This document shows, piece after piece, positions 1 through 64,000 of a stretch of 64,000 nucleotides of DNA. The translations under genes were made by a program, and so were the position numbers. Positions within the stretch are counted from its first letter, which is position 1. Each line of letters opens with the position of its first letter. Below the pieces are notes generated by a model. That model worked only from the letters and a program-made list of their open reading frames with translations, made no database searches and was not told the origin of the DNA. The DNA comes from Candidatus Bipolaricaulis anaerobius (GTDB lineage Bacteria > Bipolaricaulota > Bipolaricaulia > Bipolaricaulales > Bipolaricaulaceae): assembly GCF_900465355.1 (NCBI RefSeq), contig NZ_LS483254.1:496001-560000 (forward strand). Direction: 5' to 3'.

Positions 1-49
1 CGATGACGCGGACTTCGCCCCATCGGTCTTGAGTTTGCCGCGTTCCCAT
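1..49 (-). CDS. Start of an unidentified gene, cut by the window edge
   Basis: An ATG at 49-47 on the minus strand opens a frame that stays open to the window edge (16 codons, beginning MGTRQTQDRWGEV). A GGAGG lies 3 bases upstream. It follows the dppC-like gene on the same strand after about 70 bases, so it could be the next gene of the peptide-transport operon, where an ATPase (dppD) or a peptidase is often found. Too little is visible to assign a function. Confidence 0.35.
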   Translation of the reverse strand, partial: MGTRQTQDRWGEVRVI

Positions 50-117
50 TCGCCTCCGAGCGGTAGGTCCGAGCGATGCTGCCTAGGATCTCGAGAGGTC
101 AGCGCTCTCCGGGCCAA

Positions 118-1023
118 CTAGATCTTGTGCCTTCGTTTCGGATTGACAAGATCGCTTACCCCTTCTCCGATCAATCCGAATCCCAGGGAGAGGAAGACAA
201 TCATCAACCCTGGGAAGGTGATCAGCCACCAAGACCCAGATTGTAGATATTTTTGGCCATTTTGGATGTCAAACCCCCAATCAGGGGCCGGAGGTGGGAG
301 ACCGAATCCAAGGAACGACAAAGCGGCCACTGTGAGGATCGCATCCGCCAAGTTGAACGATGACACTGCCATGATCGCATTGACTGTGTTGGGCGCCATG
401 TGACGCAAGACGATGCGGGTTCTAGATGCCCCAACGGCACGGATAGCCTCGATGTAGGTCGTTTCGCGGACCTTCAGCACCTCCGCCCGCGAGACTCGAA
501 AGTAGGTTGGCACGTAGACAATCGCGACTGACCAGATCATCGGCTGCAACCCTGCGCCGAGGACGACGACGAGGGTGATCGCAAGGATGATCGACGGAAA
601 CGAGTAGAGCGCGTCCATCGCCAACGAAAGACCTCGGTCGAGCCATCCCCCGAAGAAGCCGGAGATCCATCCGAGAACCGAGCCCCCGACCATGCTGATG
701 GCGACAGCGGAAAACGCGACGATCAAGGATGCTTTGCCTCCGCTGATGACGCGACTGAACACATCCCGTTGGAGCTGATCGGTTCCCATCCAATGCTGGG
801 CTGAGGGGCCCTGCAACCGCGGCGCGCTTCGGTACTGCATCGGATCATAGGGCGTGAAGCCCGGAACCTGCCCGAGGATGGTCATGATGATGAATCCGCT
901 CACGATCACGATTCCAACGAGGAGGATCCGCTCACGGGCGACCAGCCGTGCGCCACGGCCGATGCGGCTTATGGCTTGTGCACCCCCATGAGAGCTGGTT
1001 TCTGAGATCGGTTTCACCGTCAC
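118..1023 (-). CDS. Peptide/nickel-type ABC transporter permease, DppC family
   Basis: Inner-membrane permease of an oligopeptide-type ABC importer. The 301-residue protein has a cytoplasmic N-terminus, a first membrane segment near residues 33-51, the family motif HWMGTDQLQRDVFSR near 77-91, and an EAA loop at about 192-211 that contacts the ATPase. Length and order are typical of DppC/OppC. It starts with GTG one base after the dppB stop, so the two are translationally coupled. Neither a binding protein nor an ATPase is visible in the window. The substrate cannot be read from the permease alone. Base composition looks less GC-rich than the neighbouring operon. Confidence 0.93.
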   Translation of the reverse strand: MTVKPISETSSHGGAQAISRIGRGARLVARERILLVGIVIVSGFIIMTILGQVPGFTPYDPMQYRSAPRLQGPSAQHWMGTDQLQRDVFSRVISGGKASLIVAFSAVAISMVGGSVLGWISGFFGGWLDRGLSLAMDALYSFPSIILAITLVVVLGAGLQPMIWSVAIVYVPTYFRVSRAEVLKVRETTYIEAIRAVGASRTRIVLRHMAPNTVNAIMAVSSFNLADAILTVAALSFLGFGLPPPAPDWGFDIQNGQKYLQSGSWWLITFPGLMIVFLSLGFGLIGEGVSDLVNPKRRHKI

Positions 1024-1024
1024 C

Positions 1025-2044
1025 TCAGTACCTCACGCGGGGGTCGATCACGGTGTAGAGAACGTCAATGATCAGGTTGATCACCGAGATGAAGATCGCG
1101 ATAAAGATCACGGTCCCCTGGATCGCGGGGTAGTCACGTGCAGTGATCGAGCTCATCAGGTAGCTCGCGACCCCTGGCCAGGAGAAGACCGTCTCCGTGA
1201 GAACAGCCCCCCCCATGAGGATGGCGAACTGGAGCCCGAACACCGTGACGATGGGAATGAGAGCGTTGCGCAGCGCATGCCTCAACACAACCCCCCACTC
1301 CCGCAAGCCCTTGGCCCTTGCTGTCGTAACGTAGTCAGCGTCAAGGACCTCGAGCATGCTGGCCCGCGTCATCCTCCCCAAGAAACCCGCTTGAGCGAAC
1401 CCCAGTGTGATCGCCGGCAGAATGAGGTGTCTCGCCGCGTCGGCCACCCAATCCCAGCGCCCCTGGAGCATCCCGTCAAGCAGGAAGAAGCCCGTCTTCG
1501 ATTGGAAGGCGTAGGATATGTTTCCGCTCAGGGGCTTGGCCACGGGGAGCCAACCGAGTTTCACTGCGACAAACACCTGAAGCATGAGTCCCAACCAGAA
1601 CAAGGGGACTGCAAAGGAGCCGATGTGGAATACCCGTATCGCATGGTCAATGACCTGGCCGGGCCGGGTGGCCGCGATCACACCTGTAACAAACCCCAGG
1701 AGAACCGCCGCGAGGAGCCCGAAGATGGCGAGTTCCACCGTTGCCGGGAGGCGGCTGAAGAGCTCCCTGAGGACGGGCTGGCTGGTGCTCATCGACGTGC
1801 CGAAATCGCCCCGGATGATCTGCCCCAAGTACTCCCCGTATTGGTGAATCAGGGGCTTGTCGAGTCCAAGCTTCTGCCGGTGCGCTTCGAGGACTGTCGG
1901 TGAGACGTTCCTTCCTCCCAGCATGGCGAGCACCGGGTCTCCGGGCATCACACGGAGGATTACGAACACAATCGTCACCAGGATGAAGAGCATCGGGATC
2001 GTCAACATCAGCCGTTGCGCTATGTACCGTGAGATTCCCCCCAT
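1025..2044 (-). CDS. Peptide/nickel-type ABC transporter permease, DppB family
   Basis: First permease of the pair. The protein (339 residues from this start) opens with an amphipathic stretch and a membrane helix, MGGISRYIAQRLMLTIPMLF, which is the usual DppB N-terminus. It carries the RVMPGDPV motif near residue 31 and an EAA loop near 239-258. ATG at 2044 is chosen over a possible start 24 bases upstream because a GAGGAG motif lies just before it. A TTGCCC-17-TATGCT promoter is at 2095-2123, leaving a leader of about 45 bases that includes a small GCCACC/GGTGGC hairpin. It is divergent from the sugar-operon regulator. Confidence 0.93.
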   Translation of the reverse strand: MGGISRYIAQRLMLTIPMLFILVTIVFVILRVMPGDPVLAMLGGRNVSPTVLEAHRQKLGLDKPLIHQYGEYLGQIIRGDFGTSMSTSQPVLRELFSRLPATVELAIFGLLAAVLLGFVTGVIAATRPGQVIDHAIRVFHIGSFAVPLFWLGLMLQVFVAVKLGWLPVAKPLSGNISYAFQSKTGFFLLDGMLQGRWDWVADAARHLILPAITLGFAQAGFLGRMTRASMLEVLDADYVTTARAKGLREWGVVLRHALRNALIPIVTVFGLQFAILMGGAVLTETVFSWPGVASYLMSSITARDYPAIQGTVIFIAIFISVINLIIDVLYTVIDPRVRY

Positions 2045-2094
2045 GCTCTCCTCGCTCCGCTCCGCCACCCTCGGTGGCCTGAATCAAGGTCGTC

Positions 2095-2123
2095 AGCATA
2101 CCAGGGGAAACGAGGCAGGGCAA
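2095..2123 (-). promoter_or_regulatory. Predicted promoter for dppBC
   Basis: On the minus strand, TTGCCC (2118-2123) and TATGCT (2095-2100) are separated by exactly 17 bases. Transcription would begin near 2088, giving a leader of about 45 bases with a Shine-Dalgarno motif, unlike many other genes in this window. Confidence 0.55.
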
Positions 2124-2247
2124 GGGAAGAATGGCCTCATGCACAAGACGTGGTCCTCGCGTTCGCGCGTCGCCCCACGATCCCGAGGCCTGGCGCAGCT
2201 GCTTGAGCCTGCGCTGTCGGCCGGTCCGCTGGGCGACCAGGCGGGGG

Positions 2248-2300
2248 TTGACCGGTCGCTCCTCCTTGGGTACAATTGTTTTGTAAAACGTTTAGCCAAA
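2248..2300 (+). promoter_or_regulatory. Predicted promoter and operator of the sugar operon
   Basis: TTGACC (2248-2253) and TACAAT (2271-2276) are 17 bases apart. The predicted RNA start falls near 2283. Just downstream is an AT-rich palindrome centred on AAACGTTT (about 2287-2294), flanked by TTTTG and CCAAAA, in a region otherwise very GC-rich. This is a reasonable autoregulatory operator for the ROK-type protein encoded immediately after it. No Shine-Dalgarno motif precedes the ATG at 2301. Confidence 0.5.
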
Positions 2301-3425
2301 ATGAGCACGAATGCGACTTCTAAGCTACTTCAGGCGTTGTGGGACCCGGACGGGGCCACGCGGCGGGAGCTGGAGTCCTCCCTGGGGCTATCGCGCCCCA
2401 CGGTGGACAGGGCCCTCGCCGACCTCGTGAGCCGTGGCCTCGTCGTCCCGGTGGGGACGCGATCCCTGCGGGGTGGCCGGCCGGCAACGGTGTACCGCCT
2501 CGACGGGAGCGTCTGCAGTGTGGTCGGGGTGGATCTTGAGCTTCCCCAGCTCATGTTCGTGCTGTCCGATCTGTGGGGGAACCCTCAGGAGTCCCTCCCG
2601 CTGGCGCTGGACGGTGGTTCGGAGGACCCGGTCCCCCTGCTGCGGCAGGTGGGGGAGGAGCTCACGGAGTGGCTGACAGGTCTGAGCATCACGTGGCCCC
2701 GCGTCGGGGGGGTCGGCGTTGCCCTCCCCGCGTTCGTCACCAATGGGGTGGCAAGCTTTGCGGGGAAGACGATGCCGTCCTGGCGGGGGGTAACGGTTCG
2801 GGAGATCCTGGAGCGGGAGGTTCCGGCGCGGGTGCATGTGCATCACGATACTCACGTGATGGCCCTCGCCGAGGCGTGGGGTTCGGGATGGACGGAGGGC
2901 ACGCTCCTCTATGTTGCCCTCCGCCCTGGGCTCGCTGGGGAGGTCCGGTTTGGGGCAAGCCTTCTCGTCGATGGGCGCCCGTACCGGGGGGCCCACGGCC
3001 ACGGCGGCTCCCTGTACCGGGCGTACGTAGCGAGAGAGGAGATGGAGGGCTGCAGCGCGAAGGAGAGGGTGGATCTCCTCGTAGAGAGGGCAGTCGGCTT
3101 CCTCGTCCATGCTGTAACCCTCCTCGACCCGGAGCGGGTGGTCTTCCATGCCGAGATGTTGGGGGCGGACGAAGAGGCATTCCTCGCCGGGTGTCGCCGG
3201 CGACTCCGGGTGGAGCTGGCCGGGGAGTTCCTGGACCAGTACAAGGTGACCCTCGCCGTGGAGCGCGGCCCAGCCGCGGCCCTCGGCGCCGCGATCGCAG
3301 TGGTCGAGCACCTGCGCGACAACCCCGAGGCCCTGTTCACAGGACAAGGAGGTGAGAGAGGGAGGAGGAGTTCTCGAGCGAAGAGGACCACGGTTACACC
3401 ACGAAGAAAAGGAGGTAGCAAATGA
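2301..3425 (+). CDS. ROK-family transcriptional regulator of the sugar operon
   Basis: Predicted repressor of 374 residues. Residues about 5-65 form a winged helix-turn-helix (TRRELESSLGLSRPTVDRAL). The rest is a ROK/actin-fold domain that would sense a sugar. The domain is degenerate: the Cys-rich zinc motif of sugar-kinase ROK proteins is missing (HGHGGSLY lies in the comparable region) and the phosphate-binding motif is weak, so kinase activity is unlikely. ATG at 2301 is the first start compatible with the promoter at 2248-2276. Its stop overlaps the binding-protein start as ATGA, placing it first in the operon. Confidence 0.85.
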   Translation: MSTNATSKLLQALWDPDGATRRELESSLGLSRPTVDRALADLVSRGLVVPVGTRSLRGGRPATVYRLDGSVCSVVGVDLELPQLMFVLSDLWGNPQESLPLALDGGSEDPVPLLRQVGEELTEWLTGLSITWPRVGGVGVALPAFVTNGVASFAGKTMPSWRGVTVREILEREVPARVHVHHDTHVMALAEAWGSGWTEGTLLYVALRPGLAGEVRFGASLLVDGRPYRGAHGHGGSLYRAYVAREEMEGCSAKERVDLLVERAVGFLVHAVTLLDPERVVFHAEMLGADEEAFLAGCRRRLRVELAGEFLDQYKVTLAVERGPAAALGAAIAVVEHLRDNPEALFTGQGGERGRRSSRAKRTTVTPRRKGGSK

Positions 3426-4666
3426 CAAGGCGACTGGTGGTTGGTCTTCTGTTGGCAGGTCTTGTGGGGGGCCTCGCCCAGGGAGCGGTGACGATCATGG
3501 TCCTGTGGAGCGGGGACGAGCTGGCGGCGTTCCAGAAGGTGGTTGACGCCTTCCAGGCTCAAACCGGGATCACGGTCCGGGTGGAGAGCGTAGGCCGGGA
3601 TCTCCCGACGATCCTTGCCACCCGGGTGGCGGCGGGGAACCCGCCGGACCTCGCCGGGATGCCGAACCCCGGCCAGATGGCGGAGTTCGTGGCCCGCGGG
3701 GCCCTCATCCCGGTGGACGGCCTCGTCGACCTCGCCCAGTTCCCCAAGGCGTTTGTGGACCTGGCCACCGTTGATGGCAAGGTCTATGGGATCTTCATCT
3801 CCGCCGACCTCAAGTCCCTCGTGTGGTACAACCCTGATGCCCTCTATGCTGAAGGGCTGGCGCCAGCGGACTCCTGGAATGAGCTCCTGTACATCACCGA
3901 GGCGCTAGCCGCCCGGGGGAAGACCCCGTGGGCGGTGGGCCTCGAGTCCGGGGCAGCTTCCGGCTGGCCGGGCACGGACTGGATCGAGGACATCATGCTC
4001 CGCACCGCTGGCCCTGAGGTCTACGACCAGTGGGTAAACCACGAGATCCCCTGGACCCATCCCGCGGTGAAGCGGGCGTTTGAGCTGTTCGGGGAGATCG
4101 TCCGCAACGAGGCTTACGTCTACGGCGGCACGACTGGGGCTCTCTCCATCAACTTCGGGGACTCCCCGGCGGTGCTGTGGGATCCCACCCCGGGCGCGTA
4201 TCTCCACCGTCAGGCCACGTTCATCAAGAGCTTCATCGCCGGTGCCCACCCTGAGCTCGATCTCGATCGGGATGTGGCGTTCTTCGTGTTCCCGCCGATC
4301 GACCCCCAGTGGGGGACTCCGCTCCTCGGGGCGGGGGACCTCATCTCCGCGTTCCGTGACACCCCTGAGGTGCGGGCGTTCCTCCAGTACCTGGCCGGCC
4401 CAGAGGCCCAGGTCATCTGGTGCGGGGCGCTGGGGAAGCTTGCCACGAACGTGAACGTGGATCCCAGCATCTATCCAGATCAGCTGACCGCCCAGGCGGC
4501 GGAGATCCTCAAGGGCGCTGAGATCTTCCGGTTCGACGCCTCGGATCTCATGCCGGCCGCGGTGGGGTCGGGTGCGTTCTGGAAGGGCATCCTCGACTAT
4601 GTGTCGGGCGTGCCGCTCGATCGAGTGCTCCAGGAGATCGAGGCCGCGGCGCAGGCCGCGTACTAG
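3422..4666 (+). CDS. Sugar ABC transporter solute-binding protein (family 1, MalE-like)
   Basis: Extracytoplasmic binding protein of 414 residues. It has a signal peptide (MTRRLVVGLLLAGLVGGLAQ, cleavage near residue 20-22) followed by the typical binding-protein start VTIMVLWSGDE and an AFQAQTGITV segment. A strong AAAGGAGG precedes the start. Known relatives bind maltose, trehalose or other oligosaccharides; the TreT gene downstream favours trehalose/maltose, which is inference. A strong hairpin follows this gene at 4679-4717, consistent with higher binding-protein expression relative to the permeases. Confidence 0.92.
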   Translation: MTRRLVVGLLLAGLVGGLAQGAVTIMVLWSGDELAAFQKVVDAFQAQTGITVRVESVGRDLPTILATRVAAGNPPDLAGMPNPGQMAEFVARGALIPVDGLVDLAQFPKAFVDLATVDGKVYGIFISADLKSLVWYNPDALYAEGLAPADSWNELLYITEALAARGKTPWAVGLESGAASGWPGTDWIEDIMLRTAGPEVYDQWVNHEIPWTHPAVKRAFELFGEIVRNEAYVYGGTTGALSINFGDSPAVLWDPTPGAYLHRQATFIKSFIAGAHPELDLDRDVAFFVFPPIDPQWGTPLLGAGDLISAFRDTPEVRAFLQYLAGPEAQVIWCGALGKLATNVNVDPSIYPDQLTAQAAEILKGAEIFRFDASDLMPAAVGSGAFWKGILDYVSGVPLDRVLQEIEAAAQAAY

Positions 4667-4678
4667 GGTCGTAGGTCC

Positions 4679-4717
4679 GTGTGCGCCGGGGCGGGGCGAC
4701 TCTGCCCCGGCGCACAC
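4679..4717 (+). promoter_or_regulatory. Perfect 14-bp intra-operon stem-loop
   Basis: Positions 4679-4692 pair perfectly with 4704-4717 around an 11-base loop. No T-run follows, so it is not a classical terminator. It sits between the binding-protein stop and the permease ribosome-binding site, the usual place for a 3'-end stabilising or partial-termination hairpin in maltose-type operons. Confidence 0.75.
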
Positions 4718-4737
4718 TCCTTCCCAAGGAGACCGGC

Positions 4738-5604
4738 ATGAACATGGGACGGGCCCACTGGCTGTACCTCGCCCCCGCCCTCCTACTCCTGGGGGTGTTC
4801 CTCGTCTACCCGAGCGCGGAGACGATCCGCCTCAGCTTTTATGGCCCACGTTCGGATACTTTCGTCGGGTTCCAGAATTACATTCAAGCCTTCACGTCCC
4901 GACCGATGATCATCGCGTTCCGCAACAACCTCCTGTGGCTCGTCGTGTTCACCACATTCACGGTTGGGATGGGCCTCGTCCTCGCCGTGCTCCTCGATCG
5001 GGTGCGCTACGAAGCCGTCATCAAGTCGGTGATTTTTCTCCCAATGGCCATTTCCTACGTGGCAGCGGGGGTGATCTGGCGGTTTGTGTACGCGTTCCGT
5101 CCGGCGGTTTCCCCCCAGATTGGTCTTCTCAACGCAATCGTGGTCGCGTTGGGGGGGCAGCCGGTGGGATGGCTCATTGAGCGACCGTGGATCAACAACC
5201 TCGCCTTGATCGTGGTGGGGGTGTGGGTGTGGACCGGGTTCTGCATGGTCGTCCTCTCCGCGGCGTATAAAGGGATCCCCAAGGAGATGCAGGAGGCAGC
5301 CCGGATCGACGGGGCCAACGAGTGGCAGGTGTTCCGCCACGTCACCATCCCCTTCCTCAAGTCTACCCTGGCCGTGGTGACGACAACGATGATCGTGTTC
5401 GTCCTCAAGGTGTTCGACATCGTGTACATGATGACGAACGGCGCCTACGACACCGATGTGATCGCCAATCGGATGTACAACGAGATGTTCCAGTTCAACA
5501 ACTACGGCCTGGCGAGCGCGATCGCGGTGGTCCTGTTCCTGGCGATCATCCCGTTCCTCGTCATCAACGTGCGGCGGTTCCGGACCCAGGAGGCAGTGAG
5601 ATGA
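4738..5604 (+). CDS. Sugar ABC transporter permease, MalF-like
   Basis: Inner-membrane permease of the sugar importer, 288 residues. It shows the expected six membrane helices and an EAA loop at about 186-205 (EAARIDGANEWQVFRHVTIP). ATG at 4738 is preferred to upstream GTG codons because AAGGAG precedes it and the next residues begin the first membrane helix. Its stop overlaps the next permease start (ATGA). Confidence 0.93.
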   Translation: MNMGRAHWLYLAPALLLLGVFLVYPSAETIRLSFYGPRSDTFVGFQNYIQAFTSRPMIIAFRNNLLWLVVFTTFTVGMGLVLAVLLDRVRYEAVIKSVIFLPMAISYVAAGVIWRFVYAFRPAVSPQIGLLNAIVVALGGQPVGWLIERPWINNLALIVVGVWVWTGFCMVVLSAAYKGIPKEMQEAARIDGANEWQVFRHVTIPFLKSTLAVVTTTMIVFVLKVFDIVYMMTNGAYDTDVIANRMYNEMFQFNNYGLASAIAVVLFLAIIPFLVINVRRFRTQEAVR

Positions 5605-6455
5605 AAGCCACGCGGATACTCAAGAGGCTACCGCTTCACCTCCTCGTCATCACCCTCGCTGTGATCTGGCTCGCCCCGTCACTGGGGCTCCTCGTGAGCT
5701 CGTTCCGGCCCCGGCAGGACCTCCTCTCCTCCGGGTGGTGGACGGCCCTCGTCACCCCAAGTTATTGGAGCCAGTTCACCCTCGACAACTACCGCGATGT
5801 GCTCACCAGCCAGGGGATGGGACGCGCCTTCCTCAATAGCTTCATCATCACTGTCCCCACAACTCTGCTTACCCTCGCCATCGCTGCCCTCGCTGCCTAC
5901 GCGTTGGCGTGGATGAACTTCCGCGGCCGGCAGCTCCTCCTCATGACGGTGATCGGGCTCATCGTGATCCCGCTCCAGATGACCCTCATCCCCGTGCTGC
6001 GCATGTTCAACGTCCTCAAGCTCTCCGGGACCTTCCCTGGGATCTGGCTTGCCCACGCCGGCTATGGGCTCCCGCTCATGATCTACCTTCTGCGCAACTT
6101 CTTCGGGGCCCTGCCGCGGGAGCTCTTCGAGTCCGCGTTCATCGATGGGGCGACCCCGTTCCGCGCGTTCGTGAAGCTGGTGCTCCCGCTGTCGGTCCCG
6201 GTGCTCGCCTCGGCCGGGATCTTCCAGTTTCTCTGGGTGTGGAACGACCTCCTGGTGGCCCTGGTCTACCTGGGAGGGTTTGAGGAGGTCGCTCCCCTGA
6301 CCCTGAAGCTCTCCCTCCTTGTGGGGTCGCGGGGCCAGGACTGGCACCTCCTCACCGCAGCCGCGTTCATCTCCATGATCGTCCCGATGATCGTCTTCCT
6401 CTCCCTGCAGCGGTACTTCGTCCGCGGCATCCTCGCCGGGGCCGTCAAGGGGTGA
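5601..6455 (+). CDS. Sugar ABC transporter permease, MalG-like
   Basis: Second permease, 284 residues, with six predicted membrane helices and an EAA loop near 174-192 (ELFESAFIDGATPFRAFV). Family members pair with a MalF-type permease and a MalK-type ATPase. No MalK gene is present in this operon, so the ATPase must be encoded elsewhere and possibly shared. The start overlaps the MalF-like stop and the stop overlaps the glycosidase start, so the genes are tightly coupled. Confidence 0.93.
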   Translation: MKATRILKRLPLHLLVITLAVIWLAPSLGLLVSSFRPRQDLLSSGWWTALVTPSYWSQFTLDNYRDVLTSQGMGRAFLNSFIITVPTTLLTLAIAALAAYALAWMNFRGRQLLLMTVIGLIVIPLQMTLIPVLRMFNVLKLSGTFPGIWLAHAGYGLPLMIYLLRNFFGALPRELFESAFIDGATPFRAFVKLVLPLSVPVLASAGIFQFLWVWNDLLVALVYLGGFEEVAPLTLKLSLLVGSRGQDWHLLTAAAFISMIVPMIVFLSLQRYFVRGILAGAVKG

Positions 6456-7645
6456 GCCAACTGACCGCCTTGGAGGAAGCGGGAAGGGCAGCATTGGACC
6501 GCCTTCGGGTTGAGGTCAGGATCGGCGAAGAGAACTTCCATCTTGCAAATGCGGGGATGATGAAGGACCGAGTTAGGTTTGGGATCTTTCCTCGCGATCT
6601 TCTTACCACCGGGCTCATCGGGGGTGAGGAAGCCCTGATGCGGGAAACACTGCGGTTTTGCGGCGCCACAATCGGTCGACGCCGAGACCCGCGGACCGGA
6701 GAGGAGCCAGGGCGGGTGCTCCACGAGCTTTACCCCTACGAACGTGAAGGGTTGTCGACCCGGTACAACGCCTGCGAGACGAGCCAGCTGTTCCTTATTG
6801 GGGCGGCGCAGTGCTTGCGTGGCGGTGATGAGGTGAGCTTGGCTGTGATCCGAGATGCCCTGCGGGCAGCGGGGGAGTACATGCTCCGCCACCTCGAAGA
6901 CGACCTGTTCTGGGAGGACCCGCGCCAGGCGGGGGCGGAGCGGTACCTCCTCTCCTCCACCTACTGGAAGGACTCGTTCCTCCCCGGGCAGCGAAGGCTG
7001 CAGTTCCCGGTGGCGTACACCCTAGTCCAGGCCCAGACGGTCGCTGCCTTCCGCGCGCTGGCCGCGCTGACCGAGCCCCTTGACCTCGGGTTCTCCCCCG
7101 CCACCCTCGCTCGGCAGGCCCGGGCCACAGCGGGAGCGATCTGGCGAAATCTATGGGACGAGGACACCGCCTACCCTGCCCTGGCCCATGACGGGAGAGG
7201 CCTCGTCCCGGGGGTGAGCTCAGACGGGCTGCATCTGCTCGCCTACCTCAGGCCGGAGGACGTGCCCCTAGAGAAGCGGGAGCGGATCCTCGGCCGGGCG
7301 GGTGAGCTGGCCACCCCCCACGGATTCCGTACCTATGCCCCTGGTCAGCCGGACTACTCCTCCACTGGGTACCACCAGGGCGCGATTTGGCCGTTTGAGC
7401 AGTGGTTCATCGGCCGAGGGGCGATCGTCCACGGCCTCCCCGACGTCCTCGCCACCGCCGAGCGGGTGCTCTACGCGCTTGCCGACCTTGGGTTCGTTGA
7501 GCTATTCTACTGGGACGAGGAGAAAGGCCTCCGTGGACCAGGCGAGATCCCTGGCGAAGGGTGTGACCTTCAGCTGTGGTCGGCCGTGGTCCCCGAGGGG
7601 TTCCGTCGTTTGCTATCCGGAGGTGAACGGGGGGGTACCCCCTAG
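6452..7645 (+). CDS. Predicted (alpha/alpha)6-barrel glycosidase, glycogen-debranching-like
   Basis: A 397-residue cytoplasmic protein with no signal peptide. Two motifs are typical of six-hairpin glycosidases related to the amylo-alpha-1,6-glucosidase domain: FGIFPRDLLTTGL at about 44-56, and STGYHQGAIWPFEQ in the C-terminal third. The GTG start overlaps the permease stop. It is shorter than full debranching enzymes and has only the catalytic-type barrel. It probably hydrolyses an imported alpha-glucoside, but substrate and exact GH family are not resolved. The first about 200 bases look less GC-rich than the rest of the gene. Confidence 0.7.
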   Translation: MSQLTALEEAGRAALDRLRVEVRIGEENFHLANAGMMKDRVRFGIFPRDLLTTGLIGGEEALMRETLRFCGATIGRRRDPRTGEEPGRVLHELYPYEREGLSTRYNACETSQLFLIGAAQCLRGGDEVSLAVIRDALRAAGEYMLRHLEDDLFWEDPRQAGAERYLLSSTYWKDSFLPGQRRLQFPVAYTLVQAQTVAAFRALAALTEPLDLGFSPATLARQARATAGAIWRNLWDEDTAYPALAHDGRGLVPGVSSDGLHLLAYLRPEDVPLEKRERILGRAGELATPHGFRTYAPGQPDYSSTGYHQGAIWPFEQWFIGRGAIVHGLPDVLATAERVLYALADLGFVELFYWDEEKGLRGPGEIPGEGCDLQLWSAVVPEGFRRLLSGGERGGTP

Positions 7646-7648
7646 TCC

Positions 7649-8854
7649 ATGGAAGCATTGGGCATCGAGCAGTACGTACCCTACGTCGGGGAGGAGATGG
7701 TGGCAGCCGTGTTCCAGGCGGCGCGCCCCCTGTACGGACTACGGCTCCTGCACGTGAACTCCACGTTCCACGGGGGAGGAGTGGCGGGGATGCTCCACTC
7801 GCTCATCCCTCTGATGAACGACGTTGGGATCAACGCCGACTGGAGCCTGCTGTATGGGGATCCTTCCCTGTTTCAGGTCACCAAGAAGCTCCACAACGCT
7901 CTCCAGGGAGAGCCCGTCGAGCTGACCGACCGCGAGGTGGCCGACTACCTGCGGGTGAACGAGGCGTTCGCTCGGTACAGCCCTCTCGCGGACCATGACA
8001 TCATCATCGTCCACGACCCGCAACCTCTCCCCATGATCCGCTACCAACAGCGGGTGAACCCCTGGGTGTGGCGGTGCCACATCGACATCTCCACACCTCA
8101 CGACTTGGTATGGGAGGCACTCAAACCGTTCATCCTCCGCTACGACGGGGTGGTCGTCTCGTCGGAGGCGTTCCGCAAGCCCGATCTCCCTGTAGACACC
8201 CACATCATCGCCCCGGCCATCGATCCCCTGTCTGAGCTCAACCGGGAGTTGACTACAGACGAACTGGCGAAGAAGCTCGATCAGTACAAGATTCCCCTCG
8301 ATAAACCCATCCTCGTCCAGGTGTCCCGGTTCGACAAGTGGAAGGATCCGCTGGGCGTGCTGGAGGTGTTCCGGCGGGTAAGGGAAGCGGTGGACTGCCG
8401 GTTGGTGATGGTAGGGAATATGGCTACCGATGATCCCGAGGGGCCGCAGATCTTCTCTCAGGTGCAGGAGCAGGTGCAGGAGATGGGGGATGTGCACCTC
8501 ATCACCCAAACCGATGCCCTCCTCGTGAATGCCCTCCAGAGGTCGGCGGCGGTGGTGATGCAGCTGTCCCGCCGTGAGGGGTTCGGCCTCACTGTGTCCG
8601 AGGCACTGTGGAAGGAGACCCCGGTCGTGGCGACCAACGTGGGGGGGATCCCCCAGCAGGTCCTCCACGGCCAGACCGGCTACCTCGTCGAGCCCGGCGA
8701 TTACGAGGGGGCGGCGGGCCTCGTGACGCGGCTGCTGCAGGATCCCGAGCTTCGCCAGCGGATCGGCTCCCAAGGCCGGGAACACGTGCGCCAGAACTTC
8801 CTCATGCCGCGCCTCCTCCTTGACTGGTTGAGGGTGCTGGTTGAGCTAGCTTAA
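7649..8854 (+). CDS. treT: Trehalose synthase (glycosyltransferring), TreT-type GT4 enzyme
   Basis: A GT-B glycosyltransferase of 401 residues. The N-terminal NSTFHGGGVAGMLHSL at about 37-52 and the C-terminal SRREGFGLTVSEALWKETPV (GT4 EX7E motif) match TreT, which reversibly converts trehalose and NDP to NDP-glucose and glucose. In Thermococcus litoralis treT sits in a trehalose/maltose ABC operon, as here. It follows the glycosidase after 3 bases. In this context it most likely cleaves imported trehalose to NDP-glucose, saving ATP; the direction is inference. Confidence 0.85.
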   Translation: MEALGIEQYVPYVGEEMVAAVFQAARPLYGLRLLHVNSTFHGGGVAGMLHSLIPLMNDVGINADWSLLYGDPSLFQVTKKLHNALQGEPVELTDREVADYLRVNEAFARYSPLADHDIIIVHDPQPLPMIRYQQRVNPWVWRCHIDISTPHDLVWEALKPFILRYDGVVVSSEAFRKPDLPVDTHIIAPAIDPLSELNRELTTDELAKKLDQYKIPLDKPILVQVSRFDKWKDPLGVLEVFRRVREAVDCRLVMVGNMATDDPEGPQIFSQVQEQVQEMGDVHLITQTDALLVNALQRSAAVVMQLSRREGFGLTVSEALWKETPVVATNVGGIPQQVLHGQTGYLVEPGDYEGAAGLVTRLLQDPELRQRIGSQGREHVRQNFLMPRLLLDWLRVLVELA

Positions 8855-8947
8855 CCCCGGCACCCCCGGGTGAGGAACGGGAATTGCCTCCTGGTTGGGG
8901 AGGAGAGAGCGGGCCCGCGCCGATTAGCCCTCCCGCCCGGAGCCGGG

Positions 8948-8953
8948 TACCAT
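8948..8953 (+). promoter_or_regulatory. Possible -10 box for the ferritin-like gene
   Basis: TACCAT at 8948-8953 with a weak TTAGCC 18 bases upstream. It would give a leader of about 15 bases containing AAGGAGG before the ATG at 8975. Confidence 0.35.
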
Positions 8954-8974
8954 GCCCAAGAAGGAGGGATCAGT

Positions 8975-9391
8975 ATGGCACCGAAGAAGCTCAAGGACAT
9001 GCTGAACATGGCGATCTCCCGGGAGATCCAGGTCTCGATCCAGTACATGTGGCAGCACGTGCGGGCCACGGGGATCGAGTCGCTCGAGGTCACGGACCGG
9101 CTGAAGAAGATCGCGATCACGGAGATGAAGCACGCCGAAGCGATCGCGGAGCGGCTGGACTACCTCGGGGGCGAGCCGACGACCGAACCGGCGCCGATCG
9201 AGGTCGGGAAGACTCTCTCCCAGATGATCGACCTCGACATCAAGGCCGAGGAGGAGGCGATCGCCCTCTACCGCGACATCATCAAGCTCGCGATGAAGGA
9301 GGAGGACTTCACTACGAAGAAGCTGTTCGAGGGGATCCTTGCCGACGAGGAGGAGCACCACAACGAGTTCCAGGTGTTCAAGGGCCGCTAG
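8975..9391 (+). CDS. Ferritin-like di-iron protein
   Basis: A four-helix-bundle protein of 138 residues. The ligand pattern is complete: E17 (SREIQV), E50-H53 (ITEMKHAE), E93/E94 (AEEEAIALY) and E126-H129 region (ADEEEHHNEF). Relatives bind or oxidise ferrous iron or act in peroxide defence. At 138 residues it is shorter than classical bacterioferritin (about 158) and has no obvious haem methionine context. ATG at 8975 is chosen for the AAGGAGG 5 bases upstream. The next gene begins directly after its stop, suggesting a functional pair. It fits with FeoAB in the same window. Confidence 0.85.
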   Translation: MAPKKLKDMLNMAISREIQVSIQYMWQHVRATGIESLEVTDRLKKIAITEMKHAEAIAERLDYLGGEPTTEPAPIEVGKTLSQMIDLDIKAEEEAIALYRDIIKLAMKEEDFTTKKLFEGILADEEEHHNEFQVFKGR

Positions 9392-9790
9392 ATGGGGTGG
9401 CGGGAGCGTCTGCAGCGGGAGTACCTCGAGGCGGACCGCGAGTTCGTCGAGGAGGTCCTTCCCCTCGGCACCGTGGACGCGAGCGCGTTTGGGCTGATCG
9501 CCGATGCGACGCGGTACGTCCTCGTGCGCGAGGGGGGGGAGGTCCACATCCGCCCCGAGATCGCGTCCCTCGACGAGGTGCTGCGGTCGCTTGCCCAGGC
9601 CGGCTCCGCCGTGGCGAGGGACGATGCCCGCGCGGCGGTGATCCGCTTCGCCTCCCTCTGGGAGGGGAAGGCCCGCGCGCGGGGGAGATGGGACGAGACG
9701 GTCGGCACGGCGGAGGCGGCGGGGGAGGTCACGGCGGTGGAGCGGCGGCAGGACGAGAAGCCCTTTTGGAAGCGGCTTTTTCGTGGATAG
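9392..9790 (+). CDS. Uncharacterised partner of the ferritin-like protein
   Basis: A 132-residue soluble protein that I do not recognise. It is highly charged, begins MGWRERLQREYLEADREFVE, and ends with a basic aromatic tail (KPFWKRLFRG). There are no cysteines, signal peptide or membrane segment. The ATG directly abuts the ferritin-like stop codon with no gap, so translation is coupled. A small GC hairpin follows at 9804-9819. Confidence 0.6.
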   Translation: MGWRERLQREYLEADREFVEEVLPLGTVDASAFGLIADATRYVLVREGGEVHIRPEIASLDEVLRSLAQAGSAVARDDARAAVIRFASLWEGKARARGRWDETVGTAEAAGEVTAVERRQDEKPFWKRLFRG

Positions 9791-9803
9791 GGGCAAACGA
9801 AAA

Positions 9804-9819
9804 CCGGGCCTCGGCCCGG
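9804..9819. terminator. Possible terminator hairpin
   Basis: CCGGGCC and GGCCCGG pair around a very short loop. AAAA precedes it on the plus strand, so the minus strand would read a hairpin followed by TTTT. It could end transcripts from either side of the ferritin/korA junction. Confidence 0.4.
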
Positions 9820-9845
9820 CACAAAGAGAAGTACGACAGCCGTAG

Positions 9846-9860
9846 CCCCTTGTCAAGGGG
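9846..9860. promoter_or_regulatory. Inverted repeat upstream of korA
   Basis: CCCCTTG, one base, CAAGGGG: a perfect 7-bp palindrome about 45 bases upstream of korA. It could be an operator; no factor can be named. Confidence 0.3.
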
Positions 9861-9904
9861 GTAGGGCAGATGTCTCGGTCCGTGGGCGGAGGGAGGGCCT
9901 AGCG

Positions 9905-11572
9905 ATGGACCTCGTTGTGCGGATCGCCGGCGCGGCGGGGCAGGGTGTGCAAACCCTTGGCGACATCCTCGCGCGCAGCCTCTTCCGCCGTGGCCTGTAC
10001 GTCCACGGGGAGCTCTCCTACCACTCCCGGATCCGGGGTGGGGAGAACGCGTTCACCCTCCGCATCGGGGACGCTCCCGTCGCGGCCCCGGCGCGCGACG
10101 CTGACCTCCTCCTCGCTCTGAACGAGGAGATGTTCGATCTGTACCGGTCCCACCTTCGCGCGGGGGGGCGCGTGGTCGCGGACGAGGGGGTGAAGGACGA
10201 TGTCGTCACATCCGTGCCTGCGGTGCGCCTCGCCCGGGAGGAGGTCGGGCTCCCCATCGCGGCCGGGGTGGTCCTCCTCGGGGCAGCGGCGCGGCTCCTC
10301 GGGCTCGATCCGGGCATCGTGGGTGACGAGGTCCGTGGCGCATTCGGGGAGAAGGCGGAGCCGAACCTGCGCGCGCTCGCCCTCGGCTACGAACAGGTCC
10401 GGGGCGAGGTGGGGCGCCTTCCTCCTCCCCAGTTTGGGCGTGGGGAGAAGATGCTCCTCACCGGCGGGCAAGCGGTAGGGGCGGGGGCGATCGCTGCTGG
10501 CTGTCGGTTCCTCTCCTCCTACCCCATGACCCCGGGGACGCCGGTCATGGAGTTCCTCGCCCACTACGCGGCGGAGTACGGGATCGTCGTCGAGCAGGCC
10601 GAGGATGAGATCGCAGCGATCAACATGGCGCTTGGGGCCTCCTACGGTGGGGCCCGATCCATGGTCACCACCTCCGGGGGCGGGTTTGCGTTGATGGTGG
10701 AGGGGCTGTCCTTGGCGGGGATGATCGAGACCCCGATTGTGATCCACCTCGGCCAGCGGCCGGGCCCGGCTACAGGCCTCCCCACCCGAACCGGGCAGGA
10801 GAACCTCCTGTTCGCCCTTCACGCGGGCCACGGCGAGTTCCCCCGCTACCTCGTTGCCCCCACGGACCCCGAGGACGCGTTCTACCTTACGATGCGGGCC
10901 TTCGAGCTCGCGGAGGAGTACCAGGTCCCCGCGATCATCCTCACCGATCAGTTCGTGGTGGACTCGTATCAGGTTGTCCCGGCCCTCGATCCAGCGCGGG
11001 TCGCACTGCGCAGCCATGTCCTCGCCGCGGACGAACTGGCGCGAATGGAACGCTACGATCGGTTCTCCCTCACCCCAAGAGGGGTTTCGCCCCGCGCGCT
11101 CCCGGGGGTGTCCGGCAAGCTCGTCCTCGTGGACTCCGACGAGCACGACGCCTTCGGCCGGATCACTGAGGACCTCGCGATCAGGAAGGCGATGGTGGAA
11201 AAGCGCCTGCGCAAGGGGGATGGGCTCCGGGGAGAGGTTGCGCCCCCCGAGGTCTACCCGGCGGGGCGGCTCCGTGGGAAGCGGGTTCTCCTCGGGTGGG
11301 GGTCCACCTATGGGGCAATCCGGGAAGCAGTGGAGATCCTCGGGGATGAGTACGCCCACGTCCACCTCCGCGAGCTCTGCCCCCTGCGGACCGAGGAGCT
11401 CGAGCGGGTGTGGGATGAGGCTGACGAGGTCGTCCTCGTGGAGGGGACGGCCACCGGACAGATGGGGAAGTGGATCGCTGCCGAGACGGGCCTTCGACCG
11501 CGCCGGTTAGTCCCTCGTTATGACGGACGGCCGTTCACCGCTCGGGAGATCGTCGAGGGGGTGAGAGGATGA
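9905..11572 (+). CDS. korA: 2-oxoacid:ferredoxin oxidoreductase, fused gamma-alpha subunit
   Basis: Large subunit of a CoA- and ferredoxin-dependent 2-oxoacid oxidoreductase, 555 residues. Residues about 1-180 are the gamma domain (IAGAAGQGVQTLGDILA, then SYHSRIRGGENAF). Residues about 190-555 are the alpha domain, starting at GEKMLLTGGQAVGAGAIAAG and including SSYPMTPGTPVMEF. This gamma-alpha fusion is the KorA-type arrangement used for 2-oxoglutarate or pyruvate. ATG follows GGAGGG. Its stop overlaps korB as ATGA. No ferredoxin-like delta subunit is adjacent, so electrons go to a free ferredoxin. Substrate cannot be fixed from sequence. Confidence 0.92.
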   Translation: MDLVVRIAGAAGQGVQTLGDILARSLFRRGLYVHGELSYHSRIRGGENAFTLRIGDAPVAAPARDADLLLALNEEMFDLYRSHLRAGGRVVADEGVKDDVVTSVPAVRLAREEVGLPIAAGVVLLGAAARLLGLDPGIVGDEVRGAFGEKAEPNLRALALGYEQVRGEVGRLPPPQFGRGEKMLLTGGQAVGAGAIAAGCRFLSSYPMTPGTPVMEFLAHYAAEYGIVVEQAEDEIAAINMALGASYGGARSMVTTSGGGFALMVEGLSLAGMIETPIVIHLGQRPGPATGLPTRTGQENLLFALHAGHGEFPRYLVAPTDPEDAFYLTMRAFELAEEYQVPAIILTDQFVVDSYQVVPALDPARVALRSHVLAADELARMERYDRFSLTPRGVSPRALPGVSGKLVLVDSDEHDAFGRITEDLAIRKAMVEKRLRKGDGLRGEVAPPEVYPAGRLRGKRVLLGWGSTYGAIREAVEILGDEYAHVHLRELCPLRTEELERVWDEADEVVLVEGTATGQMGKWIAAETGLRPRRLVPRYDGRPFTAREIVEGVRG

Positions 11573-12426
11573 ACGCGGAGCAGTACCTTGCAGATGTGGA
11601 GCTCGCGTGGTGCCCGGGATGCGGGAACTTCCAGATCCGGAAGGCGTTGGCCCAGGCCCTCTCTTCCCTGGGCCTTCCCCCGCACCGGGTCGTCCTCGTC
11701 ACCGGGATCGGCCAGGCGGCGAAGATCGTGCACTACCTCACCGTGAACGGGTTCAACGGCCTTCACGGGCGGACGATCGCCGCCGCGGCCGGGCTCAAGC
11801 TCGCCCGGCCCGATCTCACCGTGATCGCTGAGTCTGGGGATGGTGACCTGTACGGCGAAGGGGGGAACCACCTCCTCCACAACATCCGCCGCAACGTGGA
11901 CCTCACCGTGATCGCCCACGACAACCGTGTCTACGGGCTCACCAAGGGCCAGGCCTCCCCCACGGCCCCATTGGGATACACGACCCGCGCCCAGCCGTTC
12001 GGCTCCCTCTCTTCCCCATTGAACCCGCTTGCCCTCGCTGTGGCCCTTGGTGCCCCGTTCGTGGCCCAGAGCTTCTCCGGGGAGGTGGAGCGGACGGGTC
12101 GGCTCATCGCCGACGCCATTCGGCACAAGGGGTTCTCCCTCGTGAACGTCCTCCACCCCTGTCCGAGCTGGAACAGGGTCCAGAACTTCGCGTGGTATAA
12201 GGAGCGGCTCGCTCCCTTGGAGGAAGGGGGCCACGACAAGCGGGATCGGATGAAGGCCCTGGCGGTAGCCCTCCTCGGCGGGGAGCGGATCCCAATCGGG
12301 GTCCTGTACGAGGAGGAACGACCGACGTTCGAGGAGCAGCACCCCGTCCTCTCCGGCGACCCGGTTGGGCTCCGTCCCCTCCCGCGACCGGAGGAGGTCC
12401 GGCGCCTGGTGGCGTCGTTCTCCTAG
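11569..12426 (+). CDS. korB: 2-oxoacid:ferredoxin oxidoreductase, beta subunit (TPP-binding)
   Basis: Thiamine-diphosphate subunit of 285 residues. CPGCGN at 15-20 provides cluster and cofactor contacts. GDGDLYGEGGNHLLHNIRRN at about 90-109 is the TPP/Mg motif. HPCPSWN in the C-terminal third is a family hallmark. Only the N-terminal CxxC and scattered cysteines are present, compatible with a single 4Fe-4S cluster. It is coupled to korA by a 4-base overlap. It converges on the C45 hydrolase gene and the two stop codons share the tetranucleotide CTAG at 12423-12426. Confidence 0.92.
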   Translation: MNAEQYLADVELAWCPGCGNFQIRKALAQALSSLGLPPHRVVLVTGIGQAAKIVHYLTVNGFNGLHGRTIAAAAGLKLARPDLTVIAESGDGDLYGEGGNHLLHNIRRNVDLTVIAHDNRVYGLTKGQASPTAPLGYTTRAQPFGSLSSPLNPLALAVALGAPFVAQSFSGEVERTGRLIADAIRHKGFSLVNVLHPCPSWNRVQNFAWYKERLAPLEEGGHDKRDRMKALAVALLGGERIPIGVLYEEERPTFEEQHPVLSGDPVGLRPLPRPEEVRRLVASFS

Positions 12427-13511
12427 GCCCCGAGAGTGCGGTACGGGCTCTGGCACGGGGGGCGAGCGGTGTAGTGGATCCGGCCAGCGCCGAGGTCCAT
12501 GACGACGGAGAGCGATGTCCGGTAGTTCAGATCCAAGGGGAAGAGGGGGCTTTCATGCCGGCACACGGAGTCGGGATGCCCTTCGTGGTCGCGCAGGGAG
12601 TCCTGGACGCTCGCGAGCGAGAGGGGACCCCGCCCCGCCGCGCCGACAAGGAGCTCCGTCAGGCGTCTCTGGCGGAGGTCGGTCGAGCGGCGCTCCTCGG
12701 CGAGGGGCTCCCGCACGTCCAGCGTGTCCTTGGCAAGGAAGTGGTTGGCGTGGACGAGGATCCCATCAGCTGGCTCCACGCGGGCGGTTCCGTTCGGCGC
12801 TCGCTCCAACGACACAGCTTCCCCGGTCGTGGCGTCCCCGAGGAGGAAGTTCGCCGATCCCGGCGCCCCCCCGTCCGCGACCGCCGCAATCGCACGCTCG
12901 AGGTCGGGGGAAGAGAGGACGCGCCACGTTCGGACGTGGAACGGGACCCCCTCCCCGTCCCAGTGGTCGCGGTGCGACAGGAGGCCATTCACGGCGAGGC
13001 CGATCCCGGCTGAGTTGAGGCCGATCTTTCCCCCAGCGATCCCGGCCTCGGTGAACGCAATCACGGTGAGGTCGCCCCAGGCGACCCTCAGCCATAGTCC
13101 CTCCACGTCGGGGAACCAATCCCAGTTCTCCCCGAGGAGAAGCCTCCCCCCCGTGCGCGCGGGGAGGAGGGCGAACGAGGTGCACGCCGTGGCGAGCCCC
13201 GTCGCGGCGAACTCCCCGTAGAAGAGCTCGTACCGGGCGTTGAGGGCAGCGATCGCGAGGAGGGGGAACCCGGAACCCGCGGCCACGCCCTCCACCATCG
13301 CCGCGTAGGGGGGGTCCAGCTCTGCCACGCGAGCGAACCACACCCCCGCCCGGCGGAGGACCTCCTCCCACCCAAGGCCGATCTCGTCTCGGTAGCGGCG
13401 GGTGTAGAGGGCGAGGTTGGTCGCGATGAGGGCCTTCGCCCCGCGGCCATGGCCGTATCCGATCGTGTACGGATCCCCGGCGAGGTCGAGGAGGGGGCAT
13501 TCCTCCGTCAT
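12423..13511 (-). CDS. C45-family autoprocessed hydrolase / acyl-CoA:6-APA acyltransferase-like protein
   Basis: An Ntn-hydrolase-type protein of 362 residues. ATACTSFALL (Cys110) matches the site where the C45 family cleaves itself to expose an N-terminal cysteine nucleophile. GENWDWFPD and LNSAGIGLAVNGL are other family motifs. Relatives hydrolyse or transfer acyl groups on amides; bacterial members are mostly of unknown substrate. ATG at 13511 is chosen because conservation starts at MTEECPLLDLAGDPYTIGYG. There is no signal peptide, so it probably acts in the cytoplasm. It is monocistronic, convergent with korB. Confidence 0.8.
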   Translation of the reverse strand: MTEECPLLDLAGDPYTIGYGHGRGAKALIATNLALYTRRYRDEIGLGWEEVLRRAGVWFARVAELDPPYAAMVEGVAAGSGFPLLAIAALNARYELFYGEFAATGLATACTSFALLPARTGGRLLLGENWDWFPDVEGLWLRVAWGDLTVIAFTEAGIAGGKIGLNSAGIGLAVNGLLSHRDHWDGEGVPFHVRTWRVLSSPDLERAIAAVADGGAPGSANFLLGDATTGEAVSLERAPNGTARVEPADGILVHANHFLAKDTLDVREPLAEERRSTDLRQRRLTELLVGAAGRGPLSLASVQDSLRDHEGHPDSVCRHESPLFPLDLNYRTSLSVVMDLGAGRIHYTARPPCQSPYRTLGA

Positions 13512-13734
13512 GGGAGGCCCCCTGCACCCGATCCACGGCGGGGGGCGCGGGACCAAGCGCGCTCCTTGCCCATCGCGGCCTTCCCAATCTCGATCATCGC
13601 ATCCCCCGACCTCCGAGCGGCCCCGCTCGAACCGCGCAGGGCTGGGCATCTCCCAGTTGGATCCTACGGGAGCCCGTGCGGAAGCGCAATCGCGGGGACA
13701 TCCCCGTGAGAGGGAGGCAACTTCCCTGGGCCGC

Positions 13735-14574
13735 TCAGTCCGCGAGGCGATGGACGGAGCGGTACACCTCCCGCCGGCTCAGGTTCAGCTGGTCGGCCGT
13801 GATCTTGCGGGCTTCCTGGGGGGAGAGGCCGGCAGTGAGGAGGCCTTTGTACACCTGGCGCGCCCTCTCCCGGGGGACCGCAGGCGATCCTGGCTCGTCG
13901 GGAGGCCCGACCACGACCACGATCTCCCCCCGGATCTCCGCCCGCTCGGCGAACTGGCGCCGCACCTCGTCGGCGGTTCCGCGCACGAACTCCTCGTGGA
14001 CCTTCGTCAGCTCGCGGGCGACGACCACCGGCCGGGCGGCCGCCACCTGGGCGAGCTCCTCCAGCGTGGCGCGGATCCGGTGGGGGGACTCGTAGAAGAC
14101 GACCGTCCAGTCCACGGTGCCCACCGTCTCAAGGGCCCGCCGACGGGGGCCCTTGAGACGGGGGAGGTGGCCGAGGAAGAGGAACCGGTCCAGCGGAAGT
14201 CCCGACGCGACGAGGGCGGCGAGGAGGGCGCTCGGCCCGGGAACGGGCACCACGGGGATCCCCTCCGCCACGCACGCCCGCACCAGCGGATAGCCGGGGT
14301 CGGAGAGGAGCGGCGTCCCCGCATCCGAAACGAGGGCCACCTTCTTCCCCTCGCGGAGGAGGGCCAGCACCTGGTGGGTCCGCTCCTCCTCTGCCCCCTG
14401 GTACAGGCTGGGGGCAAACGGGGTGTGGATGCCGTAATGGGAGAGGAGCACCCGCGTCCGCCGGGTGTCCTCGCCGACGATGAGGTCAGCCTCGCGCAGG
14501 GTCTGCAGCGCGCGGAGGGTGATGTCCGCGAGGTTTCCGATCGGGGTCGAGCACACGAAGAGCGTCCCCGCCAT
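13735..14574 (-). CDS. rsmI: 16S rRNA (cytidine-1402-2'-O)-methyltransferase
   Basis: A 279-residue tetrapyrrole-methylase-fold enzyme that makes the ribose methyl of m4Cm1402 in 16S rRNA. The N-terminus has GTLFVCSTPIGNLADITLRA, and SDAGTPLLSDPGYPLV at about 83-98 and PVPGPSALLAAL form the SAM site. YESPHRI is also diagnostic. A helix-turn-helix-like C-terminus (LSRREVYRSVHRLAD) is typical. ATG at 14574 starts 6 bases after a GATAAT -10 box, predicting a leaderless mRNA. The gene is divergent from prfB. Confidence 0.95.
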   Translation of the reverse strand: MAGTLFVCSTPIGNLADITLRALQTLREADLIVGEDTRRTRVLLSHYGIHTPFAPSLYQGAEEERTHQVLALLREGKKVALVSDAGTPLLSDPGYPLVRACVAEGIPVVPVPGPSALLAALVASGLPLDRFLFLGHLPRLKGPRRRALETVGTVDWTVVFYESPHRIRATLEELAQVAAARPVVVARELTKVHEEFVRGTADEVRRQFAERAEIRGEIVVVVGPPDEPGSPAVPRERARQVYKGLLTAGLSPQEARKITADQLNLSRREVYRSVHRLAD

Positions 14575-14580
14575 GCCCGG

Positions 14581-14586
14581 ATTATC
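14581..14586 (-). promoter_or_regulatory. -10 box for rsmI
   Basis: GATAAT on the minus strand ends 6 bases before the rsmI ATG. The -35 region (TGTGAT, 17 bases upstream) is poor. It implies RNA starting at or next to the start codon. Confidence 0.45.
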
Positions 14587-14617
14587 GGCTCTCCTCACTG
14601 GGGATCACAGCCCCCGG

Positions 14618-14646
14618 TTGCAGTTGGCAGCGCCGGCGGCTAAGGT
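14618..14646 (+). promoter_or_regulatory. Predicted leaderless promoter for prfB
   Basis: TTGCAG (14618-14623), 17-base spacer, TAAGGT (14641-14646), then 6 bases to the prfB GTG at 14653. There is no Shine-Dalgarno motif. Confidence 0.6.
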
Positions 14647-14652
14647 TCGCTC

Positions 14653-15747
14653 GTGAACGAACATCTCCGTGATCTGCGCGACCGCATTGAACGCCTCGGG
14701 CAGAGCCTCGGTGCGGATGCGCTGCGGGCGAAGGTGAAGGCGATCGAGGAGGAGATGGCCCGCCCCGGGTTCTGGGAGGATCGGGCGACAGCCCAGGGCA
14801 AGGTGCGGGAGCTCGAGGCCGCCAAGGACCGCCTCGGCGGGTACGACCACCTCACAGCGGCCCTCGACGAGGTCGAGGTCCTGTTCGAGGTCGCGGAGGA
14901 AGAGGGGGACGCGGGGGCGCAGGCCGAGGCCGAGGAGGCACTGGCCAAGCTCGCGGAGGAGATGGAGCGGGTACGGATCCAGCTCCTCCTCTCCGGCCCC
15001 TACGATGGGAACGACTGCTTCCTCGCCCTCAACGCCGGGGCCGGGGGCACGGATGCCCAGGATTGGACGGAGATGCTCCTCCGCATGTACACCCGATTCT
15101 GCGAGCGAGCGGGGTTTGCGGTGCGGCTCGTGGACGAGACGCCCGGCGAGGAAGCGGGCCTCAAGTCCGCGACCCTCGAGGTGAAGGGCCGCCGCGCCTA
15201 CGGGCTTCTCAAGGGCGAATCCGGCGTGCACCGCCTGGTCCGCATCTCCCCGTTTGACAGCCAGGCCCGCCGTCACACCTCGTTCGCCTCGGTCACGGCC
15301 ACGCCGGTCGTCCCGGAGGACGATCTCGTTATCTCCGAGGACGACCTCCGGATCGACTCGTTCCGCGCTGGAGGGCCCGGCGGGCAGCACATGCAGAAGA
15401 ACGAGACCGCGGTCCGCATCACCCACCTCCCCACCGGGATCGTCGTTGGATGCCAGAACGAGCGCTCTCAGCTCCAGAACAAGCTCACCGCGTTGCGGAT
15501 TCTCCGGGCGCGGCTCCGGGCGCTCATGGAGCAGGAACACGCGCGGAAGATCGAGGAGCTGCGGGGGGAGCTCGCCGACATCGAGTGGGGGCACCAGATC
15601 CGGTCCTACGTTCTGCAGCCGTACCAGCTGGTGAAGGACCACCGCACCGGGGTCGAGGTGGGGAACGTCCAGGCCGTGCTCGACGGCGACCTGTGGCCGT
15701 TCATCTGGGCATCGCTTGAGGCGGGACAGGCTTCGCAGAAGGCTTAG
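14653..15747 (+). CDS. prfB: Peptide chain release factor 2
   Basis: Terminates translation at UGA and UAA. The 364-residue protein matches E. coli RF2 in length. The SPF stop-codon-reading tripeptide is at 199-201 (RISPFDSQARRHTSF), which distinguishes it from RF1. The peptidyl-tRNA hydrolysis motif GGQ is at 243-245, followed by HMQK in place of the common HVNK/HVNR. The frame is continuous from the GTG start, so the programmed +1 frameshift that autoregulates many RF2 genes is absent. A TTGCAG-17-TAAGGT promoter lies 6 bases before the start. Confidence 0.95.
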   Translation: MNEHLRDLRDRIERLGQSLGADALRAKVKAIEEEMARPGFWEDRATAQGKVRELEAAKDRLGGYDHLTAALDEVEVLFEVAEEEGDAGAQAEAEEALAKLAEEMERVRIQLLLSGPYDGNDCFLALNAGAGGTDAQDWTEMLLRMYTRFCERAGFAVRLVDETPGEEAGLKSATLEVKGRRAYGLLKGESGVHRLVRISPFDSQARRHTSFASVTATPVVPEDDLVISEDDLRIDSFRAGGPGGQHMQKNETAVRITHLPTGIVVGCQNERSQLQNKLTALRILRARLRALMEQEHARKIEELRGELADIEWGHQIRSYVLQPYQLVKDHRTGVEVGNVQAVLDGDLWPFIWASLEAGQASQKA

Positions 15748-15862
15748 CTCGTCTGTGGCCTCCCCTTGAGAGCATCGCCCCCCGGAGGGAGGGCGTGGCA
15801 CGCACCTCGCGTTCCCCCTGCCCCGCGGGTCCAGGGCGTAGCGCACCGCACGCCGAGCGACG

Positions 15863-16148
15863 TCAGTGGAATGCCCACTCCGCAACGGGTACGGCCAAGC
15901 TTCCCCCGGTGCTGAGGCTGATCCAGGCATTGGCCATGAAGCCCGCCCAGGGTGAGCCCCGCTTGCGGCTCCGCAGGCGCTCCTCGTCCCGTGGGCCGCT
16001 CCGGTTAGGCTCAAGCGCCATTCCTGCACGAGCAGGGTGAACGCGTAGGGCTGGCCGAACGCGTCCACCGCGAACCCTCCCGCCGGACGGGGTCTAGCCG
16101 AGCCCCAGCTGCCACGTGTATTCCCCCGGGGGCCGTTTCACGGGATCG
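15863..16148 (-). pseudogene. Degenerate remnant of an exported or barrel-like protein gene
   Basis: The stretch 15748-16243 (about 500 bases) holds no intact gene. On the minus strand, protein-like pieces appear in different frames: KRPPGEYTWQLGLG then a stop near 16098, VDAFGQPYAFTLLVQEWRLS near 16015-16074 in another frame, and AGFMANAWISLSTGGSLAVP ending at a stop at 15863. The aromatic/aliphatic alternation resembles a beta-rich exported protein. This looks like a gene broken by frameshifts; the parent family is not identified. A 13-base palindrome TCACAACTTGTGA lies at 16185-16197. Confidence 0.4.
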
Positions 16149-16243
16149 ATCGGTGTCTGGGAACAGGACGCCCTACCCACTGAGTCACAACTTGTGAACC
16201 TACCTCTAGAGGGCTAGGACCGGGGAAGTGCACCTCTCCGCCA

Positions 16244-17581
16244 TCAACCCTCATCCGCCACCACTCGTGCCAGGGCCCAGAGAAGGTCGAGCACGTTCGC
16301 CATTCGTGCACCGTACTCATAGCGGTAGCATCCAAAGCCATCGAGTATCGTGCTTGGCTCAAGGCCAACAAACCGGATGGTTCGCTCGTGGTCGATGATC
16401 AGAGGTCCTGGACACCCGTAGTAGAGCTGGGCGATCTTCCCATCCTGGTCCCAGACGATCTCCCAAAATGGTGCGAACTTGTCAAGCCAGGCCGCTGGTG
16501 GTAGCTCCGGATCAGTGATGACCATGACGAGGGCGACCTTGGACCGGTATTCCTCAACGCCTGCTACGCTCTCACCAAACTTGCTGACTTCCTCACAGAT
16601 GTCCCTCGAAGGACAGCCGGGGCAATCACGAAGCTCTCCCATGCCCGCGGCGCAGAGGCGTGGGGAGATGAGAACAACAACCGTCGCTTGGGCGCTCAGC
16701 TGGGACAAGGTGACCTCGCGGCCGTCCAGGGTTTGGGCGTTGAAGTCAGGCGCGGGCCAACCCGGAGCAAACACCGGCCGATTGCACAAGGATTGCTCAA
16801 CCCGTTCTACCCGGACCCGTCGGCCGCTTGGGCTCACCTCGGCAAGGGCGTAGCATTGGGTACCGATCGCGAACGTCTCTCCCGGAAGGAACGTCTCATA
16901 TGGACAGGAGGGACAAAGCCGGCCATCGCCGTCATTGTCTACAAGGACACCAGTATGTTCGATGTCGTCGTATCGACCGTCACCATTGGCGTCGTAGATG
17001 CCGTACAAGAGCGTCCTCCCCTCGACATCCAGTAGCCCCTGCTGGAATCCTCCAGAACGTGCGTGAAGGGAGTACGGGGAGAGATGCCCGGACTCGGGCA
17101 TAATGATGGGGTCCCAACTGTAATCGGGCGCCGCGCTGAGGCGGATCGAATAGGGGAGATGCCCTTCTGCACCGTAGTCGACGAGAACCGTGTACTGCCA
17201 AACATATTCATGCCATCCGTACTTCCACATCCAAAGGCCGTCTCCATCGTCGGTTAGATCTCTATTGCCATTCGAGTCTAGCCAAAGTCGAGGGCCCCCG
17301 CCGTCCCCGGGCCAGAACGCAACATGGACTACGGTGTTCTCCCCGCTGCCTAACTGCAGCATGCCGTACCAGATCTCGTTTCCTCCCCGAGGCATTGCAA
17401 ACAGCGCCTCGTGCGGCTCGGACGTAAGGGGAATCGTGGTTGGCTGCTCCCACCACACAGGACATCTCCCAAGCTCAGGCAGTAGCCCTATGAAAGGTTG
17501 CACCTGAGCGAGCGCGGGAACCGAACCCACCACGGCTGCGAGGGCCACCACCGCCACCTTCATCCACCGTGCCATCTCCAT
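16244..17581 (-). CDS. Secreted thioredoxin-fold protein with Ca-binding-type loops
   Basis: An exported protein of 445 residues with a signal peptide ending near ALAQ at residue 26. A unique N-terminal region follows. It contains three aspartate-rich, EF-hand-like loops: DSNGNRDLTDDGDG at 102-115, DANGDGRYDD at 197-206 and DNDGDG at 215-220. Residues about 276-440 resemble an AhpC/TSA-type thioredoxin fold (APDFNAQTLDGREVTLSQL), but the expected CxxC is replaced by SPRLC and a Cys-rich insert (CPGCPSRDIC). Redox activity is therefore uncertain. Start may be 17581 or 17575. GC content looks lower than in neighbours, suggesting acquisition. Confidence 0.7.
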   Translation of the reverse strand: MEMARWMKVAVVALAAVVGSVPALAQVQPFIGLLPELGRCPVWWEQPTTIPLTSEPHEALFAMPRGGNEIWYGMLQLGSGENTVVHVAFWPGDGGGPRLWLDSNGNRDLTDDGDGLWMWKYGWHEYVWQYTVLVDYGAEGHLPYSIRLSAAPDYSWDPIIMPESGHLSPYSLHARSGGFQQGLLDVEGRTLLYGIYDANGDGRYDDIEHTGVLVDNDGDGRLCPSCPYETFLPGETFAIGTQCYALAEVSPSGRRVRVERVEQSLCNRPVFAPGWPAPDFNAQTLDGREVTLSQLSAQATVVVLISPRLCAAGMGELRDCPGCPSRDICEEVSKFGESVAGVEEYRSKVALVMVITDPELPPAAWLDKFAPFWEIVWDQDGKIAQLYYGCPGPLIIDHERTIRFVGLEPSTILDGFGCYRYEYGARMANVLDLLWALARVVADEG

Positions 17582-17604
17582 CACCCCCTGTGAAAGTGAC
17601 TCCG

Positions 17605-17610
17605 ATTCTA
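17605..17610 (-). promoter_or_regulatory. Possible -10 box of the thioredoxin-fold gene
   Basis: TAGAAT on the minus strand, with TGGACT 18 bases upstream. The leader would be about 17-20 bases and contains GGGGG before the start. Confidence 0.35.
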
Positions 17611-17694
17611 GGGTCCTGCTCTCCGTCAAGTCCAGCGGGAGGGATACGGGTCGTCTTGCTCGCCGCGGACGCTGGATCGGTGCCGGGAGCTTGG

Positions 17695-18327
17695 CTACGG
17701 GATTCCGAGGAAGGAGAGGATCCCGCGGAGGATCCCGTCCGCGATCTTCTCTTGGTAGGCAGGGTCGAGGAGCTTCGCCCGTTCACCGGGGCAGGAGAGG
17801 TACCCCACCTCCACAAGCGCGGTCGGGAGCGAGGCGTGGCGGAGGTAGAGGGTCTGGCGGTGGACGCCCCGGTCGGGCGCCCCGGTGGCCGCCGTTACGG
17901 CCCGTTGCACCTCCCGCGCCAGCCGCAGGCTCTCCCCTCCGGCGCCTGTATCCACCCACGTCTCGACGCCGCATACGATGGGGTCGCGGTAGTAGTTGGC
18001 GTGGATGGAGAGGTAGAGGCTCGCGCCGACGGCCGCGGCGAGTTCGAGCCTTTCGAGGAGGGTCGGGTAGGCATCGGAGGAACGGGTGAGGATCACCCGC
18101 AGGCCCGAGCTTGAGGCAGCCCTCTCTTGGACGCGGAGGGCGATCGCCAGGTTCACATCTTTCTCCTGAACTTCGGCGACGACCGCTCCCGGGTCGTGGC
18201 CGCCGTGCCCGGGGTCGACCACGACCACCACCGCCGTCGGGGGGGGCTGCGACAGGCTTGCCACGATCCCCACCGTGAGCACGACGACGAAGCTGAACAG
18301 GAGGAGGACGATGGCCGACTTGGGCAC
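17695..18327 (-). CDS. N-acetylmuramoyl-L-alanine amidase (Amidase_3)
   Basis: Peptidoglycan hydrolase of 210 residues: an N-terminal membrane anchor or uncleaved signal (residues 4-24) and one Amidase_3 catalytic domain. Zinc ligands and catalytic residues are present: H41 (DPGHGGHD), E55 (QEKDVNL), H109 (LSIHANYY) and E173 (ALVEVGYLS). It would cut the amide between MurNAc and L-Ala in the periplasm during cell separation or wall turnover. No AMIN domain is present. GTG at 18327 is selected because a TATCCT box ends 6 bases upstream and the membrane segment begins right after. Confidence 0.85.
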   Translation of the reverse strand: MPKSAIVLLLFSFVVVLTVGIVASLSQPPPTAVVVVVDPGHGGHDPGAVVAEVQEKDVNLAIALRVQERAASSSGLRVILTRSSDAYPTLLERLELAAAVGASLYLSIHANYYRDPIVCGVETWVDTGAGGESLRLAREVQRAVTAATGAPDRGVHRQTLYLRHASLPTALVEVGYLSCPGERAKLLDPAYQEKIADGILRGILSFLGIP

Positions 18328-18400
18328 GGGGGGAGGATACGGGGGAGGGACGTGGTGGGGCGGGGCGGATGTCCCTTGCGGAGGTTCCCTTCTGCAACCC

Positions 18401-18429
18401 TTGACAGAGCGCCCCTTCCGGGGTAGGTT
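18401..18429 (+). promoter_or_regulatory. Predicted strong promoter for feoAB
   Basis: A perfect TTGACA (18401-18406), 17-base spacer and TAGGTT (18424-18429). RNA would start near 18436, that is at or inside the first feoA codons, so translation may begin at TTG 18436 or ATG 18442 rather than ATG 18433. Confidence 0.6.
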
Positions 18430-18432
18430 TCC

Positions 18433-18708
18433 ATGTTGAAAATGAGTTTCGATTTCCCAGTGCCCCTGTCCTCCCTTCCCCCCGGGGGAGTGGGGAGGGT
18501 GGTGGCGGTCCATGGCGGTCGGGGTCCCTCCCTCCGCCTGCGGCGGTTGGGGGTGCGGCCGGGGGCCCTCGTCCGCGTCGCGACCGTGGGGGGATGGGGG
18601 GGCCCGGTCCTCGTGGAGGTGGATGGCTGTCAGGTCGCCCTCGGCCGCGGCCTCGCCCGGCACATCCTCGTCGAGCCCTGCGGCCCCTCACCGCGCGATG
18701 GCCACTGA
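18433..18708 (+). CDS. feoA: Ferrous iron transport protein A
   Basis: A small SH3-like cytoplasmic partner of FeoB, up to 91 residues. PLSSLPPGGVGRVVAV and LRRLGVRPGALVRV are the usual FeoA strands, and VALGRGLARHILV is the C-terminal strand. It overlaps feoB by 11 bases, so the two are co-translated. The promoter just upstream would start RNA around 18436, which makes M4 (18442) a plausible true start. No Fur-type palindrome is evident in the promoter region, which is GC-rich. Confidence 0.88.
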   Translation: MLKMSFDFPVPLSSLPPGGVGRVVAVHGGRGPSLRLRRLGVRPGALVRVATVGGWGGPVLVEVDGCQVALGRGLARHILVEPCGPSPRDGH

Positions 18709-20602
18709 CCGCTGGGGCGCAGGAAAGGAAGGGCGCAACCCTCAGCGGGTCGCCCTCGTTGGGCAGCCCAACGCCGGGAAGTCCACCCTGTTCAACGCCA
18801 TCGTCGGGTACCGCGCGGTGGCATCGAACTTCCCCGGGACGACGGTGGAGGCCCTGCGCGGGCGGGCGAACATCGGCGGGCGCCGCGGGGAGGTCGTGGA
18901 CCTCCCCGGCACGTATTCCCTCCTCGGGGGCGACCTCGCGGAGCGGGTGACGCGGGAGTTCCTCCTCTCCGGGGACGTGGATGCGGTCATCCAGGTCGCT
19001 GATGCCTCCCTCCTCGGTCGGTCGCTTGCGCTGACCCTCGAGCTCGCCGAGCTCGGGATCCCGATGGTCCTCTGCCTGAACATGATGGACGAGGCGGAAC
19101 ACAAGGGGATCTCGATTGACGTGGACGCGCTCGCGGATCTCCTTGGGATCCCGGTCGTAGCGGCGGTGGCGAGCCGTGGGCAGGGGCTGAGCGAGCTCCT
19201 CGCGTCCCTCCCCGCCGCCAAACCGGCGCGACGTCCTCCCTACGCGGCCGATGTCGAGCGGGCCCTGGCCCGAATCGTGGCGACGCTCAAGGGGGATCCC
19301 GGCGCTCCGATCCACCGTGCCGCCCAGCTCCTCGGGGGGGAGGGCGGACAGGCCGCGCTCGATCCTCAGACAGCGCGCGCGGTGGAGGAGGCTCGGGCCG
19401 AGCTTTCCCAGGGGCGGGGCGAGGATCCGGGGGTGATCCTCGCCGATGAGCGCCACGCCCAGGCGATGCGCCTGTTCGAGGCCGTGGCCCGGGTTGGCCG
19501 GCCCCAAGTCGGGTGGAGGGAGAGGCTCGACGACGTCCTCATGCACCCCGTGGCTGGCTACCCCTTCCTCGTCCTCATCCTCCTCGGCCTGTTCGCCCTC
19601 GTGTTTTGGGCGGGGGGGACGGTGGAGGGGATCCTCTCCCCATGGCTGGACGGGCTCTCGGGGCGGATTGCGGCCGCGCTGGGCACGGGCCCGCTGGCGG
19701 CCCTCCTCGGCGGGGCGTGGGATGGCCTCGGGGCAGGGATCGCAATCGTCCTCCCCTACCTCGTCCCGTTCCTGCTCCTTCTCGCGTTCCTCGAGGACGT
19801 GGGGTACATGCCGCGGGTGGGGTTCCTCCTCGATGGCCTGATGCACAAGGTCGGCCTCCACGGAAAAAGCGTGATCCCGTTCCTCCTCGGCTACGGGTGC
19901 ACGGTTCCCGCCGTGCTCGCCACGCGCATCCTCGATGACGAGCGGGATCGGCTTGTCACGGCCGCGTTGGCGGTGATGATCCCCTGCGCCGGGCGGACGA
20001 TCGTCATCATGGGCCTCGTCGGGAGGTACGTGGGGCCCGGGGTAGCGCTCCTCCTCTACGTGGGCAACGTGGCCGTGGTCGCGCTGGCGGGGTGGGTCCT
20101 CACAAGGCTTCTCCCCGGGGAGGGACCGGGGCTGATCCTGGAGATCCCCCCCTACCGCCGCCCGCGGGCGAAGAACCTCCTCGGGAAGACGTGGCTCCGG
20201 CTGAAGGGGTTCATCGCGCTGGCGTGGCCCCTCCTCGCCGTGTCGAGCGGCCTCCTCGCCCTGGCCGAGGCGTTGGGGTGGGCACGAGGTCTCAACGCGT
20301 CCGTGCGGTTCCTTACCTGGCCGCTCGGGCTCCCCTCCGAGGCCGGGGTCCCGCTCGTCCTCGGCATCCTGCGGAAGGAACTCTCCCTGGTGATGCTCGA
20401 CCGGGCGCTCGTGGGTGGGGTGGCGGCCCTGACCCACGCCCAGATGATCGTGTTCACTGTGTTCGTCCTGTTCTACGTTCCCTGCCTGGCTACCGTCGGG
20501 GCATTGGGCAAGGAGCTCGGCTGGCGGCGGACGGGGCTCGTCGTCCTCGGGACGACGGCGGTCGGGCTCCTCCTCGGGGCCTTCGTCCGGCTCCTCGTCT
20601 AG
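18698..20602 (+). CDS. feoB: Ferrous iron transport protein B
   Basis: Inner-membrane Fe2+ transporter of 634 residues. The N-terminal G-protein domain has G1 GQPNAGKS at 22-29, the G2 threonines at 48-49, G3 DLPG at 68-71 and G4 NMMD at 128-131. The C-terminal half has two Gate-type membrane blocks, including LGYGCTVPAVLATR and MIPCAGRTIVIMGL with the conserved cysteines. It is shorter than E. coli FeoB (773), with a short G-domain insert. The start at 18698 overlaps feoA and is followed by the G1 motif at normal distance. It converges on yggS and shares a CTAG stop overlap. Confidence 0.96.
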   Translation: MATDRWGAGKEGRNPQRVALVGQPNAGKSTLFNAIVGYRAVASNFPGTTVEALRGRANIGGRRGEVVDLPGTYSLLGGDLAERVTREFLLSGDVDAVIQVADASLLGRSLALTLELAELGIPMVLCLNMMDEAEHKGISIDVDALADLLGIPVVAAVASRGQGLSELLASLPAAKPARRPPYAADVERALARIVATLKGDPGAPIHRAAQLLGGEGGQAALDPQTARAVEEARAELSQGRGEDPGVILADERHAQAMRLFEAVARVGRPQVGWRERLDDVLMHPVAGYPFLVLILLGLFALVFWAGGTVEGILSPWLDGLSGRIAAALGTGPLAALLGGAWDGLGAGIAIVLPYLVPFLLLLAFLEDVGYMPRVGFLLDGLMHKVGLHGKSVIPFLLGYGCTVPAVLATRILDDERDRLVTAALAVMIPCAGRTIVIMGLVGRYVGPGVALLLYVGNVAVVALAGWVLTRLLPGEGPGLILEIPPYRRPRAKNLLGKTWLRLKGFIALAWPLLAVSSGLLALAEALGWARGLNASVRFLTWPLGLPSEAGVPLVLGILRKELSLVMLDRALVGGVAALTHAQMIVFTVFVLFYVPCLATVGALGKELGWRRTGLVVLGTTAVGLLLGAFVRLLV

Positions 20603-21264
20603 CCAGGGGAGCGGGGGCCGAAGAGGAGGGTGCCGAGGCGGATCATCGTCGCCCCTTCCTCGACGGCTACCTCCCAGTCCGCGCTCATCCCCATGGACAG
20701 GGTATCGAGGGCAAAGCCTTCGTCCCGTAGCGCCGCGAAGAGCTTCCGCATCGCCCGGAAGTGGGGCCGCGCGTCCTCCGGCCTCTCCCCGGCGGGGGGG
20801 ATGGCCATCAGGCCCCGCAGGTGGAGCGAGGGGAGGGCGCGAACCTCCCGGGCGAGGGTGGGGATCTCCTCGGGGGGAACTCCCCCCTTGTGGGGCTCGC
20901 GGCCGATGTTGACCTGGAGGAGGACGGGAAGCTCCTTCCCGTGGGCGGCGCAGGATGCGGAAAGCCGCCGGGCGAGCTCGGCGGAGTGGATCGTCTGTAC
21001 CCAATCGAACACCCGCGTTGCCCGGTTCACCTTGTTCGTCTGGAGGCGGCCGATCATGTGCCACGTCGCCGGCTCGAGGACAGCCCCCTTCTTCCGTTCC
21101 GCGTCCTGGACGTAGTTCTCCCCGATGTGGCCGATCCCCGCCGCGATCGCCTGTCGGACCTCGTCCGGCGTCCACCCCTTCGTCGCCGCGACGACCGTCA
21201 CCCCGGACGGAACCCGCCGCAGGACCTCTCGGCAACGCTGAGCGATCGCTTCCGATGGTGACAT
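20599..21264 (-). CDS. yggS: Pyridoxal-phosphate homeostasis protein (YggS/PLPBP family)
   Basis: A 221-residue TIM-barrel PLP-binding protein without enzymatic activity that buffers vitamin B6 pools. K29 in VVAATKGWTPDEVRQAIAAG is the PLP Schiff-base lysine. GIGHIGENYVQDA, WHMIGRLQTNK and LSMGMSADWEVAVEEGATMI are family signatures. ATG at 21264 lies 8 bases after a TATCCT box and fits the family N-terminus. It is divergent from amrS. The stop shares CTAG with feoB. Confidence 0.94.
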   Translation of the reverse strand: MSPSEAIAQRCREVLRRVPSGVTVVAATKGWTPDEVRQAIAAGIGHIGENYVQDAERKKGAVLEPATWHMIGRLQTNKVNRATRVFDWVQTIHSAELARRLSASCAAHGKELPVLLQVNIGREPHKGGVPPEEIPTLAREVRALPSLHLRGLMAIPPAGERPEDARPHFRAMRKLFAALRDEGFALDTLSMGMSADWEVAVEEGATMIRLGTLLFGPRSPG

Positions 21265-21296
21265 CGCCAGCGAGGATATCCGGGGATAGGAGTGTC

Positions 21297-21326
21297 TTGC
21301 CAGGCCCGGACGTGCCGACGTACGAT
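21297..21326 (+). promoter_or_regulatory. Predicted leaderless promoter for amrS
   Basis: TTGCCA (21297-21302), 18-base spacer, TACGAT (21321-21326), then 8 bases to the ATG at 21335, with no ribosome-binding site. Confidence 0.55.
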
Positions 21327-21334
21327 ATCCCGCC

Positions 21335-22345
21335 ATGCGCGAGGCGATGCTATGGGAAGGGGCCGGGGAGGGGCGGGTGCGGTGCGCGCTCTGCGCCCAC
21401 CGGTGCCTCATCCCTCCCGGGGGGCGCGGCGTGTGCTCTGTCCGCGAGAACCGGAACGGGACGCTCCACACCCTCGTCTACGGCCGCCTCGTGTCCCAGA
21501 CCCTCGACCCGATCGAGAAGAAACCCCTCTACCACTTCCTCCCTGGCTCGCCGGCCCTCTCCATCGCCGCGATGGGGTGCAACTTCCGGTGCGACTTCTG
21601 CCAGAACCACGTCATCTCCCAGTACCCGCGGGAGCACCGGGGAGGGATCCTCGGGGAACCTGTCTCGCCCGAGGACGTGGTGCGGGCCGCTCGGGACACC
21701 CACGCCCCGATCATTGCCTACACCTACACCGAGCCGGCGGTGTTCTTCGAGATGTGCTACGACACGGGGAAGATCGCCCATGGGCAGGGGATCCGGAACG
21801 CCTTCGTCACCAATGGCTACCTGACCGAGGAGGCCCTTGCCGAGGCCCAGGGCTGGCTCCACGCTGCTAATGTGGATCTCAAGGCGTTCTCGGACGACTT
21901 CTACCGCCGGTACTGCGGCGCCTCCCTCCAGCCCGTGCTCGATACGATCCGGCGGATGGTGGCCCAGGGGATCTGGGTCGAGGTGACGACGCTCGTCATC
22001 CCGGGACGGAACGACGCGGACGAGGAGCTGGGATGGATCGCGCAGTTCCTCGCCGGGGTCTCCCCCGATATTCCGTGGCACGTGTCGCGGTTCGTCCCCT
22101 CCTATCGGGCCCAGGACCTCCCGCCGACCCCGCTGGAGACCCTCCGCCGGGCGCGGGACATCGGGCGCGAGGCGGGCCTACGGTTCGTGTACCTGGGGAA
22201 CTTCCCCGGCGAGGGGGAGGACACGACCTGCCCCTCCTGCGGCCGGCTCGTCATCCGGCGCTACGGGTTCCAGATCGTCAGGAACGCGCTCCTCGAGGGC
22301 CATTGTCCGCACTGTGGTGAGGCGATCCCCGGCGTCTGGAGCTAG
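21335..22345 (+). CDS. amrS: AmmeMemoRadiSam-system radical SAM protein
   Basis: A radical SAM enzyme of 336 residues resembling pyruvate formate-lyase activating enzymes. The cluster-binding CxxxCxxC is C82-C86-C89 (GCNFRCDFCQN). An N-terminal cysteine set (C17, C20, C24, C34) and two C-terminal CxxC pairs (CPSC, CPHC) may hold further metal sites. AYTYTEPAVFFE and VTNGYLTEEAL are typical. In many genomes it is next to AmmeMemoRadiSam proteins A and B; neither is here. Substrate is unsettled for the family. Its stop shares CTAG with tsaE. Confidence 0.85.
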   Translation: MREAMLWEGAGEGRVRCALCAHRCLIPPGGRGVCSVRENRNGTLHTLVYGRLVSQTLDPIEKKPLYHFLPGSPALSIAAMGCNFRCDFCQNHVISQYPREHRGGILGEPVSPEDVVRAARDTHAPIIAYTYTEPAVFFEMCYDTGKIAHGQGIRNAFVTNGYLTEEALAEAQGWLHAANVDLKAFSDDFYRRYCGASLQPVLDTIRRMVAQGIWVEVTTLVIPGRNDADEELGWIAQFLAGVSPDIPWHVSRFVPSYRAQDLPPTPLETLRRARDIGREAGLRFVYLGNFPGEGEDTTCPSCGRLVIRRYGFQIVRNALLEGHCPHCGEAIPGVWS

Positions 22346-22761
22346 CGGCGGAGGGTGATCCGGCGGCGGTCGTCGCCCGCGTGTTCGAGCGTGACCCACA
22401 CAGCCTGGGGCGGGATGAGGTCCGCGATCCGGTCCGCCCACTCCACGGCCGTCACCCCGGCGGACGGGGGGAGGAGCTCCTCGAGCCCGACCTCGGCGAG
22501 CTCGCGGGGGGAGGTGATCCGGTAGGCATCGAGGTGGTGAAACGGGATCCTCCCCTCGTAGCTGCGGGCGAGGAGGAAGCTCGGCGAGAGGATGGCCTCC
22601 TTCACGAACAGCCCGCGGGCAAGGCCTCTTACGAACGTCGTCTTCCCCGCCCCGAGCTCCCCGACGAGGGCCACCACATCCCCATCCGTGAGGAGGGAGG
22701 CGAGCCCGAACCCCACCTCCTCCGTCTCCTCCGGGCCGTGGGTGCTGACGATCCGCTCCAT
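22342..22761 (-). CDS. tsaE: tRNA t6A37 biosynthesis ATPase
   Basis: A P-loop ATPase of 139 residues that drives turnover of the TsaBD(E) complex making threonylcarbamoyl-adenosine 37 in tRNAs reading ANN codons. The Walker A motif GELGAGKT is at 34-41. SPSF, FHHLDAYRI and TAVEWADRI are standard TsaE motifs. Its GTG/ATG region directly abuts the pheT stop (zero gap), so it is expressed with pheT. Length is normal for the family. Confidence 0.94.
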   Translation of the reverse strand: MERIVSTHGPEETEEVGFGLASLLTDGDVVALVGELGAGKTTFVRGLARGLFVKEAILSPSFLLARSYEGRIPFHHLDAYRITSPRELAEVGLEELLPPSAGVTAVEWADRIADLIPPQAVWVTLEHAGDDRRRITLRR

Positions 22762-25116
22762 CTAGGTCCGGATGCGAGCCCCGAGCGGCTGGAGGCGGGC
22801 GAGGATCCGCCCCACCGCCGCCTCGACCTCGTCCGAGGCCAGGGTCCGCTCCGGGTCGCGGAACGTGACCTCGTAGGTCAGGCTGAGGTGGCCGGCGGGG
22901 ACGCCCTCCCCGCAGTAGAGGTCGTACAGGAACGCGCTCTCGACGAGCGGCTCGGCGAGGAGCTCTCCCCGGACGATCCCTTCGGGGATGTCCTGGGGCA
23001 CGAGGAGGGACAGGTCGCGCTTCGAGGCCGGCGAACGGGGGAGGGGGTGGTGTTCGGGAGGGCGGGCCGCCATGCGGAGGGGAGGAAGGGCCAGCTCCAG
23101 CGCCAACACCCGCCGCTCGCCGGGGAGGGCGGCCCTCAGGGCGGGGGAGAGCTCGCCGAGCCATCCGATCAGCGTCCGCGGCCCGCGGCCCTCACGGGGC
23201 GCGAGGTAGATCCCGGCCCGGCGGTAGGGGTGGAGCCGGACGTCCTCGATCTCCCCGAGGGCGGCGTTCTCGATGCGCAGGGCGGTGAGGAGGGCGTCGA
23301 GGAGCCCCTTCAGGTCCGCCGGGGAGTGCTCCCGCTTCCCAGAGAGGGGGAGGGGGGAACGGCCGGCGAGGGCGATCCCCACGCGGTCCTCCTCCGTCAC
23401 CGCCCCATCGCGGCGCAGGAACACGCGGCCGACCTCGAACACGGCCACGCCCGGCGCCTGGGCTTCGAGGTTCCCCCGCACGACCGCGAGGAGCCCGGGG
23501 AGGAGGCTCGGCCTCAGCCCATCCCCGCCCTGGGCGAGCGGGTTCCGCAGCCTCACCTCGGCCTCCTCCGCGGGGAGGAACCCCGGGGTGTAGGCCTCGA
23601 CGAGGCCCAGCGCGGCGAGGATCCCCCGCACCCGGTCCGCGAACGCTTCCCGGGGGTCCTTCCTCCCGATCCGGGGCTCGGTTCGCGGGGCGAGGGCCGG
23701 GATCCGGTCATAGCCGTACAGGCGGGCGACCTCCTCGACGAGGTCGATCTCCCGCCCGAGATCCTGCCGGAACGGGGGGATCCGCGCATCCCAGGCATCC
23801 CCGCGATCCTGGACGGTGAGCCCGAGGCGGGTCAGGCCCTCCGCGACCTCGGACGGGGGCACCTCGACCCCGAGGAGCTCCGCCACGCGTCGCTTGCGGA
23901 GGGAGACGAGGCCCGCCCGTGCGGGAGCGGGGTAGGCGTCCACCGCTCCGCGGGCGATCGCGACCTCTGCCTGCTGGGAGAGGAGGGCGCAGTAGCGGCG
24001 GGACGCGAGGTCCGCCATCTCGGGGGACAGGCCCCGCTCGAAGCGCAGGCTTGCCTCGGTGCGGGCGCCCACCGCCCGCGCCGAGCGCCGCACCCGGGCC
24101 GGGGCAAACGCGGCCGCCTCGAGGAGGACCTCGCGGGTGCCCGCGCTGACCTCGCTCTCCGCCCCCCCCATCACACCGGCCACGGCCACCGGCCGCACCG
24201 CGTCTGCGATCACAAGCACCTCTGGGGAGAGGTCCCGCTCTACCCCATCCAGGGTCCTGATCCTCTCCCCCCGCCTTGCCCGACGGACGACGATCCGCCC
24301 CTCGGCGAGCTTCCCCTGATCGAACGCGTGGAGGGGGTGCCCCAGTTCGAGGAGCACGTAGTTCGTGACGTCCACCGCCAGCGCGAGCGGCCGCATCCCG
24401 CTCTTGAGGAGCCGTGCCTGGATCGGAACCGGCGATGGGCGATCGGCGATCCCCCGGATGATGCGGGCCACGTAGCGGGGGCAGTCAGTAGGATCCTCGA
24501 TCTGGACATCGGTCAGGCTGGCGGCGGTGGGGGGAACTTCGGGGAACGAGAGATCTGGATCGCGCACCGTGGTCCGGTACAGGGCGGAGATCTCGCGGGC
24601 GATCCCCACGATCCCGAGGAGGTCCGGCCGGTTGGACGTGATCTTGAGGGAGAACACGGTGTCCGGGAACCCAACCAACAGCGCGAGGTCCGCCCCCAGC
24701 GGGAGGTCCGGGGGGAGATCCCAGATCCCGGCCGATTTCCCCTCCAGCCCGAGTTCCTTCTGGGAGAGGAGCATCCCCTCGCTCTTCACGCCCCGGATCG
24801 TGGCCACGGAGAGTTCCCCCCCCGGAAGGCGGGCACCGGGGAGAGCGAGAGGGAAGAGGCCTCCCGCCCGCGCGTTATCAGCGCCGCACACGACGGTCCG
24901 GTGGTCCGTCCCCGTTTCGACATGGCACAGGGAGAGGTTCCTTGCTTTCGGGTGGGGCTCGACCGCCACCACCCGGGCCACGACCACCCCCTCCGCGTCC
25001 AGGGACTCGATCCGCTCCACCTCGAGCCCGGCCACGGTCAGCCGCTCGGCGAGCGCCTCCCGCGGGACCTCGGGAAGGTCCACGTACTCGGAAACCCAGT
25101 TCAGGGATGCCCGCAC
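22762..25116 (-). CDS. pheT: Phenylalanine-tRNA ligase beta subunit
   Basis: Non-catalytic large subunit of alpha2-beta2 PheRS, 784 residues. Domains in order: EMAP/OB tRNA-binding fold at about 40-150 (VVAVEPHPKARNLSLCHVET), B3/B4 editing domain with ELGHPLHAFD, B5 domain, catalytic-core-like fold (GLVEAYTPGF), and a C-terminal anticodon-binding FDX-ACB domain. The pheS gene is not next to it, although pheST are usually adjacent. GTG at 25116 follows GGAGGAGAG. It is the first recognisable gene of a pheT-tsaE pair downstream of the metallopeptidase. Confidence 0.95.
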   Translation of the reverse strand: MRASLNWVSEYVDLPEVPREALAERLTVAGLEVERIESLDAEGVVVARVVAVEPHPKARNLSLCHVETGTDHRTVVCGADNARAGGLFPLALPGARLPGGELSVATIRGVKSEGMLLSQKELGLEGKSAGIWDLPPDLPLGADLALLVGFPDTVFSLKITSNRPDLLGIVGIAREISALYRTTVRDPDLSFPEVPPTAASLTDVQIEDPTDCPRYVARIIRGIADRPSPVPIQARLLKSGMRPLALAVDVTNYVLLELGHPLHAFDQGKLAEGRIVVRRARRGERIRTLDGVERDLSPEVLVIADAVRPVAVAGVMGGAESEVSAGTREVLLEAAAFAPARVRRSARAVGARTEASLRFERGLSPEMADLASRRYCALLSQQAEVAIARGAVDAYPAPARAGLVSLRKRRVAELLGVEVPPSEVAEGLTRLGLTVQDRGDAWDARIPPFRQDLGREIDLVEEVARLYGYDRIPALAPRTEPRIGRKDPREAFADRVRGILAALGLVEAYTPGFLPAEEAEVRLRNPLAQGGDGLRPSLLPGLLAVVRGNLEAQAPGVAVFEVGRVFLRRDGAVTEEDRVGIALAGRSPLPLSGKREHSPADLKGLLDALLTALRIENAALGEIEDVRLHPYRRAGIYLAPREGRGPRTLIGWLGELSPALRAALPGERRVLALELALPPLRMAARPPEHHPLPRSPASKRDLSLLVPQDIPEGIVRGELLAEPLVESAFLYDLYCGEGVPAGHLSLTYEVTFRDPERTLASDEVEAAVGRILARLQPLGARIRT

Positions 25117-25131
25117 CTCTCCTCCTTCCCC

Positions 25132-27768
25132 CTACAGGCCGACGATGCCCAGATAGAGGACGCCTTCGCCGACGGGGGAGAGGGGCCACCCGATCCCCAC
25201 CACCGCCGTGAACCCGAGGAGCCCCCCCAGCGCCTCAACTTGGATCATCGCTTCGGCACCGACCTCGAGATAGGTCGGGATTATCTCCCCTCCTTCCCCC
25301 TCCCGCCACAGCCGGGCGAGGGAGGCGTAGAGGCGGGAGCGGACCTCGGTCACGAGCGCTGCCCCGCCCAGGGAGTAGTCCGGCCGGAGCGGAGGGAGCC
25401 ATATCCCTAGCGAGGCGAAGGCCTTCCGGTCCCCGTGGGGCGGGTTCCCCGCGATCCGCGTTCGGAACTCGCTGAGGGCGGGAAGGAAGGCCGACGGGAG
25501 GTCGGGGCTGGCCAGGCCGACCCCCACGGTGAGGGTGAGGTAGAGATGGGGAGCGAGGCCGAGGAGCTGGGTGTGGCTGAGCTCCGCTTTCCATCCCTCC
25601 GGCGGGATCCAGAGGAGGGACAACCCGCCGCTGTGGGCGCGGGCGAGCTCCTCCTGCCATCCGAGCTCGACGCCGAGCGTCCACAGGGGCTGGCGGGCCA
25701 CGGTGAACGTGAGCTCGCCCACAGGTTCCCAGTACGTTCCCGCCGAGCCAAGGCGCGGCGTGGCCCACAGGTGGCGGGTCAAGGAGATGGCCCCGACGAG
25801 GGTCTCTCCCACTGCGGCCCCCCCCGTCATCGTCCACTCGCGGCCGTAGCGGACCCATCCGCTCACCGCCATCGCCTGGGGGTACACCCCCCACCCGAAC
25901 CGATCGAGGTAGCGGATCGTCATCCCCTCCGTGGCGGCGTCAGGCTGGACGAGGTAGGCATCGAGGGGCAACTCGTTCCGATCGAGCATCACCACGAACC
26001 GGCGGGGCCACGCGTTGTTGAGCCGGTCCACGTCAAGCGCACGGTGATCGGGATCCACCACCGCCTCGCGCACCGGGAACGGGGTGCGGAACTCGATTGT
26101 GGCGGACATGGCCCCCGCATCCCAGGTCTGGGAAGATCGCTCCCCCTCCGCCCCTCGGACCTCCACCGTCACGGGCATGTACCCGGTCCCGGCCCGCGTG
26201 ACGTGGACGGCTGTGACGTGTTCCTCTCCGTCCCTCGCGCGCACCATCCCGGCCGCGGCGTAGTCGGCCCACGCCTCACCGTACACCCACTGGGAGAAGA
26301 ACACCTCCCAGCCTTCCCCTGTCGCCCCTTCGAGGAGGGCCTGGAGGTCGGAGGACGTGAACATCCCCGACCGCGCTTGGGCATGGGCCTGGCGCAGCAC
26401 CCCGTCGAACGCCTCCTCCCCCGCAAGCGACGCCGCGGCGCGGAGGACGAGGTACCCCTTGTCGTAGAGGCGCACTGCGGACGCCTGCTCGTAGCGGACT
26501 TCGCCCCCTGGCTTGACCACCGCCTCATCGAACCCCGTGAACGCGGTCTGGAGGTAGGGGAGCTCGGTCATGTGCTGGCGGAGGTTCATGAACCCCAGCT
26601 GGCGGTTCACCAGCTCCTCCCCGAGGCCGTGTCGTTCGAGTTGGAACACGTTTCCCCCGTCCGCCCCGAACGTATCCTCGTACCAGCGGAGCGCCAGGTA
26701 CTGGCTCATCCCCTCGGAGAGCCAGTTCTCCGCATCGAGGTCCACCCCGATCCCGATCCCCCACCACAGGTGGGCGAGCTCGTGGGCGAGGATGTACCGG
26801 CTGTAGCGGGACAGGATCCCGCCTGCGGTGAGGTCGAACCGGCGGAAGAGCCAGCGGGGGAGGTACACGACCCCATCGGCGGTCATCGCGACCCCAATCT
26901 CGTTTGGGTGCTCGACGAGGAGGAGCCGGCCCTCGGGGTAAGGGCCGTACTTCTCCGCGTAGTAGGCGAGGATCTCCGGGAGGTAGGTCGCCAGCGCGCG
27001 GACCAGGTCCTCGTCGCCGGGCAGGGCAACCGCCTCGACCTCGATCCCCTGAAGGGGAACCGTCGCCCGGCGCAGGGTCCCCTTGGGCGCGAGGAAGAGC
27101 GACACCGAGCGCACGGGCGCGGAGAAGCTGGTTGTGAATGCGGTCCGCTCACCGTCCTCCTCTCGTGTCACCTCTCCCGGCAGGGCGGCCTCCCACCCCG
27201 CGGGCACGGTGAGCGTCACCCGGTAGTCGTGCGCCGACAGGAGGAGGGGCCACGTCCCATCCATGGGCGGCGAGGCGGGCAACGGATGCCACCCGAACCG
27301 CCACGTGTACACGTCGCCGAGTCTACCTGGCTCGCCAGCCCAGATGTGGGGGAACCTCGTCCGGAACGCGATCAAGAGGTCTCCTTCCCCCTCCGGCAGC
27401 TCGACCCGGAGGAGGACATCGTCCAGGGAGTAGGTCTGGAGCGTGGGGGGGGCAGGGTGGAGCTCGAACGGGAGCTCTTCCTCCCCATCTGGGGTGGACC
27501 ACGCCACCCGCTCAATCACCGTCCACGCAGGGTCGAACCCGCTAACGTAGGACCCGTCCTGCGCCAGGGGGGAGAGGTACGGGTTCGGTTCCCGTCCGAA
27601 GTTCCCGAGGAGGGCGAACCACGCTTCTCCAGGGGAGGAGTCCCATCCCATTCGCATCGTGCCGACGATGGCGTGCTCGTCGGGGACGAACGTGGACTCG
27701 ATCTGCACCGAGGAGGCCAAAGCCTCTCCGGCAAGGGTCAGCAAAAGGCAGCACAGCGCGCTCCGCAC
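25132..27768 (-). CDS. M1-like zinc metallopeptidase with beta-rich C-terminal domain
   Basis: An exported protein of 878 residues. The start is a GTG at 27768 with a perfect AGGAGG 6 bases upstream, followed at once by a signal peptide (RSALCCLLLTLAGEALASS); an ATG 27 bases earlier lies inside the preceding gene. The gluzincin site HELAH is at about 329-333 and the third zinc ligand E352 in SEGMSQY lies at the spacing typical of M1 peptidases. GVAMTADGVVYLP replaces the usual GAMEN. From about residue 620 the sequence is alternating beta-strand-like, resembling an outer-membrane barrel. This suggests a surface-anchored peptidase, which is inference. Confidence 0.8.
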   Translation of the reverse strand: MRSALCCLLLTLAGEALASSVQIESTFVPDEHAIVGTMRMGWDSSPGEAWFALLGNFGREPNPYLSPLAQDGSYVSGFDPAWTVIERVAWSTPDGEEELPFELHPAPPTLQTYSLDDVLLRVELPEGEGDLLIAFRTRFPHIWAGEPGRLGDVYTWRFGWHPLPASPPMDGTWPLLLSAHDYRVTLTVPAGWEAALPGEVTREEDGERTAFTTSFSAPVRSVSLFLAPKGTLRRATVPLQGIEVEAVALPGDEDLVRALATYLPEILAYYAEKYGPYPEGRLLLVEHPNEIGVAMTADGVVYLPRWLFRRFDLTAGGILSRYSRYILAHELAHLWWGIGIGVDLDAENWLSEGMSQYLALRWYEDTFGADGGNVFQLERHGLGEELVNRQLGFMNLRQHMTELPYLQTAFTGFDEAVVKPGGEVRYEQASAVRLYDKGYLVLRAAASLAGEEAFDGVLRQAHAQARSGMFTSSDLQALLEGATGEGWEVFFSQWVYGEAWADYAAAGMVRARDGEEHVTAVHVTRAGTGYMPVTVEVRGAEGERSSQTWDAGAMSATIEFRTPFPVREAVVDPDHRALDVDRLNNAWPRRFVVMLDRNELPLDAYLVQPDAATEGMTIRYLDRFGWGVYPQAMAVSGWVRYGREWTMTGGAAVGETLVGAISLTRHLWATPRLGSAGTYWEPVGELTFTVARQPLWTLGVELGWQEELARAHSGGLSLLWIPPEGWKAELSHTQLLGLAPHLYLTLTVGVGLASPDLPSAFLPALSEFRTRIAGNPPHGDRKAFASLGIWLPPLRPDYSLGGAALVTEVRSRLYASLARLWREGEGGEIIPTYLEVGAEAMIQVEALGGLLGFTAVVGIGWPLSPVGEGVLYLGIVGL

Positions 27769-27778
27769 GTTGATCCTC

Positions 27779-29080
27779 CTAGGTGGGCTCTTCATCGGGT
27801 TGCGGTTCGGGGTTAAGGGCGAGGCGGACGGTTGTGATCTCGCGGGCGCTCGCCCGTTCGACCGTGATCTCGGTCCGTCCGATGTGAAGCTTCGTCCCGA
27901 CCTCTGGGATGTCGCCCAGGCGTTCCAGGACGAGCCCGGCGATCGTCACCGCTTCGTCCTCGGGAAGGTCTGCCCCCAGGCTCCGGTTCACCGTGCGGAC
28001 CTCGGCGTCCCCGCCCACGATCGCCTCGGTCGGGGACAGGCGGCGGATGAGGGGCCGGGGGCGGCGGCGGTCGTACTCGTCCTCGATCTCCCCCACGATC
28101 TCCTCGAGGATGTCCTCCAGGGTCACGATCCCCACCACCCCCCCGTACTCGTCCACGACCACCGCCATGTGGGACCGCTCCCGTTGGAACTCCTGGAGGA
28201 GGGCACCGATCGGCTTCGTGGTCGGCGTGAACGACACCGGGCGGAGGAGGGAGGTGAGGGAAACGTTCGCCGGGGGCTCCCCGAGGTGGGCAAGGAGGTC
28301 CTTGGCATGGAGGAGCCCGACGACGTTGTCCTCCGTCCCCTGGTACACCGGATAGCGGGAGTGGCCGTCGGACACGATGAACTTCACCACCTCGGCCAGG
28401 GGGGTCCCCACCTCGATCGTCTTCATGTCGGTGCGGGGGACCATGATGTCTTCGGCCGTGATCTCGTCCAGGGAGAGGATCCGCCGCATCATGTCCCCAT
28501 GCTCTCGGGAGAGGGCCCCCCGTTCCTCCCCCAGCTCGATGATGGACACGAGTTGGTCCTTGGAAAGCGATGCCCGCTCCCGGGAGAAGAACTCGATCCC
28601 GAATGGACGCACCAGGTACGCCCCCGCCCTGCGGAAGAACTGCACCACGGGATGGGAGGCCCGCGTCAGCTGCCACATGGGGACGATCACCGCCATCGCC
28701 ACTGCCTCCGGGCGGTTGCGGGCGATGTTTTTGGGGGTGATCTCCCCGATGAGGAGGAGGAACGTCGTCAGGACGACCGTGGAGATGAGGCCTTGCGCGT
28801 ACTCGGGGAGGGTCGGGAGGAGGCGCAGGAAGAGGAGGGTGGCCAGGCTCGATGCCCCGACGTTGACGAGGTTGTTGTAGATAACGAGGCAGGTGATGAA
28901 GTCGTTGGGATCGCGCAACAGGTGCTCGAGGGCCTTCACCTTCTGTTTCGAGGAGGTCCGGCGAAGGAGGTGGAACACCCGGAGCTCGGAAAGAGCAGAC
29001 AGTGCCGTCTCAGAAGCGGAGAAAAAAGCGGAGAGAAGCAGGAGAAGAAAAAGGACGATACCTTGCGACTCTGGGGTCAC
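27779..29080 (-). CDS. CNNM/CorC-HlyC-type transporter with CBS domains
   Basis: A 433-residue membrane protein: a DUF21/CNNM membrane domain (about 1-170, with SAFFSASETALSALS and GEITPKNIA), two CBS domains (about 195-315, MVPRTDMKTIEV and VVVDEYGGVVGIVTLEDILEE) and a C-terminal CorC/HlyC domain (from about 335, SPTEAIVGGDAEVRTVN). Relatives take part in Mg2+ or Co2+ export. GTG at 29080 is preceded by GGAGAG, and TATAAT at 29102-29107 gives a leader of roughly 15 bases. It is divergent from ffh and precedes the metallopeptidase by 10 bases. Confidence 0.9.
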   Translation of the reverse strand: MTPESQGIVLFLLLLLSAFFSASETALSALSELRVFHLLRRTSSKQKVKALEHLLRDPNDFITCLVIYNNLVNVGASSLATLLFLRLLPTLPEYAQGLISTVVLTTFLLLIGEITPKNIARNRPEAVAMAVIVPMWQLTRASHPVVQFFRRAGAYLVRPFGIEFFSRERASLSKDQLVSIIELGEERGALSREHGDMMRRILSLDEITAEDIMVPRTDMKTIEVGTPLAEVVKFIVSDGHSRYPVYQGTEDNVVGLLHAKDLLAHLGEPPANVSLTSLLRPVSFTPTTKPIGALLQEFQRERSHMAVVVDEYGGVVGIVTLEDILEEIVGEIEDEYDRRRPRPLIRRLSPTEAIVGGDAEVRTVNRSLGADLPEDEAVTIAGLVLERLGDIPEVGTKLHIGRTEITVERASAREITTVRLALNPEPQPDEEPT

Positions 29081-29101
29081 CTCTCCATCACCTCACTGAA
29101 G

Positions 29102-29107
29102 ATTATA
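29102..29107 (-). promoter_or_regulatory. -10 box of the CorC/HlyC gene
   Basis: A consensus TATAAT on the minus strand; the -35 region is not recognisable. The start codon is 21 bases downstream, so this gene would have a short leader with a ribosome-binding site. Confidence 0.45.
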
Positions 29108-29151
29108 GTCGAGGTTCGCCCCGACCCTGGTCACCATCCCCACCGTGGTCG

Positions 29152-29180
29152 TTGTGGGTCGGTCCTGCGGGACGTAGACT
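29152..29180 (+). promoter_or_regulatory. Predicted near-leaderless promoter for ffh
   Basis: TTGTGG (29152-29157), 17-base spacer, TAGACT (29175-29180), then 9 bases to the GTG at 29190. Confidence 0.55.
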
Positions 29181-29189
29181 TCACCCCTA

Positions 29190-30500
29190 GTGTTTGAGTC
29201 GTTGACCGAGCGGCTGTCCCAGGCGTTCCAGAGGCTCCGTGCCCCCGGGCGGCTCACCCCGGCAGAGGTCGAGGCCGGGCTGCGCGAGATCCGGCAGGCC
29301 CTCCTCGCCGCCGATGTCCACTACGGGGTGGTGCGCGATCTCTTGGCGCGGGTCGAGGAACGGTCGGTTGGGGAGAAGGTCGTGGAGTCGCTCGCCCCTG
29401 CCGAGCAGCTCCTGGGGATCGTGCGGGCGGAGATGGCGGCGGCGATGGGGGGCGAGGCGACCAAGCTTCGCCTGGCGGGCCGGCCGGCGATCGTCCTCCT
29501 CGTCGGCCCAGCGGGATCGGGGAAGACGACCACCGCGGGGAAGCTGGCGCGGCATCTCCTCCGCAAGGGACGCCAGCCTTTCCTCGTATGCGCCGACCCG
29601 CAGCGCCCGGCGGCGGCGGAGCAGCTCGCGACCTTGGCCTCGCGGCTTGGGATCGCGTTTGCCCGAGCGGTGGAGGACCCTGTCGTGGAGGTGACCCAGG
29701 CGGCAGAGCGGGCCCGGCGGGAGCTCCGCGACGTCCTGATCGTGGACACGCCGGGCACTCCCCCCGGAGCGGCGCCTCCCCCGTTCGTGGCCGATCTCGT
29801 GGCCGCCCTTGAGCCAAGCGATGTCCTCCTCGTCCTCGACGCGCTCGTGGGTCAGGAGGCGGTGCGGATGGGCGAGGCGTTCGCCCCCCTTGGGATCACG
29901 GGGCTCATCCTCACCAAGCTCGACGGGGATGCGCGGGGGGGGGCCGCCCTCTCCCTGCCGACCCGGCTTGGGGAGCCAGTCCTGTTCGTGGGGGTGGGGG
30001 AGAAGCCCGAGGACCTCGAACCGTTCGATCCCGGGCGGATGGCGGACCGGATCCTTGGGTTCGGCGATCTGGCTGGGCTGGCGGAGGTGCTCGCCGAGGC
30101 GGGGGGGGAGGAGGTCGCGGCCACGGCGGCCCGGGTGCGGGAGGGGACGTTCACCCTTGAGGACTTCCTCATCCAGTTCGAGGCGATGAGCCGCGCCGGA
30201 CCCTTGGACCAGCTCCTCGCCAAGATCCCCGGCTTGGGTAAGGTCGCCCCCGACGAGGAGGTGGAGTCCGAGCTCAAGCGGTCACGGGCCATCATCCAAT
30301 CGATGACGGTTGAGGAGCGGCGCCACCCCCATATAATCGGGTCTAGCCGCAAGCGCCGGATCGCCCGCGGTTCGGGAACTACTGTTCAGGAAGTGAATCA
30401 GCTTCTGTCCCAATACGAGCAGGCGCGGCGCCTTGTGCGCGGGCTAGGCAAGCAGCGACGGCCCCCGGGAGGGGGCGGACGCGTTCCAGTGATGAGGTGA
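29190..30500 (+). CDS. ffh: Signal recognition particle GTPase (SRP54)
   Basis: Targets nascent membrane and secreted proteins with 4.5S RNA. The 436-residue protein has an N domain (1-about 95), a G domain and an M domain. Motifs: P-loop GPAGSGKT at 106-113, ADPQRPAAAEQLATLA (G2) at 135-150, TKLDGDARGG (G4), VGVGEKPEDLEPF (G5), and the RNA-binding SMTVEERRHP plus SSRKRRIARGSG in the M domain. Two oddities: G3 is DTPGTPPGAAPP at 186-197 where DTAGR plus a conserved helix is usual, and the M domain is poor in methionine. GTG start fits the promoter at 29152. Confidence 0.93.
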   Translation: MFESLTERLSQAFQRLRAPGRLTPAEVEAGLREIRQALLAADVHYGVVRDLLARVEERSVGEKVVESLAPAEQLLGIVRAEMAAAMGGEATKLRLAGRPAIVLLVGPAGSGKTTTAGKLARHLLRKGRQPFLVCADPQRPAAAEQLATLASRLGIAFARAVEDPVVEVTQAAERARRELRDVLIVDTPGTPPGAAPPPFVADLVAALEPSDVLLVLDALVGQEAVRMGEAFAPLGITGLILTKLDGDARGGAALSLPTRLGEPVLFVGVGEKPEDLEPFDPGRMADRILGFGDLAGLAEVLAEAGGEEVAATAARVREGTFTLEDFLIQFEAMSRAGPLDQLLAKIPGLGKVAPDEEVESELKRSRAIIQSMTVEERRHPHIIGSSRKRRIARGSGTTVQEVNQLLSQYEQARRLVRGLGKQRRPPGGGGRVPVMR

Positions 30501-30504
30501 TGGG

Positions 30505-30804
30505 ATGGTCAAGATCAGGCTCATGCGGGTGGGCAAGCGCAAGCAGCCCAGCTACCGGATCGTGGTGATGGAGGGGGCGGACAAGCAAGGAGGCCGGGCT
30601 GTGGCGACGATCGGCCACTACAACCCGCTCGCCGAGCCCGAGGAGTTCACGCTGGACACGGAGGCCGCCCTGTCCTGGCTCCGTCGGGGGGCCCAACCGT
30701 CCGCGGCCGCCCGCCGCCTGTTGGCGAAGAGCGGCGTCCTCAAGGCGCTCGAAGACGCCCGATCGGGCCGCGGCGCTGCGCCGGGCGAAGGAGATGCTGG
30801 CTGA
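30505..30804 (+). CDS. rpsP: 30S ribosomal protein S16
   Basis: A 99-residue small-subunit protein. VKIRLMRVGKRKQPSYRIVV is the invariant S16 N-terminus and GHYNP is also conserved. It starts 4 bases after ffh and overlaps khpA by 11 bases. A GC-rich alanine/glycine tail extends past the usual end near residue 85. The ffh-rpsP-khpA-trmD order is a widely conserved translation cluster. Confidence 0.97.
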   Translation: MVKIRLMRVGKRKQPSYRIVVMEGADKQGGRAVATIGHYNPLAEPEEFTLDTEAALSWLRRGAQPSAAARRLLAKSGVLKALEDARSGRGAAPGEGDAG

Positions 30805-31015
30805 CCTCGCGCGGTACCTCGTCCGCGCGGTGACCTCGCGGCCGGGCGGGGTCTACGTCGAGCACATCCGTTCCGGGGATGTGGATTTTTTGTTCCTCCG
30901 CCTGACCGGGCCCGACGACCGAGGGCTCGCCGCCCGCGACCGGGAGGCCCTCGCCACGGTCATCGAGGCCATCGCTGCGCAGGCCGGCCAGACCGTGATT
31001 GTGGACTGGAAATGA
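30794..31015 (+). CDS. khpA: KhpA-like KH-domain RNA-binding protein
   Basis: A 73-residue protein in the standard khpA place between rpsP and trmD. The N-terminal helix (LADLARYLVRAVTSRP) and the strand pattern fit KhpA, a small single-KH protein that pairs with KhpB/Jag in RNA regulation. The GXXG loop that normally contacts RNA (GKIIGKxG-like) is replaced by DRGLAARDREA, so nucleic-acid binding may be altered. Identity rests partly on gene order. Confidence 0.75.
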   Translation: MLADLARYLVRAVTSRPGGVYVEHIRSGDVDFLFLRLTGPDDRGLAARDREALATVIEAIAAQAGQTVIVDWK

Positions 31016-31722
31016 GGTTTGACGTCGTCACCCTCCATCCGGAGATGCTTCTCCCGTTCGCCGCGGAGGGGATCCTCCGGGGGGCGCAGGACAAGGGATT
31101 GATCGAGATCCATCTCCACGACCTGCGGCTCTTCTCCCCGGAGGGGGGGATCGTGGACGACCGGCCGTTCGGGGGTGGGGCGGGGATGGTGATGCGGCCG
31201 GAGCCGTTCGCGCGGGCTCTTGCGGCGATCGGGCGCGAGGGCGGGAGGACGCCGTACACGGTGCTCCTCTCCGCGCAGGGGGTCCGCTTCTCCCAGGAGA
31301 TCGCGCATGCCCTGGCCCGGGAGCGCGCCGTGGCCCTCCTCTGCGGCCGCTACGAGGGGGTGGACGAACGGGTGGCCGCGCGGTGCGATCTCGAGCTCTC
31401 GATCGGGGACTACGTCCTCGCGGGGGGCGAGCTCGCCGCGGCGGTGGTGTTGGAGACGACGGCGCGGATGGTGCCCGGGGTGGTCGGGCGCCACGAGTCG
31501 GCAGCCACTGACTCCTTCTACTCCGGGGCGCGCTTGGGGTACCCCCAGTACACCCGCCCCCGGGTGTTCCAGGGAATGGAGGTGCCGGCCGTCCTCCTCT
31601 CCGGCGACCACGAGAAGATCCGCCGCTGGCGGGAGAGGGAGGCGTGGCGGAAGACCCTCCGCCACCGCCCTGACCTCGTGGGATTGAACCTTCCTCCAGC
31701 GGAACGGGGTGAGGCGCCGTGA
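31012..31722 (+). CDS. trmD: tRNA (guanine-N1-)-methyltransferase
   Basis: SPOUT-class enzyme making m1G37 in tRNAs, which prevents frameshifting. The 236-residue protein shows MRFDVVTLHPEML at the N-terminus, GGGAGMVMRPEPF, and the trefoil-knot SAM motifs LLCGRYEGVDERV and SIGDYVLAGGELAA, then GYPQYTRP. It overlaps khpA by 4 bases (ATGA). The usual neighbours rimM and rplS are absent. Confidence 0.96.
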   Translation: MRFDVVTLHPEMLLPFAAEGILRGAQDKGLIEIHLHDLRLFSPEGGIVDDRPFGGGAGMVMRPEPFARALAAIGREGGRTPYTVLLSAQGVRFSQEIAHALARERAVALLCGRYEGVDERVAARCDLELSIGDYVLAGGELAAAVVLETTARMVPGVVGRHESAATDSFYSGARLGYPQYTRPRVFQGMEVPAVLLSGDHEKIRRWREREAWRKTLRHRPDLVGLNLPPAERGEAP

Positions 31723-31758
31723 GCCGTGAGGGCCCGATCGTCCGCCAAGGAGGTAGAG

Positions 31759-32214
31759 ATGCAGCTCCTTGACCTGTATGTGCTTGTCTTGCGGATTGTG
31801 GGGATCTGGGTTGCGTTCTACGGGCTCGTCTACCTGACCGCGTTTGTGAGCGCCGCGAGCGTTGGGTTCCTCATTCAGTGGGCGTTCGCCCTCGTGGTGT
31901 ACGGGGCCGCGGCGTTCGTCCTCCTCCGGTATCCCTCCGCCGTGGCCAAGTGGCTGGTGCGGGACGAGGGGGAGAAGGACCTCACCCTCGGCCTCTCCGC
32001 GCGGGACCTCCAGTCCGTCCTCGTCTCCACGATCGGGTTCTACCTTGTGGTCACGGGGATCCCGGCTCTCGTGGCCTCGCTCATCCAACAAGCCCAGTAC
32101 AGATCGGGGATCGTCTGGCAAGGGGTTGTGCGGCCCGCGGTGCAGCTCATCATCGGGGCTCTCATCCTGACCCGGCAGAGGTGGGGACCGCGGCGGGTGG
32201 GTGGGGGCAACTAG
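31759..32214 (+). CDS. Small integral membrane protein of unknown function
   Basis: A 151-residue protein with about four hydrophobic segments (near residues 4-25, 28-52, 85-107 and 115-137). I do not recognise the family. The N-terminal half precedes a charged loop (RDEGEKDLTLGLSARDL). ATG at 31759 is chosen because AAGGAGG lies 5 bases upstream, although the frame extends 33 bases further. It follows trmD after 36 bases and overlaps nothing. Confidence 0.65.
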   Translation: MQLLDLYVLVLRIVGIWVAFYGLVYLTAFVSAASVGFLIQWAFALVVYGAAAFVLLRYPSAVAKWLVRDEGEKDLTLGLSARDLQSVLVSTIGFYLVVTGIPALVASLIQQAQYRSGIVWQGVVRPAVQLIIGALILTRQRWGPRRVGGGN

Positions 32215-32239
32215 CGGTGTTTCGGGGTACGGTGGCGGG

Positions 32240-32740
32240 GTGATCCTGACCACCCGCCGGCTCACGCTTGTGGCCTGTCCCGTTGAGGTCGCCCAGGCGC
32301 TTCTCGGCGAGGGGGCGGAGCGGATCCTCGGCGCCGCGGTCCCGTCCGGCTGGCCGTCGCCGGAGCTCACGGGGATCCTCCCCCTCTACCTCCAGGAGCT
32401 CCTCCACGACCCGAGTGCCCTCGGGTGGGGGATTTGGATCCCCATCGATCGGGGAGCGAACGCGGTCGTAGGGGATGCGGGGTTCAAGGGCCGGCCGGCT
32501 CCGGACGGGACCGTGGAGATCGGGTACGGGACCGCTCCCGCTTTCCGCGGACGGGGCTACGCCACCGAAGCAGTGCAAGCCCTCATCGGTTGGGCCTTCA
32601 CCCAGCCCGCGGTGGGACAGGTCGTCGCGGAGTGCGTGCCGGAGAACGCGGCCTCGATTCGCGTCCTGGCGAAGGCCGGGTTCCGGTGCACCTCTGCTCA
32701 GGCGGGATCCCTGCGCTGGGCGAGGTCGCGCCGGATATGA
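32240..32740 (+). CDS. GNAT-family acetyltransferase (RimJ-like)
   Basis: A 166-residue N-acetyltransferase. LTTRRLTLV at the start and the acetyl-CoA loop PAFRGRGYATEAVQAL with ENAASIRVLAKAGF are typical of RimJ/RimL-type enzymes that acetylate protein N-termini or small amines. The substrate is unknown. GTG at 32240 is chosen: it begins the conserved region and sits 6 bases after TACGGT, a possible -10 box. The stop lies 10 bases before the next gene. Confidence 0.8.
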   Translation: MILTTRRLTLVACPVEVAQALLGEGAERILGAAVPSGWPSPELTGILPLYLQELLHDPSALGWGIWIPIDRGANAVVGDAGFKGRPAPDGTVEIGYGTAPAFRGRGYATEAVQALIGWAFTQPAVGQVVAECVPENAASIRVLAKAGFRCTSAQAGSLRWARSRRI

Positions 32741-32750
32741 TCGCGCGGAG

Positions 32751-33812
32751 ATGGGCGCCCAACGTAGTCCGGTTCAGGCGGTCGTGTTCGATTTGGGCGG
32801 GACGCTGCTGCAGGAGATCCCCGGGTCCGATGGCCCGCTCCCCGACGGGCCGAGGATCGAGGCGACCCCCGGCGCGAGGGAGGCCCTGCGGGCGCTTCAC
32901 GGCCGCTACACCCTCGCCGTGGCCACGAACGCTCGCCTGTCCGATGAGCGCCACGTGCGGAAGGCCCTCGCCCAGGTCGGGCTCGATCCCTACCTGGCCG
33001 CGGTGGTCACCGCGCACGACGTGGGGAAGGGCAAGCCCGATCCCGGGTTCTTCCACGCCGTGCTGGAACGCGTCGGCTGCCCTCCCGCGGGTGCGGCGAT
33101 GGTCGGGGACGGATACGGGACCGACATCGTCGGCGCCAAGGAAGCCGGGCTGCGGGCGATTTGGTTCAACCCTGCTTGTTCCCCCGGTCCGCTCGTCCAC
33201 CCCATCCACGACGCGGAGGTTCCGGCCTTGGGGGATCTCCCCTCTACCTTGGATCGCCCGTTTCCCCCCGATCTCGCCGCGGCCCTTGCGATCCTGCGTG
33301 AGCACGCTGTCCCCGAGAACATCGTGCGGCACTCGCTCGCCGTGGCAGCGGTCGCGCACCGGCTCGCGTGGTGCCTGCGGGCGGAAGGGATCCCGGTGGA
33401 TCCCCTTCTCGCCCACCGGGGAGGGCTCCTCCACGATCTGGACAAGCTTTCCGTGGGGGACCACACCGAGCACGGGGTGAAGGCAGGACAAATCCTCCGC
33501 GAGCTAGGTTGGCCAGACCTCGCCGGGATCGCCGAGGAGCACGTCCTGGGAGCGAACCCCCACACATGGGAGGAGAAGGTCGTCCACTACGCGGACAAGA
33601 TCGTGGAGGCGGACCGGGTGGTGGGGCTCGCGGAGCGGGTGAGCGGCCTCTCCCGCCGTTACGTTGCCGATAGAGACCGGATCGCGCGCGCTCTCCCCCT
33701 TCTTTGCGCCCTGGAAGAGGAGATTGTGGGGCCCCTCTCCGCGCCGCGGGAGGAAGTGATGGCCGAGCTGCGGGCGCTCGACCTTCGGCTCCCCCCGTTT
33801 GTCGCAGCGTGA
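32751..33812 (+). CDS. HAD-like hydrolase fused to an HD phosphohydrolase domain
   Basis: A 353-residue two-domain protein. Residues about 8-145 are HAD-like: VVFDLGGTL with D14 but Gly at position 16 where the acid/base Asp usually sits, ATNAR near 58-62, GKGKPDP at 92-98 and MVGDGYGTDIVGAKEAG at 117-133. Residues about 175-325 are an HD domain: H194, H228-D229 (GGLLHDLDK) and a later HYADK. Both halves look folded and metal-binding. The likely targets are phosphorylated small molecules or nucleotides; no function is assigned. A TATGAT box ends 9 bases before the ATG. Confidence 0.78.
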   Translation: MGAQRSPVQAVVFDLGGTLLQEIPGSDGPLPDGPRIEATPGAREALRALHGRYTLAVATNARLSDERHVRKALAQVGLDPYLAAVVTAHDVGKGKPDPGFFHAVLERVGCPPAGAAMVGDGYGTDIVGAKEAGLRAIWFNPACSPGPLVHPIHDAEVPALGDLPSTLDRPFPPDLAAALAILREHAVPENIVRHSLAVAAVAHRLAWCLRAEGIPVDPLLAHRGGLLHDLDKLSVGDHTEHGVKAGQILRELGWPDLAGIAEEHVLGANPHTWEEKVVHYADKIVEADRVVGLAERVSGLSRRYVADRDRIARALPLLCALEEEIVGPLSAPREEVMAELRALDLRLPPFVAA

Positions 33813-33827
33813 GATCGGGCCTATCAT
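33799..33827 (+). promoter_or_regulatory. Predicted promoter for the Fn3 lipoprotein gene
   Basis: TTGTCG (33799-33804), 17-base spacer, TATCAT (33822-33827). RNA would start near 33834 and include GAGGAGGGG before the ATG at 33855, so this gene has a normal leader. Confidence 0.55.
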
Positions 33828-33854
33828 CGGCCCACCTAGAGGAGGGGAGCGAAG

Positions 33855-34514
33855 ATGAACCAGGATAGGCACGTGCGGAGCCGGTGGTGGGGACTTGCGC
33901 TTGCGGCGATGGGCCTCGCGCTCACCGGGTGTGGCCTCCTCGACCTCCTGCCGGAGCTGCCCCCGGATCAGGCCCCGACCGGGGTCGCGGCGTCTCTGGG
34001 CCAGTTCGAGGACCGAATCGAGATCTCGTGGACCGCTGTGGCAGGGGCGACCACCTACCGCGTATTCCGCGCCGAAAGCGCAGAGGGGACGGGCGTCCTC
34101 ATCGGAGAGACCCCGTCCCTGGTCTACAGCGATCCGATGGGGGCAGCCGACTGGGGGCACCTCTACTGGTACCAGGTCGCGGCATGCAACTCCGCGGGGT
34201 GCGGGCCCCGGTCGCCTTCTGTCCCCGGCTACGCGGGCTACCTCCCCGCCCCGACCGGCGTCCAGGCGAGCCAGATCTACGCCGATAGGATCGTCGTCAC
34301 ATGGGATCCAGTGCCCGGCGCCACTTACTACCAGGTGTACCGGGATGTGACCCCGGACGGGGAGTTCGAGATCGTGGCGAACAACGTCACCGCGACGTCG
34401 TTTGAGGATCGGACGGCGGTGCCCGGGACCTTGTACTACTACCGCGTGAGGGCCTGCCACGCCACGGGCGGTAGCGCGCTCTCCCAACCCGCCCCCGGCC
34501 GCCGCGTGCGCTAG
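33855..34514 (+). CDS. Lipoprotein with two fibronectin type III domains
   Basis: A 219-residue exported lipoprotein. The signal peptide ends in the lipobox LTGC with C26 as the lipidated cysteine. Two Fn3 repeats follow: about 38-125 (PTGVAASLGQ to SAGCGPRS) and about 130-215 (PTGVQASQIYADRIVVTWDP onward). Each carries the W and Y core residues (ISWTAVAGATTYRVFR; VTWDPVPGATYYQVYR). A role in surface adhesion or carbohydrate/protein binding is likely; the partner is unknown. It ends 50 bases before pgsA. Confidence 0.82.
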   Translation: MNQDRHVRSRWWGLALAAMGLALTGCGLLDLLPELPPDQAPTGVAASLGQFEDRIEISWTAVAGATTYRVFRAESAEGTGVLIGETPSLVYSDPMGAADWGHLYWYQVAACNSAGCGPRSPSVPGYAGYLPAPTGVQASQIYADRIVVTWDPVPGATYYQVYRDVTPDGEFEIVANNVTATSFEDRTAVPGTLYYYRVRACHATGGSALSQPAPGRRVR

Positions 34515-34528
34515 GCTCGCCCGGGCGG

Positions 34529-34557
34529 TTGGCCTCCCCCGCGAGCGAGGGTACCAT
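34529..34557 (+). promoter_or_regulatory. Predicted leaderless promoter for pgsA
   Basis: TTGGCC (34529-34534), 17-base spacer, TACCAT (34552-34557), then 7 bases to ATG 34565. Confidence 0.55.
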
Positions 34558-34564
34558 GCTGGGG

Positions 34565-35101
34565 ATGACGCTCGCCAATGCCCTCACCACGCTGCGGGGG
34601 CTGCTCGCGGTGCCCACCGTAATCGCTGTCCTGGGCGGCCACTGGCAGGCCGCCCTCATCCTGTTCCTGGTCGCGCTGGCGACGGACATCCTCGACGGCT
34701 GGGTAGCGCGGAAGGGCCATCAGGTCACGATCGTGGGCCAACTCCTCGATCCCCTGGTGGACAAGGCATTCTACCTCGCCCTCTTCTCCGCCCTCGCCGT
34801 GGTGGGTCGGATCCCGTACTTCGGGTTGGGCCTGTTCGCTTTTCCCCAGCTCGGACTGGCGGTGGGGGCCCTCGTTCTGTGGCAACGGCGACAGGAGTTC
34901 GTGGCGGAGTGGCCCGGGAAGGCCGCGGCCGGGCTCACTGCGCTCGCGGCCGGCCTCCTCCTCCTCTCCCCCCGTACGATCGGCGTGTTCTGGGGCGCGG
35001 TGGGGGGACAGTTCATCGCGGGGGTGTACTACCTCATCCGCCGAACCACGACGCGAACTCCGGCGGAGGTTCCGCCTCGCACTCCATCCATGCCCCGCTA
35101 G
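34565..35101 (+). CDS. pgsA: CDP-alcohol phosphatidyltransferase, PgsA-like
   Basis: Makes phosphatidylglycerol phosphate from CDP-diacylglycerol and glycerol 3-phosphate in anionic phospholipid synthesis. The 178-residue membrane protein has the complete motif D-x2-DG-x2-AR-x8-G-x3-D-x3-D at residues 41-66 (DILDGWVARKG and GQLLDPLVDK). The N-terminus MTLANALTTLRGLLAVPTV is typical. ATG at 34565 lies 7 bases after a TACCAT -10 box; an ATG at 34556 overlaps that box and is less likely. It converges with, and overlaps by 68 bases, the pseudouridine synthase gene. Confidence 0.85.
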   Translation: MTLANALTTLRGLLAVPTVIAVLGGHWQAALILFLVALATDILDGWVARKGHQVTIVGQLLDPLVDKAFYLALFSALAVVGRIPYFGLGLFAFPQLGLAVGALVLWQRRQEFVAEWPGKAAAGLTALAAGLLLLSPRTIGVFWGAVGGQFIAGVYYLIRRTTTRTPAEVPPRTPSMPR

Positions 35102-35918
35102 CGGGGTGGCGGAACCCAAGCCGCCACGCGTGGAGGAGCAGCGGTCCCCCTCCCCTCCCGTAGAGGGGATCGCCGACGACGGGGTGCCCGATCGTCGCCA
35201 GGTGGACCCGAATCTGGTGGGTCCGTCCCGTGCGGGGCCGGACGACGAGCAGGGCCTCGTCCTCCCGCCGGCCGAGGACGGAGAACTCGGTGTGGGCGTC
35301 CTTCGCCCCCCCGATGCGCATCCGCCATGGTCGGGCGCCATCGCGCCCGATCCGCCCGGCGATGGTCCCCTCGTCCACCGCGAGGGCCCCGTGCACGACC
35401 GCGAGGTACTCCTTGTTCACCGTGCGCGCCCGGAACTGCGCGATCAGCCCCTCCAGCGCAACCGGGGTCTTCGCCACCACGAGGGCCCCCGTCGTGGCGG
35501 CGTCCAACCGATGGACCACCCCCGGCCGGTTGGGGGCAGCGGGGGCAAGGGGCCCTCGGGCGAGGAGGATGGACACCACCGACACCGTGGTCCCAGGCCC
35601 TCCCGGGTGCACGGGGAGCCCGCGCGGCTTGTTGACCACGATCAGATCACTGTCTTCGTACAGGACGGGGATCGCAGCCGGGGTGGGGACGATCCCCGGC
35701 CCGCTCCAGGTCACCTCGATCTCCTCTCCGGCCCTCAGCCGGCGCGACCGGGAGGGCGTCCTTCCTCCGATGTGGACCGCTTCGCTCGCGATGAGTGACT
35801 GGGCCTGGGATCGGGGGATCGCCAGCCGGCGCGCGAGCAGCCGGTCCAGCCTCTCCCCGTCCTCGCCCTCCCCCACGAGGATGCGATCTCTACGAATTCC
35901 GCTCGTTGTGTCCGTCAC
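35034..35918 (-). CDS. RluD/RluA-family 23S rRNA pseudouridine synthase
   Basis: A 294-residue enzyme with an N-terminal S4 RNA-binding domain (about 20-75, RLDRLLARRLAIPRSQAQSL) and a PseudoU_synth_2 catalytic domain. HRLD at 136-139 holds the catalytic Asp139, followed by AATTGALVV. RTGRTHQIRVHLATIGHPVV is also diagnostic. Relatives modify U1911/1915/1917 of 23S rRNA; the exact target is not certain. GTG at 35918 is preferred because TATACT ends 8 bases upstream. The promoter's -10 overlaps that of rimP. Confidence 0.9.
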   Translation of the reverse strand: MTDTTSGIRRDRILVGEGEDGERLDRLLARRLAIPRSQAQSLIASEAVHIGGRTPSRSRRLRAGEEIEVTWSGPGIVPTPAAIPVLYEDSDLIVVNKPRGLPVHPGGPGTTVSVVSILLARGPLAPAAPNRPGVVHRLDAATTGALVVAKTPVALEGLIAQFRARTVNKEYLAVVHGALAVDEGTIAGRIGRDGARPWRMRIGGAKDAHTEFSVLGRREDEALLVVRPRTGRTHQIRVHLATIGHPVVGDPLYGRGGGPLLLHAWRLGFRHPASGAWMECEAEPPPEFASWFGG

Positions 35919-35934
35919 TGACGGCAAGTATAAT
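35906..35934 (+). promoter_or_regulatory. Predicted leaderless promoter for rimP-nusA
   Basis: TTGTGT (35906-35911), 17-base spacer, consensus TATAAT (35929-35934), then 7 bases to the rimP ATG at 35942. Confidence 0.65.
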
Positions 35935-35955
35935 CCTCAACATGGAGGGGGTTCA
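35927..35955 (-). promoter_or_regulatory. Predicted leaderless promoter for the rluD-like gene
   Basis: On the minus strand, TATACT (35927-35932) ends 8 bases before GTG 35918. TGAACC lies 17 bases upstream at 35950-35955. The -10 overlaps the rimP -10 by four bases, so the two promoters are mutually exclusive for polymerase. Confidence 0.5.
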
Positions 35956-36400
35956 GGAAAAGCTCGATGCACTCGTGCACCAAGGCGCGGCCGCGGCCGA
36001 CCTGGAGGTGTACCACTGGGAGCTCCGCCGGGCCGGGGCCCGGGTCTACCTCACCGTGCAGGTGGATCGTCCCGGGGGCGTGACGGTGGACGACTGCGCC
36101 CGCGCCAACCGGGCGATCGGTGCCCTGTTGGATGAGGCCGATCCCTTGCCCTCGTCCTACCTCCTCGAGGTATCGTCCCCGGGCCTGGAGCGTGGGCTGT
36201 GGGAGCCGCGCCACTACGCCCAGGCGGTAGGGAAGCTCGTTCACATCAAATTGAGACCGGAAGGGACCCAGCGCGGGCGGCTCGTCCGCGCGACCGCGGA
36301 GGCGGTCACCGTCGAGAGCGATGGCGTGGAGGTCGCGATCCCGTTCGCGCGGATCACGGGTGCCCGCCTCGTGTACGAAGGGGAACAGGGGCGGCGATGA
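35942..36400 (+). CDS. rimP: Ribosome maturation factor
   Basis: A 152-residue factor for 30S assembly. The RimP N-terminal pattern is YHWELRRAGARVYLTVQVDR followed by GGVTVDDCARANRAIGALLD, and SSYLLEVSSPGLERGLW is the most conserved stretch. The C-terminal SH3-like strand region follows. It overlaps nusA by 4 bases (ATGA), the usual rimP-nusA order. The ATG sits 7 bases after TATAAT with no Shine-Dalgarno motif, so the mRNA is probably leaderless. Confidence 0.94.
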   Translation: MEGVQEKLDALVHQGAAAADLEVYHWELRRAGARVYLTVQVDRPGGVTVDDCARANRAIGALLDEADPLPSSYLLEVSSPGLERGLWEPRHYAQAVGKLVHIKLRPEGTQRGRLVRATAEAVTVESDGVEVAIPFARITGARLVYEGEQGRR

Positions 36401-37344
36401 ACGTCGAGTTCCTGGAGGCGATTGAGGAGATGGCCCGCGCGCGCGGCCTTGACCGCGAGGTCGCGTTCGTCGCGATGGAGAAGGCCATTGCTGCTGCCTA
36501 CCAGGCTAAATTCGGGGGCGAGGAGCCGCCACCGGTGGAGATCGATCGGCGGTCGGGGGACGTCCGCGTCAATGGGGAGATCTTCGACCTCGTCCGGGAA
36601 CTGGGGCGCATCGAGTCCCGCCGCGCTGAGGACTTCTTCCGCCGGGAGATCCTCCGCCATCGGCGGGAGGGCCTCTACGAGATGTACGCCTCCCGGATCG
36701 GGGAGATCCTGAACGGGTTCGTTCATCGGTTTGAAGGCCGCGATGTGTGGATCAACTTGGGCGAGGTGGAGGCGCTGCTCCCGAGCGAGGAGCGGATGCC
36801 CACCGAACGGTACGTCCCTGGCCGTCGGCTGCGCACCTACCTCTACCGCGTGGAGAAGCTCCAAGGCGATCCGCGGATCTACGTGTCCCGGGCCCACCCC
36901 GATTTCGTGGCCAAGCTCCTCGCCCTCGAGGTGCCGGAGCTGGAACAGGGGATGCTCGAGGTGGTGAAGGTGGCCCGGGTGCCGGGCACGAAGTCGAAGG
37001 TCCTCGTGCGGGGGGTGGATCCCCGCATTGACCCGGTGGGGAGCTGCATCGGCCCCGGCGGGAGCCGGATCCGGGCCGTGAGCCGGGAGCTCTCCGGGGA
37101 GAAGGTGGACATCGTGCGCTGGAACGAGGATGTGCGGCAAGTGATCCGGGGGGCCCTTGCCCCAGCCAGCACGCTGGAGATCGAGCTCGACGAACCCGCC
37201 AAGAAGGCCGTCGTCACCGTGCCGGGGAGCGACATCTCACTCGCCATCGGTCGCGATGGACACAACGTGGAGCTCGCTGCCAAGCTCACCGGGTATGCCA
37301 TCACCATCCGCACGCCGTCCGGGGAACGCGCCCAAACCCGCTAA
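36397..37344 (+). CDS. nusA: Transcription termination/antitermination factor NusA
   Basis: A 315-residue NusA: N-terminal RNA-polymerase-binding domain (about 1-100), S1 domain (about 105-175, NGFVHRFEGRDVWINLGEVE) and two KH domains (about 185-315, DPVGSCIGPGGSRIRAV and SDISLAIGRDGHNVELAAKL). There is no acidic repeat C-terminus as in E. coli. It regulates pausing, termination and antitermination. It is coupled to rimP; the next gene probably starts inside its 3' end. Confidence 0.95.
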   Translation: MNVEFLEAIEEMARARGLDREVAFVAMEKAIAAAYQAKFGGEEPPPVEIDRRSGDVRVNGEIFDLVRELGRIESRRAEDFFRREILRHRREGLYEMYASRIGEILNGFVHRFEGRDVWINLGEVEALLPSEERMPTERYVPGRRLRTYLYRVEKLQGDPRIYVSRAHPDFVAKLLALEVPELEQGMLEVVKVARVPGTKSKVLVRGVDPRIDPVGSCIGPGGSRIRAVSRELSGEKVDIVRWNEDVRQVIRGALAPASTLEIELDEPAKKAVVTVPGSDISLAIGRDGHNVELAAKLTGYAITIRTPSGERAQTR

Positions 37345-40102
37345 GCCTCCCCGGCTGCGGGACCGACTGTTCGCGGCCCTCGCCACGGCCTCGACCCGTT
37401 GGCCGTGGCTCATCGTTGCCCTGTTCGTGGCCCTCGCGGCCATGTCCTACGTCTACGTCCGCGATTTTCGCATTCGCACGGACTACCTCGATCTCCTCCC
37501 CCAGCAGGATCCCCTTGTCGTCAAGTTCCAGTCCGTGGAAGAGGAGATCGCGAGCACGGATGTGATCGCGGTCCTCCTCACCCTCGTCTCCCCGCCGCCG
37601 GACATGGCCGAGCGCGAGCGGGCCCTCATCGCGGCCGCGGAGCGGGTGATCGGGGAGCTCGATCTGGGGCCGTCCTCGGATCTCATCTCCGCCTCGTACC
37701 GCGTTGGGGAAGGGATCGTTGTCCCCCCCGAGCTCCTCATCTTCCGAACCCTTTCTCCGGCTGAGCTCGAGCGGCTGCGGGAGATCGCCCGTGAGGTTCA
37801 ATCCCAGTTGCCGGCCCTTCCCCCGGCCCGATCGTTCGCGGAGATCCTGGCTACGGTCACCACCGCCGAGGCGACGGACCCCGCGGCGGTGCGGGCCGCG
37901 CTCAGCGAGCTCGTGGCCACCGGGCACGCCGCCCGGGATCTCCTGGAGGGGATCCTCGCGGGGCAAGAGCTGGTCGCGGAGGCCGCGACGATCGCCCGGG
38001 CCGTCAAGGACCGACCCGCCCCCCAGGAGAGAGGTGAGCCGATCCTGTCGCGGGACCGTAGCCGGCTGGTCCTCCAGATCTGGCCGTCCCGTCGGCCGAC
38101 GGAATCGCTTGAGTACAACCGGGCTGTCTCCGTCGCCGTGCAGGAGGCGGTCGCGCGTGCCCAGCTGGGGGACCTCGGGGTCGAGGCGGGGATCACCGGG
38201 GCCTACGCGATGACGGTGGAGGCGGAGGACACGATCCGCCAAGACATGAACCTCGTGACGATCATCTCCACGGCGGCGGTGTTCAGTTTGCTGTTTGCCA
38301 TCCTCCTCAAGCCGTCCCTGTGCCTGGCTGCCATCATCCCCATCACGCTCTCCGCCCTGTTCACCATGGCGTGGGCCAAGCTCGCGGTGGGGGGGTTCAA
38401 CCTCCTCACCGTGTTCCTGCCGGCGTTGGTCATCGGGCTGGGGGATGACTTCTGCATCCACATCCTCTCCCGGTACGTCGAGGAGCGGGCCCATGGGAAG
38501 GACGTGAAGGGGGCGCTTGCGATCGCCGTGCGCACGAAGGGGGGAGCGTGTTTCACGGCCGCGGCGACCATCGCCGGGGTATTCGGCTGTCTCCTCCTCT
38601 CCCATTCCCGCGCCCTGTGGGAGATGGGGGCGATCATGGCGGTGGGGATCCTGTTCCCGCTCGCCGGAGCCCTCCTCCTCACCCCGGCTCTGGTGGCGTT
38701 GACCGTGCGCGACCGCCGCCCCCCCCGGAAGCGGTCCCTGGGGTCCACGGCGCTCCTCCACTCCGCCTACCGCCGCTTCCTCCGCCTCCGGCCGGGCGTG
38801 GTCGCGGTCGGCCTGATCCTCACGGGATCCATCGTGTACCAGGCAACGCAGGTTCAGTTCAAGTTCGCGTCGAGCGATCTGGCCCCGGTCACCCCAGCGG
38901 TGACGGTGCTGTCCACCCTCAACCGTGAGTTTGCAAGCGAGGTCTGGCTCGGCGATTCGTTCCAGTTCTTCGTTGACCGGCCCGAGGATATCGCCCCGCT
39001 GGAGGAGGCGCTCGCCAGCCACCCCTTGGTCCAGGCCACGGTATCGGTGCGGGACCTCCTCCCCCAGGAGCTCCTCGGGGGCGAGATCTCGATCCTCAAC
39101 CTCCCCGTGGGCGAGGTGCGAAGCGGGGTGGAGGATCTCGGGGAGACGCTCGCCCGCTGGGATGCCACCCTCGGCGCGCTGCAGAACCTGATCGTTGACC
39201 TCGCCCAGCTGGAGTTCCTCGCCCTCCTCCAGGGGCGCCCGGCGTTGGCGGAGGCGCTTTCGGCGGGGAGCGATGATCTCATCGCGCTCCTGTGGGAGCT
39301 GGAGGGCGTGGATGCCCCGACCGAGCGGGCGCGACTCGAGGAGATCGCGGGGGATCTTGGGGCCCTCGAAGAGCTGGTGGCGAGGGTGACGGCCCTCCCC
39401 CCAGAGCCACAGCTCTTAGACCAGATCCTCGCCCTCCTCCCGGCGGAAGTGCGATCGCAGTATGGGACAAAAAACGGGCGGTACATCGTCGAGGCGAGGA
39501 TGGCGCCCACCCTCTACCAGGGCCGCAACCTCCAGGAGTTCCTCGACTGGGCGGATGGGCTCGGCGTGGAGCGCCTCGGGCTCCCGGAGGTCGGCGCCCG
39601 GCTCGAGGAGTACATGAAGCGGGACTTCCTCCTCTCCACTGTCCTCGCGGTGGTGATCATCTTCCTCCTCGTGTGGCACGACTTCCCGCGGCCCTCCGAG
39701 GCAGCCCTCGCTCTCGCCCCGTTGGCGATGGGCTATGTGTGGATGCTCGCCGGGATGACCCTCCTCGGGGTCCAGTTCAATTTCACCAACATCGCCATCT
39801 CCCCCCTCCTCATCGGGATTGGGATCGACAGCGCGGTGGTCCTCCTCCATCGGGTGGCCGAGGAACGCGCTGCGGGGGGGGATGCCGTGGCCCGTGCCGC
39901 GGCGACGACCGCCATCCCCATCGCGTTCAGCTCGCTGACGACGATGGCGACCTTCGCCGCGCTCCTCACCGCCCGCACCCCGGGGCTCCGCCTCCTCGGC
40001 ACCTCGGCCCTCCTCGGACTGGGGTTCACCCTCCTGTGGAGCCTGACGTTCCTCCCCGCTGCCGCCGCCCTGCTGGTTGAGAAAGAGGAACCGAAGGAAT
40101 AA
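37295..40102 (+). CDS. RND/MMPL-family transporter
   Basis: An inner-membrane protein of about 935 residues with two RND halves. Each half has an N-terminal membrane helix, a large extracytoplasmic domain and a block of five or six helices. VIGLGDDFCIHILSRYVEER and IGIGIDSAVVLLHRVAEERA are the paired motif-D-like segments with acidic residues in the membrane. It resembles HpnN/MMPL exporters of lipids or hopanoids. The start is uncertain: ATG 37295 overlaps nusA by 50 bases, and no ATG/GTG/TTG lies between it and the first helix. The long alpha-helical insert near 560-680 is unusual. Confidence 0.82.
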   Translation: MPSPSARRPGNAPKPAKPPRLRDRLFAALATASTRWPWLIVALFVALAAMSYVYVRDFRIRTDYLDLLPQQDPLVVKFQSVEEEIASTDVIAVLLTLVSPPPDMAERERALIAAAERVIGELDLGPSSDLISASYRVGEGIVVPPELLIFRTLSPAELERLREIAREVQSQLPALPPARSFAEILATVTTAEATDPAAVRAALSELVATGHAARDLLEGILAGQELVAEAATIARAVKDRPAPQERGEPILSRDRSRLVLQIWPSRRPTESLEYNRAVSVAVQEAVARAQLGDLGVEAGITGAYAMTVEAEDTIRQDMNLVTIISTAAVFSLLFAILLKPSLCLAAIIPITLSALFTMAWAKLAVGGFNLLTVFLPALVIGLGDDFCIHILSRYVEERAHGKDVKGALAIAVRTKGGACFTAAATIAGVFGCLLLSHSRALWEMGAIMAVGILFPLAGALLLTPALVALTVRDRRPPRKRSLGSTALLHSAYRRFLRLRPGVVAVGLILTGSIVYQATQVQFKFASSDLAPVTPAVTVLSTLNREFASEVWLGDSFQFFVDRPEDIAPLEEALASHPLVQATVSVRDLLPQELLGGEISILNLPVGEVRSGVEDLGETLARWDATLGALQNLIVDLAQLEFLALLQGRPALAEALSAGSDDLIALLWELEGVDAPTERARLEEIAGDLGALEELVARVTALPPEPQLLDQILALLPAEVRSQYGTKNGRYIVEARMAPTLYQGRNLQEFLDWADGLGVERLGLPEVGARLEEYMKRDFLLSTVLAVVIIFLLVWHDFPRPSEAALALAPLAMGYVWMLAGMTLLGVQFNFTNIAISPLLIGIGIDSAVVLLHRVAEERAAGGDAVARAAATTAIPIAFSSLTTMATFAALLTARTPGLRLLGTSALLGLGFTLLWSLTFLPAAAALLVEKEEPKE

Positions 40103-40130
40103 AGTGCTCTCTACCGAAGGAGAAGATCGT

Positions 40131-41750
40131 ATGGCCTGGATCGGTTGGCTGGGAGCTGTGGTGTGGGCCGTGCCGGCGTGGGCGCAAGCCCAGGCCGCGA
40201 AGGCGCCTGTCCAGCCGGGCGCGCCCTTCCCCTGGCTCTCCATTGGGATCGCCCTCGCCGCCCTTGCCGTCGGGGTAGCGCTCGGGCTCCTCTTCGCCCG
40301 CCTCCGCCACCGCCACGTGAACCGCCGGGCCGAGGTGATCCTGAGCGAGGCCCGCGGGGAAGCGGAACGGGTTCACCGGGAGCGACTCCTCCTCACCCAG
40401 CACGAGATCGAGGAGCTCAGGGAGCGAGAGGAAGAGCGCCTGCGCAAGAAGGAGGCCGAGCTCGCCCAGCTCGAGGAACGCCTCCGCCAGCGCGAGGACC
40501 GGATGGAGAAGAAGGTCCAGTACCTGGAGACGATCGAGGCCTCGATCCGCCAGGACGAGGCGGAGGTTGCCCACCTCCTCGAGACCGGCCGCCAGCTCCT
40601 CGCCGAGGAGCGGGCGCTTTTGGAGCGGCTGAGCGGGCTCACGGAGGAGGAGGCCAAAGAGTACCTTCTGAAGCTTGTGGAGGCGGAGTCGGAGCGGTAC
40701 TTCGCCCGCAAGATCAGCGAGGTGGAGCGGCGCACGACCCAGGAGGCGGAGCGCCGGGCTCGTCGCATCCTCGCCAATGCTGTGCAGCGCTACGCCCTCG
40801 ACTACGCGGAGGAGGCCACGGTCACCACCGTCCCCCTCCCCAGCGACGAGTACAAGGGACGCATCATCGGGCGGGACGGGCGCAACATCCGGGCGTTCGA
40901 GGCCCTGACAGGGATCGAGGTCCTCGTGGACGACACGCCGGAGGCGGTCGTCCTGTCCTCATTCCACCCCGTGCGGAGGGAAGTGGCCCGCATCGCCCTG
41001 GAGAAGCTCCTCGAGGACGGGCGGATCCACCCCGCCCGGATCGAGGAGACGGTGCGCAAGGCAAAGGACCGCGTGGAGGAGGCGATCCTCGAGGCGGGGG
41101 AGAAGGCCGCCTTTGAGGTGGGGATCGAACTCCCGAGCGACCTCATCCAGCTCCTGGGCCGCCTCCACTTCCGGACAAGCTACGGCCAGAACCAGCTCCA
41201 GCATGCGCTCGAGGTGAGCTTCCTTGCCCGGCTCCTTGCCGAGGAGATCGGGATCGACCCCAAGCCCGCCAAGCGGGCGGGGCTCCTCCACGACATCGGG
41301 AAAGCGGTGGACCACGACGTGGAAGGGCCGCACGCCCTCATCGGGGCCGATCTGGCCCGGCGGGCGGGGGAGCCATGGCCGATCGTGAACGCGATCGCTG
41401 CCCACCACGGCCAGGCGGAGCCGGCGACCGTGACCGCGGTCCTCGTCCAGGCCGCGGATACCCTGTCCGCGGCCCGCCCCGGGGCGCGCCAGGAGACCTA
41501 CGAACGGTACTGCCAGCGGCTGGAGGAGCTGGAGAAGATCGCGTCCGCCTATCCCCTGGTGAAGGAGGCCTACGCCATTCAGGCGGGGCGGGAGGTGCGG
41601 GTGATCGTGCGGCCGGAGAAGACGACGGATGACATGGCGGCGAAGCTTGCGTATGATATCGCGCGCCGGATTGAGGAGCAGGTGCAGTACCCCGGGGAGA
41701 TCAAGGTGACCGTCATCCGTCAGGCTCAATTTGTGGACACGGCCCGCTAA
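40131..41750 (+). CDS. rny: Ribonuclease Y
   Basis: Membrane-anchored endoribonuclease that starts mRNA decay, 539 residues. In order: an N-terminal hydrophobic segment that looks like a cleavable signal peptide (MAWIGWLGAVVWAVPAWAQA), a second membrane helix at about 33-56, a coiled coil at about 60-215, a KH domain (EYKGRIIGRDGRNIRAFEAL) and an HD domain (GLLHDIGKAVDHDVEGPHAL). The double N-terminal hydrophobic segment is odd; B. subtilis RNase Y has one. ATG 40131 follows AAGGAG. spoVS follows after 9 bases. Confidence 0.94.
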   Translation: MAWIGWLGAVVWAVPAWAQAQAAKAPVQPGAPFPWLSIGIALAALAVGVALGLLFARLRHRHVNRRAEVILSEARGEAERVHRERLLLTQHEIEELREREEERLRKKEAELAQLEERLRQREDRMEKKVQYLETIEASIRQDEAEVAHLLETGRQLLAEERALLERLSGLTEEEAKEYLLKLVEAESERYFARKISEVERRTTQEAERRARRILANAVQRYALDYAEEATVTTVPLPSDEYKGRIIGRDGRNIRAFEALTGIEVLVDDTPEAVVLSSFHPVRREVARIALEKLLEDGRIHPARIEETVRKAKDRVEEAILEAGEKAAFEVGIELPSDLIQLLGRLHFRTSYGQNQLQHALEVSFLARLLAEEIGIDPKPAKRAGLLHDIGKAVDHDVEGPHALIGADLARRAGEPWPIVNAIAAHHGQAEPATVTAVLVQAADTLSAARPGARQETYERYCQRLEELEKIASAYPLVKEAYAIQAGREVRVIVRPEKTTDDMAAKLAYDIARRIEEQVQYPGEIKVTVIRQAQFVDTAR

Positions 41751-41759
41751 GGAGGAACG

Positions 41760-42107
41760 GTGAACGTTCTCAAGATCGCAGCGACCTCAGCAGCCAGCCT
41801 CGCCGCCGGGGCGGTGGCGAACACGTTCCGCGAAGAGGGGATCGCTGAGCTGCAGGCCATCGGCCCCAAGGCGGTGAACCAGGCGGTGAAGTGCATCGCC
41901 ATCGCCCGAGGGTACGTCGCCTCCAGCGGGGTGGACCTGTACTTCGTCCCCTCGTTCGTGGAGGTGGACGTGAGCGACGAGACGAGGACCGGTATCCGGT
42001 TCACCGTCCGGTCGCGAACCCCGGTGCCGATCCTCCGCCCCCGCCGCAAGGAGGCCCCTCCTTCTCCCCCGGAGCCGCGCCAGACGGGAGAGTGGAACGA
42101 CATTTGA
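41760..42107 (+). CDS. spoVS: SpoVS-family protein
   Basis: A 115-residue Alba-like small protein. VLKIAATSAASLAAGAVANT and IGPKAVNQAVKCIAIARGYV match the SpoVS family nearly end to end. A proline-rich tail of about 25 residues is extra. In Bacillus SpoVS affects sporulation, but the family is widespread in non-sporulators and is often next to rny, as here, which suggests a role linked to RNA metabolism. GTG start has AAGGAGG 6 bases upstream. Confidence 0.9.
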   Translation: MNVLKIAATSAASLAAGAVANTFREEGIAELQAIGPKAVNQAVKCIAIARGYVASSGVDLYFVPSFVEVDVSDETRTGIRFTVRSRTPVPILRPRRKEAPPSPPEPRQTGEWNDI

Positions 42108-42180
42108 TCCCTACGTGCGCGGGATCGGGCGGACGGGGAGGAAGGCGCGTGACCAAGGACGGGCAGGGGGATAAGAATCC

Positions 42181-44652
42181 ATGAACTTCTTCAAGCGACA
42201 TCAGAAGATCATCATCTGGCTGCTTGTGATCGGGTTCCTGGCGTCGATCGTCGTCGCCGGGGGACTGCGCTGGCTGAGCTCGCCGCCGGAAGGGAGCGCC
42301 GAGGAGACGATCCTCCTCGTGGACAGCAAGAAGGTGACCCGCGAGGAGTTCACACGGGTCTACGGGAACCTCATCGACTATTACACGCAGCTGTATGCGA
42401 TGTACGGCCTGGATTTTGAATCCATGTTCCAGGGGGCGGAGGGGGCGTTCCGGATGCTGCCGTACATGGCCCAGGCCGCAGAAGAGATCGTGCGCTCGGT
42501 CATCCTCGACCAGGCAGCGCGGGAGCTCAAGGTGACGATCGCCAAGGCCGAGCTGGACCAGGCGGTGCGCGCGCAGTACCAGACCGTGCTCACGCAGTAC
42601 GGGCTCACCGAGGAACAGCTCAAGGAGCTCCTCGAGTATCAGGGTTCGACGCTGGAGGCGTACAAGAAGGACCTCGCGACGAGCCAGGAGGCCCAGTTGC
42701 GCGAGGAGCGGGTGCGCCAGCTCGTGGTGGGCCCCATCGAGCCGACGGAGGCCGATCTCCTCGCTTACTACGAGGCGAACCAGGATCGGTACCAGACTGA
42801 ACCGGAGAGGATCCGGGTCGGCCACATCCTCGTCCGCGAGGCGAAGCTCGCCGATGAGCTCCTCGGGCAGGCCGCCGCTCCCGATGCGGACTTCGCGGCG
42901 CTGGCCCAGGCCCACTCCCTCGATGAGGCGACGAAGGAGACCGGAGAGACGGACTGGTTCTCCTACTCCTCGTCCCCGTTCTCGGACAAGGTCACCGACG
43001 CGATCTGGTCGGCGGAGGTGGGGCAGGTCAAGCTCGTGGACGACGACGAGGGGTTCCACATCGTGAAGCTCCTCGCGCGGCAAGAGGCGGTCGTCCCCCC
43101 GTTCGCCACGATCCGCGACACGGTGAAGTCGGATTACATCCGCGACGGGGAGACGAAGCGCTGGGATAGCTGGTACACCGCGCGCCGGGAACGGATCGAG
43201 GTGAAGGCCCTCGATCCGGTCCTCTCCGCCGCGGTGGCGTATGGATCCGACAAGGCCGCGGCCCTGGCTGAGCTTGAAGCCGCCCGCAGCGCTGGCACGT
43301 CCGACGATCCCTACCTCACCTACTACATCGGGCGCCTCCACGAGGAACTCCTCACGGAGGCAGCGGCGAAGAGGATCGAACTGGAGGGGAAGGAGGGGCG
43401 CACTGCGGCGGAGGAGGAGGAGCTTGCCCGCCTGCGGACGGAGGAGGCGCACCACAAGGAGCAGGCCATCGCTGCCTACCTTGCGTTCATCCAGACGGGG
43501 ATAGGCGACGAGGCGTTCTTCCAGCGCCTGCTCTCCCTCGCCCCGGAGAGCGCTGAGGCGCGGTACGCCCTCGCCGAGATGTACCGCCAGGCCGGGAAGT
43601 GGGTCGAAGCCGAGACGGAGTACCGGCAGGCGATCGCGCTGCGGCCGACGTTCGTGGAGGCCTACGTCGGCCAGGGGGACGTGCTGATGGCCCTCAACCT
43701 CTACCGCCCCGCGAGCGAGGCCTACCGCCACGCGCTCGACCTCCAGCCGGGCAATGTCACGCTCAGCCTGAAGCTCGCCACGGCGTACGTGAAGGACAAC
43801 CAACCCTCCCTCGCCGAGCCCTTGCTTCAGGACGTGCTTTCCCGCGAGCCGAACAACGCCACCGCCCTCACCCTGGCCGGGGATCTCCTCCTCGCCCAGG
43901 GGGACACGGCGGGGGCGATCGCCCGCTACGATGCGGCGTACAAGCGGGGTCTGACCGCGGATGCCCTCCTCAAGCTGGCGGGGGCGTACCTCGCCGCGGG
44001 GCAGACCGGGGAGGCGAAGAAGAGGTACGAGGACGCGATCCGCCTTTTTCCGTACCGTCCGGAGGGGTACCTCGGCCTGGGCGACGTGCACCTCGAGCTG
44101 GGGGAGCAGGGCAAGGCCCTCGACTCCTACCGCCAGGCCCTCCAACGCGCGGCCGCGGTCTCGCTCAAGGAGACGATCGCCCGCAAGATCGTGGACCTCG
44201 ACCCCAGTGACCTCCGCACCCGCTTCCTCCTCGCCGGGTACTTCCGCGACCAGTACAAGTACGATGGGGCGATCCCCCAGTACGAAGCGATCCTTAACCT
44301 CTCCCCCGGGAACCTCGATGCCCTGATCGGGCTGGGGGACTGCTACCTCGCCAAGGTCCAGTACGATCGGGCGCTCGATTACTACCGCCAGGCGCTCGAC
44401 GTGGCGACGACGCCCCAGCAGAAGCTCTCCATCTACACCCAGATGGTGGCGGTCGAGGAGGGGAGGGCAGGAGGCACGTTGGGACCGACGGGGCTTGAGT
44501 TCCTGTGGCAGCGGGCCCAGCTCTACGCCGAGCTCGGTCGCTCCGAGGAAGCGGTGGCGGATCTAAAGCGCATCCAGACGGCCGATCCGTCCTTCCGGTC
44601 GGCCGAAGTGGCCGCCCTCCTCACGAAGCTCACCCTCCCCCAGCCGCAATGA
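42181..44652 (+). CDS. PpiD-like peptidyl-prolyl isomerase with C-terminal TPR array
   Basis: An 823-residue membrane-anchored foldase. Residues about 10-33 form a single membrane helix. SurA-N-type helices follow (about 45-200), then a parvulin PPIase domain (about 215-305, RVGHILVREAKLA to EGFHIVKLLARQ). From about 430 to 815 there are eight or more TPR units (e.g. AEARYALAEMYRQAGKWVEA). It would assist folding of exported proteins. A PPIase joined to a long TPR scaffold in one chain is unusual. A GATAAG box 5 bases before the ATG may be its -10. Confidence 0.83.
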   Translation: MNFFKRHQKIIIWLLVIGFLASIVVAGGLRWLSSPPEGSAEETILLVDSKKVTREEFTRVYGNLIDYYTQLYAMYGLDFESMFQGAEGAFRMLPYMAQAAEEIVRSVILDQAARELKVTIAKAELDQAVRAQYQTVLTQYGLTEEQLKELLEYQGSTLEAYKKDLATSQEAQLREERVRQLVVGPIEPTEADLLAYYEANQDRYQTEPERIRVGHILVREAKLADELLGQAAAPDADFAALAQAHSLDEATKETGETDWFSYSSSPFSDKVTDAIWSAEVGQVKLVDDDEGFHIVKLLARQEAVVPPFATIRDTVKSDYIRDGETKRWDSWYTARRERIEVKALDPVLSAAVAYGSDKAAALAELEAARSAGTSDDPYLTYYIGRLHEELLTEAAAKRIELEGKEGRTAAEEEELARLRTEEAHHKEQAIAAYLAFIQTGIGDEAFFQRLLSLAPESAEARYALAEMYRQAGKWVEAETEYRQAIALRPTFVEAYVGQGDVLMALNLYRPASEAYRHALDLQPGNVTLSLKLATAYVKDNQPSLAEPLLQDVLSREPNNATALTLAGDLLLAQGDTAGAIARYDAAYKRGLTADALLKLAGAYLAAGQTGEAKKRYEDAIRLFPYRPEGYLGLGDVHLELGEQGKALDSYRQALQRAAAVSLKETIARKIVDLDPSDLRTRFLLAGYFRDQYKYDGAIPQYEAILNLSPGNLDALIGLGDCYLAKVQYDRALDYYRQALDVATTPQQKLSIYTQMVAVEEGRAGGTLGPTGLEFLWQRAQLYAELGRSEEAVADLKRIQTADPSFRSAEVAALLTKLTLPQPQ

Positions 44653-45278
44653 GCGGGTCCCGTGATCCCCTCCGGGCGCTGGAGGAGCTGCTCGAGGTGA
44701 TCGCCCGCCTCCGCGGGCCGGAGGGATGCCCGTGGGACCGCGCGCAGACCCACCGCACGCTCGTCCCGTACCTCATCGAGGAGGCGTACGAGGCGGCGGA
44801 GGCGGTGGCCGATGGGACGGCGGAGGAGATGCAGGACGAGCTAGGGGATGTCCTGCTGCAGGTTCTCCTCCACGCCCAGCTCGAGGCGGAGGCGGGGAGG
44901 TTCGGGATCGGTGAGGTGGCCGATGCCCTGCGGCGCAAGCTCGTGCGGCGCCATCCCCACGTGTTCGGGGAGAAGCAGGCTTCGACGCCGGACGCGGTCC
45001 GGGTGCAGTGGGAGGAGATCAAGGGGGAGGAGGGGCGCTTCCGGCGCGAGCGACGGGGGCCGACCCTGGTGAGGGCGGCGAAGTTCGTGGAGGTCCGCGA
45101 GGCGGAAGGGAGGCCGATCCCCGTTGGCACGCGGCTGCGCCTCCCGGAGGACGTGGCCGATCCGGAGAAGCTGGTGGCGGAGATCCTCGTCGAGGCTGCC
45201 GCCTTGGCGCGGCGGTTGGGCTGCGATCCCGAGCTCTCCCTTCAGCGATTCCTCGCGCGGGAGGAGGCCGATGGGTAG
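44649..45278 (+). CDS. mazG: Nucleoside triphosphate pyrophosphohydrolase
   Basis: All-alpha NTP-PPase of 209 residues that hydrolyses aberrant NTPs to NMP and PPi. The N-terminal domain has RLRGPEGCPWDRAQTHRTL and the Mg-binding EEAYEAAEA plus DELGDVLLQVLLH. RRHPHVFGE and VQWEEIKGEE are also diagnostic. The C-terminal half is shorter than in E. coli MazG (263 residues). ATGA overlap with the foldase gene. Confidence 0.92.
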   Translation: MSGSRDPLRALEELLEVIARLRGPEGCPWDRAQTHRTLVPYLIEEAYEAAEAVADGTAEEMQDELGDVLLQVLLHAQLEAEAGRFGIGEVADALRRKLVRRHPHVFGEKQASTPDAVRVQWEEIKGEEGRFRRERRGPTLVRAAKFVEVREAEGRPIPVGTRLRLPEDVADPEKLVAEILVEAAALARRLGCDPELSLQRFLAREEADG

Positions 45279-45543
45279 CCGGTTCACGGCGCTGCAGGCC
45301 CTTCCGCGGCCGTCGGACGCGGTCACGATGTGGGTGGAGACCGATCCAGACGCGATCCACTTCCTGGACGCGGTGTTCGCCGCCGGACCGGGGGTGGGCA
45401 ACGTGCGCCGCGAGTACCGTGATGAGGGCCCCCGACGGATGTTCAAGCTGTTCGTCGCCCCCGGGGCAGAGGACGAGGCGATGCGCACCCTCCGCGCGGC
45501 GGCGCGGTTCGTCCGCGTGGGGGAGGTCCGGATCGAACGGTGA
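45271..45543 (+). CDS. Small DUF4911-like protein
   Basis: A 90-residue protein with alternating strands and helices: VTMWVETDPDAIHFLDAVFA then NVRREYRD and RMFKLFVAPGAEDEAMRTL. It resembles DUF4911, a ferredoxin-like small domain often in translation-gene clusters, but the assignment is by pattern only. It overlaps mazG by 8 bases and yqeG by 4, so all three are co-translated. No function is known. Confidence 0.6.
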   Translation: MGSRFTALQALPRPSDAVTMWVETDPDAIHFLDAVFAAGPGVGNVRREYRDEGPRRMFKLFVAPGAEDEAMRTLRAAARFVRVGEVRIER

Positions 45544-46058
45544 GGTGGGCACATGCGGACCACGTGGCACGCTCGGTCCACGAGGTGGACTACAACCGCC
45601 TTCTCCGTGACGGAATCCAGGCCATCCTCTACGACCTCGAGAACACCCTCTGCCGGTGGCAGGAGTGGGAGCTCGACGAGCGGACGCGGGCCCTCCTCCA
45701 CCGGTTGGGCGAGCAGGGGGTCGCGCTCGCCGTGCTCACGAATGCCGCCCTCCCCCCCGGCCATCCCCTCGTCCGGGAGCTGGAGGGAGGGGGGGTGGTC
45801 GTGGTCACGAGGGCGCGCAAGCCGCTCCGTCGCGGGTTCCAAACCGCCCTGTGTCGCTTGGGGGTCGACCCGGGGCGGGCGGCAATGGTGGGCGATCAGG
45901 TGCTGACGGACATCCTCGGTGGGAAGCGGGCGGGGTTGGTCACCGTCCTTGTGGACCCGCTCGGCCCTGATGAATCGCGGCTGACGAAGATCAACCGTCG
46001 ACTGGAACGGCTCCTCGGCCGCCGGTCCCCCGCGGGGGGGGCATCCGCCGCCCCATGA
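45540..46058 (+). CDS. yqeG: YqeG-family HAD IIIA phosphatase-like protein
   Basis: A 172-residue protein similar to B. subtilis YqeG along its length: HVARSVHEVDYNRLLRDGI, LTNAAL, RARKPLRRGF and VGDQVLTDILGGKRAGLVTV. The first motif is YDLENTL (D32, E34) where DxD is standard, so the acid/base aspartate is replaced by glutamate. Activity may be reduced or changed. GTG start within GTGA overlap; its stop overlaps rnc. Confidence 0.85.
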   Translation: MRWAHADHVARSVHEVDYNRLLRDGIQAILYDLENTLCRWQEWELDERTRALLHRLGEQGVALAVLTNAALPPGHPLVRELEGGGVVVVTRARKPLRRGFQTALCRLGVDPGRAAMVGDQVLTDILGGKRAGLVTVLVDPLGPDESRLTKINRRLERLLGRRSPAGGASAAP

Positions 46059-46747
46059 CCCGCCCCCCGCCGCTTCTCGCCCTCCTCGGCCGGCTGGGGC
46101 TGGACCTGCCGGACGACGTCCTGCGCACTGCGGTGACCCACGATTCGTACGCCAACGAGCACGGGGGGGAGAGCAACGAACGCCTGGAGTTCCTCGGCGA
46201 CGCGGTCCTCGACCTCGCCGTGGCCGATTTCCTGTTCCACCTCTTCCCCGAGCGGGACGAGGGGGAGCTCTCCAAGCTGCGGGCGGTCGTAGTGTCCCGG
46301 CCGGTGCTGGCGGAGGTTGCGGCGGGCCTGGGGCTGGGCGAACTCCTCCTCCTCGGGAGGGGGGCGGAGGAGGGCGGGGCGCGGGACCGGCCTTCGGTCC
46401 TCGCCGCGGCGCTGGAAGCGGTGGTCGGGGCAGCGTTCCTCCACCATGGCTACCCCGCGGCGCGGGCCCTCGCGGAGGCTCTCCTCGGCCCGCGGATCGC
46501 CGCCCACGGGGCGGAGGGAACCCCCGACTACAAGTCGCTCCTTCAGGAACTGGGTCAGGCCCGGTTCGGGGAGCTCCCCCGCTACGAGGTCGTCGCCACC
46601 GAGGGGCCGGAGCACAAGAAGGTGTTCGCGGTGCGGGCCTCCCTCCCGGCGGGGGAGGCCGTCGGCCGCGGCCGGTCGAAGAAGGAGGCCGAACAGGCAG
46701 CGGCGAAACGACTCTACGTCGGGCTGACCTCCCCGGGAACGGACTGA
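46055..46747 (+). CDS. rnc: Ribonuclease III
   Basis: A 230-residue double-strand-specific RNase with the catalytic domain (about 1-145) and a C-terminal dsRNA-binding domain (about 155-225, YKSLLQELGQ to SKKEAEQAAAKRL). The signature NERLEFLGDAVL supplies E45 and D49, and E121 is present in AALEAVVGAAF. The metal-binding aspartate equivalent to E. coli Asp114 is an alanine (A118). The enzyme may be catalytically weakened. It is co-translated with yqeG. Confidence 0.92.
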   Translation: MTRPPPLLALLGRLGLDLPDDVLRTAVTHDSYANEHGGESNERLEFLGDAVLDLAVADFLFHLFPERDEGELSKLRAVVVSRPVLAEVAAGLGLGELLLLGRGAEEGGARDRPSVLAAALEAVVGAAFLHHGYPAARALAEALLGPRIAAHGAEGTPDYKSLLQELGQARFGELPRYEVVATEGPEHKKVFAVRASLPAGEAVGRGRSKKEAEQAAAKRLYVGLTSPGTD

Positions 46748-46781
46748 GCGGCCTCCCCCGGTCTGCTCGGGCGTCCCGCGG

Positions 46782-46787
46782 TATCAT
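46782..46787 (+). promoter_or_regulatory. Possible -10 box for the large secreted-protein gene
   Basis: TATCAT at 46782-46787, with no clear -35. It would give a leader of about 17 bases containing GAAGGAGG before ATG 46811. Confidence 0.35.
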
Positions 46788-46810
46788 CGAACGGAGTGAA
46801 GGAGGCGACC

Positions 46811-48964
46811 ATGCGCAAGTGTCTAGCGTTGGCGGTCGTGCTGATCCTGGGCGTGGCTGCGGTCGGGCAGATCGAGGAGGTCCGCGACCTCGGGTACGGG
46901 AACAAGCCGTTCAACCCCACCGACACGGGCCTCGTGATGCGGGCCCTGCTGCGGGATAACGACGCAGGGAATCTTGATCCAGTCTACTTTACAAGGCTAG
47001 CCGTCGCGAACGTGGGGACGGCGGCGGCGGAGTTCGAATGGGTGGAGCTGCGGATCGAGATCGCTGGGCAGAAGAGGGTCCTCGCCCGCTCGACGGGGTT
47101 CCCGATCGCGGAGGTCCTCCTCCCCCGTCCCGTCGAGGAGCGGATGCTCCCCGATGACGGGGAGGCGTGGATCGAGGTCTGGGTCAAGGTGACGGAGGAC
47201 ATCGTCCACGGCCACACCGTCCAGCCCCAGATCCGGTTGTGGTGGTCGGAGGGCGATGCGGGGGGGACGATCGAGCTCACCGACGGCGTCGCCGACACGT
47301 TTGTGGTGGACGAGAGCTTCGGTGCTCAAGGCCTTCCCGGCCCCGAGGGTGGGGTCCTCAACCCGGGCGATGTGTTCCTCGTCGCCGAGGCCGAGGTGTG
47401 GGATACCCCCGACGTCAACGCACACCAGATGTACGTCGTTTCGGTGCGCGTGGATGGTCCGCGGGAGCTTATCTGGACCGTGGACATCAACAACGGGGTC
47501 ACCCGGATCGAGGTTCCGGCGGGGGTGGAGGTCCAGCTCCCGGAGCCGGCGTTCGTCGCCTACGACACCTACGATGAAGTGCGGCCAGGGCCGGTCCGGC
47601 TGTGGGTGACCGTGCCGCCGACGTTCCTCCCCGTGGAGCCGGTGCGGGTCGCCCCGAGCTGGGCGGTCACCGTGCGCGAGGGGGCCCAGGGCCCTCAGGC
47701 AGGGTCGTTCGCGTTCTCCGATCCCCTCCCGGATACGGTGGTGGCCGCCGGGCTGGAGTCGTTGACCGTGAGCGTGCCCGATGCGGGGCGCGTGCTCACC
47801 GTTGTCCCGGCCACCCTCGCTTACTCGACCCTCACCCTCACCGACGCCGACCGGAACCAGACGCCCATCCGGCTCGATCAGCTTGAACTCGGGGCTCGGG
47901 GGACGGTCTCCTCCCAGATCACCGCGCTCGAGCTCTACGACACAGGGGGGAGGTTCCTCGGCTTCACGGATGGGATCAAGCCTCTGCCCCTTTTCACGCC
48001 GGCGGGGAAGCCGATCCTCCTCTCGGATGACGGTTCGTTCTCGCTCGTCACGACGCTCTCCCTGGGCGGGAAGATGCCACTGGGGGGGAGCCTCCTCCTT
48101 GCCCACCGGGTGAAGGTTGAGGAGGCCCTGCCGTACGACTGGCTGTACAACTCCGCTGCGCTGACGAAGTTCGCCGGCGTGCAGGAGGTCGTGCCGGCGA
48201 AGGCGATCTTCTTTGGGCAGCCCAAGATCCAGCTCGCCGCTGTCGGATCGACGGTCGAGATCACGACCGACGGGGAGACGGTGGGCGTGTTCCAGGGCGT
48301 GCTCAGGTACACCCCGCGGGAGCCCCTCTCTCTGGAGGAGGTGTCCCTGCAGCTCATCGCCGAGCCCCCCTACCGGATCACCCAAGAATCGCTCGACCGG
48401 GAGAAGGGTGAACTCACGTTCCGGGTTGAGGCAGCGCGGGCCCAAGCGCGGGCGGGGAAGCTCGTCACGGTCCAGCTGGTCGTGGGCCGCGTCGCGGATC
48501 CAGCGGTGGAGGTGGCGGTTGAGCTCACGTCTGTGAAGCTCATCGACTGGGCGGGGATCGAGCTCCCGTTCACCTTGAGCCCGGGGAAGGCCACGATCAG
48601 CCTCACCGCCGTCACCCTCGGCCTGGAACAGGTGGAGGGCGCGCTCCGCATCACCGCGGACAGCGCGGTCATCGGGACCCTTGGGGGGGCCTTCACCTAC
48701 GAAGCTGGGCAGCCGCTCTCGTTCACCCGTGTCGCCTCCCCTGAACCGTACGCAGTGGCGGCGTTCGATCCCCAGGCCGGGGTTGTCTCGTTCCGGACCG
48801 CGCTCATCCCGGGGAACGCCCCCGCGTCAGGGGAGATCCTCGTGGCGGCGTTCGCGGCGGGGGGGAAGGTAGCGGTGAAGCTCGAGATCGCTGAGCTCCT
48901 CGATGCCCAGGGGAAGCCGTACCCGTTCGCTCTGCCCGTGGATGCGGTGGAGGTGGGCCCGTAG
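46811..48964 (+). CDS. Large secreted beta-rich protein with cohesin-like repeats
   Basis: A 717-residue exported protein with a signal peptide ending near AAVGQ at residue 20. The body is almost all predicted beta-strand. The C-terminal third contains two similar blocks of about 130 residues: one ending LTSVKLIDWAGIELPFTLSP and one ending LEIAELLDAQGKPYPFALPV. This pattern of strands resembles cohesin or other Ig-like carbohydrate-associated modules, but no dockerin is seen here. The N-terminal part has no recognised domain. ATG follows GGAGG. It is followed by the tRNA-Glu gene. Confidence 0.65.
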   Translation: MRKCLALAVVLILGVAAVGQIEEVRDLGYGNKPFNPTDTGLVMRALLRDNDAGNLDPVYFTRLAVANVGTAAAEFEWVELRIEIAGQKRVLARSTGFPIAEVLLPRPVEERMLPDDGEAWIEVWVKVTEDIVHGHTVQPQIRLWWSEGDAGGTIELTDGVADTFVVDESFGAQGLPGPEGGVLNPGDVFLVAEAEVWDTPDVNAHQMYVVSVRVDGPRELIWTVDINNGVTRIEVPAGVEVQLPEPAFVAYDTYDEVRPGPVRLWVTVPPTFLPVEPVRVAPSWAVTVREGAQGPQAGSFAFSDPLPDTVVAAGLESLTVSVPDAGRVLTVVPATLAYSTLTLTDADRNQTPIRLDQLELGARGTVSSQITALELYDTGGRFLGFTDGIKPLPLFTPAGKPILLSDDGSFSLVTTLSLGGKMPLGGSLLLAHRVKVEEALPYDWLYNSAALTKFAGVQEVVPAKAIFFGQPKIQLAAVGSTVEITTDGETVGVFQGVLRYTPREPLSLEEVSLQLIAEPPYRITQESLDREKGELTFRVEAARAQARAGKLVTVQLVVGRVADPAVEVAVELTSVKLIDWAGIELPFTLSPGKATISLTAVTLGLEQVEGALRITADSAVIGTLGGAFTYEAGQPLSFTRVASPEPYAVAAFDPQAGVVSFRTALIPGNAPASGEILVAAFAAGGKVAVKLEIAELLDAQGKPYPFALPVDAVEVGP

Positions 48965-48970
48965 GGGGCC

Positions 48971-48976
48971 TATAAT
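48971..48976 (+). promoter_or_regulatory. -10 box of the tRNA-Glu gene
   Basis: Consensus TATAAT 9 bases before the mature tRNA 5' end. No good -35 is seen. Confidence 0.5.
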
Positions 48977-48985
48977 CGCGAGGTG

Positions 48986-49058
48986 GGTCCCATCGTCTAG
49001 GGGTCGAGGATACCGGGCTCTCATCCCGGAGACAGGGGTTCAAATCCCCTTGGGACCA
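48986..49058 (+). tRNA. tRNA-Glu (anticodon CTC)
   Basis: A 73-base cloverleaf. The acceptor stem is GGTCCCA (48986-48992) with TGGGACC (49051-49057) and discriminator A 49058. The anticodon stem CCGGG/CCCGG (49013-49017, 49025-49029) carries loop CTCTCAT with anticodon CTC at 49020-49022, which reads GAG. The T arm contains GGTTCAAATCC. The 3' CCA is not encoded. Confidence 0.96.
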
Positions 49059-49065
49059 GAGTGAG

Positions 49066-49092
49066 GGGCGCTGCGTGGGCGGCGCTCTTTTT
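49066..49092 (+). terminator. Rho-independent terminator of tRNA-Glu
   Basis: GGGCGC (49066-49071) pairs with GCGCTC (49082-49087), with one G-U pair, and is followed by TTTTT. It sits 8 bases after the tRNA and 4 bases before the convergent pyrH stop. Confidence 0.7.
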
Positions 49093-49095
49093 CTG

Positions 49096-49794
49096 TCAGC
49101 CGATGAGGGATCCGATCTTCCCCTGGACGGCGGAAAGGAGGGATCCCTCGCGGTCCGCGCGGTAGACGACGATCGGGAGCCCGTGGTCGGCGGCGATCGC
49201 CACCGCGGCCCCATCCAGTACCCGCAGCCCCCGCGCCAGGTACTCGCGGGGGGTGAGCCGGGGGAGGGGCCGCGCCGTGGGGTCCACCTTGGGGTCAGCT
49301 TCGTACACCCCATCCACCTTGGAGCCCTTGAGGACGACCTCGGCCCCCACGGCGAGGGCGCGGATCACCGCCGCCGTGTCCGTGGTCACGAACGGGTTCC
49401 CGGTGCCAGCGGCGAACAGGACGACGTGACCGGCCTCGAGCGCGGCGCGGGCCTGCCAGGGGTTCACCTCCTCCGCCACCCCGGGGCAAGGGAGGGCCGA
49501 CAAGAGGAGGGACTGGACCCCCACTTCATTCAGGGCCTCGCGGAGGGCGACCCCGTTGATGAGGGTCCCCAGCATCCCGATCGCGTGGCCTGCTGTGGGC
49601 GGGAGGTGGGGGAGGGCCGAGCCGCGGGCGACGTTCCCCCCCCCGGTGACGACCCCCAGCTCGACCCCGGCCCCGCGGGCCGCCTTGATCTCGCTCGCGC
49701 AGAAACGAAGGCCCCCTGCGTCGAGGGGGCCGTCCGGTCCGGCGAGGAGCTCGCCCGACAGCTTCACCAGCGCCCGGCGGTAGCGAAGGCTCAC
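49096..49794 (-). CDS. pyrH: Uridylate kinase
   Basis: UMP kinase of the amino-acid-kinase fold, 232 residues. RRALVKLSGELLAGPDG, VTGGGNVARG, GMLGTLINGVALREAL and GTGNPFVTTDTAAVIRA are conserved. KGSKVDGVYEADPK is the UMP kinase hallmark. It makes UDP for RNA and sugar nucleotides. GTG start overlaps the tsf stop. The usual downstream frr gene is absent. Confidence 0.95.
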   Translation of the reverse strand: MSLRYRRALVKLSGELLAGPDGPLDAGGLRFCASEIKAARGAGVELGVVTGGGNVARGSALPHLPPTAGHAIGMLGTLINGVALREALNEVGVQSLLLSALPCPGVAEEVNPWQARAALEAGHVVLFAAGTGNPFVTTDTAAVIRALAVGAEVVLKGSKVDGVYEADPKVDPTARPLPRLTPREYLARGLRVLDGAAVAIAADHGLPIVVYRADREGSLLSAVQGKIGSLIG

Positions 49795-50390
49795 CCCACG
49801 CCCACCTCGAACCGTGCGAATCGGCGGATGACGACCGGCTCCCCGAGCTTGGCCCCGAGGTCGGCGAGGAGGTCCTCCACCTTCAGCGCCGGGTCCCGCA
49901 CGTAGGGTTGCTTCAGGAGGCAGGTCTCCTCGTAGAACTTCTGGAGCCGGCCCTCCACGATCTTGTCCACGATGTGGGGGGGCTTCCCCTCCTTCTCCGC
50001 CTTCGTGCGCTGCACCTCCCGCTCCGCGGCCACCGCCTCGGGGGGAACATCCTCCGGGCTCACCCAGCGCGGCTTGGCCGCCGCGATCTGCATCGCGAGG
50101 TTGCGGATGAACTCACGGAACGCCTCCGAATTCGCGGCGAAGTCGGTGGAGGTGTTCACCTCGAGGAGGACGCCCACTTTCCCCGAGTGGTGGACGTAGG
50201 CCTCGACCCGACCCTCCTTCGCCTCGCGGGATTGGCTCGCCAGGAATTCCTTCCCCTCCATGCGGAGGATCGTCTTCGCCTTCTCCAGGTCCCCGCCCGC
50301 CTTGGCGAGGGCCTCCTTGCAATCCACGATCCCGATCCCGGTGTCGGCGCGGAGGCGCTTCACCAGTTCCAAGTTGACGTCCGCCATCAT
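49791..50390 (-). CDS. tsf: Elongation factor Ts
   Basis: GDP exchange factor for EF-Tu, 199 residues, the short Thermus-like form. LVKRLRADTGIGIVDCKEAL and the STDF motif (NTSTDFAANSEAF, with Ala in place of the frequent Val) are conserved. The dimerisation coiled-coil subdomain of E. coli EF-Ts is lacking. ATG 50390 overlaps the rpsB stop. The start could also be the second ATG at 50387. Confidence 0.95.
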   Translation of the reverse strand: MMADVNLELVKRLRADTGIGIVDCKEALAKAGGDLEKAKTILRMEGKEFLASQSREAKEGRVEAYVHHSGKVGVLLEVNTSTDFAANSEAFREFIRNLAMQIAAAKPRWVSPEDVPPEAVAAEREVQRTKAEKEGKPPHIVDKIVEGRLQKFYEETCLLKQPYVRDPALKVEDLLADLGAKLGEPVVIRRFARFEVGVG

Positions 50391-51205
50391 TCCTTCCCTT
50401 CCTCTCCCGCCAGTTCCTCCCACATCTCCATGAGGTGGGTGTCCGTCTCCACGTTCAAGAGCTCCGGCTCCGGCATCCCCTGCGGTTCGCCCGGCTCGGC
50501 CGGGGCCGGCTCCGCCGTCTGCAGTCCCTCCCGCCCCTCGATCACCGCGTCGGCGATGCGGGCGGTGATGAGGCGGGTGGACTTGATCGCGTCATCGTTG
50601 CCGGGGATCGGGTAGTCCACCATGTCCGGGTCGGAATCCGTGTCGCAGATGGCGACGATGGGGATGCCGAGGAGGTTCGCCTCCCGCACCGCGTGGACCT
50701 CGACGGTGGGATCAATGAGGTACACCGCCCCGGGCAGCCGGTCCAGGGTGCGCAGGCCATCGAGGTTCCGCCGCAGGTAGTTGAGCTCCTTCTCCAGCTT
50801 GATCCGTTCCTTGAGCGGGAGACGCTCGTACTTTCCTTCCGCGAAGTTCCGCTCCAGCTCCAGCATGTGCAGGATGCGGCGGCGGATGACCTCGAAGTTG
50901 GTGAGGCAACCTCCGATCCAGCGCTGGTTCGTGTACGGGCTCCCGCACCGCTTGGCCTCCTCCTCGATCGTGGGTTGGACCTGTCGCTTCGTCCCCACGA
51001 ACAGGATGGGCTTGCCCTGCGCGGACTGGCTCCGCACGAACTCGTAGGCGCGCTCGAACAGGTCGAGGGTCTGCCCGAGGTCAATGATGTGAATGCCCTT
51101 CCGTTCAGTATAGATGTAACGGGCCATCTTGGGGTTCCATTTTCGGGTCCGGTGCCCGAAGTGGACCCCGGCCTCCAAAAGATCCTTCATCGAGAGAAGC
51201 GCCAA
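50387..51205 (-). CDS. rpsB: 30S ribosomal protein S2
   Basis: A 272-residue S2. SMKDLLEAGVHFGHRTRKWN at the N-terminus, FVGTKRQ, RWIGGCLTNF and AICDTDSDPDMVDYPIPGND are conserved. The start is a TTG at 51205 after GGAGGAGG, which gives the usual MA-x-x-SMK opening. A C-terminal acidic extension of about 40 residues is present. The promoter at 51250-51278 gives a leader of about 39 bases, which could host the S2 autoregulatory site. Confidence 0.95.
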   Translation of the reverse strand: MALLSMKDLLEAGVHFGHRTRKWNPKMARYIYTERKGIHIIDLGQTLDLFERAYEFVRSQSAQGKPILFVGTKRQVQPTIEEEAKRCGSPYTNQRWIGGCLTNFEVIRRRILHMLELERNFAEGKYERLPLKERIKLEKELNYLRRNLDGLRTLDRLPGAVYLIDPTVEVHAVREANLLGIPIVAICDTDSDPDMVDYPIPGNDDAIKSTRLITARIADAVIEGREGLQTAEPAPAEPGEPQGMPEPELLNVETDTHLMEMWEELAGEEGKE

Positions 51206-51249
51206 ACTACCTCCTCCTTTCGCCACATGGGGCCGTGAGTATGGGGCCA

Positions 51250-51278
51250 AGTATAGCCCCCCAATTCGCGCTGGGCAA
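51250..51278 (-). promoter_or_regulatory. Predicted promoter for rpsB-tsf-pyrH
   Basis: Minus-strand TTGCCC (51273-51278), 17-base spacer, TATACT (51250-51255). RNA would start near 51244. Confidence 0.6.
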
Positions 51279-51316
51279 TGCACGTCGGGGACTGGCGGGG
51301 GCGCTCGCTGGGGAGG

Positions 51317-51322
51317 TATGAT
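51317..51322 (+). promoter_or_regulatory. -10 box of dnaB
   Basis: TATGAT ends 6 bases before the dnaB GTG at 51329; no clear -35. Confidence 0.45.
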
Positions 51323-51328
51323 CGGGCC

Positions 51329-52702
51329 GTGGCCGACCGAGGTGAAGAGGGGATTCTCCACGTCCCGCGCAACGAGGAGGCGGAGCAGCTCGTCCTGGGA
51401 GCGGCGCTCCTCGAGCCCGACGAGGTCATCCCCACGGTGGCCGATCGCCTCAAGCCCGAGCACTTCTACTTCCGGGCCCATCAGATCATCTACCGCACCC
51501 TCCTTGACCTGTTCGAGGAGGGCGAGCACGCGGACGCCGTGGCGGTGGCGAACCGCCTCGAGGAGAGGGGGCAGCTCGCCAAGGTGGGAGGTCGGAGCTA
51601 CCTTGGGGAGATGATGGGCCGGGTCACGACGATCACCGCGGTGGACCACTATGCGGGGATCATCGAGGACAAGGCCCTCCGGCGCTGGCTGATCGAGGCG
51701 GGGGGGAAGGTGTCCGAGCTCGCCCAGCAGGAGGACCTCCCGCTGGAGGGGGTGATGGATCGGGCGGAGGAGGCGGTGTTCGCCATCGCCGAGCGCCGGT
51801 CCGCTCCCAGCTTCCACTCCCTGCGCGAGTTCCTGGACGACCATCTGGAGATGCTGATGGAGGTCCACAAGGACCCCCACCGGCGGCCGGTAGCGGCCCT
51901 GTCCACCGGGTTTGAGGAGTTCGACGCCCTCACGTCCGGCCTGCGGAGGTCGGACCTCATCGTGCTCGCGGGTCGGCCGGGGACGGGCAAGACCTCGCTC
52001 GCGCTGGGGATCGTCCGCCATGCCGCGATCGTGGAGAAGAAAAAGGTTGGCCTGTTCTCGCTCGAGATGACGAAGGAGCAGATCCTGGAGCGCCTGCTCT
52101 GCGCGGAAGCCCAGGTGGACCTGCAGCGGCTGCGCGATGGGTACCTCCCCGCCGCGAAGTGGGGGCTCATCGCTGAGGCCGCGGGACGGCTCCACGATGC
52201 GGTGATCCTCGTGGATGATGCATCCACGGCCTCGGTCCTCTCCATCAAGGCCAAGGCGCGGCAGATGATGAGGAGGCACGATGGGCTGGACCTGGTGGTG
52301 GTGGACTACCTCCAGCTCGTGGAGGCGGGGATCAAGAGCGATGTGCGGGAACAGCAGATCGCCTACATCTCGCGGGCCCTGAAGGCGCTCGCCCGCGAGC
52401 TCGAGGTGCCGGTGATCGCCTGTTCCCAGCTCAATCGGGCCGTGGAGCGACGGGAGTCCAAGCGCCCCCAGCTCTCCGATCTCCGCGAGTCGGGGGCGAT
52501 TGAACAGGACGCTGACCTGGTGGTGTTCATCTACCGGCCCGACTACTACGACGACCCCGATCAAACGGGGCCAGTGGCGGAGACGGAGATCATCATCGCC
52601 AAACAGAGGAACGGCCCGCTCGGGAAGTTCCGCCTCATGTTCCACAAGAGCTCGGCCACGTTCTACTCCCCGACCAAGCAGGGGGAGGTCGTGCCGTTCT
52701 AG
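51329..52702 (+). CDS. dnaB: Replicative DNA helicase
   Basis: Hexameric fork helicase of 457 residues. The N-terminal domain begins RNEEAEQLVLGAALLEPDEV. RecA-core motifs: GRPGTGKTSLALGI (Walker A, about 216-230), VVVDYLQLVEAG (Walker B), SRALKALARELEVPVIACSQLNR region and DLRESGAIEQDADLVVFIYR. No intein is present. GTG 51329 is chosen because the conserved N-terminus begins there, 6 bases after TATGAT. gcvH follows after 23 bases. Confidence 0.95.
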   Translation: MADRGEEGILHVPRNEEAEQLVLGAALLEPDEVIPTVADRLKPEHFYFRAHQIIYRTLLDLFEEGEHADAVAVANRLEERGQLAKVGGRSYLGEMMGRVTTITAVDHYAGIIEDKALRRWLIEAGGKVSELAQQEDLPLEGVMDRAEEAVFAIAERRSAPSFHSLREFLDDHLEMLMEVHKDPHRRPVAALSTGFEEFDALTSGLRRSDLIVLAGRPGTGKTSLALGIVRHAAIVEKKKVGLFSLEMTKEQILERLLCAEAQVDLQRLRDGYLPAAKWGLIAEAAGRLHDAVILVDDASTASVLSIKAKARQMMRRHDGLDLVVVDYLQLVEAGIKSDVREQQIAYISRALKALARELEVPVIACSQLNRAVERRESKRPQLSDLRESGAIEQDADLVVFIYRPDYYDDPDQTGPVAETEIIIAKQRNGPLGKFRLMFHKSSATFYSPTKQGEVVPF

Positions 52703-52725
52703 AGATCGCGGGGAAAGGAGGGACG

Positions 52726-53109
52726 TTGATTCCGCAGGAGCTCCGGTACACGAAGGATCATGAATGGGTCCGCCTGGAGGGCGACAAGGCGCGGGTGGGG
52801 ATCACCGAACACGCCCAGAAACAGCTGGGGGACATCGTGTTCGTTGAGCTCCCCCCCGTGGGGGTGGTGGGACGGCGTGGGGACCGCCTGGCGACCGTGG
52901 AGTCGGTGAAGGCGGTGGGGGAGGTGTTCGCCCCCCTCAGCGGGGAGGTGGTGGAGGTCAATGCTGCCCTCCCCGGGTCCCCCGACCTCGTGAACAAGGA
53001 TCCCTACGGCGAGGGGTGGCTGTTCGCGATCCGGGTCGCCGCGCCCATGGAAACGGGTGAGCTCCTCGATGCCGCCAGCTATGAAGCGCTCGTGAAGGGC
53101 AGCGGATGA
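52726..53109 (+). CDS. gcvH: Glycine cleavage system H protein
   Basis: Lipoyl carrier of the glycine cleavage system, 127 residues. K62 in the ESVKAVGEVFAPLSGEVVEV motif is the lipoylation site. YTKDHEWVRLEGDKARVGIT is the standard opening. A TTG start has AAAGGAGG 6 bases upstream. It overlaps gcvPA by 4 bases. Confidence 0.95.
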   Translation: MIPQELRYTKDHEWVRLEGDKARVGITEHAQKQLGDIVFVELPPVGVVGRRGDRLATVESVKAVGEVFAPLSGEVVEVNAALPGSPDLVNKDPYGEGWLFAIRVAAPMETGELLDAASYEALVKGSG

Positions 53110-54425
53110 ACCCCTACCTCCCCCACACCGCGGCCGACATCCGGGCGATGCTGGAGGCGATCGGCGTCCCCGACGTGGACGCCCTGTTCTCCGATGTCCC
53201 GGCTGCGGTCCGGGATCGGTACCGGCCCGTCGGGCTCCCCCCCCACGACGAGCTTTGGGTGCAGCGGCACCTCACCGGCCTCGCCGAGCGGTCCACCGGC
53301 CGGAGGCTGATCCCGTTCCTCGGGGGTGGGTTGTACGACCACTACATCCCGCCCGTGGTCGGCCACATCCTCTCCCGGTCCGAGCTCTCCACCGCCTACA
53401 CCCCCTACCAACCCGAGGTCTCGCAGGGGACCCTGACCTGGATGTTTGAGTACCAGACCATGATCTGCGAGCTCACGGGGATGGAGGTGGCCAATGCCTC
53501 GCTGTACGACGGGGCCACTGCGCTCGCCGAGGCTGTGCTGATGGCCCATCGCGCTACAGGGGGGAAGAGGATCCTCGTCCCGCGCTCCCTCCACCCCCGT
53601 GCCCGGGAAGTCCTCGCCACCTACGCGTGGGGGGCTGGCCTCACCCTCCACGAGGTCCCCTACGACGAGGACGGCCGGCTCGCCCTCGAGGGGATCCCGG
53701 ACGGGGCGTGCGCGCTCATCGTCCAGCAGCCGAACGCGCTCGGGGTCCTCGAGGACCTCACCGGGCTGAAGGATCGTCTGGGGAAGGCGTTCCTCATCGC
53801 GCATGCGAACCCGATCCCCCTCGCCGTGATCGAGCCGCCGGGCTCGTTCGGGGCGGACGTGGTGGTGGGGGAGGGACAGCCTCTTGGGAACCCGCTTTCC
53901 TTCGGGGGGCCCCTCCTCGGGTTCTTCGCGACGCGGATGGCCCACCTGAGGCGGATGCCGGGCCGCGTATCGGGCCAGACGCGCGATGTGGACGGGAAGA
54001 CGGGGTACGTGATGACCTTCCAGACCCGCGAGCAGCACATCCGGCGCGAGGGGGCGACGTCGAACATCTGCACCAACTCCGCCCTCTGCGCCCTCGCGGC
54101 CACGGTGTACCTCGCCGCGATGGGGCAGGAGGGGCTGAAGCGGGTAGCGCTCCTGTCGTTTGAGCGGGCCCATGGCCTTGCGGCGCGGATCGCGCGCGTC
54201 CCCGGGTACCAGCTTGCGTTCGCGGGGCCGTTCTTCCACGAGTTCGTGGTGCGGTGCGCGGATCCCGTCGGCGCGGTGGCCAAGCTGCGGCGGGCGGGGA
54301 TCGCCGTCCTCCCTCCGCGCGTCCTCGCCCCGCTCGGGATCGAAGATGGGTTCCTCGTCGCGGTCACCGAGAAGCGGACCGCAGAGGAACTGGACCGATT
54401 CATGTCCGCCCTGGAGGGAAAGTGA
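53106..54425 (+). CDS. gcvPA: Glycine dehydrogenase (decarboxylating) subunit 1
   Basis: N-terminal half of the split P-protein, 439 residues. Motifs include FLGGGLYDHYIPPVV, TAYTPYQPEVSQGTLTWMFE and EVANASLYDGATALAEA. It pairs with GcvPB to decarboxylate glycine with PLP and transfer aminomethyl to GcvH. The two-subunit form is common in thermophiles, Firmicutes and anaerobes. It overlaps both neighbours. Confidence 0.96.
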   Translation: MNPYLPHTAADIRAMLEAIGVPDVDALFSDVPAAVRDRYRPVGLPPHDELWVQRHLTGLAERSTGRRLIPFLGGGLYDHYIPPVVGHILSRSELSTAYTPYQPEVSQGTLTWMFEYQTMICELTGMEVANASLYDGATALAEAVLMAHRATGGKRILVPRSLHPRAREVLATYAWGAGLTLHEVPYDEDGRLALEGIPDGACALIVQQPNALGVLEDLTGLKDRLGKAFLIAHANPIPLAVIEPPGSFGADVVVGEGQPLGNPLSFGGPLLGFFATRMAHLRRMPGRVSGQTRDVDGKTGYVMTFQTREQHIRREGATSNICTNSALCALAATVYLAAMGQEGLKRVALLSFERAHGLAARIARVPGYQLAFAGPFFHEFVVRCADPVGAVAKLRRAGIAVLPPRVLAPLGIEDGFLVAVTEKRTAEELDRFMSALEGK

Positions 54426-55870
54426 GCACGATCTACGACCGCGGTGCCCCTGGCCGGCGGGCGGTCGCCTTGCCCCCGCTTGCGCAGCCGGAAGAGCAGG
54501 TCCTTTCAGGTATCCCAGCCGGGCTACGGCGCCAGGGTGCGCCCCGCCTCCCCGCGGTCTCGCAGCCTGAACTCGTCCGCCACTACACCGCCCTCTCCCG
54601 GATGAACTACGGGGTGGACACGGGGTTCTACCCGTTGGGCTCGTGCACGATGAAGCACAACCCCAAGCTCCACGAGGACCTCGCGCGCCATCCCGGGCTC
54701 GCCGATCTTCACCCCCTCCTCCCCGACGAGGAGTGTCAAGGGGCGCTTGCCCTCTTGTGGGAGATGGGGGAGTGCCTGAAGGGGATCGCCGGCATGCCGG
54801 GGATCACCCTCCAGCCGGCGGCGGGGGCCCATGGGGAGCTCACGGGGATGCTCCTCATCAAGAAGTGGCTTGAGGACCACGGGGAGCTCGGTGCGCGGAC
54901 GAAGATCCTCCTCCCCGACTCTGCCCACGGCACGAACCCCGCCTCGGCGGCGATGGTCGGGTTCTCCGTCGTCTCCCTCCCGTCCGACCGGCGGGGGCTG
55001 GTGGACCTCGCTGCCCTCCGGGGCGCCCTCGGCCCGGACGTGGCAGGGATCATGCTCACTGTCCCCAACACCCTGGGGCTGTTTGAGGAGGACATCCTCA
55101 CCATCACCTCGCTCGTCCACGACGCGGGGGGCCTCTGCTACTTCGATGGGGCGAACCTCAACGCCTACGTCGGCCGGGCCCGACCGGGGGACATGGGAGC
55201 GGATGTGTTCCACATCAACCTCCACAAGACGTTCTCCACCCCCCACGGCGGGGGCGGCCCCGGAGCGGGTCCGGTGACCGTGTCGGAGGCCCTGCTTCCC
55301 TACCTACCTGTCCCCGAGGTTGTGCGGGAGGGTGGGGAGTTCAAGCTCGCCTGGGATCGGCCGAAGTCGATCGGTCGCGTCCACCCCTACTTCGGGAACG
55401 TGCTCGTCATCGCCAAGGCCCTCGCCTACATCCTCACCCTGGGGGACGACGGGCTGCGCGAGGTGTCGGCGGGGGCCGTCCTCGCGGCGAACTACCTCAA
55501 GGCGAAGCTCGCGGGCCCGTACAAGCTCCCCTACGATCGGCTCGCCAAACACGAGTTCGTCCTGTCCGGGGAGGGCCTGGATGGGGTGCGCACGCTCGAC
55601 ATCGCCAAGAGGCTCATGGACTATGGGTTCCACCCCCCGACGGTCTACTTCCCGCTCATCGTCCGGGAGGCGCTCATGATCGAGCCCACTGAGACCGAGC
55701 CACGGGAGACCCTCGACGCGTTCGCCGCGGCGATGCTCGCCATCGCCCGGGAGGCCCGCGAACAGCCGGAGCTCCTCCACGACGCTCCCCATACGACGCC
55801 GGTGCGTCGGCTCGATGAGGCGCGGGCGGTGCGGGAACCCCGACTGAAGTTGGATCTAGGGGACCGATAG
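54422..55870 (+). CDS. gcvPB: Glycine dehydrogenase (decarboxylating) subunit 2
   Basis: PLP-binding half of the P-protein, 482 residues. HINLHKTFSTPHGGGGPGAG holds the PLP lysine K269. TGFYPLGSCTMKHNPK and PDSAHGTNPASAAMVG are conserved. GTG start overlaps the gcvPA stop. gcvT and the L-protein gene are not present here, so the complete system needs genes elsewhere. A hairpin at 55868-55883 ends the operon. Confidence 0.96.
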   Translation: MSTIYDRGAPGRRAVALPPLAQPEEQVLSGIPAGLRRQGAPRLPAVSQPELVRHYTALSRMNYGVDTGFYPLGSCTMKHNPKLHEDLARHPGLADLHPLLPDEECQGALALLWEMGECLKGIAGMPGITLQPAAGAHGELTGMLLIKKWLEDHGELGARTKILLPDSAHGTNPASAAMVGFSVVSLPSDRRGLVDLAALRGALGPDVAGIMLTVPNTLGLFEEDILTITSLVHDAGGLCYFDGANLNAYVGRARPGDMGADVFHINLHKTFSTPHGGGGPGAGPVTVSEALLPYLPVPEVVREGGEFKLAWDRPKSIGRVHPYFGNVLVIAKALAYILTLGDDGLREVSAGAVLAANYLKAKLAGPYKLPYDRLAKHEFVLSGEGLDGVRTLDIAKRLMDYGFHPPTVYFPLIVREALMIEPTETEPRETLDAFAAAMLAIAREAREQPELLHDAPHTTPVRRLDEARAVREPRLKLDLGDR

Positions 55871-55883
55871 GGGCTCGCCCCTA
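55868..55883 (+). terminator. Terminator of the gcv operon
   Basis: TAGGGG, loop CTCG, CCCCTA: a 6-bp stem that includes the gcvPB stop codon, followed by a pyrimidine-rich stretch (CTTTCTTTCTCCC). It separates gcvPB from the convergent trkA-like gene. Confidence 0.5.
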
Positions 55884-55909
55884 GCCGTGCCTTTCTTTCT
55901 CCCCCGCAC

Positions 55910-56572
55910 CTAACCGGTGAGCTGTTCGATGGCGGACTGGGGGACGTGGCCCTTCGTGAACACGGTCACGTTGTCCCCGGCCCGGATCACCGTGCTGCCC
56001 GAGGGGATGACGAGGTCCCCGTCGCGCTCCACCGCGGCGATGAGGAGCCCCTCCGGGATCAGGCCCTGTTTGCCCGCCTCGCGGAGGGTGAGGTCCACGA
56101 GGGGAGAGTCGGCGGTGATCGTGATCCGGAACACCTGGGCTCCCCCGGGGAGCGCCACCAGATCGCGGACGTGGGGATGCCAGGCTGAGTGGTAGAGGTA
56201 GCCGGCGACGATGATGTCGGGGTTCTCCATGACATGGGCCCCCAGACGGCGGAACAGGTCCACGTGTTCAGGGTTGTTGACCACGGTGACGATCGTCGGG
56301 ACGCCGAGGTCGCCGGCGGCGGCGACGACCATGAGGTTCGTCGCATCGTCGTGGGTGGTGGCGATGAGGGCATCGGCCCGCTCCGCCCCCGCCTCACGGA
56401 GGATGTCCGCCGAGGCCGCATCCGCGTTGAACACGAGCACATCGTAGCGACGGATGATCGCCTCCGCCTTCTTGGGGTCCCGCTCGATGACGGCCACGTT
56501 GTGCCGATCGCGCACCGCGAGGTCGATGATCGCAGACCCGATCCCACCCGCGCCCACGACGATCAAATACAT
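55910..56572 (-). CDS. TrkA-type potassium channel/transporter regulatory subunit
   Basis: A 220-residue RCK protein: a Rossmann TrkA-N domain (about 1-125, MYLIVVGAGGIGSAI with the GxGxxG NAD site and ERDPKKAEAI) and a TrkA-C domain (about 135-218, GLLIAAVERDGDLVIPSGST). It would gate a TrkH/KtrB-type K+ transporter, which is not in the window. ATG lies 8 bases after TACCAT, so the mRNA is probably leaderless. It is divergent from trmY. Confidence 0.9.
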   Translation of the reverse strand: MYLIVVGAGGIGSAIIDLAVRDRHNVAVIERDPKKAEAIIRRYDVLVFNADAASADILREAGAERADALIATTHDDATNLMVVAAAGDLGVPTIVTVVNNPEHVDLFRRLGAHVMENPDIIVAGYLYHSAWHPHVRDLVALPGGAQVFRITITADSPLVDLTLREAGKQGLIPEGLLIAAVERDGDLVIPSGSTVIRAGDNVTVFTKGHVPQSAIEQLTG

Positions 56573-56580
56573 GAGAATGT

Positions 56581-56609
56581 ATGGTACCCCTCGGCCTGCG
56601 CCCGGTCCA
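56581..56609 (-). promoter_or_regulatory. Predicted leaderless promoter for the trkA-like gene
   Basis: Minus-strand TGGACC (56604-56609), 17-base spacer, TACCAT (56581-56586), then 8 bases to ATG 56572. Confidence 0.5.
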
Positions 56610-56616
56610 CAGCCCC

Positions 56617-56646
56617 TTGGTCCGCCCGGGGCAGGTCCGTTAGGAT
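56617..56646 (+). promoter_or_regulatory. Predicted leaderless promoter for trmY
   Basis: TTGGTC (56617-56622), 18-base spacer, TAGGAT (56641-56646), then 6 bases to GTG 56653. Confidence 0.5.
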
Positions 56647-56652
56647 CAGGGT

Positions 56653-57240
56653 GTGCGAACGTTCGTGATGGTCAGCCACACCGTGCCCCTCGAGGGGGAG
56701 TTCTCCCTATCCGACCTCCCGGGCGGGGCAGGCCGCCTCGACGTCCTCTGTCGGGCGGCGAACGATGCGTTCCTCATTTCCCATGGGATCCGCCCCGCGG
56801 TGGCGTTCCACTTCGTGATCCAGGACCAGCTGACGATCAGCCTGTGGGGGGGCCGCCTGCGGCACCTGAACCCGGATGAGCGGTCCACGGGCGCCCTCCT
56901 GCGGCAGGCGCTGCGCACAGCCCACGACCTCCCTCTAGGGGAGGAACGGCCGTCCACCCCGGGGATCACGGTGCGGCGGATGGGCCTAGGAGGCCTCCTC
57001 GATGACCTCCGAGCTGCGGGGAACGCGCCCCTCGTCCTCGACGAGGCGGGGGCTCCCCTGCGCGGGGCGAGGCTTCCGGAACGCCCAGCGTTCCTCCTCT
57101 CCGACCACCGCAACTTCACCCCGGCCGAAGAGGCCCTCCTCGCCGCCCTCCCGCGGATCTCGGTGGGGCCAGTGGTCCTCCAGGGGCACCAGTGCATCAC
57201 CCTCGTCCACAACGAGCTCGATCTACAGGAGGTAGGATGA
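56653..57240 (+). CDS. trmY: TrmY-like tRNA (pseudouridine54-N1)-methyltransferase
   Basis: A SPOUT methyltransferase of 195 residues matching archaeal TrmY across its length: VSHTVPLEGEFSLSDLPGGA, GRLDVLCRAANDAFLISHGI, LNPDERSTGALL, the FLLSDHRNFTPAEEALLAAL region, and the C-terminal CITLVHNELD. TrmY makes m1-pseudouridine 54 in archaeal tRNA T-arms; most bacteria have 5-methyluridine there. It heads an operon with a DUF2007 gene, pcm and ltaE. GTG 56653 fits the promoter. The function in this bacterium is inferred. Confidence 0.82.
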   Translation: MRTFVMVSHTVPLEGEFSLSDLPGGAGRLDVLCRAANDAFLISHGIRPAVAFHFVIQDQLTISLWGGRLRHLNPDERSTGALLRQALRTAHDLPLGEERPSTPGITVRRMGLGGLLDDLRAAGNAPLVLDEAGAPLRGARLPERPAFLLSDHRNFTPAEEALLAALPRISVGPVVLQGHQCITLVHNELDLQEVG

Positions 57241-57491
57241 GCAATTGGGAGCTGCTGACCACGGTGATCGGGTCCCCCCAGGCCGAGCTCGTGGCGAGCT
57301 TCCTGCGAGGCGAGGGGATTCCTGTCCAGTTCAGGAGCCACGTTCCACCGTCGGTGTATCCGCTCACCGTGAACGGGCTCGCCGAGGTGCGGGTCCTCGT
57401 CCCGGCGGTGGATCTCGACCGGGCGCGAGAAGTGCTCGCCGCGTTCAGGATGGGGGAGGAGGACGACCACGGGGACCGACCGCCCTGTTGA
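57237..57491 (+). CDS. DUF2007-family small protein
   Basis: An 84-residue protein: NWELLTTVIGSPQAELVASF followed by LRGEGIPVQFRSHV and VRVLVPAVDLDRAREVLAAF. This is the DUF2007 pattern (putative signal-transducing or protein-interaction domain). AGGAGG precedes the start, which overlaps trmY as ATGA. Its 3' end overlaps the probable true start of pcm. Confidence 0.78.
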   Translation: MSNWELLTTVIGSPQAELVASFLRGEGIPVQFRSHVPPSVYPLTVNGLAEVRVLVPAVDLDRAREVLAAFRMGEEDDHGDRPPC

Positions 57492-58128
57492 GCCCTGGCT
57501 TGCGCAGGCGCGGGAGGCCCTCGTCTCCGAGCTGCGGGACGAAGGGATCCGCGACGAGCGGGTGCTAGGGGCCCTGGCCCGGGTCCCCCGCCACGCGTTC
57601 GTCCCCCCCCACCTCCTGCCCCATGCCTACGAGGACCGTCCCCTCCCGATCGGTCACGACCAGACCATCTCCCAGCCGTACATCGTCGCCCTGTCCACGG
57701 AGGCCCTCGCCCTCCAGCCCACGCACCGCGTGCTCGAGGTCGGCACGGGATCGGGGTACCAGACGGCGATCCTCGCCGAGCTGGCGGGTGAGGTGTACAC
57801 GGTGGAGCGGCTCCCCGAGCTTTCCCTCGCCGCCCAGCGGAGGTTGGGCGCGCTCGGGTACACGAACATCCGGTTCCGCGTGGGGGATGGGACGGTGGGC
57901 TGGCCGGAGGAGGCACCGTTCGATGCGATCCTCGTCACCGCTGGCGCGCCGCGGGTCCCCGACCGCCTCCTGTCCCAGCTCGCCCCCTACGGACGGCTCG
58001 TGATCCCGGTGGGAGGACGGTTCAATCAGGAGCTGGTCCTCGTCCACCGCGACGGGGGGCAGTGGGTGGAGCGGCGCCTCTGCCCGTGTACGTTCGTTCC
58101 CCTGATCGGGGAGGAGGGATGGACATGA
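57469..58128 (+). CDS. pcm: Protein-L-isoaspartate O-methyltransferase, probable non-AUG start
   Basis: Repairs isoaspartate in damaged proteins using [41 protein letters not shown] and [15 protein letters not shown] are diagnostic. The first ATG/GTG/TTG in frame is GTG 57562, but conserved N-terminal helix residues ([20 protein letters not shown]) lie upstream of it with no usual start codon. ACG at 57469 sits 6 bases after a GGGGGAGGAGG motif and gives 219 residues, close to E. coli Pcm (208). I place the start there; a CTG at 57532 or a sequencing error are alternatives. The stop overlaps ltaE. Confidence 0.85.
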
Positions 58129-59165
58129 TCGATCTACGTTCGGATACGGTGACCCGGCCCACGCCCGCGATGCGGGAGGTGATGGCTGCGGCGGAGGTGG
58201 GGGACGACGTGTACGGTGAGGACCCCACCGTGCGCCGGCTCGAGGAGCGGGCCGCCGACCTCCTCGGCACGGAGGCGGCGTTGTTCGTGCCGTCGGGGAC
58301 GATGGGGAACCAGACCGCCATCGCCTGCCACACCCGCCCCGGCCAGGAGGTCATCGTCGAGGAGGGGTCCCACATCTACAACGTGGAGCTGGCGACGATG
58401 GCCCGCTTCTCCGGCGTCCAGCCGCGGGTCCTCCCCGGGGAGAGGGGCGTGTTCACCGCCCGCCAGGTCGCGGCCGCGATCCGGCCCGACATCTACTACC
58501 TCGCCCCGACCGGGCTCGTGTGCCTGGAGAACACACACAACGCGGCCGGGGGCCGGATCTGGCCCCTCGCCGCGGCGCGGGAGGTCCTCGACCTCGCCCA
58601 CGGGCGGGGGATCCCCGTCCACCTCGATGGGGCGCGCATCCTCAACGCTTCCGTGGCGACGGGGATCCCGGCCCGGGAGCTCACCTTGGGGTTTGACTCC
58701 GTCATGTTCTGCCTGTCCAAGGGGCTCGGCTGCCCGGTGGGATCCCTCTTGTGCGGGTCGCGGGAGTTCATCGCCGCTGCCCGCCGGACCCGCAAGGCCC
58801 TCGGGGGCGGGATGCGCCAGGCGGGGATCCTTGCCGCGGCGGGCCTGTACGCCCTCGACCACCACGTGGACCGCCTCGCCCAGGACCACGTCCACGCCCG
58901 GCTCCTCGCCGACGGGCTCGCCTCCCTCCCTGCCCTGTCCGTGTGGCCCCCGGACACGAACATCGTCATCTTTGAGATCGCGAGGGGCCCCGATGCGGAG
59001 GCCCTCTGCCAGCGGCTGCGCGACCGGGGCGTGCTCGCCTCCCCGGCCGGGGCTGGGACCTCCGCCCGGCAGGTGCGGATGGTGACGCACCTTGGGATCT
59101 CCGCCGCCGACGTGCAGCGGACGGTTGACCTCGTGGGGCGGGAACTCGGTACCGCGAGGGCGTGA
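58125..59165 (+). CDS. ltaE: Low-specificity L-threonine aldolase
   Basis: PLP enzyme of 346 residues cleaving L-threonine or L-allo-threonine to glycine and acetaldehyde. [31 protein letters not shown] and K199 in [15 protein letters not shown] are conserved. ATG 58125 is chosen over 58119 because GAGGAGGG then has proper spacing, and the start overlaps the pcm stop as ATGA. It provides glycine, which links to the gcv genes about 3 kb upstream. Confidence 0.93.
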
Positions 59166-59171
59166 CGAACC

Positions 59172-59191
59172 GGCCCCCACTGGGGGGGGCC
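59172..59191 (+). terminator. GC-rich hairpin after ltaE
   Basis: GGCCCCC (59172-59178) pairs with GGGGGCC (59185-59191) around 6 bases. There is no T-run. It probably marks the end of the trmY-ltaE operon. Confidence 0.4.
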
Positions 59192-59243
59192 TGTCCTCGG
59201 ATCCCCGCCCGTGCGGGCGTAGCCTCCATCACGTGAGGCTGAG

Positions 59244-59987
59244 ATGCGAGCGATCCTGGCAGGGCTAGTGGTGGCGGCGGTGGGCGTCGCCGGAGGGGCA
59301 ACGACCCTCGCGGTGGGCTCGGCGGCCCAATGGGTCTTCGTTGATGTCCCGAGCCTGAACACGTTCATCCGCCTCGCCAATCAGACGATCGCCTTCGTCA
59401 ACGAACGGGCGGGGAGCGAACCCGTCCCCCCCATCCCCGCGCTCGGGCCGGGGGTCGGCCTGCGGCTCAGCGAGGCGGTGGGGGGCGTGCTGCGGGTGGG
59501 GCTGCAGATGGCAGTGGCGAACGTCGGCACCCGCACCCAAGGGACGTGGACTGCGGAGGAGACGTCGCATCCGGTGGACATAAGCCTCGACGTCGGCTTC
59601 GTCGCCTTCGCGGCTGAGCTGGACCTGGTCCTCGTGCCGGAGATCCTCATCGTGAGCGCCTCCGCAGGGTGGGGAAGCGCGCGCATTGGCTACCGGTGCG
59701 TGTTCCCGCCCACGCTGCCGACAGATTGGTCGCTCCCGTTCCTGCCTGAAGCCGAGGACACGACCTACACCGGCGCGGGGCCGGTGGGGACGGTGGCGGT
59801 CCAGGTCTCCCTTCCGCTCGGGCCGGGGGCGAGCGCGGGGTTCGAGGTCGGGTTCCGGCTCACCGCCCCGAGCGTGCCGCGGGCGGGGATGGGCGTACTC
59901 GACCTCAACGCGGATGGATTGGGCGATCCCGTTGGGTTTTCCGGTCCCTGGCTGGGGCTAACGGTGCGGCTGGAGTTCAACCTGTGA
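59244..59987 (+). CDS. Exported beta-barrel-like protein
   Basis: A 247-residue protein with a signal peptide (MRAILAGLVVAAVGVAGGAT). The rest is amphipathic beta-strands separated by polar turns, ending in an aromatic/hydrophobic strand (PWLGLTVRLEFNL), which resembles outer-membrane barrels. The family is not recognised. A hairpin AGCCTC/GAGGCT (59221-59226/59235-59240) partly masks the weak ribosome-binding region. It is followed after 11 bases by two PKD lipoproteins. Confidence 0.6.
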   Translation: MRAILAGLVVAAVGVAGGATTLAVGSAAQWVFVDVPSLNTFIRLANQTIAFVNERAGSEPVPPIPALGPGVGLRLSEAVGGVLRVGLQMAVANVGTRTQGTWTAEETSHPVDISLDVGFVAFAAELDLVLVPEILIVSASAGWGSARIGYRCVFPPTLPTDWSLPFLPEAEDTTYTGAGPVGTVAVQVSLPLGPGASAGFEVGFRLTAPSVPRAGMGVLDLNADGLGDPVGFSGPWLGLTVRLEFNL

Positions 59988-59998
59988 GGGGGTGTGCG

Positions 59999-60610
59999 AT
60001 GAAGAGGATATTCGTGGTCGGGTGCGCACTCGTGGCGCTCGTTCTGGGGGGGTGCACGTCGAAGTTCCAGGCCGTCCCCCCGGAGGCCCTGTTCGCGCTT
60101 CGTCCCAGCGCTGGCGTGGCTCCCCTCACCGTGGTGTGCGACGGGTCACTCTCGTTCTCCGAGAACGGGAGGGTTGTGGAGTACATCTGGGACCTCGGGG
60201 ATGGGACCCGGGCGCTGGGGCCGATCGTCTCCCACACCTACCGCCGGGGGGGGACGTTCCGGGTGACGCTCGAGGTGTACGACGAGCAGGGCCTGTCGAG
60301 CCGCCGTGATGGGCGTGTCGAGGTGCAGTTCGCCCCGCCGACGGCGAGCTTCTCCTCCGCGCCCTGGCGGCCGGGGACCGGGGAGACGATCTGGTTCGAT
60401 GCCTCCACATCCACGTCGCCCAACGGAGCGATCGTCGAGTACCGCTGGGCGTTCGGAAATGGGGATTGGGACGTGGGAGAGAAGGTTGGGTACATGTACT
60501 GGTACGGGGGGGCGTACCCCGTGACCCTGACCGTTGTGGACGAGGCCGGGGCCGTGGCCTCGGTGACCCAGGTCATCGAGGTCCAGGGCGGGCCAGGTTG
60601 CGCGAGGTGA
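59999..60610 (+). CDS. Lipoprotein with two PKD-like domains
   Basis: A 203-residue lipoprotein: signal peptide with lipobox LGGC (C19), then PKD-like Ig domains at about 34-110 (VVEYIWDLGDGTRALGPIVS with HTYRRGGTFRVTLEVYD) and about 112-197 (VEYRWAFGNGDWDVGEKVGY). It is a tandem relative of the next gene. PKD domains usually mediate protein or carbohydrate contacts outside the cell. Confidence 0.82.
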   Translation: MKRIFVVGCALVALVLGGCTSKFQAVPPEALFALRPSAGVAPLTVVCDGSLSFSENGRVVEYIWDLGDGTRALGPIVSHTYRRGGTFRVTLEVYDEQGLSSRRDGRVEVQFAPPTASFSSAPWRPGTGETIWFDASTSTSPNGAIVEYRWAFGNGDWDVGEKVGYMYWYGGAYPVTLTVVDEAGAVASVTQVIEVQGGPGCAR

Positions 60611-60615
60611 GACAT

Positions 60616-61242
60616 ATGAGGAAACGTGTGGGGGCGCTTGCCGTAGGAGTCGGGCTTCTCCTCGTCTCCGGATGCACGCCCGAGGTGGGGCCGCTGCAGA
60701 GGATCAGCGCGACGATCATCGCCTCGCCCGTCGAGGGCCAGGCCCCGCTCGCCGTGCACTTTGACGCGACCCGGTCCGCCGATCCCGAGGGGCCCCTCAC
60801 CGACCACCTGTGGGACTTCGGGGACGGGAGCCCCGTCGTCGCCGGCCGGGAGATCCAACACACCTACCAGCGGGCCGGTGAGTACCTGGTCACGCTCGTC
60901 GTGGTTGGCCCCTCCGGGACCGGTCGGGCGACGACGTTCGTGCGTGCTCTCAACAACCCCCCCACGGCGGCGTTCACGTTCCTCCCCGCCGACCCGTTCC
61001 AGGGGGAACCGGTCTCGTTCGATGCCTCCGCGTCCTCCGATCCTGATTCCGACATCGCCCACTACGTGTGGGACTTCGGCGATGGTGCCACCGGCGAGGG
61101 GAAGATCGTGAGCCATGCCTTCGCCAACCCTGGGGAGTTCCTGGTCATCCTCACCGTCACCGATGCCGCGGGCGCCGAGGCGAGGGCGACGCGGCTCGTG
61201 GTGGTGGAGGACTGTAGCTCTGGGGGTTGCGGCAGACGGTAG
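60616..61242 (+). CDS. Lipoprotein with two PKD domains
   Basis: A 208-residue lipoprotein with lipobox VSGC (C20). Two PKD domains: about 32-113 (DHLWDFGDGSPVVAGREIQH, AGEYLVTLVVVG) and about 117-197 (HYVWDFGDGATGEGKIVSHA, PGEFLVILTVTD). It has a better WDFGDG consensus than its upstream neighbour, with only 5 bases between them. A strong hairpin follows at 61272-61301. Confidence 0.85.
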   Translation: MRKRVGALAVGVGLLLVSGCTPEVGPLQRISATIIASPVEGQAPLAVHFDATRSADPEGPLTDHLWDFGDGSPVVAGREIQHTYQRAGEYLVTLVVVGPSGTGRATTFVRALNNPPTAAFTFLPADPFQGEPVSFDASASSDPDSDIAHYVWDFGDGATGEGKIVSHAFANPGEFLVILTVTDAAGAEARATRLVVVEDCSSGGCGRR

Positions 61243-61271
61243 TCGAGAGCCCGCTTCCGCACTCACCCTCC

Positions 61272-61301
61272 GCGCCTCCCCTGCCCAGGCGGGGGAGGCG
61301 C
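61272..61301. terminator. Strong hairpin between convergent genes
   Basis: GCGCCTCCCC pairs perfectly with GGGGAGGCGC around 10 bases. It lies between the PKD lipoprotein gene and the convergent kinase-like gene and could serve both. There is no T-run on either side. Confidence 0.5.
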
Positions 61302-61317
61302 CCCCCTTGACGGACGG

Positions 61318-62769
61318 CTACTCGTTGTGGGGGATCTGGAGCGTGGTCCCCCCGATGAACTCCCGTACGAGGTGGTCGCCGGGGATGAGGGCGTGGTCCT
61401 CGGCCTCCCACAGGGTCAGCCCCGCCACCTGGCCGAGCAAGCTGCCGATGCGCCGGTAGCGGATCCGCGCATCGAGGAACGTATCGTAGGGAGCGACCTC
61501 CTCTGGCTTCGGCCAGATCCCATCCGGAAGGAAAAACGGCTTCAGCACAGGAAGGTCGAACGGCATCCCCCCGTTCACGACGTGATCGGCGAGGCCCATC
61601 AGGGGGATGATCGAGAACAGTTCACCGCTCCGCACGTAGTGCCAGTGGAGGAGGGTCTGGAGCGGGGGATGGTTGCGGTGCTTGACATCCCGCAGCATCC
61701 GGCGGAGGAGCCGCACATCCGTGAACTGGGTCAACCGTTCGCTCGTTCCGTCCCCCTCGTAGAGCATGTTCGCTGCCTCAATGTACAGCCAGAACATCGC
61801 CTCGCGGGCGATCCCGGTCGTGAGGGGGGGATAGAGCCCGTGGAGGCAGTCGAGGAGGAGGAGCTGGCCCTCCTTCAGCCGCACGAGCTTCGTCCCCACG
61901 CGGCGGCCCTCCTTGAAGCTATAGATCGGCTTCTGGATCGCCTGCCCGTCGAGGAGGGCGCGCAGGTGACGGTTGATGGTCTGGATGTCGAGGGCCTCCG
62001 GCGTCTCGAAGTTCCGATCGTTGAGCCAGTCCGTGGGGTGCTCGACGAGGGGCCAGAAGTAGTCATCGAGGTTGAGCATCAGGAATTCGAGGCCTTCCTT
62101 CCTCAGCCGCTGGAGGAGCTTGACCGTGGTCGTCGTCTTCCCCGACGAGGATGGCCCGGAGACCCAGATCACCCGCAGGTCCCCAGTTGCGGCGCGGGCG
62201 AGGACGGCCGTGGCGGCCTCGTCCACCGAGCGCTCGTACCGCTCCGTGGCGGCGGCGACAAGCTCGGGGAGGTGGCCCAACCGGACGATCTCGTTCAGCC
62301 CGGCCACGGTGTCACAGCCGTGCTCGCGGTTCCAGGCGAGCGTCTCGTGGTGGAGGGGGACCGGATACCCGTTCCCCACGAACTCGTCCATCGTGATCGC
62401 CCCCGCCCGCACCCAATACTTCCCCCACCGCCAGCACTCGTAGGCATCGGCCACGGTGACGAACCCAAAGCTCCGCAGGACATGGACCACCGTGTCCTGG
62501 ATCTCCTCGACGGTGGGGGGAAAGTTGGCGATCCAATGCCGCTGATCACGGTTGAGCGTTGCCACCACGACATCGGATAGGAACTCCGCGATGTGCTCGT
62601 CGTCCCCGTACGAGAAGAGGCGCTCGTTCACCCCCGGCACGTGGTCGAGGGAGAACCCGCCCACCGACTGCACCGCCCGGAGGATGGCGTGGATGATCCG
62701 TCCCTGGTCGAACGCGACGAGCGACCGGTCGCGTTTCCTGACCTTGCGGATCCTGTTTTGCACAGCCAC
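61318..62769 (-). CDS. ATP-cone domain fused to uridine-kinase-like P-loop protein
   Basis: A 483-residue protein. Residues about 8-115 resemble an ATP-cone (KVRKRDRSLVAFDQGRIIHA, DTVVHVLRSFGFVTVADAY). A P-loop GPSSSGKT is at 205-212, followed by FLMLNLDDYFWPL as in uridine kinase/phosphoribulokinase folds, and LLLLDCLHGLYP. The substrate is unknown; the ATP-cone suggests nucleotide regulation. GTG 62769 is selected because a perfect TATAAT lies 6 bases upstream. Confidence 0.82.
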   Translation of the reverse strand: MAVQNRIRKVRKRDRSLVAFDQGRIIHAILRAVQSVGGFSLDHVPGVNERLFSYGDDEHIAEFLSDVVVATLNRDQRHWIANFPPTVEEIQDTVVHVLRSFGFVTVADAYECWRWGKYWVRAGAITMDEFVGNGYPVPLHHETLAWNREHGCDTVAGLNEIVRLGHLPELVAAATERYERSVDEAATAVLARAATGDLRVIWVSGPSSSGKTTTTVKLLQRLRKEGLEFLMLNLDDYFWPLVEHPTDWLNDRNFETPEALDIQTINRHLRALLDGQAIQKPIYSFKEGRRVGTKLVRLKEGQLLLLDCLHGLYPPLTTGIAREAMFWLYIEAANMLYEGDGTSERLTQFTDVRLLRRMLRDVKHRNHPPLQTLLHWHYVRSGELFSIIPLMGLADHVVNGGMPFDLPVLKPFFLPDGIWPKPEEVAPYDTFLDARIRYRRIGSLLGQVAGLTLWEAEDHALIPGDHLVREFIGGTTLQIPHNE

Positions 62770-62775
62770 GCAAGG

Positions 62776-62781
62776 ATTATA
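62776..62781 (-). promoter_or_regulatory. -10 box of the ATP-cone kinase gene
   Basis: TATAAT on the minus strand ends 6 bases before GTG 62769; the -35 region is unclear. Confidence 0.5.
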
Positions 62782-62840
62782 CCGTTCGCCGCTCCGGGCG
62801 ATCCCTGTTTCGGGAACGGCAGCGTTCGCCTCCCCACTGC

Positions 62841-64000
62841 TTACGGAATGGGCGTTTCGTAGATCCGCCACGTCTTGGCGAGGCGCCCGCCCATCGCCTC
62901 GCAGGCGCGGAGGATGAGGTCGTTGTCCTCGAGGAGCATGGACGCCTCGCCGGCCCGGTACCCTTTCCCCCAGGCGATCGTGAGCACCTCGTGGAACAGG
63001 ACCGCGTCCACCCCCATCTTCCGGTACGGAGGGCAGATCCCGAAGAACATCACCCGCGCCGTGCGGATCCGGCGCCGCCGGGCCAGCAGGCGCAGCGCCC
63101 GCATGAGGTCGAGATCGAGCACGGGGTTCCAGGTCGGCCGGAGGGCCACGTTCGGGTCCGGGATCGCCCCGATCATCGCCGCGAGTTCCCCGTCTACGTA
63201 GGCGAACCGGATCAACTCCGGGTCGGCGATCGCCTTCAAGCTCTTCGCGAGCGCCTTCGCCTCCCCGTCCGTGATCGGGAGGAACCCCCAGTTGGCGGCC
63301 CACGCCTCGTTGTAGACCCACGCGAGACGCTCCACATCTTCCAGGAGGTGTCCCAGGTCGAACGGGCGGGTCTCGATCTCCCGGCGGGCCCGGGCGGCCG
63401 CGACGAGGCGCTCCAGGCGGGGGTCCCCGGGCTGGGACGGAGCAATCCAGTACGCATGGTAGTCCTTGACCTTCCGCAGGCCGTACCGCTCGAGGTGCTC
63501 CCCGTAGTAGGGCGGGTTGTGGGTGAGCTCCACCGTGGGCGGGGTATCGAACCCGCGGACGAGCACCGCCTGGTGGGACTCGTGGGTCGCGTTGGAGTAC
63601 CCGCCCGGTCCGCGCATCGCATCTACCCCCCGCTTGGCGAGCCAGGCCCGGGCGCTATCGAGGAGGGCCTCGGTGACCGCGTAGTCCGGGACCGCTTCGT
63701 AGAACCCGAAGGATCCGAGGTTTGCGTTGTGGTAGTCGTTGAACCGGTGGTTGACCGCGGCCGACACCCGGCCCATGAGGCGGGGGCCGGAGCGGGCGAG
63801 GAAGTGCGTGACCTCGGCCGTCTCGTGGTAGGGATGGGCGGGGGTGAGGAGGCCAGTCAAGCCAAGGAGCCGGCTCCCGAGGAGGTCGGCGGTGAGGGGA
63901 GGGGTCCAATTCGGGTCCCCGCGGTGGATGTGCCACGGGACCGCAACGAACTGCCGCAACCGGCGATCCCCAAGCGGGATCTCCTCGATCGTAAGCCGGG
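62841..64000 (-). CDS. GNAT-superfamily protein, partial at the window edge
   Basis: The frame runs off the right edge, with upstream residues LTIEEIPLGDRRLRQFVAVP in frame, so the true start is outside the window. About 386 residues are visible. PWHIHRGDPNWTPPL, GGYSNATHESHQAVLVRGFD and NPPYYGEHLERYGLRKVKDY are recognisable in a family of long GNAT-like bacterial proteins of unknown substrate. The C-terminal part (FFGICPPYRKMGVDAVLFHE) is the acetyl-CoA-binding-type region. The next gene downstream on the same strand is the kinase-like gene. Confidence 0.75.
   Translation of the reverse strand, partial: RLTIEEIPLGDRRLRQFVAVPWHIHRGDPNWTPPLTADLLGSRLLGLTGLLTPAHPYHETAEVTHFLARSGPRLMGRVSAAVNHRFNDYHNANLGSFGFYEAVPDYAVTEALLDSARAWLAKRGVDAMRGPGGYSNATHESHQAVLVRGFDTPPTVELTHNPPYYGEHLERYGLRKVKDYHAYWIAPSQPGDPRLERLVAAARARREIETRPFDLGHLLEDVERLAWVYNEAWAANWGFLPITDGEAKALAKSLKAIADPELIRFAYVDGELAAMIGAIPDPNVALRPTWNPVLDLDLMRALRLLARRRRIRTARVMFFGICPPYRKMGVDAVLFHEVLTIAWGKGYRAGEASMLLEDNDLILRACEAMGGRLAKTWRIYETPIP

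Follow-up and report, generated by a model that had tools for sequence, protein, structure and literature searches.

Asp114 (D114, E. coli numbering) is routinely listed among the four essential, highly conserved acidic residues of RNase III. The RNase III fold is also found in plant RNC1 and in mitoribosomal mL44, where the core acids have been lost. The RNase III domain (RIIID) of RNC1 is degenerate, and the protein is reported to lack catalytic activity (PMC8708148). E41, D45, and E117 hold Mg2+ in the post-cleavage complex of the E. coli enzyme, where D114 is reported to be the sole one of the four catalytic side chains without direct Mg2+ coordination (PMC9291653). The corresponding Asp of Entamoeba RNase III ligates the metal directly in the metal-bound, RNA-free enzyme, and the RIIIDa of some class III (Drosha-type) enzymes carries a D to N change at the D114 equivalent (PMC5357909). 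Substitutions in the E. coli enzyme have graded effects: D114A shows weak activity when Mg2+ is in excess and binds little dsRNA (PMC8708148 Table 1), E100A is likewise reported as weak and low in dsRNA binding (PMC8708148), and E117K, E117A, and E117Q have no activity, with E117-changed enzymes binding dsRNA without cutting it (PMC8708148 Table 1).

The RNase III described here is encoded by Candidatus Bipolaricaulis anaerobius, in a 64,000-nucleotide stretch of DNA that was analysed as a whole and that we refer to as the window. A first-pass annotation of the window read the protein as an RNase III with alanine in place of D114, and proposed that it may be a dsRNA-binding regulator or a weak nuclease.

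A single RNase III with alanine at two conserved acidic sites

The window rnc gene (Table 1) encodes a full-length RNase III that scores 220.3 bits against TIGR02191, where the cut-off is 166.25, and that matches PF14622, PF00636, and PF00035, all above cut-off. The AlphaFold2 model has a mean pLDDT of 90, and its nuclease domain lies within 1.5 Å rmsd of M. tuberculosis RNase III (2a11). Alignment to E. coli RNase III agreed with the first-pass reading of the active site, in that the D114 place is taken by Ala118 and the equivalents of E41, D45, and E117 are retained (E45, D49, and E121); E38 and E65 are retained as well. A second replacement, Ala104 for E100, had been missed.

With a RIIID followed by one dsRBD, the ERLEFLGD motif with E41 and D45, a retained E117, and substrate stems flanking 16S and 23S in its own genome, the protein has these features of a class I enzyme but lacks the fourth catalytic acid, D114, which is Ala118. 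Cleavage of dsRNA that depends on divalent metal and leaves 2-nt 3' overhangs, a further mark of the class, is predicted for it. The domain pair, the NERLEFLGD box, the five acids E38, E41, D45, E65, and E117, and the fold are common to the window protein and to E. coli Rnc and the RNase IIIs of A. aeolicus, M. tuberculosis, and C. jejuni, from which it differs by having Ala for D114 and Ala for E100. It is not a Mini-III, which would be a RIIID without a dsRBD. The class III RIIIDa domains are unlike the window protein in being eukaryotic, with two RIIIDs per chain and an extra conserved Asn and Lys. RNC1 and mL44 have the RNase III fold in common with it, and mL44 gives a weak Pfam match to the window protein; however, unlike either of these, the window family holds E41, D45, and E117 invariant in 36 of 36 members and thus lacks the mark of a dead homologue, which is loss of these core ligands.

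The host genome (1,324,338 bases, one contig) encodes one RNase III domain protein, and a search of it for a second rnc or a Mini-III returned neither. Across the family, a RIIID gene is present in 37 of 40 genomes, including all 17 of the high-quality ones, and none of the 40 has a Mini-III or a second RIIID gene above the family cut-off.

Table 1. Features at the rnc locus, in window coordinates
Feature	Position	Strand	Remarks
RNase Y (context gene outside the feature)	40047..41750 (stop-to-stop ORF; first ATG 40131)	+	RNase_Y_N, KH, and HD domains
HAD-superfamily phosphatase ORF	45540..46058	+	Overlaps the rnc start by 4 bases (ATGA)
rnc, RNase III, 230 aa	46055..46747	+	RIIID + dsRBD; sole RIIID protein of the genome
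Signature box NERLEFLGD, residues 41-49	46175..46201	+	E42, E45, D49 = E. coli E38, E41, D45
Glu69	46259..46261	+	E. coli E65, retained
Ala104 (GCG)	46364..46366	+	E. coli Glu100 place; second lost conserved acid
Ala118 (GCG)	46406..46408	+	E. coli Asp114 place, by alignment to E. coli RNase III
Glu121	46415..46417	+	E. coli E117, retained
dsRBD, residues 159-219	46529..46711	+	PF00035, E 1.5e-11

Site 114 in the family and across bacteria

Within the family, the D114 column contains Ala in 23 and Ser in 13 of the 36 readable sequences, each from a separate genome, while the remainder of the class (32 sequences) has Asn in 17 and Asp in 15. The serine codons are of the form TCN, a single step from alanine's GCN. 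In the tree the family forms a supported clade (100/95), with loss of Glu100, which extends throughout the genus, nested once within it; Asn at site 114 arose at least twice among the family's relatives. Together these sequences indicate that the loss of Asp114 is an old change, fixed across the family.

The same site varies well beyond this lineage. Among 80 named bacterial RNase IIIs, which are the best 80 of 586 by similarity to the window protein and not a random draw of bacteria, 17 have a residue other than Asp (D 63, N 10, G 3, C 2, A 1, S 1). E65, E100, and E117 are each present in all 80, as are E41 and D45, but one search pattern contained both of these last residues. In 90 Chloroflexota RNase IIIs (L227-L286 and L197-L226), likewise not a random draw, 76 are non-Asp (S 23, D 14, R 14, A 13, N 12, C 7, G 6, E 1), and E41, D45, E65, and E117 are found in 90 of 90. 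The arginine in 14 of these proteins (for example L227, NLARVLEALIAAIYL) is a charge reversal inside the catalytic cluster. The enzymes of Chloroflexota, Helicobacter/Sulfurovum, and Paceibacteria resemble the window protein in lacking D114 and retaining the other catalytic acids, and differ in having Ser, Arg, Ala, Asn, Cys, or Gly there and in being independent losses. Phage RNase III homologues are distant. By parsimony, 238 sequences need about 17 switches between Asp and non-Asp. Glu100 is lost in 39 of the 238, in about 8 events, and D114 is missing too in 38 of these 39 (Fisher p = 3e-8, uncorrected for relatedness).

Because it is absent from so many of the named bacteria and Chloroflexota, D114 is not a defining feature of bacterial RNase III. 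The premise behind the first-pass annotation, which makes Asp114 a metal ligand that the enzyme cannot lack, is therefore too strong, since roughly one-fifth of a broad bacterial sample and most of the sampled Chloroflexota do without it, and since D114 makes no direct contact with Mg2+ in the reported E. coli complex (PMC9291653).

Conservation of the remaining acids

The RIIID of the window protein has 22 acidic positions, of which 17 vary in the family. The five that are invariant are exactly E38, E41, D45, E65, and E117, a set that would be drawn at random from the 22 with a chance of 1 in 26,334, and E41, D45, and E117 hold over 36 sequences down to ~55% identity. Pairwise dN/dS values for rnc are 0.15-0.33, indicating that the gene is under purifying selection. 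A search of the family nuclease domains for a replacement acid found no invariant acidic position beyond the five known ones. Residue 58, which is Asp or Glu across the family, was considered as a substitute for D114 and rejected, as 14 of 32 class members also have Glu there and the phase of the helix should turn the residue away from D49.

rRNA genes and candidate substrates

The 16S gene (1155271-1156837, minus strand) and the 23S-5S genes (435818-438854, plus strand, with 5S just downstream) are single copy, lie outside the window, and are ~0.6-0.7 Mb apart in the host genome, that is, unlinked. Using 100-nt flanks, the 16S leader and trailer pair at -72.7 kcal/mol (shuffles -52.1 +/- 5.2) and those of 23S at -83.1 kcal/mol (shuffles -55.8 +/- 5.3), while crossed 16S/23S flank pairs are no better than shuffles. 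The 16S stem recurs across family members with usable flanks, with z from -1.5 to -4.4. For 23S, the 18-bp core stem has all 18 positions paired in 13 of the 13 family genomes on which these statistics are based, since alignment could not place the 23S start in several relatives further away. At three positions the Watson-Crick pair takes two different forms, which are compensatory changes, and other positions have G-U variants. Closed by an artificial GAAA loop, the 23S stem folds into a hairpin at -41 kcal/mol (z = -10.5). Leader-trailer stems around 16S and 23S are the type of site that RNase III cuts, and in H. pylori unlinked 16S and 23S-5S precursors are matured by RNase III (PMC8708148).

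Probable activity of the enzyme

We consider it likely, with good confidence, that the window protein is a catalytically competent RNase III in which Asp114 has been permanently replaced by a small neutral residue. A working enzyme is the reading we favor because the loss is fixed in the family and recurs in other phyla, and because the other acids and the rRNA targets have been kept. Taking the E. coli and Entamoeba literature on D114 together, we propose that the enzyme is active, with a metal core of three acids and a shifted metal dependence. In our model, the dimer would use its RIIID valley and dsRBDs to bind dsRNA, and we infer from the residue pattern, the selection on it, the single gene copy, and the conserved stems that cleavage would employ metals bound at E45, D49, and E121 (equivalent to E41, D45, and E117 of E. 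coli). Its main substrates would be the leader-trailer stems of the 16S and 23S-5S precursors, which are transcribed separately. The Mg2+ dependence of the enzyme is probably altered: loss of D114 would most likely lower the affinity for Mg2+ or shift the Mg2+/Mn2+ optimum without abolishing cleavage. The published findings on the E. coli and Entamoeba enzymes together suggest that D114 helps metal loading or ground-state RNA binding, and that its loss may be tolerable once the rest of the site adapts. Three points weigh against an active enzyme. In E. coli RNase III, D114A and E100A are each reported to leave a weak enzyme that binds little dsRNA, and both changes are present in the window protein; the Entamoeba structure uses the equivalent Asp as a direct ligand (PMC5357909); and a different nuclease could in principle process the rRNA stems. 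A weak nuclease, the other alternative offered by the first-pass annotation, is possible by analogy with the residual activity of E. coli D114A in excess Mg2+ (PMC8708148).

The loss of two conserved acids, the ability of E117-changed E. coli enzymes to bind dsRNA without cutting (PMC8708148 Table 1), and the existence of degenerate RIIIDs such as that of RNC1 would all fit a catalytically dead RNase III, retained as a dsRNA-binding regulator or rRNA chaperone. We regard such a protein as unlikely, however, as invariant metal ligands are not expected of a protein retained solely for dsRNA binding. E41, D45, and E117 are unchanged across the family while most other acidic positions vary, the same acid pattern is present in 90 Chloroflexota, and the processing stems are conserved. 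The regulatory role suggested in the first-pass annotation thus finds no support: no acidic position of the nuclease domain is invariant apart from the five other conserved acids, purifying selection acts on the gene, and stems of the RNase III type are maintained around 16S and 23S.

Quite improbable is a weak and degenerating nuclease, tolerated since unlinked rRNA needs no RNase III to separate 16S from 23S. The distance between the rRNA genes in the host genome is in keeping with this, as are the apparently separate 16S and 23S of relatives G007, G009, and G026 and the unlinked rRNA genes of 27 of 38 Chloroflexota genomes (PMC7761764). However, unlinking looks class-wide, with the Asp-bearing relatives G058 and G075 also appearing unlinked, in a survey that looked for 23S in 100 relatives with a sarcin-ricin-loop pattern, which misses diverged 23S. 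Moreover, rRNA looks linked in Desulfobacterota (Gly), WOR-1 (Asn), and a Helicobacter (Asn) that lack Asp, and the stems, like the other acids, have been preserved and show no decay. With Asp-bearing relatives that appear unlinked and non-Asp bacteria that look linked, unlinking is not a clean cause of D114 loss either; the two co-occur here and often in Chloroflexota (PMC7761764), which we take as a correlation.

Finally, a sequencing or assembly error or a misalignment at Ala118 is already refuted, as nothing was found in its favor, the 36 readable family orthologues from separate genomes all have Ala or Ser and none the Asp that would have betrayed an error, and the site is ungapped and anchored by an invariant Glu three residues downstream.

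Beyond a competent enzyme in this one family, we tentatively raise the possibility, which we put at somewhat below even, of a second, naturally D114-free active-site form of bacterial RNase III. This form would have arisen repeatedly, with a metal core of E41, D45, and E117, with E100 lost almost solely after D114, with Arg114 in some Chloroflexota perhaps standing in for the metal-linked role, and with the enzyme fully functional. If so, the four-acid picture would fail for much of bacterial diversity. If D114-less enzymes work normally in whole lineages, D114 would be supportive, through metal recruitment or ground-state binding, and would stand outside the minimal catalytic core; the D114A, D114S, D114N, and D114R experiments would already have been run by nature in many backgrounds, and annotation rules that label such enzymes inactive would be wrong.

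Genes around rnc

The HAD-superfamily phosphatase ORF overlaps the start of rnc (Table 1), and the two are likely co-transcribed and translationally coupled. Directly downstream of rnc, at 46796-48964, is a 722-aa ORF with a signal-peptide-like start and no Pfam match. The first-pass annotation placed RNase Y in the same cell, and its domains confirm this. Adjoining RNase Y, window positions 42181-44652 encode an 823-aa protein whose single chain carries a SurA-like N-terminus, a PPIC-type rotamase, and a long array of TPRs.
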